From Thermococcus sp. JdF3 (GTDB lineage Archaea; Methanobacteriota_B; Thermococci; Thermococcales; Thermococcaceae), in NCBI RefSeq assembly GCF_012027495.1, contig NZ_SNUK01000006.1, positions 1 to 64,000 on the forward strand: DNA of 64,000 nt, read 5' to 3'. How positions within the stretch are numbered: the stretch's first letter is position 1; every line of letters starts with the position of its first letter. The notes below the pieces were generated by a model. It made no database searches. It was not told the origin of the DNA and saw only the letters and a list, made by a program, of their open reading frames with translations. Shown in pieces: positions 1-64,000 of this stretch. The position numbers and the translations under genes are program-made.

Positions 1-1353
<1,353 letters not shown>

Positions 1354-1406
1354 ATCGCCGGAAAATCCGTCCGGGGGGTTTAAGAGGTGTTGGGCCTGCC
1401 TTCCGT

Positions 1407-1483
1407 GGGCCGGTAGCTCAGCCTGGGAGAGCGTCGGCTTTGCAAGCCGAAGGCCCCGGGTTCGAATCCCGGCCGGTCCACCA
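1407..1483 (+). tRNA. tRNA-Ala (anticodon TGC) in the rRNA spacer
   Basis: Acceptor arm GGGCCGG pairs with CCGGTCC, discriminator A, and CCA is encoded. The anticodon loop tttgcaa gives TGC, read as alanine. The T loop ttcgaat is present. It lies between 16S and 23S, as is standard for euryarchaeal rRNA operons. Confidence 0.97.
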
Positions 1484-1551
1484 CGAAGAGATGCACATCC
1501 CGAGCCCGGCTCGGGGTGGAAGGGTCCGAGATCCCGAACAGGGATCACGAT

Positions 1552-1597
1552 GAGGACCGTGCACAGGCCGATTGACCCAAAAAATGCCCAGCCCCCT
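1552..1597 (+). other. pre-23S processing stem, 5' arm
   Basis: The 26 bases at 1552-1577 are complementary to 4658-4683 with a single G-U pair. After a small internal loop, 1584-1596 pairs with 4639-4651. The two helices separated by an asymmetric loop resemble the bulge-helix-bulge that archaeal tRNA-splicing endonuclease cuts to release pre-23S rRNA. The pairing is seen; the endonuclease role is established for archaeal rRNA. Confidence 0.85.
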
Positions 1598-1607
1598 GAG
1601 TAGGGGG

Positions 1608-4634
<3,027 letters not shown>

Positions 4635-4636
4635 AA

Positions 4637-4683
4637 AGGGGGGCTGGGCATTTGATAGGTCAATCGGCCTGTGCGCGGTCCTC
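4637..4683 (+). other. pre-23S processing stem, 3' arm
   Basis: Complementary partner of 1552-1597. The outer helix is 4658-4683 and the inner helix 4639-4651, with ttgata as the loop between them. No 5S rRNA follows before the next protein gene, consistent with Thermococcales, where 5S lies elsewhere. Confidence 0.85.
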
Positions 4684-4797
4684 AAGCCCTTAAATCTCGT
4701 TTCTGTCCGGGTGATTACATCTCAATATTGAACTTCCAGTCATGATGCTTTTCCACAACCGTTAAAACCCACCAGCGGAGCTTTTCTTGGTGATGAA

Positions 4798-5274
4798 ATG
4801 AGAGTGCTGATACTTGATCTCGATGGCACACTCTGGGATCACCCCGACGCCTCCCGACTCAGCCCACTCTACGAGTTCCACGGCGATTATCTGGTTGATT
4901 CTACAGGCGAGGAACTCCATCTCTTTCCAGGGGTCAGGGAGTTCCTCGAATGGTCGAGTGAGAGGTTCGTTCTGAGCATAGCGAGCTGGAACGTTGAAGA
5001 GAAGGTTAGGCCAATCCTCGAAGGCTTTGGCCTTTGGGACTACTTCAGGTTTCCAAAGATAGAGAACCACCCGGACAAGGCAGATATGATAACGAGAACG
5101 CTCCGGGAGCTGGAGCTTTCGGGATACGATGTTGGGGGAGTCATCTACGTGGACGACAGGGATATCCACATCGAAGACGTTAAAACCATAGTCCCGTCTA
5201 TTCAGTTCATCCATATGTGGAAAGATGCCAAAAGTTTTGAGGAGCTGAGGAAACTCCTTGAAAGGATGGGGTGA
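4798..5274 (+). CDS. MDP-1-like HAD phosphatase
   Basis: 158-residue HAD-superfamily hydrolase resembling magnesium-dependent phosphatase-1. The nucleophile motif DLDGT is at residues 7-11, an ASWN segment (motif II region) near 62, and YVDDRD near 117 supplies the acidic metal-binding pair. The cap is minimal, as in MDP-1. Natural substrate unknown; eukaryotic MDP-1 acts on protein phosphotyrosine and fructosamine phosphates. Start chosen for the strong SD ggtgat just before ATG. The DUF366 gene follows after 4 bases, so the two are probably cotranscribed. Confidence 0.85.
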   Translation: MRVLILDLDGTLWDHPDASRLSPLYEFHGDYLVDSTGEELHLFPGVREFLEWSSERFVLSIASWNVEEKVRPILEGFGLWDYFRFPKIENHPDKADMITRTLRELELSGYDVGGVIYVDDRDIHIEDVKTIVPSIQFIHMWKDAKSFEELRKLLERMG

Positions 5275-5278
5275 TACC

Positions 5279-5845
5279 ATGGAGCTGCTCATCGTGAAGG
5301 ATAGACGCATCGACTATGACGGTTCTGCTATAGGAAGCCACTGGGCCTACAGGAACTTTGGGATACTCGGGAACTCTCTCATCGTCTTCCGTGGAAAGTG
5401 CGACGTCAAGGTTGAGGAGATGATTGACATCGAGGATCTCCGCGCGAGCAAGGAAATCAAGAGCGACGATATGGTTCACTACATAGTTGAGGTCTTCGAC
5501 CTTGTCAACACTCTCTTTGCCTCAACGCTCCAGAAGCTCTTCATAGCCCGGCTCTGCGAGGTTTTGGCTGAATATGGTGTGAAAACCCACAGGAAGGGCG
5601 ACGACATATACGTGAACGGCAGAAAGCTCAGCATCTCCATAGCAACGGTCTCCCCGGTCAGCGTCAAGATCCACATCGGGATAAACGTTGAGGCGAAGGG
5701 AATTCCTGAGGGTGTTGATGCCATCGGCCTGAAGGAGCTCGGCATAACGGAAGTAGAGGGCTTCATGGAGAATACCGGAAAGGCCCTCGTGGAGGAGTTC
5801 AACAAGGTGAAGAAGGACAGCCTGAAGGTCAGGTGGGCTCAGTAG
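5279..5845 (+). CDS. DUF366 family protein
   Basis: 188-residue soluble protein that I recognise as the archaeal DUF366 family; a Pyrococcus horikoshii member has a solved structure but no assigned function. No membrane segment or nucleotide-binding loop is apparent. I start at the ATG at 5279 preceded by gggGTGAT rather than the in-frame ATG 21 bases upstream, which lies inside the phosphatase gene. It follows the MDP-1-like gene closely, so it may act with that phosphatase (inference). The stop overlaps the convergent polyprenol-kinase-like gene by 7 bases. Confidence 0.8.
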   Translation: MELLIVKDRRIDYDGSAIGSHWAYRNFGILGNSLIVFRGKCDVKVEEMIDIEDLRASKEIKSDDMVHYIVEVFDLVNTLFASTLQKLFIARLCEVLAEYGVKTHRKGDDIYVNGRKLSISIATVSPVSVKIHIGINVEAKGIPEGVDAIGLKELGITEVEGFMENTGKALVEEFNKVKKDSLKVRWAQ

Positions 5846-6450
5846 AGGAGAAAGAGAAGACTCCCCACCAGAGGAACCGCCAGGTTATCGTCGAGCCAGC
5901 CCTGGTACTCGGCCAGGGTCAGGATGACTGCCCACCCTATTTTTCCCATCGCACCAGCATCAAGGAGAAGGAACGCTATCGCCAGCGCCGTCGCCAGGTA
6001 GCCAAGGCTTCCAGTCCAGTGCTTTCTCAGCTTGACGTTGAAACCGTGCCGCTTGAAGTAGAAGTGCCTGATTATCCCGGTCACGCCGTCGCTTATCGCC
6101 ATGGCAAGCAAAAGGGCCGTTGCGTACTCCTTCGGCAGAATCAGGGGTATCACCGAAGCCGAAAACGCGAAGAACACCTCACCGTAGTTGTGCTCTATCT
6201 GGTACCACGAGAACTCCCTCTTTTTGAGGTGCGGCCAGAGCTGAAAGACCCCGAAGATGAACGCCGCCGCGCTGAAGACCTTATCTGGAATCAGGCCGTA
6301 GTAGAACATCAGAACCGCCGGGACGATGCTGAAATGGATTATCTTCCTGTTCACCCACGTCCACTCGGGGCCGAGCTTCTTTGTAATGCCTATCGCGAGG
6401 AGTATGAACACCGCGGCGATGGCCGCATAGATGGCCCAGCTTGGGAGCAT
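5839..6450 (-). CDS. dolichol/polyprenol kinase-like membrane protein
   Basis: 203 residues, mostly hydrophobic, about six membrane segments. It resembles the SEC59/phytol kinase/CTP-dependent transferase group: NRKIIHFSI near the N-terminus, then DGVTGIIRH and RKHWTGSLGYLAT, matching the family's conserved DxxAxxxG- and K-T-x-EGS-like segments. A plausible role is phosphorylation of dolichol or another polyprenol to give the lipid carrier used in N-glycosylation, which would connect it to the GlcNAc-1-P transferase at 20514-21422 (inference). The start ATG at 6450 is preceded by ggtgg. Confidence 0.65.
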   Translation of the reverse strand: MLPSWAIYAAIAAVFILLAIGITKKLGPEWTWVNRKIIHFSIVPAVLMFYYGLIPDKVFSAAAFIFGVFQLWPHLKKREFSWYQIEHNYGEVFFAFSASVIPLILPKEYATALLLAMAISDGVTGIIRHFYFKRHGFNVKLRKHWTGSLGYLATALAIAFLLLDAGAMGKIGWAVILTLAEYQGWLDDNLAVPLVGSLLFLLY

Positions 6451-6482
6451 TCGTTCCACCAAAAAATGAGAGGGGGTTGGGG

Positions 6483-7367
6483 TTAATATGGGTTGCCCCC
6501 GAAGGCCTTCCCAACGGTCTCCAGTGCGGTGATGAAATCGCCCGCGTGGACGACGATGTACCACTCATCCGTCCTTGCGAGCTCTCCCCTAGACTTGCCG
6601 ACCAGCTCACCGTAGAGCCCCTGGATCCTAACCCTTGGCTCCGTCGTCGAGAGCTTGAGCGTTATCTCGGCCGGCCTCCCGTTCTCCCAGACCAGGCCAA
6701 CCTTGAGGCCCGCTTTGGTTTCCCTCCTCTTTCTCAGGCCGAGCCTGAGGTAGCGGAGCCTCTCCTCGGGAACTCCGTTCTCTTTGGCCTTCTCCCTGAA
6801 GTACTCTTCCGCAAGCGTCAGGCCGTGGAGCCCGAGGGCGTAGCCAAAAACAGGAATTCCGAGGTCTTTTCCCTTCCTCCCCTTGTAGGCGTAAACCTCT
6901 ATCCTTCCGCCTGAGCCCCGGGAGGCCGTATAAAATCCGTTTCCGGTATCGTTCCTGAAATCGCCCAGAAAATCCACCAGTTCATCGTACGCCGAAAAGG
7001 GAAGCGAAAAGCTCGCCCACGTTCCCCAGATCCTGGGGGGGACGGAGACGAAGCCCATCTCCTCGAGGTGGTACTCGATCGGTTTTGGCCTGAATACCAG
7101 AAAGCCCCTTTCCGTGAGCTCCATATCGAGGGACGTTCTTTCGCCGGGCAGCATTGCAAATTTGCCGTCGCTTTCAAAGTCCTTGGCCTTCAGCAGGCGG
7201 CTCCTCCTGATATGCCTCTCCTCCCGCGAGCCCGCCACGACGGGAACTGGAGTTCTCCTCCCGCTCTCCCTATCGTATGGCACTCTGAAACCCGCCTTAA
7301 GCAGCTCCTCCTGAATCTCCAGCGACGCCGGGAAAAACGCCTGCATTCTCCTCAGCTCTAACTCCAT
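6483..7367 (-). CDS. uncharacterised protein, probably Thermococcales-specific
   Basis: 294-residue soluble protein rich in Arg, Lys and Glu; no family recognised. No signal peptide, membrane segment or Walker motif. A Gly-rich stretch [22 protein letters not shown] lies in the middle, and a C-terminal part alternates beta-like strands ([28 protein letters not shown]). Start ATG 7367 has GGAGG seven bases upstream. Divergent from lysS with TATA-like elements near 7411-7420. Coding looks genuine from codon use and start signal. Confidence 0.75.
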
Positions 7368-7498
7368 GGGGATGCCTCCATGTTACTTTTGTACGTAGTT
7401 TTACCAGCGGAATTTATAAAATTTTCTCCCTCGGAGTTGTCCCTCATGCCAAGCTTAAGCTTAAAAGCCCCTCCGCAGACCTAAGCGCGGTGGTGAGA

Positions 7499-9079
7499 AT
7501 GGTTCATTGGGCAGACTACATGGCTGAAAAGATTATCCGGGAGCGCGGCGACAGGGATGAATACGTTGTGGAGAGCGGAATAACTCCGAGCGGTTACGTT
7601 CACATAGGGAACTTCAGGGAGTTCTTCACGGCGTACATAGTCGGCCACGCCCTCAGGGACAGGGGGAAGAAGGTTCGCCACATCCACATGTGGGACGACT
7701 ACGACCGCTTCAGGAAGGTTCCAAAGAACGTGCCGCCCGAGTGGAAGGAGCACCTCACGAGGCCGGTTCGCGAGGTTCCGGACCCGTGGGGCTGCCACGA
7801 CAGCTACGCGGAGCACTTCATGGCCATATTCGAAGAGGAAGTGTCGAAGCTCGGCATAGAGGTGGACTTCCTCCACGCCTACGAGCTGTACAAGTCCGGT
7901 GAGTACGCCGAGGAGATAAGGACCGCCCTGGCCAAGCGCGAAGAGATAAAGGCCATACTCGACAAATACCGCGAGAGGGCCAAGCAGCCGCCCCTCGAAG
8001 AGAGCTGGCAGCCGGTTATGGTTTACTGCCCGAAGTGCAGGAAGGAGGCGGAGTTCGTTTCGTGGGACGGCGGGTGGAAGGTCTCCTACAAGTGCCCCCA
8101 CTGCGGTGGCGAGGGCGAGACCGACATAAGGGAGGGCAACGTCAAGCTCAGGTGGAGAGTCGACTGGCCGATGCGCTGGGCGCACTTCAAGGTGGACTTC
8201 GAGCCGGCCGGAAAGGACCACCTCGCCGCGGGCGGATCGTACGACACCGGCAGGGAGATAGTTGAGAAGATATTCGGCTGGCCGTCACCCATAGACCTGA
8301 TGTACGAGTTCGTCGGAATCAAGGGGCAGAAGGGCAAGATGTCCGGCAGCAAGGGCAACGTTATACTCCTCAGCGACCTCTACGAGGTGCTCGAGCCGGG
8401 AATAATCCGCTTCATATACGCCAAGGCGAGGCCGAACAAGGAGCTCAAGATAGACCTCGGCCTGGGCCTGCTCAACCTCTACGACGAGTTCGACAGGGTG
8501 GAGCGCATCTACTTCGGCCTTGAGCGGGCCAAGAACCCTGAGGAGGAAGAGGAGCTCAAGAGAACCTACGAGCTTTCGATGCCAAAGGTTCCCGACAGGC
8601 TGACCGCGCAGGCGCCATTCAGGTTCCTGGTCACGCTCGTCCAGATGCCTCACCTCGACGAGGAGGGCATAATCCGCGTTCTCCAGGAGCAGGGTCACGT
8701 TCCGGAGGAGCTCAGCGAAGATGACGTTGAGCGCATAAGGCTCCGCATACGCTTGGCTGGGAACTGGGTTGAGAAGTACGCCCCCGACAACGTGAAGTTC
8801 AGCATCCTGGAAGAGCCCCCGGAGATCGAGCTTAGGCCTGAAATCAGGGAGGCCATGCTCGAGGTCGCGGAGTGGCTCAGCTCCCGTGAGAGCTTTACCG
8901 TTGACGAACTCAACAACGCCATCTACGACGCCGCCAAGAAGCGTGAAATTCCGAGCAAGGAGTGGTTCAAGGCACTCTACAACGTCTTCATCGGCAAGGA
9001 TCGCGGTCCAAGGCTCGCGAGCTTCCTGGCTTCCCTCGACAGGGACTTTGTGATAAGGCGCCTCCGCCTGGAGGCTTAA
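7499..9079 (+). CDS. lysS: lysyl-tRNA synthetase, class I
   Basis: 526 residues. Charges tRNA-Lys with lysine in the cytoplasm. This is the archaeal class I enzyme, unrelated to the bacterial class II form: Rossmann core with HIGN near residue 34 in the HIGH position, a zinc-ribbon-like insertion ([11 protein letters not shown] ... YKCPHCGG), the KMSGSKG signature near 280, and an alpha-helical C-terminal anticodon-binding domain. Start taken at ATG 7499, which has GGTGGTG upstream; a GTG at 7490 is in frame but sits on the ribosome site. Confidence 0.96.
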
Positions 9080-9081
9080 TC

Positions 9082-9768
9082 TCATTTTTTCGGCGCGTAA
9101 ACCTGGAAGTAGCTGTGCTCGTTCATCCTTTCACTGTGGAGTTGCCTGAAGTATAGCTTTGCCAGCAGTTCCACCGCGGTCTTTCCCCAGACGTTGAACC
9201 TGACGCGGAAATGCTCTTTTTCGCTCTGGAACTCCAGAACCACGGTCTTTTCGTCGGTGTCTGGTAAAACCCTGCTTATCCAGTACTCCGTGCCTACGAT
9301 CTGTCCGTTCATGAGAACCGGTAAAAGGGCCCTCAGGTCGGTGAACTGAAGGATGAACCTCCCACTCGGTTTGAGAACCCTTGCGACCTCTTTGAAGGTT
9401 GAATTTAGATCCATCGGTTCGAAATGAACGAGGCTGTCTATGAAAACAACGTAGTCGAAGCTGTTCTCCTCGAAGGGCAGTTTTCTGGCGTCTCCCTTCA
9501 CGAACTCGACCTTTGACCCTCTGTCCTTTGCGAATTCCCTTGCCTTGGAGAGCATGACGTCGCTGTTGTCGAGGGCAACGACGTTGAATCCCAGGTCTTC
9601 AAGGAGAAAGGAGAACCCCCCGGTCCCACAGGCCAGGTCGAGAACCCTTCCCCCCGCCGGCATGTGCTTCATCAGGAGCGGCTCCAGTGCTTCAATACGC
9701 TTTCGATACTCCTCCGAGTATACGTCCGTGTATGCCGGAAACGCCTCGTAGTACTTTTCGAAGCCCAT
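9082..9768 (-). CDS. class I SAM-dependent methyltransferase
   Basis: 228 residues. Rossmann methyltransferase with motif I VLDLACGTGG near residues 40-49, the acidic ribose-binding residue in VVALDNSD, then GDARKLPFEENSFDYVVF (motifs II-III) and VLKPSGRFIL. This is the UbiE/small-molecule type, and the substrate cannot be told from sequence. ATG 9768 is chosen because upstream codons run into the divergent promoter; there is no clear SD. Convergent with lysS, ending 2 bases after it. Confidence 0.85.
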   Translation of the reverse strand: MGFEKYYEAFPAYTDVYSEEYRKRIEALEPLLMKHMPAGGRVLDLACGTGGFSFLLEDLGFNVVALDNSDVMLSKAREFAKDRGSKVEFVKGDARKLPFEENSFDYVVFIDSLVHFEPMDLNSTFKEVARVLKPSGRFILQFTDLRALLPVLMNGQIVGTEYWISRVLPDTDEKTVVLEFQSEKEHFRVRFNVWGKTAVELLAKLYFRQLHSERMNEHSYFQVYAPKK

Positions 9769-9891
9769 GTTTTTACTTACTCGTGTGTCTTTAAATATTT
9801 GCCGCAAAAGTTTGTGTGGTTTTCTACTTTTTCCGAATTTTCTCGACAACAGGTTTTTATCCGCTCCCTCCAATGCATCTCGGTGGTGCCG

Positions 9892-10476
9892 ATGGAGTTT
9901 AACCTCATAATCACCGGAGTCGGCGGCCAGGGTGGATTGACGCTTTCAAGAATCGTTGGGAACGCCGCCATGCATGAGGGCTACAACGTCAGGATAGGTG
10001 AAACCCTTGGAATGAGCCAGCGCTATGGAAGCGTTCTCAGCTACCTCCGCTTTGGCGAGGAGGTATACTCACCCCTCATTGAGGAGGGTAAGGCAAACCT
10101 CATGCTCGCCCTTGAACCTGCCGAGGCTTTGAGAAACGCCCGGTTTTTGGGTAAAAACAGCACGGCCGTGATAAACGCCTATCCGATCCACACGGCAACG
10201 ACCCTCGTCGGGAAGGAGAAGTATCCGGAGCTGGAGGAGATAAAGGAAGCCATCGGCAAAATCTGCCCCGTGTACATGATGGACTTCCAGTGCGAGGCCG
10301 ATAGGATAAACCCCAGAACGCTCGGCGTCCTGATGCTCGGATACGCCTACGGGAAGGGCCTCGTACCCCTCAAGAAGGAGTCCCTCTACGAGGGGGTAAG
10401 GCTCACCCTCAGGGAGAAGCTCTGGGAGATCAACTTCAGGGCCCTTGAGCGGGGAATCGAGCTCGCAAAGGGCTGA
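9892..10476 (+). CDS. 2-oxoacid:ferredoxin oxidoreductase gamma-type subunit, IorB-like
   Basis: 194 residues. N-terminal GVGGQGGLTLSRI is the signature of the gamma domain of 2-oxoacid oxidoreductases. The closest match I recall is the beta subunit of indolepyruvate ferredoxin oxidoreductase, which with IorA oxidises arylpyruvates from aromatic amino acids to aryl-acyl-CoA and reduced ferredoxin. No iorA or other oxidoreductase subunit is nearby, so it is either a second IorB or partner to a distant subunit. Start ATG 9892 follows ggtggtg. Confidence 0.75.
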   Translation: MEFNLIITGVGGQGGLTLSRIVGNAAMHEGYNVRIGETLGMSQRYGSVLSYLRFGEEVYSPLIEEGKANLMLALEPAEALRNARFLGKNSTAVINAYPIHTATTLVGKEKYPELEEIKEAIGKICPVYMMDFQCEADRINPRTLGVLMLGYAYGKGLVPLKKESLYEGVRLTLREKLWEINFRALERGIELAKG

Positions 10477-10485
10477 CTTTTCTTT

Positions 10486-11652
10486 TCACTTGTTGTGCTT
10501 TATAAAGAATGCGTAGAATATCGCCGTCGCTATGACGTACAGCAGAGCAGTCGCGTAGAACGGATAGCTCAGAGACATGCCGAATAGCAGACCACCGACG
10601 TAGTTTCCCCCGCCGCGCATGAAGGTCGAGAATGCCCTTCTTATTCCGGCGGCCGTTGCCTTCTCCTCGGTCGAGAAGAAGCCCATCATGAAGGAGTCGT
10701 TTATGGGCCACACTATGTTCATGAGGATGGAGCGGACGACATAGAGCAGTGCCGCTAACAGGAAGGTCTCTATCGAGGGGAATATCGCGAAGAGAAAGGC
10801 CGCCATGCTCTGGAAGGACGTTATCACCTTGACCGGCCCTATCCTGTGAACCAGCTTTGGAAGGCCGAAGGAACCGAGGCCCATCGCCAGCTGCTGGAAA
10901 AAGAATATCCCGCTTATGGCCGCGAGCGTCTGCCCGAACTGGAGCTTGAAGTAGAGGCTCATGTAGGGTATCGTTATCCCTGCCCCGAAGCCTATCAGCG
11001 CGCTCGGAAGGGAGAACCTGAGTATCTTGACGACCAGCTCACGGTTCCAGTTTATCCTCGGGTTCCTCACGGGAACGTCCCGTATCATCAACAGCGCCGG
11101 GATCACGAGGGCGAACTGGAGGAGCGCCAGCGAGATGACCAGTCTGTAGGCTATTCCCTCAGTCAGCCCGAGCCCCACGAAAAAGTCCGGGGCAAAGCCC
11201 GCTATGAGGACTCCCAGGGCGTTGAATATCGTCCCGAGGCCAAAGCTTATCGAGAATGCATGATGGCGCCTCTCCTCACCAACCTCCTCGCTGAGTAGTG
11301 CCGTGAAATTCGGCTGTCTCAGCCCCATGTTCGCACCGACCAGGAAGAAGCCGAGGGCGAGGACGTAGTCGTTTACCGCTGCCACCTGGAGGAGCCTCCC
11401 GGCCAGTCCGAGGAGGGCGGAGATGAGGAGGGTTCTTCGGTAACCAAGCCTCAGTGAGACCTGGCCGGCTATAAGGAAGAACAGTCCCCCCGTGAACGTC
11501 TGTATCGAGAAGAACGTTCCCATCGCCGCCATATCGTAGCCTAAAACTGCCAGATAGAATGGCATGATGAATATTGAGAACTGGAGGAAGAGCTGGCCCG
11601 CCGCGTTGGCCGCTATGAGTATCTTCGCGTCCCTGCTGTAGTCCTGGAACAT
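10486..11652 (-). CDS. MFS transporter
   Basis: 388 residues with 12 predicted membrane segments and the major-facilitator loop 2-3 signature (VSLRLGYRRTLL). Substrate unknown; general resemblance to sugar or drug efflux carriers. A TATA-like ttataaacgc on the minus strand about 25 bases before the ATG suggests a leaderless transcript. Four MFS genes occur in this window and are not close paralogues of one another. Confidence 0.85.
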   Translation of the reverse strand: MFQDYSRDAKILIAANAAGQLFLQFSIFIMPFYLAVLGYDMAAMGTFFSIQTFTGGLFFLIAGQVSLRLGYRRTLLISALLGLAGRLLQVAAVNDYVLALGFFLVGANMGLRQPNFTALLSEEVGEERRHHAFSISFGLGTIFNALGVLIAGFAPDFFVGLGLTEGIAYRLVISLALLQFALVIPALLMIRDVPVRNPRINWNRELVVKILRFSLPSALIGFGAGITIPYMSLYFKLQFGQTLAAISGIFFFQQLAMGLGSFGLPKLVHRIGPVKVITSFQSMAAFLFAIFPSIETFLLAALLYVVRSILMNIVWPINDSFMMGFFSTEEKATAAGIRRAFSTFMRGGGNYVGGLLFGMSLSYPFYATALLYVIATAIFYAFFIKHNK

Positions 11653-11654
11653 GT

Positions 11655-11672
11655 GCTAACGTTAATCTTAGC
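11655..11672. promoter_or_regulatory. inverted repeat at the start of the MFS gene
   Basis: GCTAA and TTAGC flank an 8-base spacer directly before the MFS start, between its TATA element and the ATG and within the divergent region shared with the PhoU-like gene. Placement over the expected transcription start suits a repressor site. The arms are short, so it could be chance. Confidence 0.35.
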
Positions 11673-11740
11673 GTTTATAAGTCTGTCGAACCGAAGCCTT
11701 TTATACGCCGCCGCTCGTCTATATATCGGCGGTGATATCT

Positions 11741-12655
11741 ATGGAGTTCAGGAAAATCCAATTTACCGGCAGGAGTTCATACATAATATCCCTCCCCAAG
11801 AAGTGGGTCAGGGAACACGGCCTCAGCCAAGGAGACGTCGTTCCGCTCTCAATAAACCCTGACGGGAGCATAACGATATTCCCCAAGGAGCCGAAGGAGA
11901 TAAGTGAGAGGAAGGTCCTTACGATATCTCGCGAATATTCCCCCGACATGGCGGTCAGGCTCGTTATCTCGGCCTACATCCAGGGCTACGACGTTCTTGA
12001 GATTGTGCTCTCCGGCGAGATGCCCCTCTACAAGGTGAGGATGCGCAAGGTTCTCCAGAGCCTTCCGGGGGTCGAGATAATACTCGACGAACCCCAGCGC
12101 ATGGTCGCCAAGAGTCTCCTCGACGAGGAGGAGGTCAACCTGGCCGAGCTCCTCAACAGGATTCGCTCGCTCATAATGTCCATGCTCGGTGACCTTGAGC
12201 TTCTCATTCAAAACCCCGGTGAGGAGGAGATACTCAGGGATATCAACGACCTCGAGAACGAGCTGGACAGGTTCTACTTCCTCATAATCCGCGCGGTCAA
12301 CAGGATCCTCACCAAGCGCGGCGTCACCGAGGAGAGCGGCATAATCAGGAGGACCTTTGACCTGCTTGGCATACTCTTCATAGTCAGGAACATCGAGCGC
12401 ATCGGAGACCACATAACGCGCATTGCCGAGAACCCGGGCGAAGTAAACGTTCCGTATCTCAAGGAGAAGTTCGGCCAGATGATGGCCCAGATTGAGGAGC
12501 GCGACCTCACGAAGATCGACAGGCTGATGCTTGAGCTCAAGGGGGAGATACGCTCCATCGACTACCGCCAGTCAATAGCCCTTGAGAGCTACCGCAGGAT
12601 TCTCGAGTACCTTGAGAACATCGGCGAGACGATAATCAACATGGCGCTGAGCTGA
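11741..12655 (+). CDS. PhoU-type phosphate uptake regulator with AbrB-like N-terminus
   Basis: 304 residues. Residues 1-45 form a SpoVT/AbrB-like DNA-binding swapped-hairpin (FRKIQFTGRSSYIISLPKKWV), and residues 110-300 form a helical PhoU domain in two similar halves. In archaea such proteins are thought to regulate phosphate transport, but no pst genes are present here. Start ATG has GGCGGTGAT upstream, and TATA-like ttttatacg lies at about 11698-11706. The neighbours suggest a single-gene transcript. Confidence 0.85.
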   Translation: MEFRKIQFTGRSSYIISLPKKWVREHGLSQGDVVPLSINPDGSITIFPKEPKEISERKVLTISREYSPDMAVRLVISAYIQGYDVLEIVLSGEMPLYKVRMRKVLQSLPGVEIILDEPQRMVAKSLLDEEEVNLAELLNRIRSLIMSMLGDLELLIQNPGEEEILRDINDLENELDRFYFLIIRAVNRILTKRGVTEESGIIRRTFDLLGILFIVRNIERIGDHITRIAENPGEVNVPYLKEKFGQMMAQIEERDLTKIDRLMLELKGEIRSIDYRQSIALESYRRILEYLENIGETIINMALS

Positions 12656-12721
12656 GGTTCCTGTCTTTTCGTTTCCACAACTCTTTTAACCATTCGAGGA
12701 CTTTTTATTACGGTGGTTCTC

Positions 12722-13642
12722 ATGGTCGCGATAATAGTTCACGGCGGTGCCGGCACGATAAGGAAGGAGGAGCGCATTCCAAAGGTCATCGAAGGCGTTA
12801 GAGAGGCTGTTCTGGCCGGCTGGCGTGAACTCAAGAGGGGTTCTGCTTTAGATGCGGTCGAGGAGGCCGTCAAAGCCCTCGAGGACAACCCGCTCTTCAA
12901 CGCAGGCACGGGGAGCGTTCTTACCCTCGACGGGAAGGTCGAGATGGACGCCGCCATAATGCGCGGAAGAACCTTCGAAGCCGGCGCCGTTGCCGGAATC
13001 TGGGGGGTCAGGAACCCCATAAGCGTCGCGAGGAAGGTGATGGAGAAGACCGACCACGTGCTCCTCAACGGCGAGGGAGCGGTAAAGTTCGCCAGGCTCA
13101 TGGGCTTCGAGGAGTACGACCCGGTGACCGACGAGAGGCTGAAGCAGTGGGAGGAGCTGAGGAAGAAGCTCGTTGAAAGCGGAGAAACGAGGCACTGGAA
13201 GAAGCTCAATGAGCTCATCAAGGAGTACCCTGAGGTGCTGAGGAGTACCGTTGGGGCTGTTGCCTTCGACGGCGAGGAGGTAGTGGCAGGAACGTCCACC
13301 GGTGGGGTATTCCTCAAGATGTTCGGCAGGGTTGGCGACACCCCGATAATCGGCGGCGGAACCTACGCCAACGAGGTTGCAGGGGCTTCCTGCACCGGTC
13401 TCGGCGAAGTGGCGATAAAACTCGCCCTGGCAAAAAGCGCCACCGACTTCGTCCGCCTCGGAATGGACGCTCAGTCCGCCAGCGAGGCCGCGATAAGTCT
13501 CGCCACAAAGTACTTCGGCGCCGACACCATGGGCATAATAATGGTTGACGCCAGGGGCAACGTCGGCTTCGCGAAAAATACGAAACACATGAGCCACGCC
13601 TTCATGAAAGAGGGAATGGACGAACCCACAGCGGGGGTTTGA
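12722..13642 (+). CDS. plant-type L-asparaginase / isoaspartyl peptidase
   Basis: 306 residues. Ntn-hydrolase that splits autocatalytically before the threonine in RSTVGAVAF (about residue 177), which becomes the nucleophile. HGGAGT at the N-terminus and GDTPIIGGGTYA / TGLGE are substrate-site segments. It hydrolyses asparagine and possibly beta-aspartyl peptides. Matches in family and gene order the characterised T. kodakarensis enzyme TK2246 (recalled). Start ATG 12722 is preceded by cggtgg. The TGA stop is immediately followed, in the same frame, by the MFS gene. Confidence 0.92.
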   Translation: MVAIIVHGGAGTIRKEERIPKVIEGVREAVLAGWRELKRGSALDAVEEAVKALEDNPLFNAGTGSVLTLDGKVEMDAAIMRGRTFEAGAVAGIWGVRNPISVARKVMEKTDHVLLNGEGAVKFARLMGFEEYDPVTDERLKQWEELRKKLVESGETRHWKKLNELIKEYPEVLRSTVGAVAFDGEEVVAGTSTGGVFLKMFGRVGDTPIIGGGTYANEVAGASCTGLGEVAIKLALAKSATDFVRLGMDAQSASEAAISLATKYFGADTMGIIMVDARGNVGFAKNTKHMSHAFMKEGMDEPTAGV

Positions 13643-13645
13643 GCC

Positions 13646-14821
13646 ATCGACAGAGCGCTCCGGGACATCTGGCTCCTCAACTTCTCGACCTTCTTTTTCT
13701 TCCTGGGAATAAGCGTAGTCAACCCAATAATATCGCCCTTCGCGATAACCCTCAACGCCACCCCCTTCCTGGTCGGCCTTGTCGCGGGGGTTGCCTCCGT
13801 CGTCTCGCTGTTCTCAAAGCCCATCGGCGGTCTCATCGGCGACAGGGGATATAGGTTCCAGGCTATGATGGCCGGCAACGTCCTCGGAATGCTGGCCGGG
13901 CTCCTCTACATAACCTCGGCACTCCTCGGAAATCTGTGGATATTCACCTTCGCCAGGGCGATCCACGGCTTCTCCATGGGGATATTCTTCCCCTCGAGCC
14001 TTTCAACCGCCGTTGACCTTGCACCGGAGGGGCGCGTCGGCGAGACGCTGGGCTGGCGAGGTATGATGTTCTCCCTCGGCAACATAATCGGCCCGGCCCT
14101 CGGCGGCTACCTTTCCGATGTCCTCGGCTTTGTGGGAGCCTTCTCCTTCACCGTGATATTTTCCCTCGTTGGCCTCGCCCTCGTAGTCCCGGTCTGGCTC
14201 GATGGCAGAAGGGCCGTTGCCAGGAGAGAGGAGAGGCACGAGGATGTCAGCTACTCAGAGCTCCTCAGGAGCTATTTCATTGCCGCGTCGCTGGCGCTGT
14301 TCTTCTTCTCCTTCTCCTACGCCGGCGTCATAACTTACCTTCCCGCGCTCTACAAGGTTCTGGATATGCCCCAGAGCCTGTTCGGCTTCTACATGATGGT
14401 CATCGGGATATCGAGCTTCATAATGAGACTCGTGGGTGGCAGAAGTGCCGACAGGATGGGCCCGATTCCCGTCATACGTGCCGGCATGCTCCTCGTTATC
14501 CTCGGCTACATCGTGCTGATCCTTTACAGGCTCCCGCCCTACTCCTACGTCAGCGCACTCGTCATCGGCGCGGGCTTCGGCCTCTCCGTTCCCGCGATGC
14601 AGCTCATGGCCCTTGGAAACCTCCCTCAGAGGATCAGGACGATGGGTTCGAGCGTTTACACGATGTTCTTCGACCTCGGAATGCTTGGGGGTCAGGTAAC
14701 CCTCGGCTACGTCGCCGGCATCAGAGGCTACGCAGGAGTCTTCTCGCTCCTCCCCTTCATAGCGGCCGCATCACTTATAATAGTCCACGCACCCCTCATA
14801 CTTGGGGGTAGGAAAGGATGA
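13646..14821 (+). CDS. MFS transporter lacking a standard start codon
   Basis: 391-residue reading frame for a 12-helix MFS carrier. The first in-frame ATG is at 13865, but the 73 codons before it encode an obvious MFS N-terminus (DIWLLNFSTFFFFLGISVV, then the loop motif KPIGGLIGDRGY). Between the asparaginase stop at 13640-13642 and 13865 there is no in-frame ATG, GTG or TTG. I place the start at ATC 13646, where one base change from ATG would give the expected start. Options are initiation at ATC, read-through of the TGA, a start-codon mutation or a sequence error. Substrate unknown. The stop overlaps lipS2 by 4 bases. Confidence 0.75.
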   Translation: MDRALRDIWLLNFSTFFFFLGISVVNPIISPFAITLNATPFLVGLVAGVASVVSLFSKPIGGLIGDRGYRFQAMMAGNVLGMLAGLLYITSALLGNLWIFTFARAIHGFSMGIFFPSSLSTAVDLAPEGRVGETLGWRGMMFSLGNIIGPALGGYLSDVLGFVGAFSFTVIFSLVGLALVVPVWLDGRRAVARREERHEDVSYSELLRSYFIAASLALFFFSFSYAGVITYLPALYKVLDMPQSLFGFYMMVIGISSFIMRLVGGRSADRMGPIPVIRAGMLLVILGYIVLILYRLPPYSYVSALVIGAGFGLSVPAMQLMALGNLPQRIRTMGSSVYTMFFDLGMLGGQVTLGYVAGIRGYAGVFSLLPFIAAASLIIVHAPLILGGRKG

Positions 14822-15765
14822 AAGTCAGGGTCTCCTACGGAACTGCCATAGCGATGGGACTCGTAAGGGCCAAGATGCTGGCCAGACCAACCACCGCGTA
14901 CCTTATGACGTACCACGACGGCCGCTGTCGTAACAACTGCGCCTTCTGTCCCCAGGCGAGGGGAAGCGGGGCGGATCTCAAAAGACTGTCCCGCATAACC
15001 TGGCCGGCATTCAGTGTGGAGGAAGTTATTAAAAGCCTTCCAGGGGGCGGTTTTGCGAGGATATGCCTCCAGACGGTTGACTATCCCGAACTGGTCTCCG
15101 ACGTCATCGAACTCCTCGACCTTTTCCAGCCGCTGGGCCTTCCGGTCTCGGTCTCGATAACCCCCGTGAATAGGGGGGTCCTTGAGGAGTTCAGATCAAA
15201 GGGGGTCGACTACATCGGCGTTGGCCTCGACGTGGCCAGCGAGAGGCTCTACCCGGAGATCAAGGACTCCCTCTACTCCTGGGACGAGATGTGGCGTTTC
15301 ACGAAAGACGTCATCGACGTCTTCGGCGATGGAAAGGCCCTCGTGCACCTCATAATCGGGCTCGGAGAGACCGACAGGGAAGCCGTCGAGACCATCTGGA
15401 GGTCGTACTCGATGGGCGCCTGGGTTTCCCTCTTCGCCTTCACGCCCATAAGGGGAACCCGCCTTGAGAACGCGAAGCCTCCGAGCCTCGCGAGGTACAG
15501 GAGAATCCAGGTGGCCCATTACCTCATAAAGGAGAGGCTTGCCACGCCCGGCGATTTCGAGTTCGATGGGGACGGCTCCCTAATCGGCTTTGGAATCGAC
15601 AGAGAGGAGCTTGCCGGGCTTATTCCCCCGGAAGTTTTCACCACCCACGGCTGCCCCGGCTGCAACAGGCCGTACTACAACGAAAGACCAAAGAAAGAGC
15701 CATACAACTTCCCAGAGAGGCCGGTGGGGGACTACGTGGGGCGTGTTCTTGACTCTATCCTCTGA
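14818..15765 (+). CDS. lipS2: radical SAM lipoyl synthase component, LipS2-like
   Basis: 315 residues. Radical SAM motif CRNNCAFC (C-x3-C-x2-C) near residue 37, and a C-terminal cysteine cluster HGCPGCNRPYYNE likely to hold a second Fe-S cluster. It belongs to the biotin-synthase-related group. In T. kodakarensis the two proteins LipS1 and LipS2 (TK2109, TK2248 as I recall) together insert sulfur into octanoyl groups. The order asparaginase (TK2246)-MFS-this gene and pan (TK2252) downstream matches TK2248, which is my basis for LipS2. The ATG overlaps the MFS stop, implying translational coupling. Confidence 0.7.
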   Translation: MKVRVSYGTAIAMGLVRAKMLARPTTAYLMTYHDGRCRNNCAFCPQARGSGADLKRLSRITWPAFSVEEVIKSLPGGGFARICLQTVDYPELVSDVIELLDLFQPLGLPVSVSITPVNRGVLEEFRSKGVDYIGVGLDVASERLYPEIKDSLYSWDEMWRFTKDVIDVFGDGKALVHLIIGLGETDREAVETIWRSYSMGAWVSLFAFTPIRGTRLENAKPPSLARYRRIQVAHYLIKERLATPGDFEFDGDGSLIGFGIDREELAGLIPPEVFTTHGCPGCNRPYYNERPKKEPYNFPERPVGDYVGRVLDSIL

Positions 15766-16246
15766 GGAGCCCGATTATCTCGTTGAACTCCTCCAGCGAG
15801 AACCGCTCCTCGACCTTTTCTCCCCTCGCTATCTTCACGAGCGTTTGAACGAAGCGGTAAAGCTCCTCGTCGTTCTTCACCAGGCCCAGCGTAACGTCCA
15901 TGTCCTCGGAGACCTCCCCGAGCCGGTTCTCCTCCTTCATTATGAACAGAACGTCCCCGAGCCTCTTTATCCCGAGCCGATAGAGGTCTTCGTTGGGCGC
16001 GCGGTGTACCCCGCGTATGGCGCACTTCACGGCTCCCCTGTAGTTGTCCTCCTGGAGGAAAATCTCCGCGAGTCTGAAGCAGGCCTCGAAGTAGAACTCC
16101 GGCTCCTCGTCCCTCGCCAGCTCCATTATCTCGTCCAGCTTCCGCTTGGCGGTTTCGAGGTCTCTGGCGTTCTCCGCCTCTAGGGCCTCCCGGAAGAGCC
16201 TCATGATCTTCTCACGCCTGTTCAGAGGTTCGTATTTTATAACCAT
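15755..16246 (-). CDS. TPR-like helical protein
   Basis: 163 residues, nearly all alpha-helical, with degenerate 34-residue tetratricopeptide-like units (LEAENARDLETAKRKLDEIMELA; FYFEACFRLAEIFLQEDNYRGAVKCAIRGVHRAP; LYRLGIKRLGDVLFIMKEEN). Probably a protein-interaction scaffold; partner unknown. It is translationally coupled to rio2: the rio2 stop TGA at 16249-16251 overlaps the alternative ATG at 16249. I prefer ATG 16246 for its distance from GGGGTGA. The 3' end overlaps lipS2 by 11 bases, convergently. Confidence 0.75.
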   Translation of the reverse strand: MVIKYEPLNRREKIMRLFREALEAENARDLETAKRKLDEIMELARDEEPEFYFEACFRLAEIFLQEDNYRGAVKCAIRGVHRAPNEDLYRLGIKRLGDVLFIMKEENRLGEVSEDMDVTLGLVKNDEELYRFVQTLVKIARGEKVEERFSLEEFNEIIGLLRG

Positions 16247-16248
16247 CA

Positions 16249-17175
16249 TCACTCACCCCTGCTCTCGAGCCAGGCCTTCTCAAATTCCGGCCAGACATCC
16301 TCAAACCTCTTCTCCACACGCCACCGTCTCCGGAATGCGTTCAGCACCACCCGCAGATCCCTCTTCAGAAGTTCATAGCTCTCCGGGTGGGCGGTCGTTA
16401 TGTGCTGGGCCCAGTCGATTATGAGTATCTCACCCTCGCCGTGGGTCAGAACCACGTTGAACTCGCTCATGTCCGAATGAACGATGCCGAAGCGGACTAT
16501 CTTGAGGTACTCCTCCAGAACGCGGTCGAGTATCCCCGCCGCCTCTTCCCGCGTCAGGTCCGTGTCGCGAAGCTCCGCCAGCTCGGTTCCTTCTATGAAC
16601 TCCATGACGACCACGTGCCTGTTCCATGCTACCGGCCTCGGCACCCGGGCTATCGGGCTCAGAAGAGTTAGCGCCTCGTACTCCTTCTTCGCGATGAGCC
16701 TCGAGACGTAGAGCCAGCTCGTGTGGCGCTTATCCTGGAAGACGTGGCCGTGGTAGCCAGCCCTCCGCGATGCGGTTCTTCCACCGATGCGGTTGAACTT
16801 GACGGCGACCCTTTCGCCCGAGGGAGTCATTCCGATGTAAACGTCAGCGTCCTTTCCCACGCCCACATGGGCGGGGTTTATCGCCTCGATAACGCCCTTC
16901 TTCGCGAGCGCCCGTATGGCGAGGACATCGTAGCCGTGTATCGTGAGCTGGTATCCTATGTAACCGATGTCGCTCCTCCTGGCCACGAGCCCCCAATCGT
17001 CGAGCTTCCCGAGCCTGAACGAGGCGGTCTCGATGTCCGTTCTCGTGAAGCGTGCGATGTCCTCCAGGGGCACCCAGCGGTGGTGCCGCATGTTCAGCTC
17101 TACCCCTCTGAGTATCCTGAAGTCGAGGTCCCGCAGGTTAGGGTAGGCCTCTAGTGCCAGTAGCTTGCTCACCAT
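16249..17175 (-). CDS. rio2: RIO2 serine protein kinase
   Basis: 308 residues. Winged-helix domain at about 1-90 and an atypical kinase domain with ATP loop GVGKDADVYIG, lysine in VAVKFNRIG, catalytic HSDMSEFNVV and metal-binding IIDWAQ in place of DFG. RIO2 acts in maturation of the small ribosomal subunit in archaea and eukaryotes. The RIO2-type long flexible loop follows the lysine strand (ASRRAGYHGHVFQDK). AGGGAAG precedes the ATG closely. Forms an operon with the TPR-like gene. Confidence 0.95.
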   Translation of the reverse strand: MVSKLLALEAYPNLRDLDFRILRGVELNMRHHRWVPLEDIARFTRTDIETASFRLGKLDDWGLVARRSDIGYIGYQLTIHGYDVLAIRALAKKGVIEAINPAHVGVGKDADVYIGMTPSGERVAVKFNRIGGRTASRRAGYHGHVFQDKRHTSWLYVSRLIAKKEYEALTLLSPIARVPRPVAWNRHVVVMEFIEGTELAELRDTDLTREEAAGILDRVLEEYLKIVRFGIVHSDMSEFNVVLTHGEGEILIIDWAQHITTAHPESYELLKRDLRVVLNAFRRRWRVEKRFEDVWPEFEKAWLESRGE

Positions 17176-17273
17176 CTTCCTTCCCTAAAGTCGGTTTCTG
17201 GCCGGAATTTATAAAGGTAGTTGACGGTTCCTGTCCAACAGACTTTTAAACGTTCAGCCGTCTATCGAAGACC

Positions 17274-18407
17274 ATGAGGAGGAAGCTCCTTGCCCTCGTG
17301 AGCCTCGGCTGGATATTCAACTATGCCCACAGAATGGCGATCCCTCCCCTCATCCCCATGATAAAGGCCGAGCTGGGAATAAACAACGCCGAGGCCGGGC
17401 TCCTGATGACCGCCCTTCTCCTGCCCTATGCCCTTGTCCAGGTTCCTGCGGGCTACTTCGGCGACAGAATCGGCAGAAAACGTCTTCTCACCCTCAGCAT
17501 AATCGGCTACTCGCTCTCTTCGGCCCTCATTATCTTTGCCCGCGGCTATTGGGACCTCCTCGCTATCCGGGCCGTTTATGGAATCTTCTCCGGTCTGTAC
17601 TACGCCCCCGCAACTGCCCTGATAAGCGAGGTCTATCGCGAGAGGAAGGGCTCCGCGCTGGGCGTCTTCATGGTCGGCCCGCCCGTCGGCAGCGGGATAG
17701 CGCCTCTGATAGTCGTCCCCGTAGCTGTGAACCTCGAGTGGCGCTACGCCTTCCTGGTGCTCTCCGCGCTGAGCACGGCGATCGGAATCGCACTGGCCCT
17801 CGCCGTTAGGGGTGAGGTGTCCAGGCCCTCCCGGGTTACGTTCTCAATCCCGCGGAACGTTTTCCTCCTCAGCGCGGCAAACTTCATAGTCCTCGCCGCC
17901 TTCTTTGGTCTCCTCACGTTCCTTGTGTCCTTCCTGGTGAACGCGGGGGTCCCCCTTGAAACCGCGTCCCTGCTGTTCTCCCTTCTCTCGGTTATTGGAA
18001 TCGCTGGCTCACTCGTTGGGGGCGGACTGTACGACAGGATTGGGAGGCGCAGCGTGGCTGTGGTTTTCGGCCTCAACGCCCTCCTCACGCTCCTCCTGGC
18101 CGTGACTGCATCCCCGTGGGTTATCGTCCCGCTGGGCATCACGTTCTACTCTGTCGGCGCCATAGTCACCGCCTACACCTCTGAAAAGGCCACCGGGGAG
18201 AACCTTGGTTCTGTCATGGGCTTCGTCAACATGGTGGGCTTCTTTGGGGCCACGGTGGGGCCCTATCTCGTCGGTCTCCTGATAGATCACTTCGGCTACG
18301 AGAAGGCTTTCCTGTCGATACCCACCATGTACATGCTGGCGTGGGCGGTCATAAAACTGGAGGAGAGTATGGAAGGAAGAAAAGAGGGACGGCTCAGCCG
18401 TACATGA
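17274..18407 (+). CDS. MFS transporter
   Basis: 377 residues, 12 membrane segments, with [16 protein letters not shown] (loop 2-3) and the repeat [16 protein letters not shown] (loop 8-9). Resembles ACS-type or sugar-phosphate/organic-acid MFS members; substrate not predictable. TATA-like gacttttaaacg near 17240-17251 would place the transcript start within a few bases of the ATG, so it is probably leaderless. The 3' end overlaps pan by 14 bases, convergently. Confidence 0.85.
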
Positions 18408-19590
18408 CTTCGTGCATCGCTATCTGCTGGGCCAGCCTCTGTTCGGCGCCGAAGACCTTCTCTATGGCCTTCATGAAGTCCTCCTGGGTGACGTACTCGC
18501 GCCTCGCCCTTATGGCGAACATTCCTGCCTCGGTCGCTATGGCCTTGAGGTCCGCACCGCTGGCTCCCTCCGTCATCTCCGCTATGACGCGCAGGTCGAC
18601 GTCCCTGAGGTTCATCTTCCTCGTGTGTACTTTGATTATCTCCAGCCTGCCGCGGAAGTCTGGGAGCGGGACCTCTATGAGTCTGTCGAACCTGCCGGGC
18701 CTCAGCAGAGCTGGATCGAGGATGTCCGGCCTGTTGGTGGCGGCGATTATCTTGACGTTGCCCCTTGGGTCGAAGCCGTCCATCTCCGCCAGGAGCTGCA
18801 TGAGGGTTCTGTTGACCTCCCTCTCGCCACCCGTGGTTTCGTCCATCCTCTTCGCTCCTATTGCGTCTATCTCGTCTATGAAAATTATGGTCGGGGCTTT
18901 CTCCTTGGCGAGTTCAAACAGCTCGTGGACGAGTCTGGCGCCCTCTCCTATGAACTTCCTCACGAGTTCGCTGCCAACGACGCGGATGAAGGTCGCGTTG
19001 GCCTCGTGGGCCAGGGCCTTGGCCATGAGGGTCTTTCCACAGCCGGGCGGACCGTAGAGGAGAACCCCCTTCGGCGGCTCGATTCCGACCTTCTCGAAGA
19101 GCTCCGGGTGCCTGAGCGGAAGCTCTATCGCCTCCCTGAGTTCCTGCAGCTGTTTCTCGAGGCCGCCTATGTCCTTGTAACTGACAGTTGGTCTCTCGAT
19201 GACCTCAAATCCGAGGACGCTTGGGTCTTTCTCGCTGGGAAGAAGCTCCACTACGGCCATTGTCCTCTGGTCGAGGGCCACCCTCGAACCTGGCTTGAGG
19301 TTCTCGCGCTCGATCCATGGCGCTATCCTGACGACAAAGCGCGGTCCGTTGAAGTTCTGGACTATTGCCCTGTCCTCGTCGAGCAGTTCAAGAAGCGTCC
19401 CAGCGAAGGCCGGCGGCTGTCTGAGCCTGGACATCTCCATTCTCAGGCGGGAAAGCTCTCTCTCCAGTCTCTCCTTGTCGGCTTCCAGTGTTCTCACCTG
19501 GAGCTCAAGCTGCCTTATGCGTCTCTTCAGATATATGACGTAATCATCGTACTCGTCCGTTGGTTTGATATCGACGTTTTCAACGCTCAT
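18394..19590 (-). CDS. pan: proteasome-activating nucleotidase PAN
   Basis: 398 residues. ATP-dependent unfoldase that feeds the 20S proteasome. N-terminal coiled coil (about 15-65, leucine-rich: [20 protein letters not shown]), OB domain, AAA+ domain with Walker A GPPGCGKT, Walker [12 protein letters not shown] and second-region arginines in LLRPGRFDR. It ends in Met-Tyr-Gly, the HbYX motif that docks into the proteasome alpha ring. SD aggtga lies 7 bases before ATG. Confidence 0.97.
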
Positions 19591-19807
19591 AACCTTTCAC
19601 CTCTCACAATTAGGGTTTCTGTAGAAGGGTCTTTTTAACTCTATCCTTCCCAAGAGGGTTGGCGGGGCGATTTATATACTTGTTGGTACAAAACGTGCGG
19701 ATTCTCCCGACATCTCTTTGAAGTAATCCTCCCGTGGTTTAATCTGCGAAATTCTTATTAACTTTAAACGCGAAGTATAGAAAGGCTATATCAAGGGGTG
19801 GGTTGTA

Positions 19808-20557
19808 ATGAGGGTGGAGATAAAGTTCAGGCCCGCGGAGGAGGGCACGATTCTGCCGTTTAACTACAATTACGACGTTTACACTCAGCTTGTGGCTAAA
19901 ATGGCGGTAGTCTCCCCTGAAATAGCCAGGGAAGCAGAAGTGAGCCATGTTGACTACTTCACATTTTCCCGCATAATGGTGCGGAAGCGCGAGCTCATCC
20001 CGGACAGGGGGATTAGGGTTCTCTCGGACGACGTCTCGCTCTACGTATCGTCCTCCTCGAACGAGCTGATAAAAGCGGTCGTTGAGGGCTTCATCGACAG
20101 CCCGATTCTGCAGATAGGGGACGCCACTTTCATCGCCGATGACATAAAGGTCCTCAAGGAACCCAGGATAAAGGAGAGCGCCCTGTTCTCGACGCTGAGC
20201 CCGATAATGGTCAGGACGGTTAAGCTGAGCGGCAACCGGATGAAGATATGGGACCTCTACCCCAACGAGGAGAGCTTCTTTGACAAGCTCCGCAAGGTAA
20301 TGCTCATGCGCTATTCTGCCATAATGGGGGAGATGCCCGAGGAGAGGGACTTTTCAATAGACGTTGTCAAGTTCAAGCCCGTCAGGATACTCGTTAAGGA
20401 CACATACTACCGCGGCTCGCTCATGATATTCCGCTACACCGGCTCCTCCGAGATCGCCCGCTTCGGCTATGAGAACGGTTTTGGGGAAAAAACGAGGTAC
20501 GGCTTCGGGATGGTCAAGGTGATAGATGAAGAGCAAGAACCAGAAGCCCGAGAATGA
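19808..20557 (+). CDS. cas6: Cas6-family protein, probably non-catalytic, no CRISPR array nearby
   Basis: 249 residues, two RAMP/ferredoxin-like folds ending in the Cas6 glycine-rich loop GFGEKTRYGFGMVKV near 225-239. Active Cas6 cuts CRISPR transcripts; the P. furiosus enzyme uses Tyr31, His46 and Lys52. Aligning by eye from the shared P-x-N segment, those places hold V29, E44 and Y50, so the triad appears absent (H47 is nearby). This resembles the non-catalytic paralogues PF0393 and PH0350 (recalled). No repeats, other cas genes or leader are in the window. SD ggggtggg precedes ATG. The 3' end overlaps the next gene by 44 bases. Confidence 0.85.
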   Translation: MRVEIKFRPAEEGTILPFNYNYDVYTQLVAKMAVVSPEIAREAEVSHVDYFTFSRIMVRKRELIPDRGIRVLSDDVSLYVSSSSNELIKAVVEGFIDSPILQIGDATFIADDIKVLKEPRIKESALFSTLSPIMVRTVKLSGNRMKIWDLYPNEESFFDKLRKVMLMRYSAIMGEMPEERDFSIDVVKFKPVRILVKDTYYRGSLMIFRYTGSSEIARFGYENGFGEKTRYGFGMVKVIDEEQEPEARE

Positions 20558-21422
20558 ACTCTATCCCCCAGACTATCGCGACGAGCCTCGGCTCGTTCAC
20601 CCTGACCGTTCTCATTATCGTTCCCAGAAAGCTGGGGTACGGCGGTGCCCTCAGCGTCCCGTCGGGCAGCACTTCCGTTCTTCCATGTTTCCTGACCCCG
20701 AACCTGACTCCAACCGCCTTTATCACGAAGTCCAGAAAGTGCGGGACGAGGAGTATCGCCGCGTAAAGTTCGACCTTTCCGAGTATCCCAACGAGCCCAA
20801 TCAGCGCCCCCATGCTCAGCGTTCCCGTATCGCCTGGGAAGACCCTCGCGGGGTAGCGGTTCCACCACAGGAACCCCAGGGCGGCGCCGAATCCCGCCAG
20901 CGCCAGACCCCTGGCGGGTCCGTCGGTCACCACAGCCAGAACGCCCAGGGCCACGGCGGAGGTTCCAATCTCGAGACCGTTGAAACCTGCCAGCAGGTTC
21001 ACCAGGTTTGCCGAGCCCGTAACGAAAAGCACCGCAAAGACTGGGTAGAGGATTCCAAGATCGATGGTGTGGCCGAGGATGTCTATCCTTGAGGATGCCC
21101 CGAAGAACGCGGTTGGAACCGCGACCAGGAGGGAGAGGACCACCTTGTGGGACTGTCTGAGTGCCGTCAGGTCGTCCACGATTCCAACGACTCCGAAGAG
21201 CATGAATACAAGGAGGGCCCGGGCGGTTTCGGGATCGAGGGACGGTGCCAGCGCTAATGGGATGCCAACGAGGAGCGCCAGTCCGCCCATCTCGGCAACT
21301 TCGGGCCGGTCGAGCTTGTGTATGTCCCTTCCGATGATGCCAGCTTGCTTCAATCTCCCCGAGAGGTAAGGGGTGAGGATGAACGTCAGGGTTAAACCTA
21401 TAAGCGGAGCAACCTCTATCAT
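20514..21422 (-). CDS. GlcNAc-1-phosphate transferase, MraY/Alg7 family
   Basis: 302 residues, about ten membrane helices. Family motifs: GIVDDLTALRQSHK (catalytic Asp pair), NLVNLLAGFNGLEIG and the cytoplasmic FPGDTGT. Enzymes of this type move a sugar-1-phosphate, probably GlcNAc-1-P from UDP-GlcNAc, to dolichyl phosphate and so start lipid-linked oligosaccharide synthesis for N-glycosylation. The ATG at 21422 has agggtg upstream and a TATA-like gtttattttt. Divergent from the HAD-GT2 gene, suggesting a glycosylation locus. Confidence 0.85.
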   Translation of the reverse strand: MIEVAPLIGLTLTFILTPYLSGRLKQAGIIGRDIHKLDRPEVAEMGGLALLVGIPLALAPSLDPETARALLVFMLFGVVGIVDDLTALRQSHKVVLSLLVAVPTAFFGASSRIDILGHTIDLGILYPVFAVLFVTGSANLVNLLAGFNGLEIGTSAVALGVLAVVTDGPARGLALAGFGAALGFLWWNRYPARVFPGDTGTLSMGALIGLVGILGKVELYAAILLVPHFLDFVIKAVGVRFGVRKHGRTEVLPDGTLRAPPYPSFLGTIMRTVRVNEPRLVAIVWGIEFILGLLVLALHLSP

Positions 21423-21478
21423 ATCCAGGCACCCTTCGCTTGTAGGAACGCCCAAAAATAAACCCTTCGGTGGACGGC

Positions 21479-22801
21479 ATGGACGTGAGGCTCGTGGTCT
21501 TCGACCTCGATGGAACGCTCGTTGGTGCTCCAAAACCCTTTACTCAACTCAAGGAGGAGCTGAAATCCAGGCTCCTGGCCGAGGGAATACCGGAGGAGGT
21601 CCTGGGGGATCTCACCCCCATGTACGAGAGTCTCCAGAGGATAGCTGGGGAAACGGGCAGGAACTTCGGAGAGCTCTATTCTCATATGGTGGAGCTTGAA
21701 ACCGAGCGCATATCTGAGAGCTTTCTCTTTGAAGGCGTCAGGGAAACCCTGGAGTTTCTCAGGGAAAGGGGTATCCGGATGGCGGTGATGACCCGCAGCT
21801 CCAGGATGGCGGCTCTCAGGGCCCTTGAGATGCACGGCATAGCTGGATATTTCAGCGTGGTGTCCACGCGGGACGATGTCCCTCCGGGGGAGCTTAAACC
21901 GAACGCCGGCCAGCTGGGGCGGATAATCGAAGCCCTCGGCGTTGAGCCGACCAGAACCCTCGTAGTCGGCGACCACGGTTACGATATACTGCCTGCGAAG
22001 GAGCTTGGAGCGCTCTCGGTCATGATAACCTCCCACGAGTCTGGAAGGATGAGCTTCTCCGTCGATGTGGAGCCGGACTTCGAGGTTCCAACGATGGAGG
22101 AGTTCAGAAGTCTAATTGAGACCCTTCTGGACACGTATATCGTCGTCCCTGCCTACAACGAGGAGCGCATGGTGGGCACCGTTTTGGAGGATCTGCTGCG
22201 CTACTTCAGGCGCGACGAGATAATCGTTGTCAACGACGGCTCCCGCGACGGGACCGAGGAGATAGCCCGCTCAAAGGGCGTTCACGTTCTCACGCACCTG
22301 GTTAACAGGGGGCTCGGCGGTGCCCTCGGCACGGGCATCGCCTACGCACTCAGGAAAAACGCCCGGCTGATCCTCACCTTCGATGCCGACGGTCAGCACC
22401 TCGTGAGCGACGCCCTCCGCGTAATGAAGCCCGTTGCCGAGGGTAAAGCGGACTTCGCGGTCGGCTCCCGCCTCAGGGGCGACACCAGTCAGATGCCGTT
22501 TGTCAAGCGCTTTGGCAACTTCGTCCTCGACGCGATAACAGCAGTTTTTGCCAGGAAGTACGTCAGCGACAGTCAGAGTGGTCTGCGCTGTTTCAACCAT
22601 GACTGTGCGGCCAGGATAAGGATAACCTGCGACAGGTACGCCGTTTCGAGCGAAATCATCATTGAGGCCGCCAAAAGCGGGTGCAGAATAGTTGAGGTTC
22701 CAATAAAGGCCGTCTATACGGAGTACTCGATGAAAAAGGGCACCAACATATTTGAGGGCGTTAAAATCGCGCTCAACCTGCTGTTCGATAAGCTGAGGTG
22801 A
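21479..22801 (+). CDS. fusion of HAD phosphatase and family 2 glycosyltransferase
   Basis: 440 residues. Residues 1-215 are a HAD hydrolase (DLDGT near residue 9, MTRSSR as motif II, GDHGYD as motif IV). Residues 218-440 are a GT-A glycosyltransferase of the dolichyl-phosphate-mannose-synthase/DPG-synthase type (YIVVPAYNEE, VNDGSRDGT, DADGQH metal site, QSGLRCF). No C-terminal membrane domain is present; the DUF2304 membrane protein directly downstream may supply one. A likely product is a dolichyl-phosphate sugar. Start ATG 21479 follows cggtgg. Confidence 0.85.
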   Translation: MDVRLVVFDLDGTLVGAPKPFTQLKEELKSRLLAEGIPEEVLGDLTPMYESLQRIAGETGRNFGELYSHMVELETERISESFLFEGVRETLEFLRERGIRMAVMTRSSRMAALRALEMHGIAGYFSVVSTRDDVPPGELKPNAGQLGRIIEALGVEPTRTLVVGDHGYDILPAKELGALSVMITSHESGRMSFSVDVEPDFEVPTMEEFRSLIETLLDTYIVVPAYNEERMVGTVLEDLLRYFRRDEIIVVNDGSRDGTEEIARSKGVHVLTHLVNRGLGGALGTGIAYALRKNARLILTFDADGQHLVSDALRVMKPVAEGKADFAVGSRLRGDTSQMPFVKRFGNFVLDAITAVFARKYVSDSQSGLRCFNHDCAARIRITCDRYAVSSEIIIEAAKSGCRIVEVPIKAVYTEYSMKKGTNIFEGVKIALNLLFDKLR

Positions 22802-22806
22802 TGGAT

Positions 22807-23172
22807 ATGTATGCGGTTCAGTACATAGCCATAGCGGTCGTCCTCATCCTGATGGTATACGTCCTGGGCAGGTACGGCCGCGGCGAGTTCGAGTGGGGTG
22901 ACTTTCTCTTCTGGGAGGCCATTCTCATCGGTCTGCTGGTGGTCTCGATATTCCCGGTTCAGATAGCCAACGAGATCAGGAAACTCCTCGGCCTTGGGAG
23001 GGGTCTCGACGCCCTGTTCGTCATAGGAATCGGTCTCTCCTACATACTCGTCTTCAGGATTTATCTCACGGTCGATAAAACCGAGCGGGAGATAACAGAA
23101 CTGACGAGAAAGATAGCGATAGAGCTTGAGGAAATAAACAGAAGGCTTGAGGAGATGGAAAAGAAGCACTAA
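22807..23172 (+). CDS. DUF2304 membrane protein
   Basis: 121 residues: three hydrophobic helices (near 3-20, 33-51, 66-87) and a charged coiled-coil tail (TEREITELTRKIAIELEEINRRLEEMEKK). DUF2304 proteins habitually sit beside GT2 glycosyltransferases and are thought to anchor or assist them. Overlapping starts exist at GTG 22798 and ATG 22801 and 22807; I favour 22807 because gaggtgat ends four bases before it. It is coupled to the fusion gene. It overlaps the convergent deaminase gene by 4 bases. Confidence 0.8.
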   Translation: MYAVQYIAIAVVLILMVYVLGRYGRGEFEWGDFLFWEAILIGLLVVSIFPVQIANEIRKLLGLGRGLDALFVIGIGLSYILVFRIYLTVDKTEREITELTRKIAIELEEINRRLEEMEKKH

Positions 23173-23705
23173 ACCCTGAACTCCCCAAAGAGTTCCTCCA
23201 GGAATGCCTTAACGCGCTCCTTTGGCAGTTTGAACTGTCGTATTTTCACTATCCCCTTCCTCTGGGCCTCCTTCAGCAGAATCTCCGTCGCTTCGTTGGG
23301 GTACATATCCTCGTAGACTATCTCCTTTATTCCGGCGTTTATGACTATCTTGAAGCAGGTGTCGCAGGGGAAGTGGGTGACGTAGAGCGTTGCCCCCTCG
23401 AGGCTTATACCCTTCCTGGCGGCCATGGCTATAACGTTCTGCTCCGCGTGAACGGCCCTGTGGCAGTGTCCATCGACTATCAGGCAGCCGGCGTCGATGC
23501 AGTGATCCATTCCGCGCGGGGCCCCGTTGTATCCAGTGGCCAGGATGTAGCCGTCCTTGACGGCGACGGCCCCAACGCGGAGCCTCGGGCACGTCGCGCG
23601 GAGCGATACGAGCTTAGCTATAAGCATGAAGTACTCGTCCTTGGTCGGCCGTATCCGCTTTATCCTGTCCGCCTTCTCCCTGTCCAGGAAGATTTCAACC
23701 GGCAT
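23169..23705 (-). CDS. deoxycytidylate deaminase family protein
   Basis: 178 residues. Zinc-dependent cytidine/dCMP deaminase fold with HAE (VHAEQN) and PCDTC metal-binding motifs, plus the family segment GYNGAPRGMDHC. It probably converts dCMP to dUMP for thymidylate synthesis, or deaminates a related nucleotide (ComEB-like). An N-terminal extension of about 20 residues precedes the core. It is 6 bases downstream of the M48 protease gene on the same strand, so it may share its transcript. Confidence 0.88.
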   Translation of the reverse strand: MPVEIFLDREKADRIKRIRPTKDEYFMLIAKLVSLRATCPRLRVGAVAVKDGYILATGYNGAPRGMDHCIDAGCLIVDGHCHRAVHAEQNVIAMAARKGISLEGATLYVTHFPCDTCFKIVINAGIKEIVYEDMYPNEATEILLKEAQRKGIVKIRQFKLPKERVKAFLEELFGEFRV

Positions 23706-23711
23706 GGTTCA

Positions 23712-24500
23712 TCACTGCATGCGCTTATTGAACATGTTGTTTCCGTCTATCTCGATGATGATCCGGAATATCCTTTCATCGTAGCTTGGGTGGGTCTCGA
23801 TTATTTGAACCTTCTGCTTCCTCTCGATTGATGGCTCGATGCTCGGGAGCACGCTTGATTTGATGCCGACGCGGAGGTCCTCGTAGTACTTCAGCTCCTC
23901 CAGGGCGCGCTTGAGGTTCATCGGTGTGTCGAGGAGCCTCAGGGCGGTCTCGTCCGCCTGGAACTCCCGCTCCTTGTGGAAGTTCGCGCGGGTCACCTCA
24001 TAGAGGCCCAGGAGCGTCAGTGAGGCGGCACTGATAACCAGGCTTCTGGTCAGAATCATCAGGATCGCCGTGAACATCACCATAAGGTACCTTCCGTAGG
24101 CAAGAACCGGGAAGGTCCTGGTGTCGCCGTTCTTTATGTGTCCCAGCTCGTGTGCGGCCACCGCCAGTATCTCCTCCTGATCGAGGACTTCGAACAGGCC
24201 GAGTGAAAGCACTATCGTATTCTTGAAGGAGTACGCGGTGGGGATGTACTCGTCCAGTATGTATACCCTTGGCATCGGCAGGCCCGCCTTCCTGGCCATC
24301 TCTGCGATGCCGTCGTAGAGCCAGGGCATCTCGCTCCGCTGGAGGGGAACGTACTCGCCCTTGATGTCGTGGGTTGAGGCCCACACGTAGAGCGCCAGCA
24401 CGGTCCCGAAGACCACCAGCGATATTTCAAGGCCCAGCTCAGCCAGTGCTATCACTGCCAGCAGGACCTCAATGGCCATTACGATGAACAGCATCGTCAT
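23712..24500 (-). CDS. M48 membrane metalloprotease, HtpX-like
   Basis: 262 residues. Two N-terminal membrane helices, the zinc motif HELGH in AVAAHELGHIKNGD, two further helices (MVMFTAILMILTRSLVISAASLTLLGL) and the third ligand in EREFQADETAL. Gluzincin of membrane-protein quality-control type. The upstream overlapping gene is a BlaI/MecI-type repressor, a pairing like bacterial BlaI with its protease BlaR1 (an M56 enzyme), which suggests proteolytic relief of repression or simple co-regulation. An alternative ATG lies at 24494. Confidence 0.88.
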   Translation of the reverse strand: MTMLFIVMAIEVLLAVIALAELGLEISLVVFGTVLALYVWASTHDIKGEYVPLQRSEMPWLYDGIAEMARKAGLPMPRVYILDEYIPTAYSFKNTIVLSLGLFEVLDQEEILAVAAHELGHIKNGDTRTFPVLAYGRYLMVMFTAILMILTRSLVISAASLTLLGLYEVTRANFHKEREFQADETALRLLDTPMNLKRALEELKYYEDLRVGIKSSVLPSIEPSIERKQKVQIIETHPSYDERIFRIIIEIDGNNMFNKRMQ

Positions 24501-24865
24501 CACTTCTTGATCCTGGACAGGTAAGCGTAGGTCGCCTCCTTGAAGTTCGTCATAAGGGCATCCAGTATGCTCTGGACAACCTTTTCTTCAAACTCCTCTC
24601 TGGTGGCGGTTATGGCGTAGACGTACCTCATTCCACCCCTTCCCTTCTCAACGCTCCTCTTGAGCAGTCCCCTTTCGCAGAGGCGGTTCATGAGTATGCT
24701 TATGGTCGAACGCCTTATATCGGGGTGCTTCTCCTTCATGTACTCGTAGACCTGGCCGGCCGTTGCCACCTTGACCTTCCACATGTGCTCCATTATCTCT
24801 GCCTCGAGCGGTGGGAGAACGGCCTTCATTCCCTCCTCGGTAAGCTTGAACTCGTGCGGCTCCAT
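24500..24865 (-). CDS. BlaI/MecI/CopY-type winged-helix repressor
   Basis: 121 residues. Penicillinase-repressor fold: LEAEIMEHMWKVKVATAGQVYEYM, then the recognition helix region IRRSTISILMNRLCERGLLKR and the wing KGRGGMRYVYAITATREEFE. C-terminal helix for dimerisation. No metal cysteines of CopY type. A palindrome at 24935-24948 upstream is the likely operator. Translationally coupled to the M48 protease (TGATG overlap). Confidence 0.85.
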   Translation of the reverse strand: MEPHEFKLTEEGMKAVLPPLEAEIMEHMWKVKVATAGQVYEYMKEKHPDIRRSTISILMNRLCERGLLKRSVEKGRGGMRYVYAITATREEFEEKVVQSILDALMTNFKEATYAYLSRIKK

Positions 24866-24934
24866 GTTACCACCATCCTTCCCTTAATGTATGATAGGGT
24901 GTCGGGGCTAAAAAGTTTTTGTGCAATCAGGTAC

Positions 24935-24948
24935 CACTGTGTACAGTG
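24935..24948. promoter_or_regulatory. palindrome, candidate operator of the BlaI-like repressor
   Basis: CACTGT and ACAGTG arms around GT. It lies about 70 bases before the repressor ATG and just upstream of a minus-strand T/A-rich core promoter (aaaaactttttagc, near 24908-24921). BlaI-family operators are short dyads containing ACA/TGT, which this resembles. tRNA-Arg starts on the other side, so the site could serve either direction. Confidence 0.5.
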
Positions 24949-24971
24949 CCTCCTTTTGGTGAAGAATTAGA

Positions 24972-24980
24972 TTTTTAAAT
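24972..24980 (+). promoter_or_regulatory. TATA box of tRNA-Arg
   Basis: tttttaaat about 25 bases before the mature 5' end of the tRNA, the normal archaeal distance. Confidence 0.65.
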
Positions 24981-25005
24981 CCCCGCCTGGAATAACTATG
25001 GGTGT

Positions 25006-25083
25006 GGGCCGGTGGCTTAGCATGGATAGAGCGTCGGCCTCCGGAGCCGAAGGTCGCGGGTTCAAATCCCGCCCGGCCCGCCA
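25006..25083 (+). tRNA. tRNA-Arg (anticodon CCG)
   Basis: GGGCCGG/CCGGCCC acceptor stem, discriminator G and encoded CCA. Anticodon loop ctCCGga gives CCG, reading arginine CGG codons. T loop ttcaaat. The palindromic element starting at 25089 follows within 6 bases. Confidence 0.95.
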
Positions 25084-25088
25084 GTTAC

Positions 25089-25230
25089 AAACTTCGCCTG
25101 TGCGAAGTTTGATCAGAGTTGGTGGCTCCTCCTAGAGGCTTTCTTGTTCAGTGGTTTCTTCAGTCACTTGGAGTGTCTGGGTTTGGAAGCTTTTGGTTGA
25201 GAAACTCGTTGCCCAAGACTGTCCACCAAC
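25089..25230 (+). repeat. palindromic repeat element, short copy after tRNA-Arg
   Basis: Begins with a 9-bp perfect hairpin (AAACTTCGC, loop ctgt, GCGAAGTTT), then gatcagagttggtggctcct. GTTGGTGG at 25119-25126 is complementary to CCACCAAC at 25223-25230. The same layout (terminal hairpin, ATCA-AAGTT, covarying arm, later tggttt) recurs at 46872-47173 and 47165-47467. The right-hand hairpin is missing here, so this copy looks shortened. No coding capacity seen. Confidence 0.7.
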
Positions 25231-25273
25231 CGTTATAAGGGATCACCTTTAACTTTCCCGTTAGGTGTCAGTT

Positions 25274-26398
25274 ATGGAAAACCATCACCTTTTCGATTTG
25301 TCGGACTACAGGGTTTTAATCCCCAAGAAACCGGACCTTAGATACCTCTACCTTGAGATAACCAACCGCTGTAATCTCCGCTGTGAGATGTGCTTCAAGC
25401 AGTACTGGGAGGACCCCGAAGGCGATATGGACTGGGAGCTTTTCATGAAGATACTCGACGACGCCGAGGAGCTCCCTGAGCTGGAGATGATATATTTTGG
25501 GGGAATTGGCGAGCCGACCGTTCACCCGCGCTTCATGAACATGGCCAGAGAGGTCAAGAAACGCGGCTTCGCCCTCGGCATAAGCACCAACGGCTTCCTT
25601 CTAACGGATGAACGCATAAGGACGCTTGTTGAAATTGGCCTTGATCTGATATACTTTTCAATCGACTCCATCCCAACTCAGCCCGTTGATATAGGCCACA
25701 TAAAGCCCGACTACACAAGCTCGCGCATAAGGAAGATACAGGAGGTCAAGAGAGAACTCGGGAGCGACGTTCCACACATCGGCGTCGAGGTCGTCGCAAC
25801 GAAGGAGAACTACGAGGAGCTACCGGAGATAGCGCACTACGTCGGCTCCCTCGGGGTTGATACGCTCCTGATCTCAAACCTTATCCCAATCACCAAGGAG
25901 CACTCCGAGCTAATCGTTTATGATGGGAGCGTCGATATGAAGCCCATCGTCGATAAGCTGGAAGCAATTTACCACGGTTACCTGCACAAAATAGCCGAGT
26001 TCTCCCTGAGGACGGAGCGCAAGTGTGAGTTCGTTGACAAGAAGGTTGCCGTAATTCGATGGGACGGCGAAGTAGCGCCATGCTACCGCTTCCTGCACAC
26101 CTACCCCGAGATAGTCTTCGGGAGGGAGAAGAAGGTTTACGCCCACTCCTTCGGCAACGTCAGGGAGAAGAGCCTGAGGGATATATGGACGAGCAGGGAA
26201 TACAGCTGGTTCCGCTACGTTGTTAAAAACGCCCTCTACCCGAGCTGTACCGACTGTCCCCTCAACGAGTCCTGCTCCTTTGTCCAGGACACCCACTACG
26301 ACTGCTGGGGCAATACTCCAAGCTGCGCGGACTGCCTCTGGTCAAGGCGTATAGTTCTCTGCCCGATTCCTGAGAAGGGCATGAAGGGATTCTGGTGA
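25274..26398 (+). CDS. radical SAM maturase of tungsten oxidoreductase (SPASM)
   Basis: 374 residues. Radical SAM motif CNLRCEMC near residue 34 and C-terminal SPASM cysteines (CTDCPLNESC ... CWGNTPSCADC) for auxiliary Fe-S clusters. It lies directly upstream of AOR on the same strand, the position of the tungsten-cofactor-oxidoreductase radical SAM maturase family in Thermococcales (P. furiosus cmo beside aor, recalled). Presumed role: a step in loading or modifying the AOR tungsten cofactor or protein. Start ATG 25274 is 8 bases after aggtgt. Confidence 0.85.
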   Translation: MENHHLFDLSDYRVLIPKKPDLRYLYLEITNRCNLRCEMCFKQYWEDPEGDMDWELFMKILDDAEELPELEMIYFGGIGEPTVHPRFMNMAREVKKRGFALGISTNGFLLTDERIRTLVEIGLDLIYFSIDSIPTQPVDIGHIKPDYTSSRIRKIQEVKRELGSDVPHIGVEVVATKENYEELPEIAHYVGSLGVDTLLISNLIPITKEHSELIVYDGSVDMKPIVDKLEAIYHGYLHKIAEFSLRTERKCEFVDKKVAVIRWDGEVAPCYRFLHTYPEIVFGREKKVYAHSFGNVREKSLRDIWTSREYSWFRYVVKNALYPSCTDCPLNESCSFVQDTHYDCWGNTPSCADCLWSRRIVLCPIPEKGMKGFW

Positions 26399-26561
26399 GG
26401 TCGTTCCATCGATATCGTGCATTGAATTCATCTTTCCCCGGAGAAGTTTGTTAAACAGAAGGAGTTAATTTGTTCATCAATGTCGCATTCTTCTGCTTTC
26501 GTCAAATTTATTAACATCAATGTACAAAAATGTTTCCAAGAACTGCTGGAGGCTTCAGAGT

Positions 26562-28379
26562 ATGTTTGCGTATTGGGGAAAAATTTTGAGAGTGAACTTG
26601 ACAAACGGGACCGTAAAAGAGGAGCATTTTGGCGAGGAATTCGCGAAGAAATGGCTGGGAACGAGGGGTTTTGGCATCTACTATCTCCTCAAGGAGATGG
26701 ACGCCACCGTGGACCCGCTGAGCCCCGAGAATAAGATTATATACGCCACCGGGCCTCTGACCGGAACGACGGCACCGACCGGCGGGAGGTACATGGTGAT
26801 AACCAAGAGCCCGCTGACGGGCTATATTGCAATGGCGAACTCGGGCGGATTCTTTGGTGCGGAGCTGAAGTTCGCGGGCTGGGACGCCATCATAGTGGAG
26901 GGAGCCTCCGACCACCCGGTTTACCTTTACATAAACGACGAGAGCGTCGAGCTCAGGGACGCGAGCCACCTCTGGGGCAAGACCTCCACCGAGACCGAGG
27001 AGGTCCTCAAGGAGGAAATCGGAGACAAGAGAATCCGCGTTGCACTCATAGGTCCAGCAGGTGAGAACCTCGTTCGCTTTGCCGCGGTGATGAACGATGA
27101 GCACAGGGCCGCAGGTAGGGGTGGCGTTGGTGCAGTGATGGGAAGCAAGAAGCTGAAGGCGATAGTCGTCCGCGGACACAAGCGCGTTGAGGTTGCCGAC
27201 AGGGCGAAGTTCACGAGCGTCGTCAAGGAGAAGACCGACAAGCTCAGGAACGACCCGACCGCCGGCGGTGGACTGCCGAAGTACGGAACGGCCGTCCTCG
27301 TGAACATAATCAACCAGAACGGTCTGTACCCAACGAGGAACTTCCAGTACAGCCAGTTCGAGTATGCGGAGGAGCAGAGCGGTGAGGCCATGGCGGCCAA
27401 GTACCTGATAAGGAACAAGCCGTGCTACGCCTGTCCGATAGGCTGTGGAAGGGTCAACAAGCTCCCGACCACGGGGGTCACCGAGGGGCCTGAGTACGAG
27501 AGCATATGGGCGCTCGGAGCGCACAACGGCATTAACGACCTCGCGAGCATCATCGAGGCCAACCACTGGGCCGACGAGTACGGTATGGACACCATAAGCC
27601 TCGGCGGAACCCTCGCGACTGCGATGGAGCTCTACGAGAAGGGCCTGCTCAAGCAGGAGGACCTCGGAGAGGAGGCTCCCCCCTTCAGGTGGGGCAACAC
27701 GGAGGTTCTGCACTACTACATCGAGAAGATAGCCAAGAGGGAGGGCTTCGGTGACAAGCTGGCCGAAGGTGGCTACCGCCTGGCCGAGATGTACGGTCAC
27801 ACCGAGTACTTCATGGGCGTCAAGAAGCAGGAGCTTCCAGCTTACGATCCGCGCGGAGCAGAGGGACACGGTCTCGGCTACGCCACCAACAACCGCGGTG
27901 GCTGCCACATCAAGCAGTACATGATCAGCCCCGAGATTCTCGGCTACCCGTACAAGATGGATCCGCACGACATCGGCGACGAGAAGGTCAAGATGGTCAT
28001 CCTCTTCCAGGATCTCACGGCTCTAATTGACGCCGCCGGACTCTGTGTGTTTACGACCTTCGGACTCGGCGCCGACGACTACCGCGACATGCTGAACGCG
28101 GCCCTTGGCTGGGACCTCTCGACCGAGGAGTACCTCAAGATAGGCGAGCGCATCTGGAACGCCGAGAGGCTCTTCAACCTCAGGGCCGGCCTCGACCCGC
28201 TCAAGGAGGACACCCTGCCGAAGAGACTGCTTGAGGAGCCCGTCAGGAACGGGCCGAACAAGGGGCACGTCGTCAGGCTACACCTGATGCTTCCGAAGTA
28301 CTACAAGTTCCGCGGCTGGACCGAGGACGGGAAGATAACCGAAGAGAAGATGAAGGAGCTCGGAATCGGGGAACTCTGA
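26562..28379 (+). CDS. aor: tungsten aldehyde:ferredoxin oxidoreductase
   Basis: 605 residues, matching P. furiosus AOR nearly end to end. Oxidises aldehydes, mainly from 2-keto acid decarboxylation in peptide fermentation, to acids and reduces ferredoxin. The [4Fe-4S] ligands are in CYACPIGC near residue 288 with a distant cysteine in DAAGLC near 492; AAGRGGVGAVMGSK and the DPRGAEGHGLGYATN segment belong to the tungstopterin site. Start ATG 26562 has ctggagg upstream; TATA-like aaatttatta at about 26503-26513. Confidence 0.96.
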   Translation: MFAYWGKILRVNLTNGTVKEEHFGEEFAKKWLGTRGFGIYYLLKEMDATVDPLSPENKIIYATGPLTGTTAPTGGRYMVITKSPLTGYIAMANSGGFFGAELKFAGWDAIIVEGASDHPVYLYINDESVELRDASHLWGKTSTETEEVLKEEIGDKRIRVALIGPAGENLVRFAAVMNDEHRAAGRGGVGAVMGSKKLKAIVVRGHKRVEVADRAKFTSVVKEKTDKLRNDPTAGGGLPKYGTAVLVNIINQNGLYPTRNFQYSQFEYAEEQSGEAMAAKYLIRNKPCYACPIGCGRVNKLPTTGVTEGPEYESIWALGAHNGINDLASIIEANHWADEYGMDTISLGGTLATAMELYEKGLLKQEDLGEEAPPFRWGNTEVLHYYIEKIAKREGFGDKLAEGGYRLAEMYGHTEYFMGVKKQELPAYDPRGAEGHGLGYATNNRGGCHIKQYMISPEILGYPYKMDPHDIGDEKVKMVILFQDLTALIDAAGLCVFTTFGLGADDYRDMLNAALGWDLSTEEYLKIGERIWNAERLFNLRAGLDPLKEDTLPKRLLEEPVRNGPNKGHVVRLHLMLPKYYKFRGWTEDGKITEEKMKELGIGEL

Positions 28380-28564
28380 GGCAAGTTTTCCACTTTGGTT
28401 TATTTTTCACGTTTTGTAGATTTTTCAGTATATGGTACTTTCAGGATATTCTCATGGATTAACCGGGCAATCGGGCACGATTTATTCAGCCTTAAGTTAC
28501 GATATGGCATGCAATTAGTTTACAAATATCAACAAAATTCCCGGAAATTTCGCCCGATATGTTC

Positions 28565-28600
28565 AACGTACGTTTTGATGTCCGAAAACCTTATATTTGA
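28565..28600 (+). promoter_or_regulatory. subtilisin promoter with upstream palindrome
   Basis: The 301 bases between AOR and the protease are AT-rich and show no gene. AACGTACGTT (28565-28574) is a perfect 10-bp palindrome just before the BRE/TATA element cgaaaaccttatattt (28583-28598). A leader of roughly 55 bases follows, with a small hairpin (GGGT-gtgat-ACCC near 28625-28637). The palindrome is a candidate operator only. Confidence 0.5.
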
Positions 28601-28680
28601 GTGTCCACATTAGAACCTCGATGACGGGTGTGATACCCGGATGGATATTAAAACACGCTGTTGAAAAGAGGTGTCGAACC

Positions 28681-30657
28681 ATGAAAGGATGGAAGATGCT
28701 GGTGGTTGCCCTGTTACTCGTCGGAATGATGGCGGGTGCGGTTGCGGCCGTGCCGGCCAAGCCTGCGGTTGCCCCGCAGGTCCAGAAGAACTACGGCCTC
28801 CTGACCCCAGGACTGTTCAAAAAGGTTCAGGGAATGGACTGGAACCAGGAGATCAGCACGGTTATAATGTTTGGCAGTCCACAGGACAGGGATAGGGCCG
28901 TGAGGGTACTGGAAACTATGGGAGCGCAGATTAAATACTCCTACAGGATAATCCCCGCCGTCGCGGTTAAAATGAAGGTCAGGGACCTCCTGCTCATCGC
29001 CGGTATGATCGACACCGGCTTCTTCGGCAGCACGAAGGTCTCTGGAATCAAGTTCATTCAGGAGGACTACAAGGTTCAGGTCAACGTTGAAACAGAGGGC
29101 CTTGACGAGTCGGCCGCTCAGGTCATGGCCACCAACATGTGGAACCTCGGCTACGATGGCTCGGGAATAACCATCGCCATCGTCGACACCGGTATCGACG
29201 CCTCCCACCCGGACCTCCAGGGCAAGGTCATCGGCTGGAAGGACTTCGTTAACGGAAAGACCACCTCCTACGATGACCAGGGCCACGGAACCCACGTCGC
29301 TTCGATAGCAGCCGGAACCGGAGCGGCCAGCAACGGCAAGTACAAGGGAATGGCCCCCGGTGCCAAGCTCGTGGGCATTAAGGTCCTCGGTGCCGACGGT
29401 TCGGGAAGCATCTCCGACATCATAGCCGGTGTGGACTGGGCGGTCCAGAACAAGGACAAGTACGGAATAAGGGTCATCAACCTCTCCCTTGGCTCGAGCC
29501 AGAGCTCCGACGGTACCGACTCCCTCAGCCAGGCCGTGAACAACGCCTGGGACGCTGGAATAGTCGTCTGTGTCGCCGCTGGAAACAGCGGGCCCGACAA
29601 GTACACCGTCGGTTCCCCTGCTGCGGCCAGCAAGGTCATCACCGTTGGCGCCGTCGATAAGTACGACGTCATAACCGACTTCTCAAGCAGGGGACCAACC
29701 GCCGACAACAGGCTCAAGCCCGAGGTCGTCGCTCCGGGCAACTGGATCATAGCGGCTAGAGCCAGCGGAACCCAGCTCACCGACGTTACCATCGGTGACT
29801 ACTACGTCGCCGCCCCGGGAACCTCGATGGCCACCCCGCACGTCGCCGGAATCTCCGCCCTCATACTCCAGGCTCACCCGGACTGGACCCCTGACAAGGT
29901 CAAGACCGCCCTCATCGAGACCGCCGACGTAGTCAAGCCCGACGAGATAGCGGACATCGCCTACGGTGCCGGTAGAGTGAACGCCTACAAGGCGGCCTAC
30001 TACGACAGCCTCTCCAAGCTCGCCTTCACCGGCTCCGTCGCCGACAAGGGTAGCGCCAGCCACTCCTTCGAGGTAAGCGGAGCCACCTTCGTCACCGCCA
30101 CCCTCTACTGGGACAACAGCGGAAGCGACCTTGACCTCTACCTCTACGACCCGAACGGCAACCAGGTTGATTACTCCTACACCGCCTACTACGGCTTCGA
30201 AAAGGTCGGCTACTACAACCCGACCGCCGGAACCTGGACGCTCAAGGTCGTCAGCTACAGCGGTGCAGCCAACTACCAGGTTGACGTCGTCAGCGACGGC
30301 TCTCTGAGCCAGTCCGGCGGAACCACTCCCACCCCGACCGAGCCGACCGTCGATGAGCAGACCTTCACCGGTTCCGTCCACGACTACTACGACAGGAGCG
30401 ACAGCTTCAAGATGACCGTGAACAGCGGGGCCACCAGGATAACCGGCGACCTCGTCTTCGACACCAGCGCCCACGACCTTGACCTCTACCTCTACGACCC
30501 GAACGGCAACATCGTGGACCGCTCCGAGAGCTACAACAGCAACGAGCACGTCGAGTACAGCAACCCGGCTCCCGGCGACTGGACGTTCCTCGTCTACGCC
30601 TACAACACCTACGGCTGGGCCTCCTACACCCTCTACGGAAAGGTCTACTACGGGTGA
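28681..30657 (+). CDS. secreted subtilisin-like serine protease, Tk-SP type
   Basis: 658 residues. Signal peptide about 1-23 ([16 protein letters not shown]), inhibitory prodomain to about 135, catalytic domain with Asp169 (IVDTGID), His202 (GHGTHVA), oxyanion Asn302 (AAGNSGP) and Ser382 (GTSMATP). Two related C-terminal beta-sandwich (pre-peptidase type) domains at about 447-540 and 560-656 share [12 protein letters not shown], linked by a Thr/Pro stretch. Closely resembles T. kodakarensis Tk-SP (663 aa), a very heat-stable enzyme needing no calcium for activity. A GAGGTG ribosome site precedes the ATG. Confidence 0.95.
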
Positions 30658-30700
30658 ACCATTTTAACCCCTCTTTTCTTTCGTTTCTGGGGTGATCGAA

Positions 30701-32470
30701 GTGAGGAAGCTTCTGGTAATAACCCTGCTCACGCTCATGCTTTTATCCGCCGTGCCGGTTCGCGCTGGGGAAGCTCAAATCAGGCCCTACGTCTACGAGC
30801 CGACCGTTCCGGACACAGCCTTTGCAGTTCTGGCCCTTTACAGAACCGGGGACTACGGGAAGGTTCTGGAGGGCTGCGAGTGGCTGATGGTGATAAGGAC
30901 GCCCTTCGACTCCTGGGGCTTCGCCAGCGGGGAGGAGCACGAGGCCAAGTACACGGCCATGGCGATGCTCGCGTTGATGAGGGGCGAAAACGTCGCCCGC
31001 GGCAGGTACGGCCAGACTCTCAACAGCGCCGCATACTGGCTGATATACAAGCAGAACCCTGACGGCTCCTGGAACGACTACACCGACACGGCACTGGCGT
31101 TAATAGCTCTCAGGGAGTTCGTTGGTGGGGGCTACATCAACGAGACCCTCGTGGGCTTCAGGAAGCAGGTGGAAGAGGCCATAAACCGCGCCCAGGGCTG
31201 GCTGATGGGAACCGAGCCCAAGACAGATACGGAGCGGATATTTGGGTACATGGCGCTCGGTGAAAGGGAGAAGCTCAGGGAGATGGAAGTGGAAGGCGAG
31301 ATGAAAGCCTACCGTGCCTTCGCCCTCGCCTACCTCGGCGAGAAGGTTGAGCTGGGCGGGGACTTTGACTCCACAGTCGCCGTGGCAATGGCACTCTACG
31401 CGACGGGAGATGAGAAATACCGCGAGGAACTGCTTAAGAGGGAGCACTTCGGCTTCTGGGGCGTCCTTCACTACCGCGTCCTCGATCTTTTGAGCGTTTC
31501 CAGAATCCAGGGCTTTGAGGAGCTCCGCCCCATAGCGTGCCCGTACCTCTCCAAGATAAACCCTACTGACGACTGGGAAAGGGTAATCCTCGCCGACTAC
31601 CGCCTTCTCTGCAACGAGACCCCCGAGTTGCCCTCCGGCATTTCCGCCCTCCTTCCCTGGCAGGTGGCTGAGCTGGCGAGGGTTAAGGCTCTCATGGGCA
31701 TAGATTACGACAAAGAGGTGAGCTACCTCCTTTCGACTGGAAAGAACGGCGTCTGGAGGGACTTTTACAACACCGAGTACGTTGTGGAGGTCTTCAGGTT
31801 CCTCAATGTGAGCTACAACTACTCCCCCTCGCTCGACTACCTCAGCAAGAATCTGACGTGGATGCTCAAAACTACGGACCCGAAAACCGGAAACCCCGTT
31901 TACTACAACGTCCCCACCTACTACCTCGCCCACGCGGCCATAGTTTTCAGCGAGTTCGGAATGGAGAACGAGCTTAATGAGACCCTGAGCCTGCTTGCGG
32001 AGAGGCAGTACGACAACGGGGCCTTCCCCTACACCCAGGGTTCGATAGCCGGGATTACCTCGACGGCAAGGGTCGCCTGGGCGCTTCAGGAAGCGGGGCT
32101 TGAGGACTCTGAGGTTTACGAGAGGGCGGTCTCGTTCCTCAGGAACCTGCTCTACGCGGAGATACCCGACCCGGAGGTAGAGGGCGAAACGGTGAAACTG
32201 GCCAACGCCACCTTCCTGCTCGTGGAGAACGGTTCTTACATCGGCAACGCAACGGGGGAGGCGGTGGTTGGGGGCCTGGACGGCTACGTCGTCATTTACC
32301 CGTCGAAGAACCCCCTGGCAATAACCGCCTACGGGGTCAATGGTTTCCGCGCCGCCGAACCTGAGACTGAGGAAGGAAAAACGGCCTACCTCTACATCGG
32401 GGCCGGAGTCATGCTGATTAGCCTGGCCGGAATCGTGGTCCTGAGAGGCAGGAGAAAAGGGAAGGGGTGA
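30701..32470 (+). CDS. surface-anchored prenyltransferase/squalene-oxidase-repeat protein
   Basis: 589 residues. Signal peptide (RKLLVITLLTLMLLSAVPVRAG), a large alpha/alpha-toroid-like region with repeats of the form NPDGSWNDYTDTALALIAL and RQYDNGAFPYTQ typical of terpene-cyclase-type repeats, a Thr/Asn-rich beta region, and a C-terminal membrane anchor followed by RGRRKGKG. Several N-x-S/T sequons (NETL, NVSY, NLTW, NGSY). Exported and membrane-anchored, so a terpenoid substrate is unlikely; function unknown. GTG start at 30701 has ggggtgat upstream, 43 bases after the subtilisin. Confidence 0.75.
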   Translation: MRKLLVITLLTLMLLSAVPVRAGEAQIRPYVYEPTVPDTAFAVLALYRTGDYGKVLEGCEWLMVIRTPFDSWGFASGEEHEAKYTAMAMLALMRGENVARGRYGQTLNSAAYWLIYKQNPDGSWNDYTDTALALIALREFVGGGYINETLVGFRKQVEEAINRAQGWLMGTEPKTDTERIFGYMALGEREKLREMEVEGEMKAYRAFALAYLGEKVELGGDFDSTVAVAMALYATGDEKYREELLKREHFGFWGVLHYRVLDLLSVSRIQGFEELRPIACPYLSKINPTDDWERVILADYRLLCNETPELPSGISALLPWQVAELARVKALMGIDYDKEVSYLLSTGKNGVWRDFYNTEYVVEVFRFLNVSYNYSPSLDYLSKNLTWMLKTTDPKTGNPVYYNVPTYYLAHAAIVFSEFGMENELNETLSLLAERQYDNGAFPYTQGSIAGITSTARVAWALQEAGLEDSEVYERAVSFLRNLLYAEIPDPEVEGETVKLANATFLLVENGSYIGNATGEAVVGGLDGYVVIYPSKNPLAITAYGVNGFRAAEPETEEGKTAYLYIGAGVMLISLAGIVVLRGRRKGKG

Positions 32471-32488
32471 TCCCCTTCTCTTTGGTTT

Positions 32489-33544
32489 TCAGGTGGTTGA
32501 AGCTTCCTCGTCGTTGTAGAGCTCGTCGCCGACGGTGATCCTCTCCTCGAAGCCCTTCGAGCCCTCGAGCGTCTGGATCCTGAACATGTAGCTCTTGTAC
32601 CAGTTGTAGCTCGGCCTGACCTTGACCGGCAGGAGCTTCCAGGCGCGCGTCTCCTCTTCATAACCCCAGTTCACGTACTCGTTGAAGTTCCTGATGATGT
32701 CGGTTATAACGACGCCGAACTCGTTGAGGAGAACCCTCTGGATCTCGCGCCACTTGTCGAGGGAGCTCTCGCGCCTCGTTATGCCGAAGTAGCCGGCGCA
32801 GCCGGGCCCCTTGAGGGTCGCTATCCCCCTGCCGACGAAGGCCCTTATGGCCTCAACGGTCTCGGGCGGGTCGGTTATGAAGGTGTCGAACTTGTGGAGC
32901 GCGTAGTCCGGGAGCGGCTCCCTGAGATCGAAGGTGAACATCTCGATGTTCTCGTAGCCGAGCTCGTCGGCGGTCTTCTCGATGAACTTCACGAGCCTCT
33001 CGTCAATGTCGAGGACGGCAATGCGCTTCGGCAGGCCGGAGAGCATGAGGGCTATGCTGGTCAGGTCGTCGTCGCCGAGGACGAAGACCTCCTTGTTCTC
33101 GAGGTCCCCGCGGGTGTGCATGAGGGCTATCCTCGCCACGGTCGTCTCTGGCGTAACGTAGGCCTGGTCGAAGTCGTGCTTCGGCTGGGGCCTGTCCTTG
33201 ACTATCTCCTTGAACTGCTCGAGCATATCGCTGAAGGCATCCAATTCGACCGTCTTGCCCTCGCAGTGGGAGCAGGTGTAGTCCTTTCTGGCGCCGATCC
33301 CGTACTTCTCCACCAGCTTCCTGCCGCTCTGAGTGAGGACGACGTTCGGACCGTCGAAGGCGACGTAGCCGAGCTCGTGGAGCGCCGTTATGACCGCCAC
33401 GACGAGCGGGAGCGGCTCCTCACTAAGATCCACTATCCTCCAGACGTCTCCACTCGCCTGGATGGCGCTCAGAACGTTCTCGACCGTTCTCTCGTAAACG
33501 GGGATGCTCGTCTTCTCCCTGACCCTCTCCACTATCTCGATCAT
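32489..33544 (-). CDS. bpsA: branched-chain polyamine synthase BpsA
   Basis: 351 residues. N-terminal winged-helix-like part (to about 90), CSHCEGK zinc site, then a Rossmann aminopropyltransferase with LGDDDLTSIAL and FITDPPET motifs. BpsA (T. kodakarensis TK1691) adds two aminopropyl groups to spermidine, giving N4-bis(aminopropyl)spermidine needed for growth at the highest temperatures. Placement two genes from the Tk-SP-like protease fits that genome. Start ATG 33544 has GGAGGTG upstream. Confidence 0.93.
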   Translation of the reverse strand: MIEIVERVREKTSIPVYERTVENVLSAIQASGDVWRIVDLSEEPLPLVVAVITALHELGYVAFDGPNVVLTQSGRKLVEKYGIGARKDYTCSHCEGKTVELDAFSDMLEQFKEIVKDRPQPKHDFDQAYVTPETTVARIALMHTRGDLENKEVFVLGDDDLTSIALMLSGLPKRIAVLDIDERLVKFIEKTADELGYENIEMFTFDLREPLPDYALHKFDTFITDPPETVEAIRAFVGRGIATLKGPGCAGYFGITRRESSLDKWREIQRVLLNEFGVVITDIIRNFNEYVNWGYEEETRAWKLLPVKVRPSYNWYKSYMFRIQTLEGSKGFEERITVGDELYNDEEASTT

Positions 33545-33653
33545 CGCAAGCACCTCCAGAAGGATTTTTGGTTCGTGAACGGGGTTAGGGTGGGCCTCTT
33601 TTAAGGTTTTCCCAGCGGCAAGTTTAATAAACCATCCCCCGATTGGGTCTCCG

Positions 33654-34394
33654 ATGATAGGTCCCGTGGGAGACGACTTCGTCAAAAGGTACCGCCTCGA
33701 GTACAACCTGGATGCCCTTGAGCGGGTTAGGGGAGATATCGGCGAAGAAGCCTATTCCCGTCTGAGAGCCTTGGTAGAATACCGCCTTTACGGGAAGGAA
33801 TTTGACCGCTCACCTGTTGACGTGAAGATAGCCCTGGCCTTCTCCGCCGGCTCCGACAGCACGGCGACGCTAAGGATACTCCGCTGGGCCGGCTTCGACG
33901 TCGTGCCCGTAACGGCCAGGCTTCCCCAGATGAGGGAGCCGGTTCTCCTCAATGCCATGACGCAGGGTGCGGTTTTCGTGGAGATGCCGGGATATATGGA
34001 CGAGATGAGGGAGCAGATAAGGAAGGGGGCACCGGTTTGCGGCCGCTGCCACACGATGGTTATGGACGCCATCGAAGACTACGCCAGGAAGAACGGGATA
34101 AAAATCGTCGCTTCAGGCGACCTCCTGAGCTCCGGCCTTATATCAATCCACAGGAATGGGGACGTGGTTATCCTGAACTTTCCGGCCTTTCTGGCCCTTG
34201 ACAAGGGCGAGGCAATAGCAACCCTCGGACGAAAGTATGCCCTCGGCTTCGGATGCACCCTCTGGAAGTCCGCGGCGAAGAACTCACCGGTCCTGAAGAG
34301 GTTTGGCATTCAGAGGGTCTTGAGGGAGCTCCGCGCAAGGGCACTTACTCCTGAGATGGCGGAGAGGCTGATATTCGACATCCTATCCCAGTAG
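33654..34394 (+). CDS. PP-loop ATPase of unknown role
   Basis: 246 residues. The alpha-hydrolase PP-loop appears as AFSAGSDSTATL near residue 65 (usual SGGxDS with Ala for the first Gly). A CGRC pair near 128 and a single Cys in GFGCTLWKS near 204 may bind a metal or carry sulfur. Family members adenylate tRNA bases or small substrates, often for thiolation; target unknown. The start ATG at 33654 lies about 25 bases after agtttaataaacc, so it may be near-leaderless. Confidence 0.7.
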   Translation: MIGPVGDDFVKRYRLEYNLDALERVRGDIGEEAYSRLRALVEYRLYGKEFDRSPVDVKIALAFSAGSDSTATLRILRWAGFDVVPVTARLPQMREPVLLNAMTQGAVFVEMPGYMDEMREQIRKGAPVCGRCHTMVMDAIEDYARKNGIKIVASGDLLSSGLISIHRNGDVVILNFPAFLALDKGEAIATLGRKYALGFGCTLWKSAAKNSPVLKRFGIQRVLRELRARALTPEMAERLIFDILSQ

Positions 34395-34457
34395 CTACCC
34401 ATTTCTGACCCAAAAGGTTTAAATCTGTCATCTTGAACTTCACCCAGGTGGTGAATA

Positions 34458-34991
34458 ATGGTCACGAAAGAGGAAGTTGAGAACGCTATTAAAGCAGTCG
34501 TTGACGAAAAGTTCGTCAAATCCATCGAGGTGAACGAGAAGGGGGACGTCACCGTTACACTCGCGAAGGACACTCCCGACATAGACAACGTCCTCATAAA
34601 GCTCCACTCGGAGCTTGGGAAGCTCGAGGGAATCGGTTTGATAACCATCAACCGCGAACGCGAAGTTCAGGAAGGCGGTGAAAGCGTTGAGCTGACCGAG
34701 GAGGATATACTCGAGAAGCTCAAGGAGGTTATAGACCCCGAGATCGGAATCGACGTGGTGAACCTTGGCCTCATCTATGAGCTGAAGCTCAACCCTGACA
34801 ACACAGTCTACGTCAGGATGACGATGACGACGCCGGGCTGCCCCCTTACCATGTGGATTCTCCGGGCCGTCGAGGACAAGATACTGGAGATTCCCGGCGT
34901 TAAGGACGCCGAAATCGAGCTAACCTTCGACCCGCCCTGGACGCCCGACAGAATCAGCCCGGAGTACAAGAAAAGGCTTGGACTCTACTGA
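34458..34991 (+). CDS. MIP18/DUF59 family Fe-S assembly protein
   Basis: 177 residues. The C-terminal half is a DUF59 domain (VIDPEIGIDVVNLGLIYELKL ... MTTPGCPL) with the conserved TPGCP cysteine, as in PaaD, SufT and eukaryotic MIP18. The N-terminal 70 residues look like a second, degenerate alpha-beta domain of the same fold lacking the cysteine. Likely helps load Fe-S clusters on client proteins. TATA-like ggtttaaat lies near 34421; SD aggtggtga. Confidence 0.85.
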   Translation: MVTKEEVENAIKAVVDEKFVKSIEVNEKGDVTVTLAKDTPDIDNVLIKLHSELGKLEGIGLITINREREVQEGGESVELTEEDILEKLKEVIDPEIGIDVVNLGLIYELKLNPDNTVYVRMTMTTPGCPLTMWILRAVEDKILEIPGVKDAEIELTFDPPWTPDRISPEYKKRLGLY

Positions 34992-35081
34992 CCCATTCTG
35001 TCAATTTTTGTTCATCACCGGGCGGTTTGCTCCCTTTTTCTACGTATTTTCGTCTTTCAGCGTCCGTTCCTCCGACGAAAA

Positions 35082-35090
35082 GTTTATATT
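35082..35090 (+). promoter_or_regulatory. TATA box of the ferredoxin gene
   Basis: cgaaaagtttatatt: BRE-like purines followed by TTTATATT, about 40 bases before the ATG, expected start near 35112. The strength of this element suits an abundant protein. Confidence 0.65.
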
Positions 35091-35116
35091 CGCCTGGGTT
35101 CATCTAAGTCCGGTGA

Positions 35117-35340
<224 letters not shown>

Positions 35341-35393
35341 CCCTTCATTGCATACTGCTTTTCTGGGAGATTTAGAAGATAAAAGAGGAAAGG

Positions 35394-36566
35394 TCACTCC
35401 AGGCTAAGCCCGAACTTCTCCGCCTGTTCCAGTACGTACTCCCTTATCTCTCTCGCCTTTGGCAGCTCCGCCACTATCTCACCGTTCTCAATGAGCGGCT
35501 TGAGGAGCGGCTCGACCTTGGCCCCGCAGACCGGACATTTCTCCAGCTTTTTATCCGCTGGAACCCTGTGGTAGTGGCCGTTCCCGCAGCGGTATATCTG
35601 CTTCCTCCCGCTCAGCTTGCCGCGCTTGGTGATGGGCTTCCCTTCGATCTCCACGATGTCGAGGGAAAAGTCAACCGGCTTGGCGCTGGCTATGCTTCCA
35701 CCGACGCCGAAGGCATCGGCTACGTCGACTATCTCCCTTATGCTATCCTCGTTCAGGCCACCGCTGACGAATATCTTAACCCAGTCGTAGCCCCTCAGGT
35801 CGAGCTCCCAGCGGACCTCCTCTATGATGCGCCTGAAGTTGCCCCTCCTTGAGCCAGGGGTGTCGAGCCTGACAGCGGTGAGCCTCTCTCCCAAAGCTTC
35901 AGCCACCATTAGGGCCTCGAACTTCTCGTCGCACAGCGTGTCCACCAGGGCAGTCCTCGGAACCTCGGGCTCGACCACCTCGTCGAAGTACTTCCAGGCC
36001 TTGACCTGGTCGCCAACCGTGAGGATCAGCGCGTGGGGCATGGTTCCAGCGGGCTTTTCTCCCATCATCTCCGCGCCGAGGACGCCGCTTACCCCGTCGC
36101 AGCCGCCTATGAAGGCCGAGCGGTCTATCATCGGGGCGATGGCAGGATGCATGTGCCTTATCCCGAAGGAGTAGACCGGCTTGAAGTTCGCGGCTATCTT
36201 CGTCCTGAGCGCCGCGGTGGCTATGCCGCTCGCCTGGCTGAGCATGCCGAGCATGGCGGTCTCATAGATTCCGAACTCCTCGTAAAAGCCCTCGACCTGA
36301 AGAACCGGCTCGTAGGGGTGGAATATCGTTCCCTCCGGCATGGCGTAGACATTTATCGGCAGCCCTTCGAGAAGCTTTGCAACCTCCTCGATCCCCGCCA
36401 GGACACCCCACTTCCAGCCGTGCGGGAGGCTCGTCGTTGTGACATCGGCGAAGACCTTTTTGTGGATGCCCTTTTCGACGAGTATCCTCCGCGTCCTGAT
36501 GAAGTAAACGTCAGTGGTCTTTCCGGCTTTTATATCATCCTCGTGGGCAATGTAGAAATCCCTCAT
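35394..36566 (-). CDS. nicotinate phosphoribosyltransferase
   Basis: 390 residues. Joins nicotinate and PRPP to make nicotinate mononucleotide in NAD salvage. The core type II phosphoribosyltransferase barrel shows FGIRHMHPAIAP, RLDTPGSRRGN and KIFVSGGLNEDSI. The C-terminal zinc ribbon (YRCGNGHYHRVP ... CPVCGA) is typical of the archaeal form. Start ATG 36566 is directly behind aggtgagga. An ATG 18 bases upstream is in frame but lacks an SD. Confidence 0.9.
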   Translation of the reverse strand: MRDFYIAHEDDIKAGKTTDVYFIRTRRILVEKGIHKKVFADVTTTSLPHGWKWGVLAGIEEVAKLLEGLPINVYAMPEGTIFHPYEPVLQVEGFYEEFGIYETAMLGMLSQASGIATAALRTKIAANFKPVYSFGIRHMHPAIAPMIDRSAFIGGCDGVSGVLGAEMMGEKPAGTMPHALILTVGDQVKAWKYFDEVVEPEVPRTALVDTLCDEKFEALMVAEALGERLTAVRLDTPGSRRGNFRRIIEEVRWELDLRGYDWVKIFVSGGLNEDSIREIVDVADAFGVGGSIASAKPVDFSLDIVEIEGKPITKRGKLSGRKQIYRCGNGHYHRVPADKKLEKCPVCGAKVEPLLKPLIENGEIVAELPKAREIREYVLEQAEKFGLSLE

Positions 36567-36652
36567 CTTCCTCACCTGAAACAACTTTTCCCTCTCCTGG
36601 ATTTAAGGCTTTTCTGAGTAAAGTTTATCGGGAGAACTGTAAATCAATAAAC

Positions 36653-37450
36653 ATGGTGACCCTGAAACCCCTAAACGAACTTGTCTCCCTGAAGGGGAGA
36701 AGTGCACTCATCACGGGCGCGGCATCTGGAATAGGCCGCGCGGCGGCGATTAGATTTGCAGAGGCCGGGGCGGATTTGGAACTCGTGGATCTCAACGAGT
36801 CCGGGCTGGAGGAGACGAAGGCCCTCGCGGAGGAGTTCGGGGTGAGCGTTAACACCCACCGCATTGACCTCTCCAGGAAAATCGAGATAGACGCGCTCTG
36901 GAAGGAATTGGAGGGCAGCGAGCCGAACATACTCGTCAACAACGCCGGCGTCTACTGGTTCAGGGACTTCACGGAGGTTGATGAGGGCTTCTACGAAAAG
37001 GTCATGGAGATAAACCTCCACTCCGTCTTCTGGATGTGCCAGCACTTCGTCAGGGCGCGGAAGGATAAAGGCGGCGTCATCATCAACGTCAGCTCGATAG
37101 AGGCCTTCCTGCCCTTCGCGAAGGGCCTTGCCCATTACGACGCGGCCAAGCTCGGCGTCGTTGCGCTGACGAGGGCGATAGCGAGGGACTACGGGAAGAG
37201 AATCAGGGCGAACGTTATAGTCCCCGGCGGGATAGAGACCGAGGGAGTGAAGAGGCTCAAGAAGGAGGCGATAATGAAGCTCGACGTGGAGAAGATAAGC
37301 ATATCCTTCAACTTCAACGCACGCCTGCCGATGGGCCGCTTCGGTCAGCCGGACGAAGTTGCCAGGGTGATGCTCTTCCTCGCGAGTGACCTGGCGAGCT
37401 ACGTGAACGGCGCGGTGATCCCCGTGGACGGGGGATTCCTGTCAACATGA
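36653..37450 (+). CDS. short-chain dehydrogenase/reductase
   Basis: 265 residues, classical SDR. Cofactor loop TGAASGIG near residue 21, acidic residue after strand 2 (LELVDLNE) suggesting NAD preference, NNAG near 91, and catalytic Ser (NVSSIE), Tyr (HYDAAK) and Lys. Substrate unknown; resembles glucose/3-oxoacyl dehydrogenases. A TATA-like aaagtttatc about 25-30 bases before the ATG and no good SD suggest a leaderless transcript. Confidence 0.85.
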   Translation: MVTLKPLNELVSLKGRSALITGAASGIGRAAAIRFAEAGADLELVDLNESGLEETKALAEEFGVSVNTHRIDLSRKIEIDALWKELEGSEPNILVNNAGVYWFRDFTEVDEGFYEKVMEINLHSVFWMCQHFVRARKDKGGVIINVSSIEAFLPFAKGLAHYDAAKLGVVALTRAIARDYGKRIRANVIVPGGIETEGVKRLKKEAIMKLDVEKISISFNFNARLPMGRFGQPDEVARVMLFLASDLASYVNGAVIPVDGGFLST

Positions 37451-37514
37451 GCAGTTAGAGCGTTGTACCAGTATATTATTAACCTCTCCTCCCCATATTT
37501 CTCCGGTGAGCCTG

Positions 37515-38210
37515 ATGGAAATGGATTTTAACATCGGCGAGGTAATCCCGGGCGGAATCCTTCTGGTCTCTTACGGTCAGTACAGCCTTGGATGGAAGAT
37601 AGGCGTCGAGTACCTGAAGAGAGAAGTGGAGAAGGGTGCCTTTGGTATAATCCTGAACACCACCGTGCCCGTCAGGAAGCTATTTGAAAGGGCCAGGTCA
37701 GCTGGGTTCGACATTGTTGATGCAGGGAAAAATGGCCGGCTGGCCGTGATAGATTTATTCAACGAGGAGACTGCTCTTGACTTTGTATATCCCGTTGAGA
37801 CTATAGACAGGACCCTCATAATCCCCCGAATTGAGAAGGTGACGGACGAAATAAATAAAGAACACAATCTGGCTGACAAAAGGGTTGTTGGTGTAATAAC
37901 GACCCTCGACGGCCTCTACGAACTTTTTGGGGAGAAGTTTCTGAAGAACATGATACTCCAGTACCTGGTCCGGTCTGAGAGATTGCTCAGGGATGGATAC
38001 GATCACTGGACGATGTTCATCGTCAACAGGGACACGATACCAAAGGAACTCCACGCCTGGATAGTCAGTGTGAGCGATTACGTGATTCTGACGGAGGGCA
38101 TAATGGACAGAGCGAGCCTGATAGAGAACACGGTTCTCCTGAAGAGCCTGGCTCCATGGTTCACCCAGAGAATGTTCCAGACCACCGTGCCGGCGGAAAG
38201 GCTAAGATGA
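37515..38210 (+). CDS. DUF257-like Thermococcales protein
   Basis: 231 residues. Resembles the Pyrococcus/Thermococcus DUF257 group: FNIGEVIPGGILLVSYGQYSLGWKIGVEYL followed by alternating strands and helices of a RecA/KaiC-like fold without a Walker A motif. Function unknown; members are numerous in this order. ATG 37515 chosen over GTG 37506 because ggtgag lies at the right distance. Ends 3 bases from the convergent UPF0282 gene. Confidence 0.6.
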   Translation: MEMDFNIGEVIPGGILLVSYGQYSLGWKIGVEYLKREVEKGAFGIILNTTVPVRKLFERARSAGFDIVDAGKNGRLAVIDLFNEETALDFVYPVETIDRTLIIPRIEKVTDEINKEHNLADKRVVGVITTLDGLYELFGEKFLKNMILQYLVRSERLLRDGYDHWTMFIVNRDTIPKELHAWIVSVSDYVILTEGIMDRASLIENTVLLKSLAPWFTQRMFQTTVPAERLR

Positions 38211-38212
38211 GT

Positions 38213-39109
38213 TCAGAGACTGAAGGGAAGTCCCACGTCCTCTCCCCTCTCCCTTTTGTGAAGCTCCCTCCTGTAGGCTTCGAGCGGCCTGTCCTCGACC
38301 CTCAGGTAGGCGGCGAAGGTCTTGGGCCTCTCCTCCAGCTCGTCGAAGAAGCGCGGGTAGTTCCTGTCCCTCACTATGTGGTGGTCGAGTATTATCTCCG
38401 CCCCTGTTTCGCGGATTATCTCGTTGAGGTTTTTAATGCCCGTCTCCCAGCTCCCCTCGGCACGCTTACCAAGGTATGTCGGCGGCCCCCCGGTTATCAG
38501 CAGGTCTGGGACCTTCTCGATTATCCACTCCACCGCTTTTCTGTTGAGGAGCTGAATATCGCCCGCGTGGATGAACCTCTTCCCGTCGTCTATGAGCGTC
38601 ATCACAACGAAGCCCAGTTTTGACCCCTCTCTCCCGTGCGACACTGCCGGCGAGAACTCCAGCGTAACGCCGCCGAGGTCGAAGCTCCTTCCATCGGCGA
38701 ATTCGATGCCCCTGGCTATCGGCTCCGCTTTCTTGAGGAAGGCCCAGGCGCGCTTCCTCTGGCTGAAGTTTATGTTTTCCCGTGGGTGCTTTATGAAAAG
38801 GAGCTTTCCTGAGTAAATTTCTTTAGCATACTCCTCGCTCGAGCTCTCGTAGAGACCCTCGAAGAAGGGCGTGTGGTGGTCGTAGTGGTAGTGAGAGATG
38901 GTCACCACGTCGGCCCTCCTCGCGTAGCCCTGGAGCTTCCTCCTCATCGTGTGGAGTGCTTCTATTTCGACCTTCGCCGGCGGCAGGCCGTAGCGCTTCG
39001 GCCCGAGGGCGACACCTGGGTCTATTAGGAACCTTATCCCACCGGCTTCCACGAACGTTGCCAGGCTCCTCACGCCGAGGCTTTCGGAGGCGAGTGGGAT
39101 GATGCGCAT
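38213..39109 (-). CDS. UPF0282 metallo-beta-lactamase-fold hydrolase
   Basis: 298 residues. HYHYDHH near residue 73 is the first metal motif of the beta-lactamase fold; AVSHGREGSK, HAGD and LDHH supply later ligands. It lacks a beta-CASP domain, so it is a small-substrate or unknown-function member (UPF0282, archaeal). TATA-like aatctttaaaggg on the minus strand about 25 bases before the ATG and no SD suggest leaderless transcription. Confidence 0.85.
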   Translation of the reverse strand: MRIIPLASESLGVRSLATFVEAGGIRFLIDPGVALGPKRYGLPPAKVEIEALHTMRRKLQGYARRADVVTISHYHYDHHTPFFEGLYESSSEEYAKEIYSGKLLFIKHPRENINFSQRKRAWAFLKKAEPIARGIEFADGRSFDLGGVTLEFSPAVSHGREGSKLGFVVMTLIDDGKRFIHAGDIQLLNRKAVEWIIEKVPDLLITGGPPTYLGKRAEGSWETGIKNLNEIIRETGAEIILDHHIVRDRNYPRFFDELEERPKTFAAYLRVEDRPLEAYRRELHKRERGEDVGLPFSL

Positions 39110-39179
39110 GGTCTTAGTTAGAGGTTTCCCTTTAAAGATTGCTTCCCATGCTCACTGGGTATGGCTTGGACTTACTCCA

Positions 39180-40661
39180 TCAACTCAGGTCTCTGGGTGT
39201 GAGCGGTTTAACGTTCTCTTTCCTACAAAGCTCCAGGGCCTTTTCCGTAAAGCCGGACTTTGAGAAGAAAAACATCACTGCCGACCCAAACTCCTTTTTC
39301 ACTTTTTTCAGGAATGCCTCCACGTCCTTGTATGTTGCAGGCCTCTCCCGCCACTTGACCTCAAGCACGTAAATCTTATCCCCAAACGCAACCCCATCAA
39401 ACTCAACGTTACCCCTTCTGTAGCTCTTAAAATCAAGCCCAAACATCTCCCGCATCTTTTCTCTGATCTCGGCCTCCTTTGCAAGTCCAAGCTCCATCTT
39501 CGCCCTGAGGTACTTTTCCTCCAGCTCCCGAATCAGCTCTTCCAAAAACTTCTCACGCTTGAGCTCAAGCTCGGTAATGCCTAGATACGTCTTTGCAAGC
39601 CAGAAGCGCATAAGCTTGTCCGCGAAGTAGTACCTCCCGCCCTGTTTTACAATCAGATCAGTCCTCAGCAGGAACTTTAGGTAGTTTGAGACCTCCCCCG
39701 TGGGTTTGTTCAGACGTTTCGCTATATCTGAGAGCCTTAACCCTTCCTCCTGGGCCAGTATGAGAAGAATCTGCTTATGAACGGGCCCCCGATGGGCCCT
39801 CGATAGGGACTCATTAAAAACGTACTCTAAATGCATGTGTATGTCACCCTTTTCAGTCAGCAGTTCGGTAAGAAAGGCATAGTGGACTTCCTTCCGTCCA
39901 ACTTTTTCAAAGCCCTCCTCAATCAAACGTCTGCATACAGCCAAAACATAAAATGGGTGTCCTTGAGTGAGTTTGTGTATTAACCCCAGCGCCGACTGGG
40001 TAGGTCCAACTCCAGCCCTGTCCAGGGTTGTTTTTGCGAATTGTACTGTATCCTCTTTTGGCAAACCTTTCAGATATATCCTGCGAAACTGACCAAAAAA
40101 TGGATTCTTCGGTTCTAATATTTCCTCCATCATCCTAATTGCGGAACCAGAGACAATATACGCAATATTCTTCTGCTTTTCGGTGAGTGCACGCATCGTA
40201 TCCAAAAATCCCCTGAAATTAAGAACCTCCTGGAACTCATCAAGGATGAACAGGGCTTTCTGGTTCGTATTAGCCAAGATAGCCTCCTGTGTTTCAAACA
40301 GAGTCTCAAGAGTACCCGCTTTAATGGCTTTGACCTCTTTATCAACTCCGAGCTTTGCTGAAAGAATCAGCAGGTCATCCCAGTTCAAAAGTTCCCTCCT
40401 TTCGACGTTTATCCCCAGGATGTTGGAGAGTTCATACAAAAGCTCCCTCGTGTATGCAAAGACAAATGAGTCCAAACTTCCAATCCTTTGAAGGTTTAGG
40501 TAGGGAATTACTCCATGGGTTTTCTCCTTGAACTGCAGGAGGAGTTCGGTCTTTCCAATTCTCCTGGGGCCAATAACGGCAATGTTAACCTTGTCTCCAT
40601 TCTTCAATAGTTCATACGCAGACTTCAATATCCGGAGCTCTTTCCTCCTGTCAACAAACAT
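39180..40661 (-). CDS. archaeal ATPase with winged helix and DUF234 nuclease-like domain
   Basis: 493 residues. P-loop GPRRIGKTELLL near 31 and Walker B ALFILDEFQEV near 148; winged helix near 300-370 (LRLSDIAKRLNKPTGEVSNYLKFL); C-terminal part with VEFDGVAFGDKIYVLEVKWRE, a PD-(D/E)xK-like Asp...Glu-x-Lys arrangement characteristic of DUF234. These ATPases are abundant, mobile-looking archaeal genes of unknown role, perhaps in defence or DNA handling. Clearly more AT-rich than flanking genes. ATG 40661 chosen; GTG 40670 is in frame. A large palindrome sits just upstream. Confidence 0.85.
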   Translation of the reverse strand: MFVDRRKELRILKSAYELLKNGDKVNIAVIGPRRIGKTELLLQFKEKTHGVIPYLNLQRIGSLDSFVFAYTRELLYELSNILGINVERRELLNWDDLLILSAKLGVDKEVKAIKAGTLETLFETQEAILANTNQKALFILDEFQEVLNFRGFLDTMRALTEKQKNIAYIVSGSAIRMMEEILEPKNPFFGQFRRIYLKGLPKEDTVQFAKTTLDRAGVGPTQSALGLIHKLTQGHPFYVLAVCRRLIEEGFEKVGRKEVHYAFLTELLTEKGDIHMHLEYVFNESLSRAHRGPVHKQILLILAQEEGLRLSDIAKRLNKPTGEVSNYLKFLLRTDLIVKQGGRYYFADKLMRFWLAKTYLGITELELKREKFLEELIRELEEKYLRAKMELGLAKEAEIREKMREMFGLDFKSYRRGNVEFDGVAFGDKIYVLEVKWRERPATYKDVEAFLKKVKKEFGSAVMFFFSKSGFTEKALELCRKENVKPLTPRDLS

Positions 40662-40671
40662 TGTATACACC

Positions 40672-40697
40672 TTACAATTTTATGCATAAGATTGTAA
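40672..40697. promoter_or_regulatory. 26-bp near-perfect palindrome over the ATPase transcription start
   Basis: TTACAAT and ATTGTAA flank a central TATGCATA; 12 of 13 base pairs match. It ends directly before the ribosome site aaggtg and lies about 10 bases downstream of a minus-strand TATA-like tattaaatc (40705-40713), so it should span the transcription start. Best read as a repressor operator, possibly for self-regulation through the encoded winged helix (inference). Confidence 0.65.
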
Positions 40698-40803
40698 TGC
40701 ATTATGATTTAATACATTTTTGGTTTCTTTTGGATTGAAACCTGCGGGGGTCAGGATATGGGGTGATAGCAGGGGATAAAAATGAGAAGAACTCTAAACT
40801 CTT

Positions 40804-41088
40804 TTATTTCCTCGTTGGGTTTAACATAGCCTCAATGTGTTTGAGCTTTAGAACGTCTCCGAGTGGGGCTAAGAGTTCTCCGACCTTCAACAAAACTCCA
40901 GCGCCGGGGATGATTGGGGCAAAGATTAACCTCGCCTCCGCCAGCCCCAACCAATCAACCACAAAACCGTAGATGAGGTAGAAGAGACCATGCCACTTAT
41001 GAACAATTAACCCCGAGTGGAATGCCAATGAATAAAAAGAAATCAGCTGAGTTTTGAAATATTGGCAGCAATGGGACAGATGAGTCAA
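40804..41088 (-). pseudogene. probable remnant of a membrane-protein gene
   Basis: The frame encodes 94 residues; the last 70 or so look like real protein (HKWHGLFYLIYGFVVDWLGL, then IIPGAGVLLKVGELLAPLGDVLKLKHIE), while the first 25 look like random sequence and no SD precedes the ATG. I read it as the 3' fragment of a lost gene in the AT-rich island beside the ATPase. A genuine short membrane protein is possible. Confidence 0.35.
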
Positions 41089-41198
41089 GCTATCGCTAAA
41101 AGAGATTAGAAAAGGTTAGGGGAATAAAATTGTGATATTTTTAGTTAACCGACGACATTATCCTTCATCCTTTCCGGTTCCAGTTTTTAACAGCAAAA

Positions 41199-41274
41199 CC
41201 TTTTAACCCCCCATTCCAGAGCACCTTCGAGGGGGTGGGATGACGGGTTCACTTTACCCGATGATACCCACTCC
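41199..41274 (+). other. promoter and stem-loop leader upstream of the C/D sRNA
   Basis: TATA-like ccttttaac at 41199-41207 predicts a start near 41230. There an 8-bp stem (GGGGTGGG at 41232-41239 with CCCACTCC at 41267-41274, one G-U) encloses an asymmetric internal loop and an upper GGGT/ACCC stem. H/ACA-like in outline, but no ACA follows. About 55 further bases (41275-41328) separate it from the C/D sRNA and show no clear feature. Confidence 0.4.
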
Positions 41275-41328
41275 GCCGAAAATGCCCGTTAGCCGAAAAA
41301 CCGGTTTGGGAATGCAGATTGGAAACCC

Positions 41329-41389
41329 GCCCGTGATGAGTGTCATCCCTCCTGATGCCAAGATGATGACATTATCCCCACCTGAGGTG
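41329..41389 (+). ncRNA. C/D box guide sRNA for 23S rRNA 2'-O-methylation
   Basis: Canonical archaeal layout: C GTGATGA 41333-41339; 12-nt guide gtgtcatccctc; D' CTGA 41352-41355; 7-nt spacer; C' ATGATGA 41363-41369; 12-nt guide cattatccccac; D CTGA 41382-41385. The D' guide matches 10 bases of the 23S here (4119-4128) and the D guide 9 bases (4141-4149). The box-plus-five rule predicts methylation at G4122 and G4144 (about E. coli G2446 for the latter). Box D overlaps the SD of the following gene. Confidence 0.9.
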
Positions 41390-41394
41390 GTTCC

Positions 41395-41859
41395 ATGCTC
41401 GGATTCTTCAAGAAAAAGAAGAAGGAAACCTACGGGCCGCTCGTCTACCTGAGCGAGCCCACGATACTCTATCACACCCACACTGAGAAGGCCATTATTG
41501 AGATACTCGAGGAAAAGCTCGGCTCCAACAACTTCGTGGTTCCCTCCGACTACGGTCTCAGGACAACCGACCACATGATTCCAGACGCGGAGATATTCGT
41601 GGCCATAGCGATAGTCGGGAAGTTCACCTCCCTCGTCGTCAGGGAGATTGAGATGGCCAAAAAGCACGGAAAGAAAATCTACACCCTCGACGTGGCCAGA
41701 AAGGGTGATGAGATACTCTACCTCTTCGAGGAGGGAATCCCCGAGAGGATAGAGTGGCTAACCCCAGAGGAAACCCAGGAACTCTACGCGGCCTTCCGCG
41801 GCGAGGACTTCTCGGGATTCATGAAGTTCTTCTTCGGCGACAGAAAAAGACAGTGGTGA
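41395..41859 (+). CDS. conserved hypothetical protein, Rossmann-like
   Basis: 154 residues. Basic N-terminus (FFKKKKKE), then alternating strands and helices: PTILYHTHTEKAIIEILEEKL, DHMIPDAEIFVAIAIVGKFTSLVVREIEMAKKHGKKIYTLDV. The pattern of an alpha/beta fold with 'DAEIFVAIA ... EIEMAKKHGK' recalls nucleoside-2-deoxyribosyltransferase-like or TIR-like folds, but I cannot assign it. ATG 41395 has GAGGTGG 5 bases upstream; that SD shares bases with box D of the sRNA. Confidence 0.7.
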   Translation: MLGFFKKKKKETYGPLVYLSEPTILYHTHTEKAIIEILEEKLGSNNFVVPSDYGLRTTDHMIPDAEIFVAIAIVGKFTSLVVREIEMAKKHGKKIYTLDVARKGDEILYLFEEGIPERIEWLTPEETQELYAAFRGEDFSGFMKFFFGDRKRQW

Positions 41860-41871
41860 AAAAGAAAGAAC

Positions 41872-43308
<1,437 letters not shown>

Positions 43309-44151
43309 TCAGACCACCCCCTTGGACTCAAGGTAGTGCTTCTTTGCAATCTCCTGCTCGCGAACGAAGCGGGAGTCGCGTCTTATGACGTCGTCCCAGT
43401 CCACCTTGTGGGCGTCGAACATCGGGCCATCGCGGCAGGCGAACTTTATCTCACCGTCGTAGAGTATCCTGCAGGAGCCGCACATGCCGGTTCCGTCCAC
43501 CATTATCTGCCTTACCGTGACGATGGTCGGTATTCCGTACTCCTTCGTAAGCTCCGCGAGCTTCTTGAGCGACCCCAGCTTTCCGCCGCCAAAGACTATA
43601 TCCACCTTATCCTTCTCGATGAGCTCCTTCAGAACGTCGAGGTAGTGCCCCTTGATTCCGCGCGAGCCGTCCTCCGTGGTGAGGTAGTGCTCGTCCGCGA
43701 CGGGCTTCGCCAGGAACTTCTCCGGGTAGGAGTGGGCTTTGTCCTCGAAGGTCTGAATCGAGATGGTGTAGTTGCCAGCCTCTTTCATGGCCTTGAGCGT
43801 GGCGTAGTTCTCCGCCTGGCCGCAGACTGCGTCGGAGACGAAGACGACGTTTCCGTAGTGCTTGACCTCGATCGGCGTTCCAAGAGGTCCCGCAACGGCG
43901 TAGAGGGAGTCTCCAACGTCGAAGTTGTCCCAGAGGTCGAAGGTGGTCTTCCCGTGCCTCCTGATGAACATGCCTATCCTTCCGGTCTCCCTGTCGGCGT
44001 AGTAGATGGACATGGGAATCCTTTCGCCCTTCTCATGTATCATCAAAACGACAAACTGGCCGGGCTTCCAGGCCCTGGCCACGTGCGGTGCCTCGACCTC
44101 CATGAAGAAGTCCCTAACGTCGAGTTCTTCTTTGGCAGTTATCCGGTACAT
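43309..44151 (-). CDS. nfnS: NfnS: small subunit of NADH-dependent ferredoxin:NADP oxidoreductase
   Basis: 280 residues, ferredoxin-NADP reductase fold. FAD segment RIPMSIYYAD, NAD-binding FVSDAVCGQAEN and DIVFGGGKLGSLKKL, and [2Fe-2S] ligands in GTGMCGSCRILYDGEIKFAC near 230-250. First gene of the nfnSL operon. AGGTGATG precedes the ATG. Between TATA and ATG lies a direct repeat TTGTTCA (plus-strand 44168 and 44178 region), and a SurR-type site lies just upstream of the TATA. Confidence 0.92.
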   Translation of the reverse strand: MYRITAKEELDVRDFFMEVEAPHVARAWKPGQFVVLMIHEKGERIPMSIYYADRETGRIGMFIRRHGKTTFDLWDNFDVGDSLYAVAGPLGTPIEVKHYGNVVFVSDAVCGQAENYATLKAMKEAGNYTISIQTFEDKAHSYPEKFLAKPVADEHYLTTEDGSRGIKGHYLDVLKELIEKDKVDIVFGGGKLGSLKKLAELTKEYGIPTIVTVRQIMVDGTGMCGSCRILYDGEIKFACRDGPMFDAHKVDWDDVIRRDSRFVREQEIAKKHYLESKGVV

Positions 44152-44228
44152 GGATGCATCACCTTGAGCATTTGTTCAAGTTTGTTCACTTTTGGTTTAG
44201 GACGAGTGGCTTTTATATAGATTTTTTA

Positions 44229-44245
44229 AACCAAAGGTTGAGAAC
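44229..44245 (-). promoter_or_regulatory. SurR-type binding site upstream of nfnSL
   Basis: On the minus strand the bases read GTTCTCAACCTTTGGTT, an exact fit to the SurR consensus GTTn3AACn5GTT known from P. furiosus sulfur regulation. It sits directly before the TATA of nfnS (tatataaaag, plus-strand 44212-44221), the position from which SurR activates genes of the hydrogen-based metabolism in the absence of sulfur. Confidence 0.75.
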
Positions 44246-44330
44246 GGCGGTACCTGAAGGACGGCGTATAAGCCCCGTGCCGGGAGAAAGGCTTTTTACG
44301 CCCCGACCCCAAGTAACCGGGGGGATAAAA

Positions 44331-45116
44331 ATGGTCGAAATACCCAAGAGCCACCCGCGCTACTGGAGCCTGTACTACCGGGAGAAGATCATCGAGGGAA
44401 TGGAGAAGGGCATGACCGCCAAGGCCGGGCTGATAGCCCACGGCCGCGGTGAGGCCTTTGACTACCTCATCGGGGAGAAAACGATAGAACCCGCCGAGAG
44501 GGCCATGCGCGCCGCCGTCGCGAAGCTTCTCCTGGCGAAGCACCCCGTTATTTCCGTCAACGGCAACGTCGCGGCACTTGTTCCAAAGGAAACGATAGAG
44601 CTGGCAAAAGCGCTAAACGCCAAGCTCGAGATAAACCTCTTCTACCGCACGGAGGAGCGCGTTAAAGCCATAGCGGAGGAGCTGAGGAAGCACGATCCTG
44701 ATGTGGAGCTCCTCGGCATAAACCCCACCAGGAGAATCCCAGGTCTCGAGCACGAGCGGGGAAAGGTGGACGAGGAGGGGATATGGAAGGCCGACGTCGT
44801 TGTCGTCCCGCTGGAGGACGGCGACAGGACCGAGGCCCTCGTGAGGATGGGCAAGTTCGTGATCACCGTTGACCTCAACCCGCTATCCCGCTCGGCGAGG
44901 ATGGCGGACATAACCATCGTCGACAACATAGTCCGCGCGTATCCCAGAATGATGGAGCTGGCGAGGGAGATGAAGGACTACAGCAGGGAAGAGCTTCTCG
45001 CGATTCTGGAGGGGTACAACAACGAAAAAACGCTGGGCGACGTGCTCATCCACATGAAGCGCAGACTGGCCAAGCTGGCCGAAGGAGGGGTCTGGAGGAA
45101 GAAGACGCTGGAGTGA
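44331..45116 (+). CDS. 4-phosphopantoate--beta-alanine ligase (archaeal phosphopantothenate synthetase)
   Basis: 261 residues. Archaeal route to coenzyme A: joins phosphopantoate and beta-alanine with ATP. Matches T. kodakarensis PPS (TK1686, recalled) in length and in segments HPRYWSLYYREKIIEGMEKG, LIAHGRGEAFDYLIGE, GNVAALVP and DLNPLSRSARMADITIVDN. Start ATG 44331 follows ggggg; TATA-like gctttttacg near 44291. The same order with nfn is expected in that genome. Confidence 0.9.
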   Translation: MVEIPKSHPRYWSLYYREKIIEGMEKGMTAKAGLIAHGRGEAFDYLIGEKTIEPAERAMRAAVAKLLLAKHPVISVNGNVAALVPKETIELAKALNAKLEINLFYRTEERVKAIAEELRKHDPDVELLGINPTRRIPGLEHERGKVDEEGIWKADVVVVPLEDGDRTEALVRMGKFVITVDLNPLSRSARMADITIVDNIVRAYPRMMELAREMKDYSREELLAILEGYNNEKTLGDVLIHMKRRLAKLAEGGVWRKKTLE

Positions 45117-45118
45117 GC

Positions 45119-45850
45119 TCAGAACTCCTTCTCCGTCTTTTCTACCAGCCTTCTGAGGCCGGCAATGAGCTCCGCCTCACTTCCAACGTTCGATATCACC
45201 AGCGGAACCCTCTCACGCTCGGCAAGCTTTACAGCGAGCTCGTCGAGCTTCTTTACGCCGTGGAGAACAACCACCGCCGGCTTGAGGCCCTGAACGCGGA
45301 CCGCTATCATCGGGCTCCTTCCCGTTGTGACCTTGGTGAATATCAGCGCCCTCTCGGTCGTCCAGCCGTAGAGCTTGAGGAACTCCTCGCTGCTCATCTC
45401 AAGGATCGCCTTTATGCTGTCGACGACAGTGTAGCCGTATATGCGCCTGTCGAGGAGGTGCATGTTGGCGACGACCTCCCCCCTGACGGCCCCAACGAGG
45501 TCCTTTATGGTTATCGGAAGGGCGAACTCCCTGATGTCAAGTATGGCGCTCGTGGGAAGCTCGCTGCCGAGGGTCTTGCTGAACGCGCGTATCACGTTCC
45601 CACCGCGCTTCTCGTCTATCTCAAGCAGGGCCTCGACGAACTTCCGTATCGTGGACGCGCCGGGGCTCTTCCTCCTGCCGCCCTCGTAGTCGCTTATGAC
45701 CGAAGAAGAGACGCCGAGGTATTCGGCGAGCTCGGTCTGGCTGATTCCGAATATCTCACGCCATTTGCGCATGGTTTTACCGGGGTCGGAGGAGAGGGTT
45801 ATTTCCCCCGCTATCCTCTTTGCCAGGGCTTCTTTCTCCTTTTCAAGCAT
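45119..45850 (-). CDS. HTH transcriptional regulator, COG1709-like
   Basis: 243 residues. XRE-type helix-turn-helix at about 30-80 (MRKWREIFGISQTELAEYLGVSSSVISDYEGGRRKSPG), followed by an alpha/beta domain with GYTVVDSIKAILEMSSEEFLKLYGWTTERALIFTKVTTGRSPMIAVRVQG, characteristic of an archaeal regulator family of unknown target. Convergent with the pantothenate gene. TATA-like aaaagcttataac lies just upstream, so the leader is short. Confidence 0.8.
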   Translation of the reverse strand: MLEKEKEALAKRIAGEITLSSDPGKTMRKWREIFGISQTELAEYLGVSSSVISDYEGGRRKSPGASTIRKFVEALLEIDEKRGGNVIRAFSKTLGSELPTSAILDIREFALPITIKDLVGAVRGEVVANMHLLDRRIYGYTVVDSIKAILEMSSEEFLKLYGWTTERALIFTKVTTGRSPMIAVRVQGLKPAVVVLHGVKKLDELAVKLAERERVPLVISNVGSEAELIAGLRRLVEKTEKEF

Positions 45851-45953
45851 GTTGGTAAAGTGTTCGTCAATCGTTATAAGCTTTTCGGCAATTGCCTAAC
45901 ATTCTCTCCCTCAAGCTTAAAAACTCCCCGCCCTACGCTCCCCGGTGAGGCTC

Positions 45954-46748
45954 ATGGCGATATACTTCATAGGGCTTGGCCTTTACGACGAGAGGGACAT
46001 CACGCTCAAAGGGCTTGAAACCGCCAGAAAATGCGACCTGGTCTTCGCCGAGTTCTACACGTCTCTTCTAGCCGGAACAACGCTGGACAAGGTCGAAGAA
46101 CTCATCGGAAAGCCCATCCGGAGGCTCAGCAGGGAGGAGGTTGAGCTCCACTTCGAGCGCATCGTGCTGAGTGAGGCGAAGGAGAGAGACGTGGCATTCC
46201 TCACCGCGGGCGATCCGATGGTGGCGACGACGCACTCCGACCTCAGGATAAGGGCCAGGGAGCTCGGAATCGAGAGCTACGTCATCCATGCCCCAAGCAT
46301 CTACTCGGCGATAGCGATAACCGGACTGCAGATATACAAGTTCGGGAAGAGCGCCACAGTGGCTTACCCCGAGAAGAACTGGTTCCCCACGAGTCACTAC
46401 GACGTAATAAGGGAGAACAGGGAGCGCGGTCTCCACACGATGCTCTTCCTTGACATAAAGGCCGAGCAGAACCGCTACATGACGGCCAATGAGGCGATGG
46501 AAATACTGCTCCAGGTAGAGGATATGAAGAAGGAAAACGTCTTCACCCCCGATACGCTGGTCGTGGTTTTGGCGAGGGCCGGCTCGCTGAACCCGACGCT
46601 CAGGGCGGGATACGTCAGGGACATGCTCAAGGAGGACTTCGGAAGGCAGCCCCACGTGATGGTCGTTCCGGGTAGGCTCCACATAGTCGAGGCGGAGTAC
46701 CTGGTGGCCTTCGCGGGGGCCCCGAAAGATATACTCGACGGAATCTAG
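45954..46748 (+). CDS. dphB: diphthine synthase
   Basis: 264 residues. SAM-dependent methyltransferase that trimethylates the modified histidine of elongation factor 2. Tetrapyrrole-methylase fold: FIGLGLYDERDITLKG at the N-terminus, FLTAGDPMVATTH, HAPSIYSAIAITGLQIYKFG and the C-terminal VVVLARAGS. Start ATG 45954 has cggtgag upstream. Confidence 0.95.
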   Translation: MAIYFIGLGLYDERDITLKGLETARKCDLVFAEFYTSLLAGTTLDKVEELIGKPIRRLSREEVELHFERIVLSEAKERDVAFLTAGDPMVATTHSDLRIRARELGIESYVIHAPSIYSAIAITGLQIYKFGKSATVAYPEKNWFPTSHYDVIRENRERGLHTMLFLDIKAEQNRYMTANEAMEILLQVEDMKKENVFTPDTLVVVLARAGSLNPTLRAGYVRDMLKEDFGRQPHVMVVPGRLHIVEAEYLVAFAGAPKDILDGI

Positions 46749-46754
46749 CGAAAG

Positions 46755-46764
46755 CTTTATATTT
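46755..46764 (+). promoter_or_regulatory. TATA box of tRNA-Val
   Basis: gctttatattt preceded by a purine-rich BRE-like cgaaa, about 30 bases before the tRNA; it overlaps the end of the dphB region. Confidence 0.65.
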
Positions 46765-46790
46765 CTCACCCCACCCATTATTCCGGGGAC

Positions 46791-46868
46791 GGGCCCGTGG
46801 TCTAGCCTGGTTATGACGCCGCCCTCACACGGCGGAGGTCCGGGGTTCGAACCCCCGCGGGCCCACCA
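46791..46868 (+). tRNA. tRNA-Val (anticodon CAC)
   Basis: Acceptor GGGCCCG/CGGGCCC, discriminator A, CCA encoded. The anticodon stem CCGCC/GGCGG holds loop ctCACac, reading valine GTG. T loop ttcgaac. The repeat element at 46872 begins 4 bases downstream. Confidence 0.95.
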
Positions 46869-46871
46869 TAA

Positions 46872-47173
46872 GAAACTTTTGCCAAGCAAAAGTTTCATCA
46901 AAGTTAGTAGCTCCTTCTCGAAGCCAAGTCTTTGAATGGTTTTTCTTTAACGCGTACTCGAATGTTGAGAACGCATGGGATTACCTATTTTAATTTGGTT
47001 TAACTTTAAAATAGACGCCCGAAGGGCGTCAACGGAGAGTAAACCCTTCACATGAATCCTTTCTCTTAAAGTGTTCTCGTTTGAAGAACGAACATTCAAA
47101 GTGCAAAAACCATTTCACATTACATTTTAATGGAGAGCTACTAACGTTTGGTCAAGCTTTTTCTAAAAGCTTG
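46872..47173. repeat. inverted-repeat-bounded element, copy 1 (302 bp)
   Basis: Ends in perfect hairpins: GAAACTTTTG/CAAAAGTTTC (46872-46896) and CAAGCTTTT/AAAAGCTTG (47153-47173). Inside them GTTAGTAGCTC (46903-46913) pairs with GAGCTACTAAC (47135-47145). The centre has ggtttaact ... ACGCCC-gaag-GGGCGT ... agtaaaccc. The whole could fold into one long imperfect hairpin. Same architecture as the next element, different sequence in the arms. No credible protein. Confidence 0.75.
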
Positions 47174-47467
47174 CTGGCGAAAAGTTTGATCAAGGTTCGT
47201 GATTCTTTTGTGAAGTGCTCTTTTGAGATGGTTTGCCTTTTGTAACGTGTGTTTTGGTAGGGAATTCCTTGTTTAAGTTGCTTTGTTTGTGTGGGGTTTA
47301 CTTCTCCCGCGCTCCTTTGGAGCGCTTTTGGAGTTAAACCCGCATTTCGGAGCTTTGAGAGTGAATTTCTTCTCAAAAATGACCGTTTGGCAGTGCAAAC
47401 TCTCTTCAACTGCACTTTGGGAAGAAGAATCACGAACTTTGATGAAACTTTTCGTCAGAAAAGTTTC
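47165..47467. repeat. inverted-repeat-bounded element, copy 2 (about 303 bp)
   Basis: Right end is a 10-bp perfect hairpin GAAACTTTTC/GAAAAGTTTC (47444-47467); the left end shares AAAAGCTTG with copy 1. GTTCGTGATTCTT (47195-47207) pairs with AAGAATCACGAAC (47425-47437). The centre on the minus strand reads ggtttaact, then hairpin GCGCTCC/GGAGCGC, then agtaaacccc, as in copy 1. Beyond the right end gtacttcacaaaa (about 47482) mirrors ttttgtgaagtgc (about 47206). Overlapping short ORFs here are by-products of the symmetry. Confidence 0.75.
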
Positions 47468-47532
47468 TTTGGTCAAGGGCAGTACTTCACAAAAATGAAA
47501 TGGGTTGGGGCGTTATGGTGGAGAGCACTGAC

Positions 47533-47679
47533 CTAACTGAGCATTGACAATCCCATTGCCCCAATCAGAACCAGCGTCAATATCAGTATCAGGAGATAAA
47601 ATATCAGCGCGGCCGTAAAAAATCCAAGTCCGAACTTGAATCCGTCTCCAAACGACAGCCCCTTCTTCTCTTCTCCCAT
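47533..47679 (-). CDS. 48-residue single-span membrane protein
   Basis: Below common ORF length cut-offs but well supported: ATG preceded by ggggaggtg 5 bases away. The product starts MGEEKKGLSFGDGFKFGLG and continues with one long hydrophobic helix (FFTAALIFYLLILILTLVLIGAMG). The charged N-terminus suggests it faces the cytoplasm. Function unknown. It lies between the repeat elements and the tRNA pair, with its own putative promoter upstream. Confidence 0.65.
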   Translation of the reverse strand: MGEEKKGLSFGDGFKFGLGFFTAALIFYLLILILTLVLIGAMGLSMLS

Positions 47680-47946
47680 GGTGCACCTCCCCGTTTCTCT
47701 GTGTGGCTATCCCGGACACACATGCGTTTATTTCTTTTGAAGGATTACTTTAATGGCTAATAAATCTTCCGCTTCAGGTTTAACGCGGAGAACGATACCA
47801 ATGGAAGTTAGATTGGATATTTTTGGGCTGGCTTTGGAAGAGGCTATGGAGCCCAACATGAAACTTTATGATGTGCTCCAGAGTCCGATCGCCCGAAAAG
47901 GATGTTCCTGGGTAAGGAAGTTCCAGAAATTATCGTAAAACTGGAA

Positions 47947-48024
47947 TGGTGCGGTGGCCGGGATTTGAACCCGGGTCACCGGCTTGGAAGGCCGGTGTCC
48001 TAGACCAGGCTAGACTACCACCGC
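47947..48024 (-). tRNA. tRNA-Gly (anticodon TCC)
   Basis: Acceptor GCGGTGG/CCACCGC, discriminator A, CCA encoded. Anticodon loop ctTCCaa in stem CCGGC/GCCGG, reading glycine GGA/GGG. Follows tRNA-Phe after 10 bases on the same strand, so the two are probably cut from one transcript. Confidence 0.95.
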
Positions 48025-48034
48025 ACGCGAGAAG

Positions 48035-48111
48035 TGGTGGGGCGAGGGGGATTTGAACCCCCGACACCCGGATCTTCAGTCCGGCGCTCTCCCAGGCTGA
48101 GCTACCGCCCC
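48035..48111 (-). tRNA. tRNA-Phe (anticodon GAA)
   Basis: Acceptor GGGGCGG/TCGCCCC, discriminator A, CCA encoded. Anticodon loop ctGAAga in stem CCGGA/TCCGG. Promoter: minus-strand gatttataaatc (plus 48139-48150), about 28 bases upstream. Confidence 0.95.
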
Positions 48112-48200
48112 ACGCCCAAAGATAAGGGGCAGGCAGAGATTTATAAATCTTGCGGTGGGCCGGGGCGACACTGCACTGCTGTGGGGATTTTGAGCGGACG

Positions 48201-48916
48201 TCATATCTTGGGCTTAACCGCGTAAACAGTCCTGTCCTCCCCGATAGCCTCAATCAGACCGCGATGGCGCCGCACACAGCTCTCACACTCACCGCAGTGT
48301 ATCGGCTTTCCGTCCTCGGTGAAGCCCTTCGGCATGTAGCAGGAGTTGGAGTACTCGTACTTCGCGTCCAGCTCCTTCAAAAGCCTTGCTATTCCCTTCT
48401 TGTCGAGGTCTATGAGCGGTGCAACGACCCTCACATCGGCCATTGTGCCGTATTTCAGCATCTCGTTCATTCTCTCCACGAACTCGGGCGTGTTGTCGGG
48501 GAAGGTGGCCCCTTCCTCCGCATTGAAGCCGACTATTATGTCCCCGCCGCCGAGCGCATCGAGGAGCGATGCGGCGACGCTTATCAGAACGACATTTCTA
48601 GCCGGGACCCAGACGCTTTTTGCAGTCTCCTGGGCGACACTCATGTCCTCAAGCTCCTCCGCGGTAACCTTCGGCGTTTCCCCTCCAACGAGGGTAGTTC
48701 CCCTCAGCTTCGAAAACTCCTCCAGAAAGTCGAGGCGGACTATTTTGAGCGGAACGTCCAGCTCCTTCGAAAAGAACTCCGCCACCCTGTTCGTGACCCT
48801 CTCCTCATTGCTCCCGTAGTTGATGACGAGCATTATGACCTCATCGTAGTTCCTCTTCGCCCAGTACAGGCAGGCCGTCGAGTCAAGACCCCCCGAGAAC
48901 AACACCACAGCGCGCT

Positions 48917-48920
<4 letters not shown>
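48201..48920 (-). CDS. queC: 7-cyano-7-deazaguanine synthase QueC
   Basis: 239 residues. Converts 7-carboxy-7-deazaguanine to preQ0 with ATP and ammonia; in archaea preQ0 is the precursor of archaeosine in tRNA. PP-loop [11 protein letters not shown] near residue 7, zinc site [10 protein letters not shown] ... HCGECESC near the C-terminus. ATG overlaps the vapC stop (ATGA), giving a vapB-vapC-queC operon. Confidence 0.95.
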
Positions 48921-49557
<637 letters not shown>

Positions 49558-49594
49558 TCACCATAGTATAGTAGGCCCTTCAACTATAAATGCC

Positions 49595-50497
49595 TTACTC
49601 AATGGCAAGGCCGACTATCTCCTTCACGCTCGAAAAGCCCTCCTCCTCAAGATACCTCACGATTCCCTCGTTTATCTCCCTGAATACCTTCCATCCGCGG
49701 AGTGAAACAGCGGTGCCGATCTGAAGGGCTGAAGCTCCAGCGAGGAGGAACTCGACCGCGTCCTGCCAGGTGGTTATCCCCCCGATTCCAATGACCGGGA
49801 TATCAAGGGTTCTCGCCAGGTCGTAGACGGCTCTCAGCGCGACGGGCTTAACGCCTGGCCCGGAGTAACCACCAACGCGGTTGCTGAGGATCGGCCTTTT
49901 CGCGTAGATGTCAATCGCTATTGCCTTCAGAGTGTTTATCGCCGAGACCGCATCGGCTCCGGCTCTTTCCGCGGCCAGGCCAAGCTTGGTTATGTCATCT
50001 ATGTTGGGCGTCAGCTTCGCTATCACAGGCCTGTCGGTCGCATCTTTGACTGCCCTGACGACTTCGTAGACGTTCTCCGGCTTCTGGCCGATTTCCATGC
50101 CGTAACCCCTCGCGTGGGGGCAACTGAGGTTCAGCTCGAAGGCGTCCGCCACGTCGCTCAGCTTTTCCGCCAGAAAGGCGAACTCCTCGGGCGTTCCACC
50201 GAAAATTGAGACTATGAGTGGAAATTCGAAGGTGTAACCCTCGACCATCTCGAGGAAACCCCTCCAGCCAGGGTTCGGTAGGCCCATCGCGTTTATCAGG
50301 CCGTAGGGAAGCTCCACGATTGTGGGGTTGTCGTAGCCCTCCCTCGGTTCGATGCCGATGGATTTCGTAACCACGCCGCCGGCGCCCTCCTCGTGTGCCC
50401 TGATCCACTGCTCCGGCACCTTGTCGTTTATTCCGGATGCGAGAATGAGCGGGTTCTCGAACCTTATCCCGAAAAGCTCGACCTCAAGGCTCGGCAT
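49595..50497 (-). CDS. pyrD: dihydroorotate dehydrogenase
   Basis: 300 residues, TIM barrel with FMN. Fourth step of pyrimidine synthesis. Catalytic loop NLSCPHARGYG carries a cysteine base as in class 1B enzymes, with KLTPNIDDI, NTLKAIAIDIYAKRP, GGYSGPGVKPVAL and IGIGGITTWQDAVEFLLAGASALQIGT. The PyrK electron-transfer partner is not in the window. Start ATG has cgaggtg upstream. Confidence 0.93.
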   Translation of the reverse strand: MPSLEVELFGIRFENPLILASGINDKVPEQWIRAHEEGAGGVVTKSIGIEPREGYDNPTIVELPYGLINAMGLPNPGWRGFLEMVEGYTFEFPLIVSIFGGTPEEFAFLAEKLSDVADAFELNLSCPHARGYGMEIGQKPENVYEVVRAVKDATDRPVIAKLTPNIDDITKLGLAAERAGADAVSAINTLKAIAIDIYAKRPILSNRVGGYSGPGVKPVALRAVYDLARTLDIPVIGIGGITTWQDAVEFLLAGASALQIGTAVSLRGWKVFREINEGIVRYLEEEGFSSVKEIVGLAIE

Positions 50498-50575
50498 CTT
50501 AACACCTCGAAGTCAAAAGAGAACACCCCCTATTAAGGTTTTGCCTGTGGCTTGTTATTTCTCAGAGAAGCTCTA

Positions 50576-50893
50576 GCGGCGGCGGGCGCGCCCGGGGGTG
50601 GGAACCCTCCACCGCCCGTTTCCACCGGGGCTCGCTCACCCCCGCTACCCCACGAGCGCCGAACGTCCCGCCTACCGCTGCTCCCTTCCGGGCCTGGCGG
50701 GGTTCGGCGGGTAAAGGGCGTTAGTCCGGCCCTCCAGCCGGACCCCACCCACCGCCGGCCCCGTGGGACGAGGGATCACCGTTGTGCCCCGGCTTCCACG
50801 GGCGGCTTTGGGAACCGCCCCCCGGGCTTCGGCCCCGGCATATCGACGGTTTCCGGTTGCAGGGGACGCCGAACCCCCCGGCCTAGCCCGCCG
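50576..50893 (-). ncRNA. signal recognition particle 7S RNA
   Basis: Archaeal SRP RNA, about 318 nt. The 5' end GGCGGGCTAGGCC pairs with the 3' end GCCCGCCGCC (helix 1). The S domain has the universal helix 8 sequence (ccaggcccggaagggagcag, then cggtagg, near plus 50670-50697), which binds SRP54. Very G+C-rich relative to flanks. Ends are estimated to within a few bases. Confidence 0.95.
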
Positions 50894-50916
50894 CCAGCTA
50901 ACTTATCCGCCCCCGG

Positions 50917-50925
50917 ATATATAAA
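50917..50925 (-). promoter_or_regulatory. TATA box of SRP RNA
   Basis: Minus-strand tttatatat preceded by ccaaagc, about 25 bases before the RNA 5' end. Confidence 0.65.
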
Positions 50926-50941
50926 GCTTTGGTAGTCCTGA

Positions 50942-50958
50942 AACCAAAGGTGAAGAAC
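50942..50958. promoter_or_regulatory. SurR-like site upstream of the proline dehydrogenase operon
   Basis: Minus strand reads GTTCTTCACCTTTGGTT, 15 of 17 identical to the site upstream of nfnSL and one base off the consensus GTTn3AACn5GTT. It lies between the SRP RNA promoter and a T/A-rich plus-strand promoter (aaaaattttcataaa, 50970-50984) for pdhA. Whether SurR binds here is open. Confidence 0.4.
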
Positions 50959-51016
50959 CTTCGGATTGAAAAATTTTCATAAATGCATGAACGAATAGGT
51001 GCATGGGTGATACACC

Positions 51017-52453
51017 ATGCGCTTAACTGAGCATCCTGTTCTGCGTTTTGAGCGCGGCAGGGAGGTTACAATATACTTTGAAGGACGGCCGATCAAGGCA
51101 TACGAGGGGGAAACGATAGCGACGGCCCTTCACGCCGCTGGAATCAGGGTTCTAAACTACTCCGCCAACGAGAGACGCCCAAGGGGTCTCTTCTGTGCCA
51201 TCGGCAAATGCTCCTCGTGTCTGATGGTCGTGAACGGAATCCCGAACGTCAGAACCTGCATAACCCTCGTCGAGGACGGCATGAGGATTGAACCCCAGCA
51301 CGGAAAGGCCAAGCTGCCGAAGGAAGCAAAGCCGCCTGAGTTCAGGAACGCGAAGGTCGTGAGGGCGGACATCGTGATAATCGGCGGCGGTCCTGCAGGT
51401 CTGATGGCGGCCATACATGCGGCGGATGCTGGTGCGAAGGTTGTTCTCTTCGATGAGAACCCCATGCTCGGCGGCCAGCTCGTCAAGCAGACCCACAAGT
51501 TCTTTGGCAAGCGCGAGCAGTTCGCGGGAGTCAGGGGCGTGGAGATAGCCAAAATTCTTGAGGATGAAGCCAGGAAGAGGGAGAACATCAAAATCTTCCT
51601 TGAAACGTCCGCCGTTGGAATCTTCCAGGACGGCGACGAGAAGCTCGTTCTGGCGGTCAAAAACAACCGAGAGCTGATAGAGTTCCGTGGAAGGGCTGTC
51701 ATTGTCGCCACCGGTGCGATGGAGAAGATGATACCCTTCGAGAACAACGATCTGCCCGGAATCTACGGTGCCGGAGCTATACAGACGCTCATGAACACCT
51801 ACGGCGTCAAGCCCGGCGACCGCGTTTTAATCGTCGGTGCCGGCAACGTGGGACTTATTCTGGCGTATCAGCTCATTCAGGCCGGCGTTGAGGTGAAGGC
51901 GATAGTCGAGGCCATGCCAAAGGTCGGCGGCTACTTCGTCCATGCTGCCAAGGTTAGAAGGCTTGGAGTCCCAATACTCACGAGACACACGATTCTCCGT
52001 GCCGAGGGGAAGGAGAAGGTTGAGAAGGCCGTTGTGGCACAACTCGACGAGAACTGGCGGGTCATCCCCGGAACGGAGAGAACCTTTGAGGTTGACGTCA
52101 TAGCGCTCGCAGTCGGTCTGAGGCCCAGCATCGAGCTCCTCCACCAGGCAGGCTGTCAGATACGCTACGTACGCGAGCTCAGCGGGCACGTGGCCCTCCG
52201 CGACGAGTGGATGGAGACCACCGTTAGGGGAATCTTTGTTGCCGGAGACTCGGCCGGGATAGAGGAGGCAACGACCGCAATGCTCGAGGGCAAGGTCGCC
52301 GGAATTGCAGCCGCGCTGCGGCTGGGCATAGCGGACGAAAGCTGGCTGAAGGAGATGGAGAAAGCCCAGAAGGACCTCGTAGAGTTCCGCTCCGGCCCGT
52401 TCGGCAGGCACGTGCTTGAGGGGATTAAGAAGGCTCTGGTGGTGAGAGAATGA
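51017..52453 (+). CDS. pdhA: L-proline dehydrogenase alpha subunit (dye-linked PDH1)
   Basis: 478 residues. N-terminal [2Fe-2S] ferredoxin-like part (CAIGKCSSCLMVVNGIPNVRTC near 58-80), then a two-dinucleotide-domain flavoprotein: VIIGGGPAGLMAA near 119 and VLIVGAGNVGLILAYQL near 272, ending GDSAGIEEATTAMLEGKVAG. In T. profundus and P. horikoshii the operon order is pdhA-pdhF-pdhX-pdhB (recalled), as here. This subunit passes electrons from the beta subunit, probably to NADH or another carrier. SD ggtgat. Confidence 0.85.
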   Translation: MRLTEHPVLRFERGREVTIYFEGRPIKAYEGETIATALHAAGIRVLNYSANERRPRGLFCAIGKCSSCLMVVNGIPNVRTCITLVEDGMRIEPQHGKAKLPKEAKPPEFRNAKVVRADIVIIGGGPAGLMAAIHAADAGAKVVLFDENPMLGGQLVKQTHKFFGKREQFAGVRGVEIAKILEDEARKRENIKIFLETSAVGIFQDGDEKLVLAVKNNRELIEFRGRAVIVATGAMEKMIPFENNDLPGIYGAGAIQTLMNTYGVKPGDRVLIVGAGNVGLILAYQLIQAGVEVKAIVEAMPKVGGYFVHAAKVRRLGVPILTRHTILRAEGKEKVEKAVVAQLDENWRVIPGTERTFEVDVIALAVGLRPSIELLHQAGCQIRYVRELSGHVALRDEWMETTVRGIFVAGDSAGIEEATTAMLEGKVAGIAAALRLGIADESWLKEMEKAQKDLVEFRSGPFGRHVLEGIKKALVVRE

Positions 52454-52956
52454 GCGAGATTCCGGAGTACCTCAGAAGGGGCTACATAACGCCCGAAGAG
52501 CTTCAGGAGTTCATTCCGCTTCCGAGCGAGGAGAGGCTGAGGAAAAGACCGGTTGCGATTCCGGAGTGCCCGCAGGAGATTCCGTGCGCCCCGTGCAGGG
52601 AGATATGTCCGACCGAGGCCATAAGCATGCCCACCCCCAACGACCTGCCCATCGTCGACTACGACAGGTGCATAGGATGCTCTCTCTGCGTCCAGATATG
52701 CCCGGGCCTGGCCTTCTTCATGGTGCACTACGTTGGCGACAAGGCAAGGATAACGATGCCCCACGAGCTTCTTCCGCTGCCCAAGCGGGGCGAGGAAGTA
52801 ATCCTGCTCAACAGGGTCGGCGAGCCGGTCGGAAGGGGGAAGGTGATCACGGTAGTTCCCAGGGAAAAGAGCAAGGGAGATACACCGATAATCACCGTTG
52901 AGGTGCCGATAGAGCTGGCCTGGGAGGTTAGGGCGATTAAGGTGGTGAGAGAATGA
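52450..52956 (+). CDS. pdhF: proline dehydrogenase gamma subunit, 4Fe-4S protein
   Basis: 168 residues. Two cluster motifs: CPQEIPCAPCREICPTEA near 38-55 and CIGCSLCVQICPG near 76-88, followed by a beta-rich tail. Electron-transfer subunit of PDH1. ATG overlaps the pdhA stop by 4 bases. Confidence 0.85.
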   Translation: MSEIPEYLRRGYITPEELQEFIPLPSEERLRKRPVAIPECPQEIPCAPCREICPTEAISMPTPNDLPIVDYDRCIGCSLCVQICPGLAFFMVHYVGDKARITMPHELLPLPKRGEEVILLNRVGEPVGRGKVITVVPREKSKGDTPIITVEVPIELAWEVRAIKVVRE

Positions 52957-53081
52957 CCGTCGAGATATTATACGCTGGGTGCCAGGAGATGGAACACCTC
53001 TGTAAGGTTCACACTCACATGCCCGAAGGGCACATCAGAAACATTCCGCCAGCGCTTTCGAAGAAAGGGCTGTGGAGGTGA
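52953..53081 (+). CDS. 42-residue ORF inside the proline dehydrogenase operon
   Basis: Starts with an ATGA overlap on pdhF and stops 5 bases before the pdhX ATG at 53087, in the manner of a translated operon gene. The product (MTVEILYAGCQEMEHLCKVH, then THMPEGHIRNIPPALSKKGL and a short tail) has two cysteines and several histidines, possible metal or cluster ligands. I do not recognise it and it is not among the four described subunits. It may be a small accessory subunit, or only a coupling ORF. Confidence 0.5.
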   Translation: MTVEILYAGCQEMEHLCKVHTHMPEGHIRNIPPALSKKGLWR

Positions 53082-53086
53082 TGAAA

Positions 53087-53359
53087 ATGGCCGGGAAGAA
53101 AATAGTCTGCCGCTGTAACGATGTCACCGTTGAGGAGGTCGAGGCGCTCATCGATTCGGGCGTCACTGACATCGAGGAGATAAAGCGCCTCCTCCGCATA
53201 GGAATGGGTCCCTGCCAGGGAAGGACGTGCATCCCGATAGTGCTTGGCATACTCGCGAGGAAGACCGGGAAGAAGCAGGAGGACATTCCACTGCCCCGTG
53301 CGAGGGTTCCAACCAGGCCGGTCCGCGTAGAGGTTATAGTGGGTGGTGCCGATGAGTAA
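53087..53359 (+). CDS. pdhX: proline dehydrogenase delta subunit, BFD-like [2Fe-2S] protein
   Basis: 90 residues. Bacterioferritin-associated-ferredoxin-like domain: KIVCRCNDVTVEEVEALIDSG ... MGPCQGRTCIPIV, with four cysteines in CxC and CxxxxC pairs. Small electron-transfer subunit of PDH1. GGAGGTG is 6 bases before ATG 53087; ATG 53081 is an alternative. Confidence 0.82.
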   Translation: MAGKKIVCRCNDVTVEEVEALIDSGVTDIEEIKRLLRIGMGPCQGRTCIPIVLGILARKTGKKQEDIPLPRARVPTRPVRVEVIVGGADE

Positions 53360-54518
53360 AATCGCCATTATCGGCGGGGGAATAATAGGAGTTGCCACCG
53401 CCTACGAGCTGGCCAAACTCGGGGAGGAGGTCATCCTCTTCGAGAAAGGCTACTTCGGCTCGGGCTCGACTTTCCGCTGTGCGACGGGAATCAGGGCGCA
53501 GTTCACGGACGAGGCCAACATCAGACTCATGAAGCACTCCGTGGAGAGATGGGAAAAGCTTGAGGAGGAGCTGGAGAGCGACATAGTCTTCAGACAGACC
53601 GGCTACCTGTTCCTCGCCACAAGCGAGGAGGAGGTTGAGGCGTTTAAGGCGAACATAAAGCTCCAGAACAGATTCGGTGTCCCAACGAGGCTCATCGACA
53701 TGGACGAAGCGAAAGAGATAGCCCCGATCCTCAACACCGAGCCCTTCCTCGCCGGGGCGTGGAACCCGAAGGACGGGAAGGCGAACCCCTTCAAGACGCT
53801 CTTTGCCTACCTGTTCCGCGCGAGGGAGATGGGTATCGATGCGCGCGAGCACACCGAAGTCATTGGCTTCGAGCACGAGGGGAACACCATAACGGCCGTG
53901 AAGTTCCGCCACAACGGGAGGATCGAGAGGGTTAGGGTAGATGCCGTCCTCAACGCGGCCAACGCCTGGGCGCCGCTCATCAACGAGATGGCTGGCTTAA
54001 AGCGGGACCTCGTTCCCATCACCGCCTACAAGCATCAGCTCGTCAAGACCGAACCTCTGGAGCCGGGACAGGCTGAACCGCTGGTCTGCCCGCCGAGCTG
54101 GAACGATGCTTACATCATTCAGGACGGCGAGGACGGTGGAATAATCTGCGGTGCGGGAATAGAGCACAGAGCTAAAAGCTTAGACGACGTCGAGCCTACC
54201 TACGACTTCCTGCGCGGTGTTCTCCGCTATGCCGTGAAAATCGCCCCGCCGCTCCGCTATGCACACATCGTCCGTCAGTGGGCGGGCTTCTACGCGAAAA
54301 CGCCCGACAGCAACCCGGCATTAGGAAAGCTCCTGGACAACTTCTACATCGCGGCTGGCTTCAGCGGGCACGGCTTCATGATGGCCCCGGCGGTCGGGCA
54401 GGCCATGGCCGAGCTGATTTCAAAGGGCCGCTCCAAGGTCCCGCTCGACTGGGAGTGGTACGACCCCTACCGCTTCGAGAGGGGAGAGCTGAGGACTTCG
54501 GCCTTCCAGATAGGGTGA
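53352..54518 (+). CDS. pdhB: L-proline dehydrogenase beta subunit (FAD, catalytic)
   Basis: 388 residues, D-amino-acid/sarcosine-oxidase family. FAD loop IAIIGGGIIGVATAYELAK at the N-terminus, GYFGSGSTFRCATGIRAQF near residue 38, VLNAANAWAP, and C-terminal NFYIAAGFSGHGFMMAPAVG. Oxidises L-proline to pyrroline-5-carboxylate. ATG 53352 overlaps the pdhX stop by 8 bases and has gtgggtggtg upstream. Confidence 0.88.
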   Translation: MSKIAIIGGGIIGVATAYELAKLGEEVILFEKGYFGSGSTFRCATGIRAQFTDEANIRLMKHSVERWEKLEEELESDIVFRQTGYLFLATSEEEVEAFKANIKLQNRFGVPTRLIDMDEAKEIAPILNTEPFLAGAWNPKDGKANPFKTLFAYLFRAREMGIDAREHTEVIGFEHEGNTITAVKFRHNGRIERVRVDAVLNAANAWAPLINEMAGLKRDLVPITAYKHQLVKTEPLEPGQAEPLVCPPSWNDAYIIQDGEDGGIICGAGIEHRAKSLDDVEPTYDFLRGVLRYAVKIAPPLRYAHIVRQWAGFYAKTPDSNPALGKLLDNFYIAAGFSGHGFMMAPAVGQAMAELISKGRSKVPLDWEWYDPYRFERGELRTSAFQIG

Positions 54519-54519
54519 G

Positions 54520-54797
54520 CTACCCCTCACTTTCGTTTTCCTTTATGACCTCAATCAAAGGGATTCCTTCGAAGTCTCTGTCCAGGGTGGCGAGCTTCCG
54601 AATTCCGTTCTCGACCATTGAGCCTAGTATCTTTGCATCGTGAAGCAGCAGGCCGTATCTCTCCGCAAGACTCAACGCAAGAAACACATCGGGGTCTTTC
54701 AGAGAGAAATCAACTTAACGGCCCGTTCGGTGAGTTCGGTTTCAAAGATTACGTTCAGAAGGACACTGCTATCCACGAAGGTCGCGGTACTCCTCAA
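54520..54797 (-). pseudogene. VapC-type PIN toxin, internally deleted
   Basis: The first part encodes a PIN N-terminus (TATFVDSSVLLNVIFETELT, then ERAVKLIS) and runs into TGA at 54699-54701. The next frame carries a PIN C-terminal half (DPDVFLALSLAERYGLLLHD, then AKILGSMVENGIRKLATLDR). About 45 residues expected between them, including a catalytic acid, are missing, and the frame shifts at the junction. Start would be TTG 54797, inside the antitoxin gene. Toxin presumably dead. Confidence 0.8.
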
Positions 54798-54960
54798 GAT
54801 ACTCACGAAGCTCCCTCCACGAAGCCTTTTCTCTCCTTACCTTTCTTTTCCCGGTTGCAAGGGACTTCAACACCTGTGCCCGCGCAAACAGCTCCGCTAA
54901 CTCGCCGATTGCTTTTTCATCAGCCCCCTCCGGAACGCGCACCCTAACCGTTATCTCCAT
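54769..54960 (-). CDS. antitoxin of the broken VapC
   Basis: 63 residues: MEITVRVRVPEGADEKAIGE followed by a helical basic C-terminus (VLKSLATGKRKVRREKASWR). Resembles VapB-type antitoxins that pair with PIN toxins in Thermococcales. Intact frame, overlapping the toxin remnant by 29 bases. An ATG at 54975 is an alternative start. Confidence 0.65.
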   Translation of the reverse strand: MEITVRVRVPEGADEKAIGELAELFARAQVLKSLATGKRKVRREKASWRELREYLEEYRDLRG

Positions 54961-54990
54961 GCCCCACACCAACATACTTTCCCCTTTTAA

Positions 54991-55749
<759 letters not shown>

Positions 55750-55815
55750 GGTTTCTTTAAATTTTGCTTCACAACGTTTATATATTCTGTCTGACTATTG
55801 TCCTACGGTGATGGC

Positions 55816-56082
55816 ATGTCCGCCACCGAGAAGGTCTCGATCCGTTTTCCCCAGGGAATCATGAGGGAGATAGATGAACTCGTTAAGGCCGGCGAGTTCT
55901 CAAGCCGGAGCGAGCTCATCAAGGAGGCTGTGAGGTTCTTTCTGCTCCACTACGAATCCCCCGAGGAGCTGTGGGAGACCTACAAGCTCCTTGCCAGAGA
56001 GAGGAGGATTCCCCCGGAGGAGGAAATCGAAAAGCTCCTTGAGGAAGTGGACGAGGAATGGAAGCGTTCAGGGTCGTCTTAG
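55816..56082 (+). CDS. ribbon-helix-helix (CopG-type) antitoxin
   Basis: 88 residues. KVSIRFPQGIMREIDELVKAGEFSSRSELIKEAVRFFL is a ribbon-helix-helix DNA-binding domain, followed by an acidic helical tail for toxin binding. ATG 55816 preceded by ggtgat. Overlaps the PIN toxin gene by 25 bases. TATA-like tttatatattc near 55777. Confidence 0.82.
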   Translation: MSATEKVSIRFPQGIMREIDELVKAGEFSSRSELIKEAVRFFLLHYESPEELWETYKLLARERRIPPEEEIEKLLEEVDEEWKRSGSS

Positions 56083-56525
56083 ACACCAACGTCGTCATAA
56101 CGGCCGCGATAAATCCCTTCGGGAGCTCCGGAAAGGTAATGGATTTAGTCGTCGGGAAGAAGGTTCTCTCATACACATCGGAGGCTATTCTGGAGGAGCT
56201 CCGCTTCAAGCTGACGAGCGGGAGGGTTCTTAAGTATCTTGAAAGCAAGGTATATGCCCTTTGGATTTACAGGATATTCCGAGCCTCGTCAATCCTCGTT
56301 GAGCCGGCTGAGCGCTTTGATGTCTCGCCTGATCCGGACGACAACAAGTTTTTCGATGTTGTTTATTCGGCCGGGGCCGACTTTCTGATAAGCCTCGACA
56401 AGAGGCACGTGCTGAAGCTGAGGAATGAGGAAAGGAGGTTTGCCTTAAACGGACACGAGTTTCTAATCCTGACGCCAGCGGAGTTCCTTGAGTTCGTCGA
56501 AAGGAATAAAAACTTGAATGTGTAA
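56058..56525 (+). CDS. PIN-domain toxin, COG1569 type
   Basis: 155 residues. VVLDTNVVITAAINPFGSSGKVMDLV, SEAILEELRFKL, DPDDNKFFDVVYSAGADFLISLDKRHVL: the PIN acids in order, of the putative-toxin subgroup. Partner of the overlapping RHH antitoxin. Appears intact. Confidence 0.85.
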   Translation: MEAFRVVLDTNVVITAAINPFGSSGKVMDLVVGKKVLSYTSEAILEELRFKLTSGRVLKYLESKVYALWIYRIFRASSILVEPAERFDVSPDPDDNKFFDVVYSAGADFLISLDKRHVLKLRNEERRFALNGHEFLILTPAEFLEFVERNKNLNV

Positions 56526-56544
56526 TGTCTTTTTGTGAGCTCTC

Positions 56545-57924
56545 ATGTGCAAGATGGAGCACTTCGGGAACTGCGATCCTGAGACTGCCGACCAAGAGTA
56601 TTGCATCTTCCACAAGCCGAACAAGAGTGAGGAGGAGGCTGTAGAGTTCTGGGGGAAGTTTTTTGAGAGGTTCAAGCCGAGGATTGAGGAGATTGAGGTG
56701 GATGGGAAGAAGATAAAAAGGCTGGTTTTTGAGGACTATGTTGAATGTATGGGTTATGTTTTTCCAAGACCTGCAGGTGAGTATTCTGACCTGTTCTTTC
56801 AATTTTCTGTGTTCAAGAGGGGTGTCAATTTTGAAAACTCTATTTTTAAATGGAGAATTAGTTTTAGGAATTCAGAGTTTTATGACCGTCCTCACTTTCC
56901 TGAGAGTACTCTTGATAGGCCCGTCAAGTTTCCAACAATTAAGGAGTTTATAGGATATCTCAAACAGCACAGTCAGGACAAATTCGCAATCTTAGATGGC
57001 CTTATGGTACCCGGAGTTACATTCCGCAATGCCATCTTTGAGGATGGAGCCTACTTTGATAGGGCTATTTTTCATTGTAATGTGTCTTTTGATAACGCAT
57101 CGTTCAAATCAAAAAGTTGTGAATCCTATTGGGCTAATATTAGTCCAGTTTTTGCAACAGTTGTTTTTGAGGACTCTGTATCGTTCGTTAATTCACGGTT
57201 TGAGAATGCTAACTTTCATTTGCTTTCTGGAGTTTTTCGCGGGAGTCTTATCCTTTCAAATTCAATATTCCAGGGAAAATTATTGTTTGTTTGGCCTGAT
57301 ATTATTGATGAGCTTGAGGACCTAATGTCTCATTATGAGGGTTTTATGTTCCATAGTTATTTGGATTTCTCAAATGTAATTCTGTATGGGGGCATAGAGA
57401 TTGATTTTGATAGCGGCTTATTCAAACTTCCCGAAGCAGAAATCGAAGCTCGCCGTGTTCAACGCCTAAGCTTCGAAAAAGAAGGCAAACGAGAGGAAGC
57501 AGATAGGATGTTTGTCCTCGAAATGCGTGCTAAGCGTAGGGCTCGACTAAAAAATGCACGAGGCAAGTTAAGCAAAGTTAAAGCCTATGTTCATAATTTC
57601 GTGGAATGGCTACTGGCCGATTTGTCTTCAGAATACGGCACGAACTGGGTTCGGCTGTTCCTATTTTCGTTGCTTGTAATCATTGGAAACGCAGTTCCAT
57701 ACACCATCTGGAGCCATCAAATTGATGGATTCCCAGAAACTTCAAACATCGTTGTCCGTTTCGCCAACGCCCTCTACTACTCCCTCGTCACCTTCACCAC
57801 CCTCGGCTACGGCGACATGCACCCGACAGGCTGGCTCAAAGCCCTCAGTGCAATCGAAGCCCTAACCGGAGCCGTCTTCATGGCGCTCATCGTCGCGGTG
57901 ATAGCGAGAAAGTGGATGCGCTGA
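56545..57924 (+). CDS. pentapeptide-repeat potassium-channel-like protein
   Basis: 459 residues. Cys/His-rich N-terminus (C2, C10, C20 and H23, possible zinc site); about 90-300 with pentapeptide-repeat-like sequence (VNFENSIFKWRISFRNSEF, VSFDNASFKSK, VSFVNSRFENANFHL, GSLILSNSIFQG); a basic coiled region; then a two-helix channel (VRLFLFSLLVIIGNAVPYTIW, pore TFTTLGYGDMHP, AIEALTGAVFMALIVAVIA). The TLGYGD filter indicates potassium selectivity. The middle is AT-rich with codon use unlike its neighbours, suggesting transfer. Flanked by toxin-antitoxin pairs. Confidence 0.8.
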   Translation: MCKMEHFGNCDPETADQEYCIFHKPNKSEEEAVEFWGKFFERFKPRIEEIEVDGKKIKRLVFEDYVECMGYVFPRPAGEYSDLFFQFSVFKRGVNFENSIFKWRISFRNSEFYDRPHFPESTLDRPVKFPTIKEFIGYLKQHSQDKFAILDGLMVPGVTFRNAIFEDGAYFDRAIFHCNVSFDNASFKSKSCESYWANISPVFATVVFEDSVSFVNSRFENANFHLLSGVFRGSLILSNSIFQGKLLFVWPDIIDELEDLMSHYEGFMFHSYLDFSNVILYGGIEIDFDSGLFKLPEAEIEARRVQRLSFEKEGKREEADRMFVLEMRAKRRARLKNARGKLSKVKAYVHNFVEWLLADLSSEYGTNWVRLFLFSLLVIIGNAVPYTIWSHQIDGFPETSNIVVRFANALYYSLVTFTTLGYGDMHPTGWLKALSAIEALTGAVFMALIVAVIARKWMR

Positions 57925-57970
57925 CTCAATCCTTTTATATTCCCTGCACATAGTTGGAAACGGTGAGAAC

Positions 57971-58180
57971 ATGGAAGCCGACCCGATAAACGTTCTCCTC
58001 TACGACATCCGCGAGATGAGGAAAAGGCTTGACGAGATGGAAAAAGCTCTCCTCATGCTCAAGGAGAGGCTCCTTGAGAAAGAAGAGGGCGAAAGCCCCG
58101 AAGAAATCGAGACCCTCGAAAAGGAAGCACTTGAGGGCGGAAAGGACTGGGAAGAGCTGAAGAGGGAGCTTGGTCTATGA
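57971..58180 (+). CDS. antitoxin of RelBE-type pair
   Basis: 69 residues, acidic coiled-coil helix (EMRKRLDEMEKALLMLKERLLEKEEGESPEEIETLEKEA). It is coupled by an ATGA overlap to the RelE-like toxin, and its size and place fit an antitoxin; there is no clear DNA-binding domain. TATA-like ccttttatatt lies near 57931 and SD cggtgag before ATG. Confidence 0.75.
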   Translation: MEADPINVLLYDIREMRKRLDEMEKALLMLKERLLEKEEGESPEEIETLEKEALEGGKDWEELKRELGL

Positions 58181-58443
58181 GCTTTAGGGTAATCATCGGC
58201 AAAAAGGCCGAGAAGGGAATACGAAATCTCCCTCCCGCCCACCTAAAGCGTTTTGCTGAACTCGTTGAGACGCTGAAAATCAATCCGGTTCCAGTGGAAA
58301 GTTTTGATGTCAAAAAGATGTGCGGTTCTGAGAGAGCTTACCGGGTTAGACTTGGTAATTACAGGATTCTTTACACAGTCCGCTGGAATGAGGATACCGT
58401 TGTTATTTTGAAGGTTGAACCCCGCGAAAGGGCGTACCGCTGA
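58177..58443 (+). CDS. relE: RelE/ParE-type toxin
   Basis: 88 residues. FRVIIGKKAEKGIRNLPPAHLKRFAELVETLKINPVP, then the core AYRVRLGNYRILYTVRWNEDTVVILKVEPR, the RelE fold with basic active-site residues. Ribosome-dependent mRNA interferase by family. Intact. Confidence 0.88.
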   Translation: MSFRVIIGKKAEKGIRNLPPAHLKRFAELVETLKINPVPVESFDVKKMCGSERAYRVRLGNYRILYTVRWNEDTVVILKVEPRERAYR

Positions 58444-58503
58444 CAACCTGAGGTTAAAGCCAACTTTTTATACCTCCTCGCCCTTCTCCCTCCGGTGGTG
58501 CTC

Positions 58504-59823
58504 ATGAAAATAGTGGTCGTCGGTTCTGGAACTGCCGGAAGCAACTTCGCCCTCTTCATGAGGAAGCTCGACAGGAAAGCTGAGATAACCGTCATCGGAA
58601 AGGAGGAAACGATGCAGTACTCCCCCTGCGCCCTGCCTCACGTTATCAGCGGCACGATAGAGAAGCCCGAGGACGTTATCGTCTTCCCCAACGAGTTCTA
58701 CGAGAAGCAGAAGATTGAGCTCATGCTCGGAACGGAAGTCAAGTCCATAGACCGCGAGAGGAAAGTCGTAATTACCGATGAGGGCGAGGTTCCCTACGAC
58801 AAGCTTGTCCTGGCGGTTGGCTCTAAGGCCTTTGTTCCACCCATCAAGGGCGTGGAGAACGAGGGAGTGTTCACCCTCAAGAGCCTCGACGACGTGAGGA
58901 GGATAAAGGCCTACATAGCCGAGAGGAAGCCGAAGAAGGCCGTCGTCATCGGCGCCGGTTTAATCGGCCTCGAGGGGGCCGAGGCCTTTGCGAAGCTCGG
59001 CATGGAGGTTCTAATTGTTGAGCTCATGGACAGGCTCATGCCGACCATGCTCGACAAAGACACCGCCAAGCTCGTCCAGGCCGAGATGGAGAAACACAAC
59101 ATAACTTTCCGCTTCAACGAGGGAGTTAGCGAGATAATCGGAAGCCCGGTCAGGGCGGTCAGGATAGGCGATGAGGAAGTCCCGGCCGATCTGGTTCTCG
59201 TCGCCACAGGTGTGAGGGCCAACACCGACCTGGCGAAGGCGGCCGGGCTTGAGGTGAACCGCGGAATAGTCGTCAACGAGCACCTCCAGACGAGCGACCC
59301 GGACATCTACGCGATAGGCGACTGCGCGGAGGTCATTGATGCCGTTACCGGGGGAAGGACGCTCAGCCAGCTCGGGACGAGCGCGGTGAGAATGGCGAAG
59401 GTTGCGGCGGAGCACATAGCTGGAAAGGACGTCGCCTTCAGGCCGACCTTCAACACCGCAATAACCGAGCTCTTCGGCCTCGAGATAGGCACCTTCGGAA
59501 TAACCGAAGAGAGGGCGAAGAGAGAGGGCATTGCGATAGCCGTTGGCAAGTTCAAAGGCTCCACCAAGCCCGAGTACTACCCTGGCGGCAAGCCGATAAC
59601 GGTTAAAGTAATCTTCAGGAAGTCCGACAGGAAGCTAATCGGCGCGCAGATAGTCGGCGGGGAAAGGGTTTGGGGCAGGATAATGACGCTCTCAGCTTTG
59701 GCACAGAAGGGCGCGACCGTTGAGGACGTCGTTTACCTTGAGACCGCCTACGCCCCGCCGGTAAGCCCGACCATCGACCCGATAAGCGTCGCCGCTGAGA
59801 TGGCGCTCAGGAGGTTCCGCTGA
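58504..59823 (+). CDS. CoA-disulfide reductase / NAD(P)H oxidase family flavoprotein
   Basis: 439 residues. FAD motif VVVGSGTAGSNFAL at the N-terminus, redox cysteine in MQYSPCALPHV near residue 42, NAD(P) motif VVIGAGLIGLEGAEAF near 147, IYAIGDCAEV near 267 and a C-terminal dimerisation domain. Related to P. furiosus CoADR/NOX and NSR enzymes that reduce CoA disulfide, polysulfide or sulfur. No rhodanese domain. SD ggtggtg; TATA-like ctttttatacc near 58467. Only 0 bases from the UbiA gene. Confidence 0.88.
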   Translation: MKIVVVGSGTAGSNFALFMRKLDRKAEITVIGKEETMQYSPCALPHVISGTIEKPEDVIVFPNEFYEKQKIELMLGTEVKSIDRERKVVITDEGEVPYDKLVLAVGSKAFVPPIKGVENEGVFTLKSLDDVRRIKAYIAERKPKKAVVIGAGLIGLEGAEAFAKLGMEVLIVELMDRLMPTMLDKDTAKLVQAEMEKHNITFRFNEGVSEIIGSPVRAVRIGDEEVPADLVLVATGVRANTDLAKAAGLEVNRGIVVNEHLQTSDPDIYAIGDCAEVIDAVTGGRTLSQLGTSAVRMAKVAAEHIAGKDVAFRPTFNTAITELFGLEIGTFGITEERAKREGIAIAVGKFKGSTKPEYYPGGKPITVKVIFRKSDRKLIGAQIVGGERVWGRIMTLSALAQKGATVEDVVYLETAYAPPVSPTIDPISVAAEMALRRFR

Positions 59824-60672
59824 GTGGAGCTTAGGGCTCTACTTTCCCTTCTTCGTCCCAAGTTCGCCCTTCCCTCCCTCGTTCCGGGCTTAGTGGCCTT
59901 TACCATCGCGCGCTACCACTACGGAGTTTTCTTCACGGCTGATTTTCTCATAGCGATGCTCGTGGTCTTTCTCGTCACGTCGGCGGGCCTCGTCATCAAC
60001 GAGTACCACGACTACGAGCTGGATTTGCTGGCCAACAGAACCGAACTCCCCCTCGTGAGCGGAAAGGTGAGCCTGAGGGTCGCTAAACTCCTCGGCTACG
60101 GCCTCCTAATTCCGGCGCTTGCCCTTTCCGCGCTGATATCCATTAAGGCCTTTGCTATAACGCTCATCGCCTCTTTCCTCGCCATAGCGTACTCCGCCCC
60201 TCCGCTGCGCTTCAAGGCGAGGCCCCTCGTCGATTCGCTAACCAACGGTCTCACCTACGGCCCCGTCACGATGGGGCTTATCTTTGAGTCCCTCGGCCTT
60301 CCGGTGAGATGGGCGGTCGTTTACTCCCTCCCCTTCTTCGTTCTCCTCTCGGCCGGCCACATGATACTCGCGATACCGACCATAGAGGAGGACCTCGCCC
60401 TGGGGGCAAGAACCTCCGCCTCGTGGCTCGGGCGGGAGAGGGGAATAAAGGTCGGGATGCTTCTCTTTGTCCTATCCTCCCTCATGGTCGTCGTCTACTG
60501 CCTCCTCGGATACTACCCGCTTCCCTCTGTCCTTTCGCTCCCTTTTATGGCATATTCTGTCCTTCAACTATGGCACTGGCTCGACGGTGCTGAAAGGCAG
60601 GAAGTGTTCCGGAAGATGGAGGCGGCTTTTCTCATGGGGGCGCTGGTTTTCCTGCTTCCCTTCTTCCTCTGA
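59824..60672 (+). CDS. UbiA-family prenyltransferase
   Basis: 282 residues, about eight membrane helices. First Asp-rich motif NEYHDYELD near residue 59, followed by NRTELPLVSGKVS; the second, normally DxxDxxGD, is AIPTIEEDLALGAR with Glu-Glu-Asp. It moves a prenyl chain to an acceptor: archaeal relatives make digeranylgeranylglyceryl phosphate or quinone-like products, but the motif variants make me leave the substrate open. GTG start directly after the previous stop codon. Confidence 0.78.
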   Translation: MELRALLSLLRPKFALPSLVPGLVAFTIARYHYGVFFTADFLIAMLVVFLVTSAGLVINEYHDYELDLLANRTELPLVSGKVSLRVAKLLGYGLLIPALALSALISIKAFAITLIASFLAIAYSAPPLRFKARPLVDSLTNGLTYGPVTMGLIFESLGLPVRWAVVYSLPFFVLLSAGHMILAIPTIEEDLALGARTSASWLGRERGIKVGMLLFVLSSLMVVVYCLLGYYPLPSVLSLPFMAYSVLQLWHWLDGAERQEVFRKMEAAFLMGALVFLLPFFL

Positions 60673-60734
60673 GCAGTTGGATCATCAACAAAGTTTAAGT
60701 GCTCTCCCAACAACTTGGGTTTTAGGTGATTGAT

Positions 60735-62480
60735 ATGAAGGTGGACGAGAGGGATAAAATACTGCTCGGCCTCGGAACAGGGGTGCTTCTCGCGTCGAGC
60801 ATGAGAATCTTCGTCGCCGGCGCTTACTCGAGCCTGGAAAAGACGTTCTTCTACGGGATGAACTTCCCCTCCGGACTGGGAATTCTCCTGCTCCTGCTTG
60901 CGGCGTTTCTCGTCGGGCGGCTTGGTAGGAAGATCGGAGCGGCCATAATGGCCGCCTACGCCATCGCGCTCCTCGCCACGGACGCAACTGAATACACGCA
61001 CCTGATAGCGGCCTTTGCCCTTCCAGTGGCTCTGGCCCTCGTCAAGGAGCTTGAGGTCAAGTACCTGGCGATCGGCCTCGTTGCCGACCTGAGCCTCCGC
61101 GTTCTGGCCACCGGCGGGGAACCGGCTGATTTCCCCTACACGAGGGTAATCCTGGCCGTCCTTCTGTTCCTCGGCTCATACACTCTCTGGAAGGAACCGG
61201 GAACCCTCAAGAAGCCCGGCTTTGGGCTGTACGCCTTCGCCGCCCTTCTGGAGCTCGGCCTCATCTACCCCAACGCCGTGATGCGCTACTCCGGAATGAC
61301 TGTCTATTACCTGCCCGAGTTCATCGGCTTCTCCCTGCTCGTGGCCCTGGCGATTCTTCTCGGCCCGTACCTTGCCAGAAAGCCCTCCCTCGCGATGGCC
61401 CTACTCGTCCTCGGTTCGGCCACGCTCTTCCTCAAGCCACTCTCGCTCATCGGCCTCCCCTTAGCTCTCGCGGCTTCAATGGCGCTGGTTGAGAACGCCA
61501 AGGGCAGCAGGGGAGGAGTCATAGGTGCGTTCTACCTCTTCCTCGTCTCAACGCTCGCCATAGGTGCCTACGTGGGCAGGGACATAGGGCTGGCCTTCAT
61601 GGAGGACAGGCTTGAGATTTTGATTCTGGTCGCTTCAGTAATCTACGCCCTCAGCGCCTACGGGAAGGACCGCGAAGTTGGACTCCCAAACGCGAGGGAA
61701 ATGGCCGGTCCGCTGGCCGGCCTCATCGTCGCCTCCCTGATAACCCTGGCACTCTTCAACCCGGGGCCAACCTACGGCGAAGCGAAAAAGGACGTCCTCA
61801 TCTGGACCTATAACGTCCACCAGGGCTTCGGGCCCTACGACGGCACCTTCAACGGCTATGAACTGGTTAACCTTTTAGCCGAGCAGAGGCCGGACGTGTG
61901 GCTGGCCCAGGAGGTTGTTGGCGGAATGATAGCCAACGGCTACCAGGACGTGCCCCTCTTCATCTCCGCCCGCCTGGGCTACGCCTACGAGTACAAGCCC
62001 GCTGTTGAGGGAAGCTACGGGATAGCGGTCTTCTCCCACTGGCACATGAGAACAGAGGGTGAACTCAACCTTGAGAGCGTCGGCCAGGCGAGACCGGCAC
62101 AGAAGGTCTTCATCGAGGAACTCGGCCTCACCCTAGTGAACGTCCACATGGGGCTGAGCGAGGAGGAGAGGGCGATGCAGGCCGAGGAGCTGCTCAAGTT
62201 CGCGGAGAGCAAACCGGTGGCCCAGGTAATAGGGGGCGACACCAACGCGGAGCCTGACGAGGAGGCAATAGCAATACTCACGCGCGACTACCGCGACGCC
62301 TTCCCCGAGAGGCCCCCGTACACCTTCCTCTGGGAGCGCAACGGGGTCAGGGACGAGGAGAACATAGACTACATTCTGCTCAAGAGGGACTGGCCGGCCC
62401 GGGTTAAGGACTACGGTTGCCTCTGCGACGTCGAGGTTTCCGACCACAGGCCGGTGTGGGCGGTCATCGAGCTTCCGTGA
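60735..62480 (+). CDS. membrane protein with C-terminal endonuclease/exonuclease/phosphatase domain
   Basis: 581 residues. About ten membrane helices in the first 345 residues, then an EEP domain: [44 protein letters not shown] and VSDHRPVW, all metal or phosphate-binding motifs. The catalytic domain probably sits outside the membrane. Eukaryotic PGAP2-interacting and sphingomyelinase-like proteins have this layout, so a phospholipid or lipid-linked phosphate substrate is plausible. ATG 60735 after aggtgat. Confidence 0.82.
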
Positions 62481-62511
62481 GGTTTTTTTATTTCCCCCTC
62501 CACTCCTCTCC

Positions 62512-63051
62512 ATGCCGTCGAGGGTCAGGGTGAGCAGGCTGATGGCCTACATTCTGCGCCACTCCCCGGAGGAGTTCGGGCTGAAGCCTGACTCCAGGGG
62601 CTTCGTTCCCCTGGAGGAGCTCGTGAGTGCCCTGCGGAGCGTTTATCCCGATGTCACCGAGGAGTTCGTGAGGGAGATAGTCCGGCTCGACCCCAAGGGG
62701 CGCTACGAGATTAGGGATGGGAACATCCGCGCCCGCTACGGCCACAGCTTTCCGGTCTCTCTAAACCACGAGGAGGACACGGAATCGGAGGTTCTCTACC
62801 ACGGAACGCCGAGGAGGAACCTCACGCGGATTCTGAAAGAAGGACTCAAACCGATGAAGCGGCAGTTCGTTCACCTAACGACGAGCAAAAGTGAGGCAAT
62901 CGAAACGGGCAGGAGGCACGGGAGGGACGTGGTTCTTCTCGTCATAGACGCCGACTGTCTGAGGAAGAGGGGCCTGAGGATCTACAGAGCCGGAAAGAAC
63001 GTCAGGATAGTCGAACGCGTTCCGCCCGAGTGCATCACCCTGGCAGTCTGA
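62512..63051 (+). CDS. kptA: RNA 2'-phosphotransferase (Tpt1/KptA)
   Basis: 179 residues. Removes a splice-junction 2'-phosphate to NAD. N-terminal winged helix ([31 protein letters not shown]), NAD-binding YGHSFPV, LYHGTP, HLTTSK and the C-terminal catalytic domain end VPPECI. Archaeal role is uncertain since tRNA splicing there leaves no 2'-phosphate. No SD; a TATA-like ttttttatttcc about 25 bases upstream suggests a leaderless transcript. Confidence 0.93.
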
Positions 63052-64000
63052 GGGCTAAAACGAAGGCCAGCCCGAGGGGAATCAGCGTGCTCACGAAGTT
63101 CAGGGTGAAGCTTATCCCCGATAGGTAGCCCCCGAGGAGAGGCCCGACGACCCAGCCCAGGCTCATCATCGCGTTCAGCAGGCCCATCCCCTGGCCGCGT
63201 TCGCTCACCCTCACCCGCTCGGCGACGTAAGTGGAGGCCGAATTCAGCGTCATTGACCACTTCACGCCCGAGAGGAAGGCAACGGGGAGCATTAGGTAGA
63301 TGCTTTTCGCGAAGGCGTAACCGAGGAAAGCGATACCGTAGCCGGCTATGGAGAGGAGGTAGAACCTTTTGGCCCCGTACCTGTCGATGAGCCTCCCGAT
63401 GTAGTAGCCGCTCAGGGCGGCCGCGAGGGAATCGATGCCGAAGAGCAGGCCGACCCACTCCTCGCCGAAGGTCTCGCCGAAGTAAACCGGGACTACGGAG
63501 TAAACCTGGCCGCTGGCTACCATCATCAGCAGGACGCTGAGGTAGAAGGTTCCGAGGTGGCCCCGCATCAGCCTTCTCAGGGCTTTCTTTCCGACGGTCG
63601 CCCTATCGCTCTCCCGCCCTTCCTGGGGGATCAGGAGAAGCCTCGGCGCCCTTTTCGGCCGTGGTCTCTCGCGCATAGCCAGGGCTATAACCGCGGAAAC
63701 CGCCAGCAGAACGCCGGAAAGCACGAATATCCCCCTTATTCTGATTCTCTTTACAAGGAAGCCGCCGAGGAAGTTCCCAGCCATGTAGCCGGCGTTCTCA
63801 ACGGTTGAGAAGAGGCCGTAGGCCGAGCCTATCCTCGTGGAAAGCTCCGCTATGAGGGCCGACTTGGCAGGCATCATTGCCGAGCCGAGCGCTCCTTGAG
63901 CCGTTCTCAGGGCGAGTAGAGCCAGGGGAGTCGATACCAGGGCCATCAGGGCGTAGAAGAAGCCCGTGGAGAAGAGGCCGAGGGCTATGAAGCCTTTCCT
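63035..64000 (-). CDS. MFS transporter, 5' end beyond the window
   Basis: At least 321 residues visible, reading out of the window at 64000 (upstream codons continue [20 protein letters not shown]). Helices and loops fit [26 protein letters not shown], and [20 protein letters not shown] in the 8-9 loop. Substrate unknown; drug-efflux-like. Overlaps kptA by 17 bases, convergently. Confidence 0.85.

Follow-up and report, generated by a model that had tools for sequence, protein, structure and literature searches.

The DNA analysed here (the window) is a stretch of 64,000 nucleotides from Thermococcus sp. JdF3, in which two large palindromic elements lie one after the other between tRNA-Val(cac) and tRNA-Gly(tcc), and a third, shortened copy lies behind tRNA-Arg(ccg). 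The relevant features are the following:

25006-25083, + strand: tRNA-Arg(ccg), which anchors the shortened copy
25088-25232, + strand: shortened type A copy with an E2-like end at the tRNA and without core hairpin
46791-46868, + strand: tRNA-Val(cac), anchor of the array (ARAGORN)
46872-47173, + strand: element copy 1, type A, AGCTC subfamily, with its E1-like end toward the tRNA, 3 nt (TAA) past the CCA
46872-46896: terminal hairpin of copy 1, perfect, with an 11-bp stem
47014-47030: core hairpin of copy 1, GACGCCC-GAA-GGGCGTC
47153-47173: right terminal hairpin of copy 1
47174-47467: element copy 2, type A, GATTC subfamily, with the outer half of the left terminal hairpin missing at the junction with copy 1
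47309-47325: core hairpin of copy 2, GCGCTCC-TTT-GGAGCGC
47444-47467: right terminal hairpin of copy 2
47947-48024, - strand: tRNA-Gly(tcc), pointing toward the array from its other side and forming an edge of the inversion seen in genomes G001, G031 and G012

A preliminary description, made from the letters of the window, had reported two palindromes at this place, and both were found. Copy 1 carries the arms GTTAGTAGCTC to the left and GAGCTACTAAC to the right of its core hairpin. Perfect terminal hairpins had been attributed to both copies; this holds for the left end of copy 1, while the left terminal hairpin of copy 2 is reduced to CTGGCGAAAAGTTTG (47174-47188). Since this hairpin lacks its outer half, the two copies abut and do not overlap by nine bases. 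The copy reported behind tRNA-Arg is present as well, but it is shortened and its core is absent. Predicted single-strand folding of both copies was far stronger than that of shuffled sequence (z = -6.9 for copy 1 and -7.1 for copy 2, taken as 47165-47467), and no shuffle reached either value. BLAST searches with copies 1 and 2 returned 35 matches in the genome of JdF3 itself. What the preliminary description missed is the link to tRNA genes, at whose 3' ends the elements begin.

A complete copy is an imperfect palindrome of ~300 bp, consisting of a small hairpin at each end, an end motif, nested inverted blocks and a G+C core hairpin. The terminal hairpins are GAAACTTTGC..GCAAAGTTTC in E1 and CAAACTTCGCC..GCGAAGTTTG in E2, and the conserved end motifs are ATCAAAGTTTGTGATTC (E1) and GAYCAAGGTTCGTGATTC (E2), with the subfamily variants GGTTC and GCTC. 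Of 63 end pairs collected, most carried the identical variant on both sides (GATTC, 38; GGTTC, 9; AGCTC, 6; GGCTC, 1; the remainder mixed), with a spacing of mostly 250-270 bp. As read off the alignment, the core follows the subfamily, being mostly GCGCTCC in GATTC copies and GACGCCC in GGTTC and AGCTC copies. Mean column identity across the aligned copies was 59%; surveys based on exact repeats would miss the family, since its members share short stretches only.

A second palindromic element, designated type B, has a terminal hairpin followed by about GCTGGCGGA. Its ends resemble CTTCCGCCAGCGCT and AGCCCTTGC..GCAAGCGCT (loci L038, L117, L040, L042 and L084, as well as window-like arrays elsewhere); it co-occurs in the arrays and lies directly behind tRNA-Ile, Pro, Leu and Ser in the JdF3 genome. 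A linker, GTGGGGCGAAGCCCCACTCCGGGGGTTTGAGAGTACAG, recurs either connecting elements within arrays or terminating them (L034, L129, L135, L191, L203 and others). Some ends are branched, with the extra hairpins ACGTTGAAGCGAAGCTTCAACG and CACGGGACGACAGTCCCG between the arms of the terminal hairpin (L131, about 415-480; L128, about 1140-1210). In genome G006, in which the type A end motif was not found, the 3' flank of tRNA-Val(cac) (L233) holds a palindrome that combines GTGATTC arms and a GCGCTCC core with another kind of outer end; it may be a hybrid of types A and B.

The outer ends of the elements begin 0-6 nt past the CCA of tRNA genes, and nearly all the matching places read in the JdF3 genome start a few bases past a tRNA CCA. 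Among the 44 tRNA genes of this strain, type A elements lie directly behind the CCA at 12 and type B at four, and tRNA-Cys is followed by a remnant. A tRNA 3' end was located 20-26 nt outside the motif for 51 of 171 end motifs. The 120 motifs in the GTDB loci comprised 86 within 1.5 kb of a tRNA 3' end, 13 that were not and 21 undecidable because the record ends; thus 86 of 99 placeable motifs are close to a tRNA, often in arrays, where simple arithmetic (46 tRNAs, 2 Mb) would predict about 3-4% by chance. The end facing the tRNA was E2 in 59 cases and E1 in 42. At L035, about 480-780 (JdF3 C2:365.4-365.7 kb), one complete type A copy has no tRNA gene beside it; it lies upstream of a gene for a ribosomal protein (L37Ae by eye), with no Rfam match next to it. 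At L042, about 310-360 (JdF3 C5:223.4 kb), a type B end comes after a tRNA-His-like 3' fragment, the complete tRNA-His gene being 29 kb away (C5:194708). The arrangement resembles the distal boundary of an element that integrated between this tRNA and the array belonging to it.

Searches with the end motif, allowing up to two mismatches (a reversed-pattern control gave close to zero), detected it in 57 of 61 Thermococcus genomes, with up to 34 occurrences per genome. The motif was scarcer in four sister genera (g11, g13, g14 and g15) and was found in none of nine Pyrococcus genomes (g12). Thermococcales accounted for 75 of the 76 stretches in the GTDB scan; a single exact match in a Legionellales MAG (L139) is attributed to chance or contamination. 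The elements had no match in IMG/VR, plasmids or phages, and plasmid or virus carriers were thus discarded as a source. No account of these repeats was found in open-licence full-text papers, though older subscription papers may hold one, and the family is apparently undescribed, in line with the earlier remark that no named family was known and with the lack of an Rfam match.

The preliminary description further proposed that the paired arms covary and that copies in related genomes would keep their complementarity. Both proposals were borne out, the first with restrictions, in a set of 42 copies from many genomes in which 43 pairs in five nested blocks were scored on a structure drawn from one of the copies, a choice that favours this structure. 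In this set 87.3% of the cells were paired, compared with 37-53% when the partners were slid. Changes on both sides occurred in 64 cells vs 26.1 +/- 3.8 after shuffling, and the covariation score was 0.155 vs 0.116 +/- 0.004, with none of 500 shuffles as high; kinship among the copies inflates the comparison with shuffles, while the slid controls retain that kinship. Covariation is confined to the five conserved blocks and tracks the subfamilies: between the blocks, comparing the two arms of a copy gives no better match than comparing them with arms from other copies (z 0.3-1.7), indicating that covariation is a property of subfamilies and not of single copies. The earlier suggestion that each hairpin was copied as one unit is therefore not supported, the inner arms not being copy-specific, and snap-back copying of one arm was rejected on the same ground. 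The many additional copies, together with arm changes matched on the opposite side, show that this is no local accident but a real family, apparently without a name.

The other explanation offered at the outset was a conserved RNA structure, in which read-through transcripts of the tRNA genes would fold into a long hairpin with roles in trailer processing, termination or regulation. The location right behind tRNA genes, the strong predicted folding and the covariation of the five blocks speak in its favor; however, base-pair covariation is equally expected for palindromic DNA. Among the cells that are not Watson-Crick pairs, G-T (92) was no commoner than A-C (115), which counts against RNA, since a folded RNA would favor G-U. 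The core loop, read in the direction of the tRNA, was TTCGG in 16 cases and CCGAA in 11, showing no strand preference; elements stand behind tRNAs in both orientations and are absent from most tRNAs of the same genome; and Rfam returned only tRNAs above the gathering score. With the wobble test, the loop-strand test and Rfam all negative, an RNA function was rejected and is considered very improbable. Recognition or recombination of DNA fits the data better than a folded RNA.

The element found at one orthologous tRNA differs between close species. In 29 other genomes in which the gene upstream of tRNA-Val(cac) is 83-94% identical to that of JdF3, what follows this tRNA varies both in kind (E1, E2 or type B) and in subfamily. 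The few bases between the CCA and the element vary along with it, being mostly TAA before E1 and GTTA before E2. Behind tRNA-Cys, the region is longer than in JdF3 by about 578 bases in G024 and by about 868 bases in a MAG, values near multiples of 290. Other sites are inherited: the elements behind tRNA-Val(tac) in JdF3 (C3:268.0-268.3 kb, L049) and G017 (L092) are mostly 94-100% identical per 50 bases, while the identity of the adjacent gene falls to 72-90% in places, which may reflect selection or exchange of this stretch. No clean target-site duplication, exact excision or clean empty site was found, and the trailers vary between species with the element.

Gene order also changes at these positions. 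The segment from 28.6 to 46.9 kb of the window (~20 kb) is inverted relative to its flanks in G001, G031 and G012; the edges are the array behind tRNA-Val/Arg, the DNA behind tRNA-Gly and a further edge at 28.6 kb without a tRNA. In G034 a break occurs behind tRNA-Arg (25084/25209). The upstream neighbour of tRNA-Val(cac) is kept in all of the 29 genomes (in G017 and G066 over a few hundred bases only), and its downstream neighbour is tRNA-Arg in 12, tRNA-Gly/Phe in two, tRNA-Leu(tag) in two, tRNA-Pro in one and other or unresolved in 12; all 17 tRNA neighbours are convergent with tRNA-Val(cac). Considering all tRNAs, breaks restricted to the 3' side outnumbered those restricted to the 5' side in three genome pairs (10:2, 8:2 and 11:3). 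Breaks at the 3' side affected 15/20 tRNAs with an array vs 7/20 without one in the first pair, 9/19 vs 3/21 in the second and 10/23 vs 7/19 in the third. The excess is clear in the first two pairs only and constitutes moderate evidence, since the pairs have genomes in common and an array leaves less coding sequence in the flank. Breaks at the 3' side also occur at some tRNAs without a recognised array.

Inversion breakpoints in Thermococcus have been mapped to pairs of tRNA genes in opposite orientation, including two inversions that distinguish T. onnurineus from a second species, one at tRNA-Leu/tRNA-Thr and the other at tRNA-Leu/tRNA-Gly; the Leu and Thr tRNA genes failed to recombine in vitro, as they had too little similarity (PMC5495485). 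In our set T. onnurineus corresponds to genome G062. Genome G012, which we take to be Thermococcus sp. 4557, reproduces the published comparison. The DNA behind tRNA-Leu(caa) and tRNA-Thr(ggt) is reciprocally exchanged between G012 and G062, reproducing the published Leu/Thr inversion. Likewise, the sequence that follows tRNA-Leu(tag) in G012 follows tRNA-Gly(tcc)/Phe in G062. Palindromic type B sequence of varying length is present at all four Leu/Thr junctions, and the two G012 arrays involved share 87 bp at 87% identity, suggesting that the homology missing from the tRNA genes may lie directly behind them. In G001, two tRNA-Leu loci 0.9 Mb apart share 463 bp at 96.5% identity in inverted orientation, a repeat that spans element and tRNA and is a ready substrate for inversion.

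Based on this evidence, it can be proposed, with a probability of roughly 0.6, that these elements are lineage-specific, non-coding and non-autonomous repeats acting at the DNA level at tRNA ends, where they supply inverted homology for flipping segments of the chromosome. Since related, largely self-complementary DNA lies behind different tRNAs, any two arrays would offer inverted homology to each other. Recombination between two arrays, by RadA or by a tRNA-targeting integrase, would flip the segment between the two tRNA genes, and the same process may swap or convert elements, so that the family would spread by recombination or conversion from one tRNA end to another. The family would hold the tRNA-end site as a mobile or recombining element recognised through its ends, perhaps by an enzyme. 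An element-specific transposase or recombinase was not found, nor was a plasmid or virus carrier. A stronger version, in which a dedicated protein recognises the hairpins at the ends together with the nested blocks, swaps the arrays of different tRNA genes and inverts the DNA between them, and thereby causes the shuffling of gene order that separates Thermococcus from Pyrococcus, is considered unlikely.

The breaks could also derive from integrases acting on the tRNA genes, with the arrays as passengers. SSV-type tRNA-targeting integrases such as IntpTN3, whose substrates include tRNA genes and segments of 104 bp or more (PMC5495485, PMC8371274), would recombine the tRNA genes, and the arrays would collect and be shuffled there without supplying any homology. 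This activity fits the change of the bases behind the CCA along with the element, as expected for crossovers in the tRNA gene, and the 463 bp shared in G001 cover element and tRNA alike. Nevertheless, the conservation of the ends, the constant length and the covariation of the blocks suggest that the element itself is what is recognised, and the published Leu/Thr pair was too unlike to recombine in vitro, while the arrays at that place share the 87-bp stretch. A passenger role is regarded as rather unlikely. We consider quite unlikely that the elements are classical MITEs, that is, deletion derivatives of a DNA transposon inserted behind tRNA genes in both orientations by a transposase. Inverted-repeat ends with paired variants, a fixed length over 63 copies, dozens of copies, tandem insertions, the presence of both orientations and an occupancy that differs between species are all consistent with it; conversely, the loci read contain no autonomous partner, target duplications and near-identical young copies were not seen, matches between loci are not limited to the element but continue into adjacent modules and tRNAs, and most carriers have no Y1 transposase. 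Mobilisation by IS200/IS605 (Y1) enzymes, suggested by the hairpin-TCAA ends, was discarded on this last ground, as the Y1 transposase (PF01797) occurs in 25 of 94 genomes of the family Thermococcaceae and is absent from the element-rich G001, G033, G035 and G079. In one MAG a TnpB-like gene fragment (by eye; L198, 261-1019) was observed about 1.3 kb from an array module; a gene of this type was dismissed as partner, being more than 1 kb away and no general neighbour of the arrays.

Repeats that provide inverted homology at tRNA ends would be relevant for two reasons. The chromosomes of Thermococcus are scrambled beyond what their few insertion sequences explain, while those of Pyrococcus are recognisably colinear (PMC2718504, PMC5495485), and a family present at mapped inversion sites and common among Thermococcus genomes, but found in none of the nine Pyrococcus genomes searched, is a concrete and testable candidate for explaining this scrambling. 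Besides, archaeal plasmids and viruses usually attach at tRNA 3' ends, which is where the family places structured DNA.

Several known systems share some of these traits. REPs are tied to Y1-type enzymes, the RAYTs (PMC2817692). Bacterial REP/BIME sequences resemble the elements in being palindromes in alternating orientation that form mosaic intergenic arrays with many copies per genome; however, each unit reported here measures about 300 bp and begins at a tRNA 3' end, and most of the genomes that carry the family have no Y1 transposase. Non-coding sequence, inverted-repeat ends, fixed length and dispersed distribution are shared with MITEs, from which the elements differ by a nested palindrome over the whole length, hairpins inside the ends and a site-specific location behind tRNAs; neither a partner transposon nor a target duplication was seen. 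The tRNA 3' end is also the site of the SSV-type, TKV and pTN3 integrated elements, but the repeats are ~300 bp long, encode no integrase, carry no fragment that rebuilds the tRNA and lie outside the tRNA gene. The inversions reported in PMC5495485 are the closest precedent, as they occurred in the same genus with breakpoints at tRNA pairs and their Leu/Thr exchange was reproduced here; that work places the breakpoints at the tRNA genes and mentions no palindromes or repeat family there, whereas the present analysis finds arrays of palindromic elements directly behind these tRNAs.
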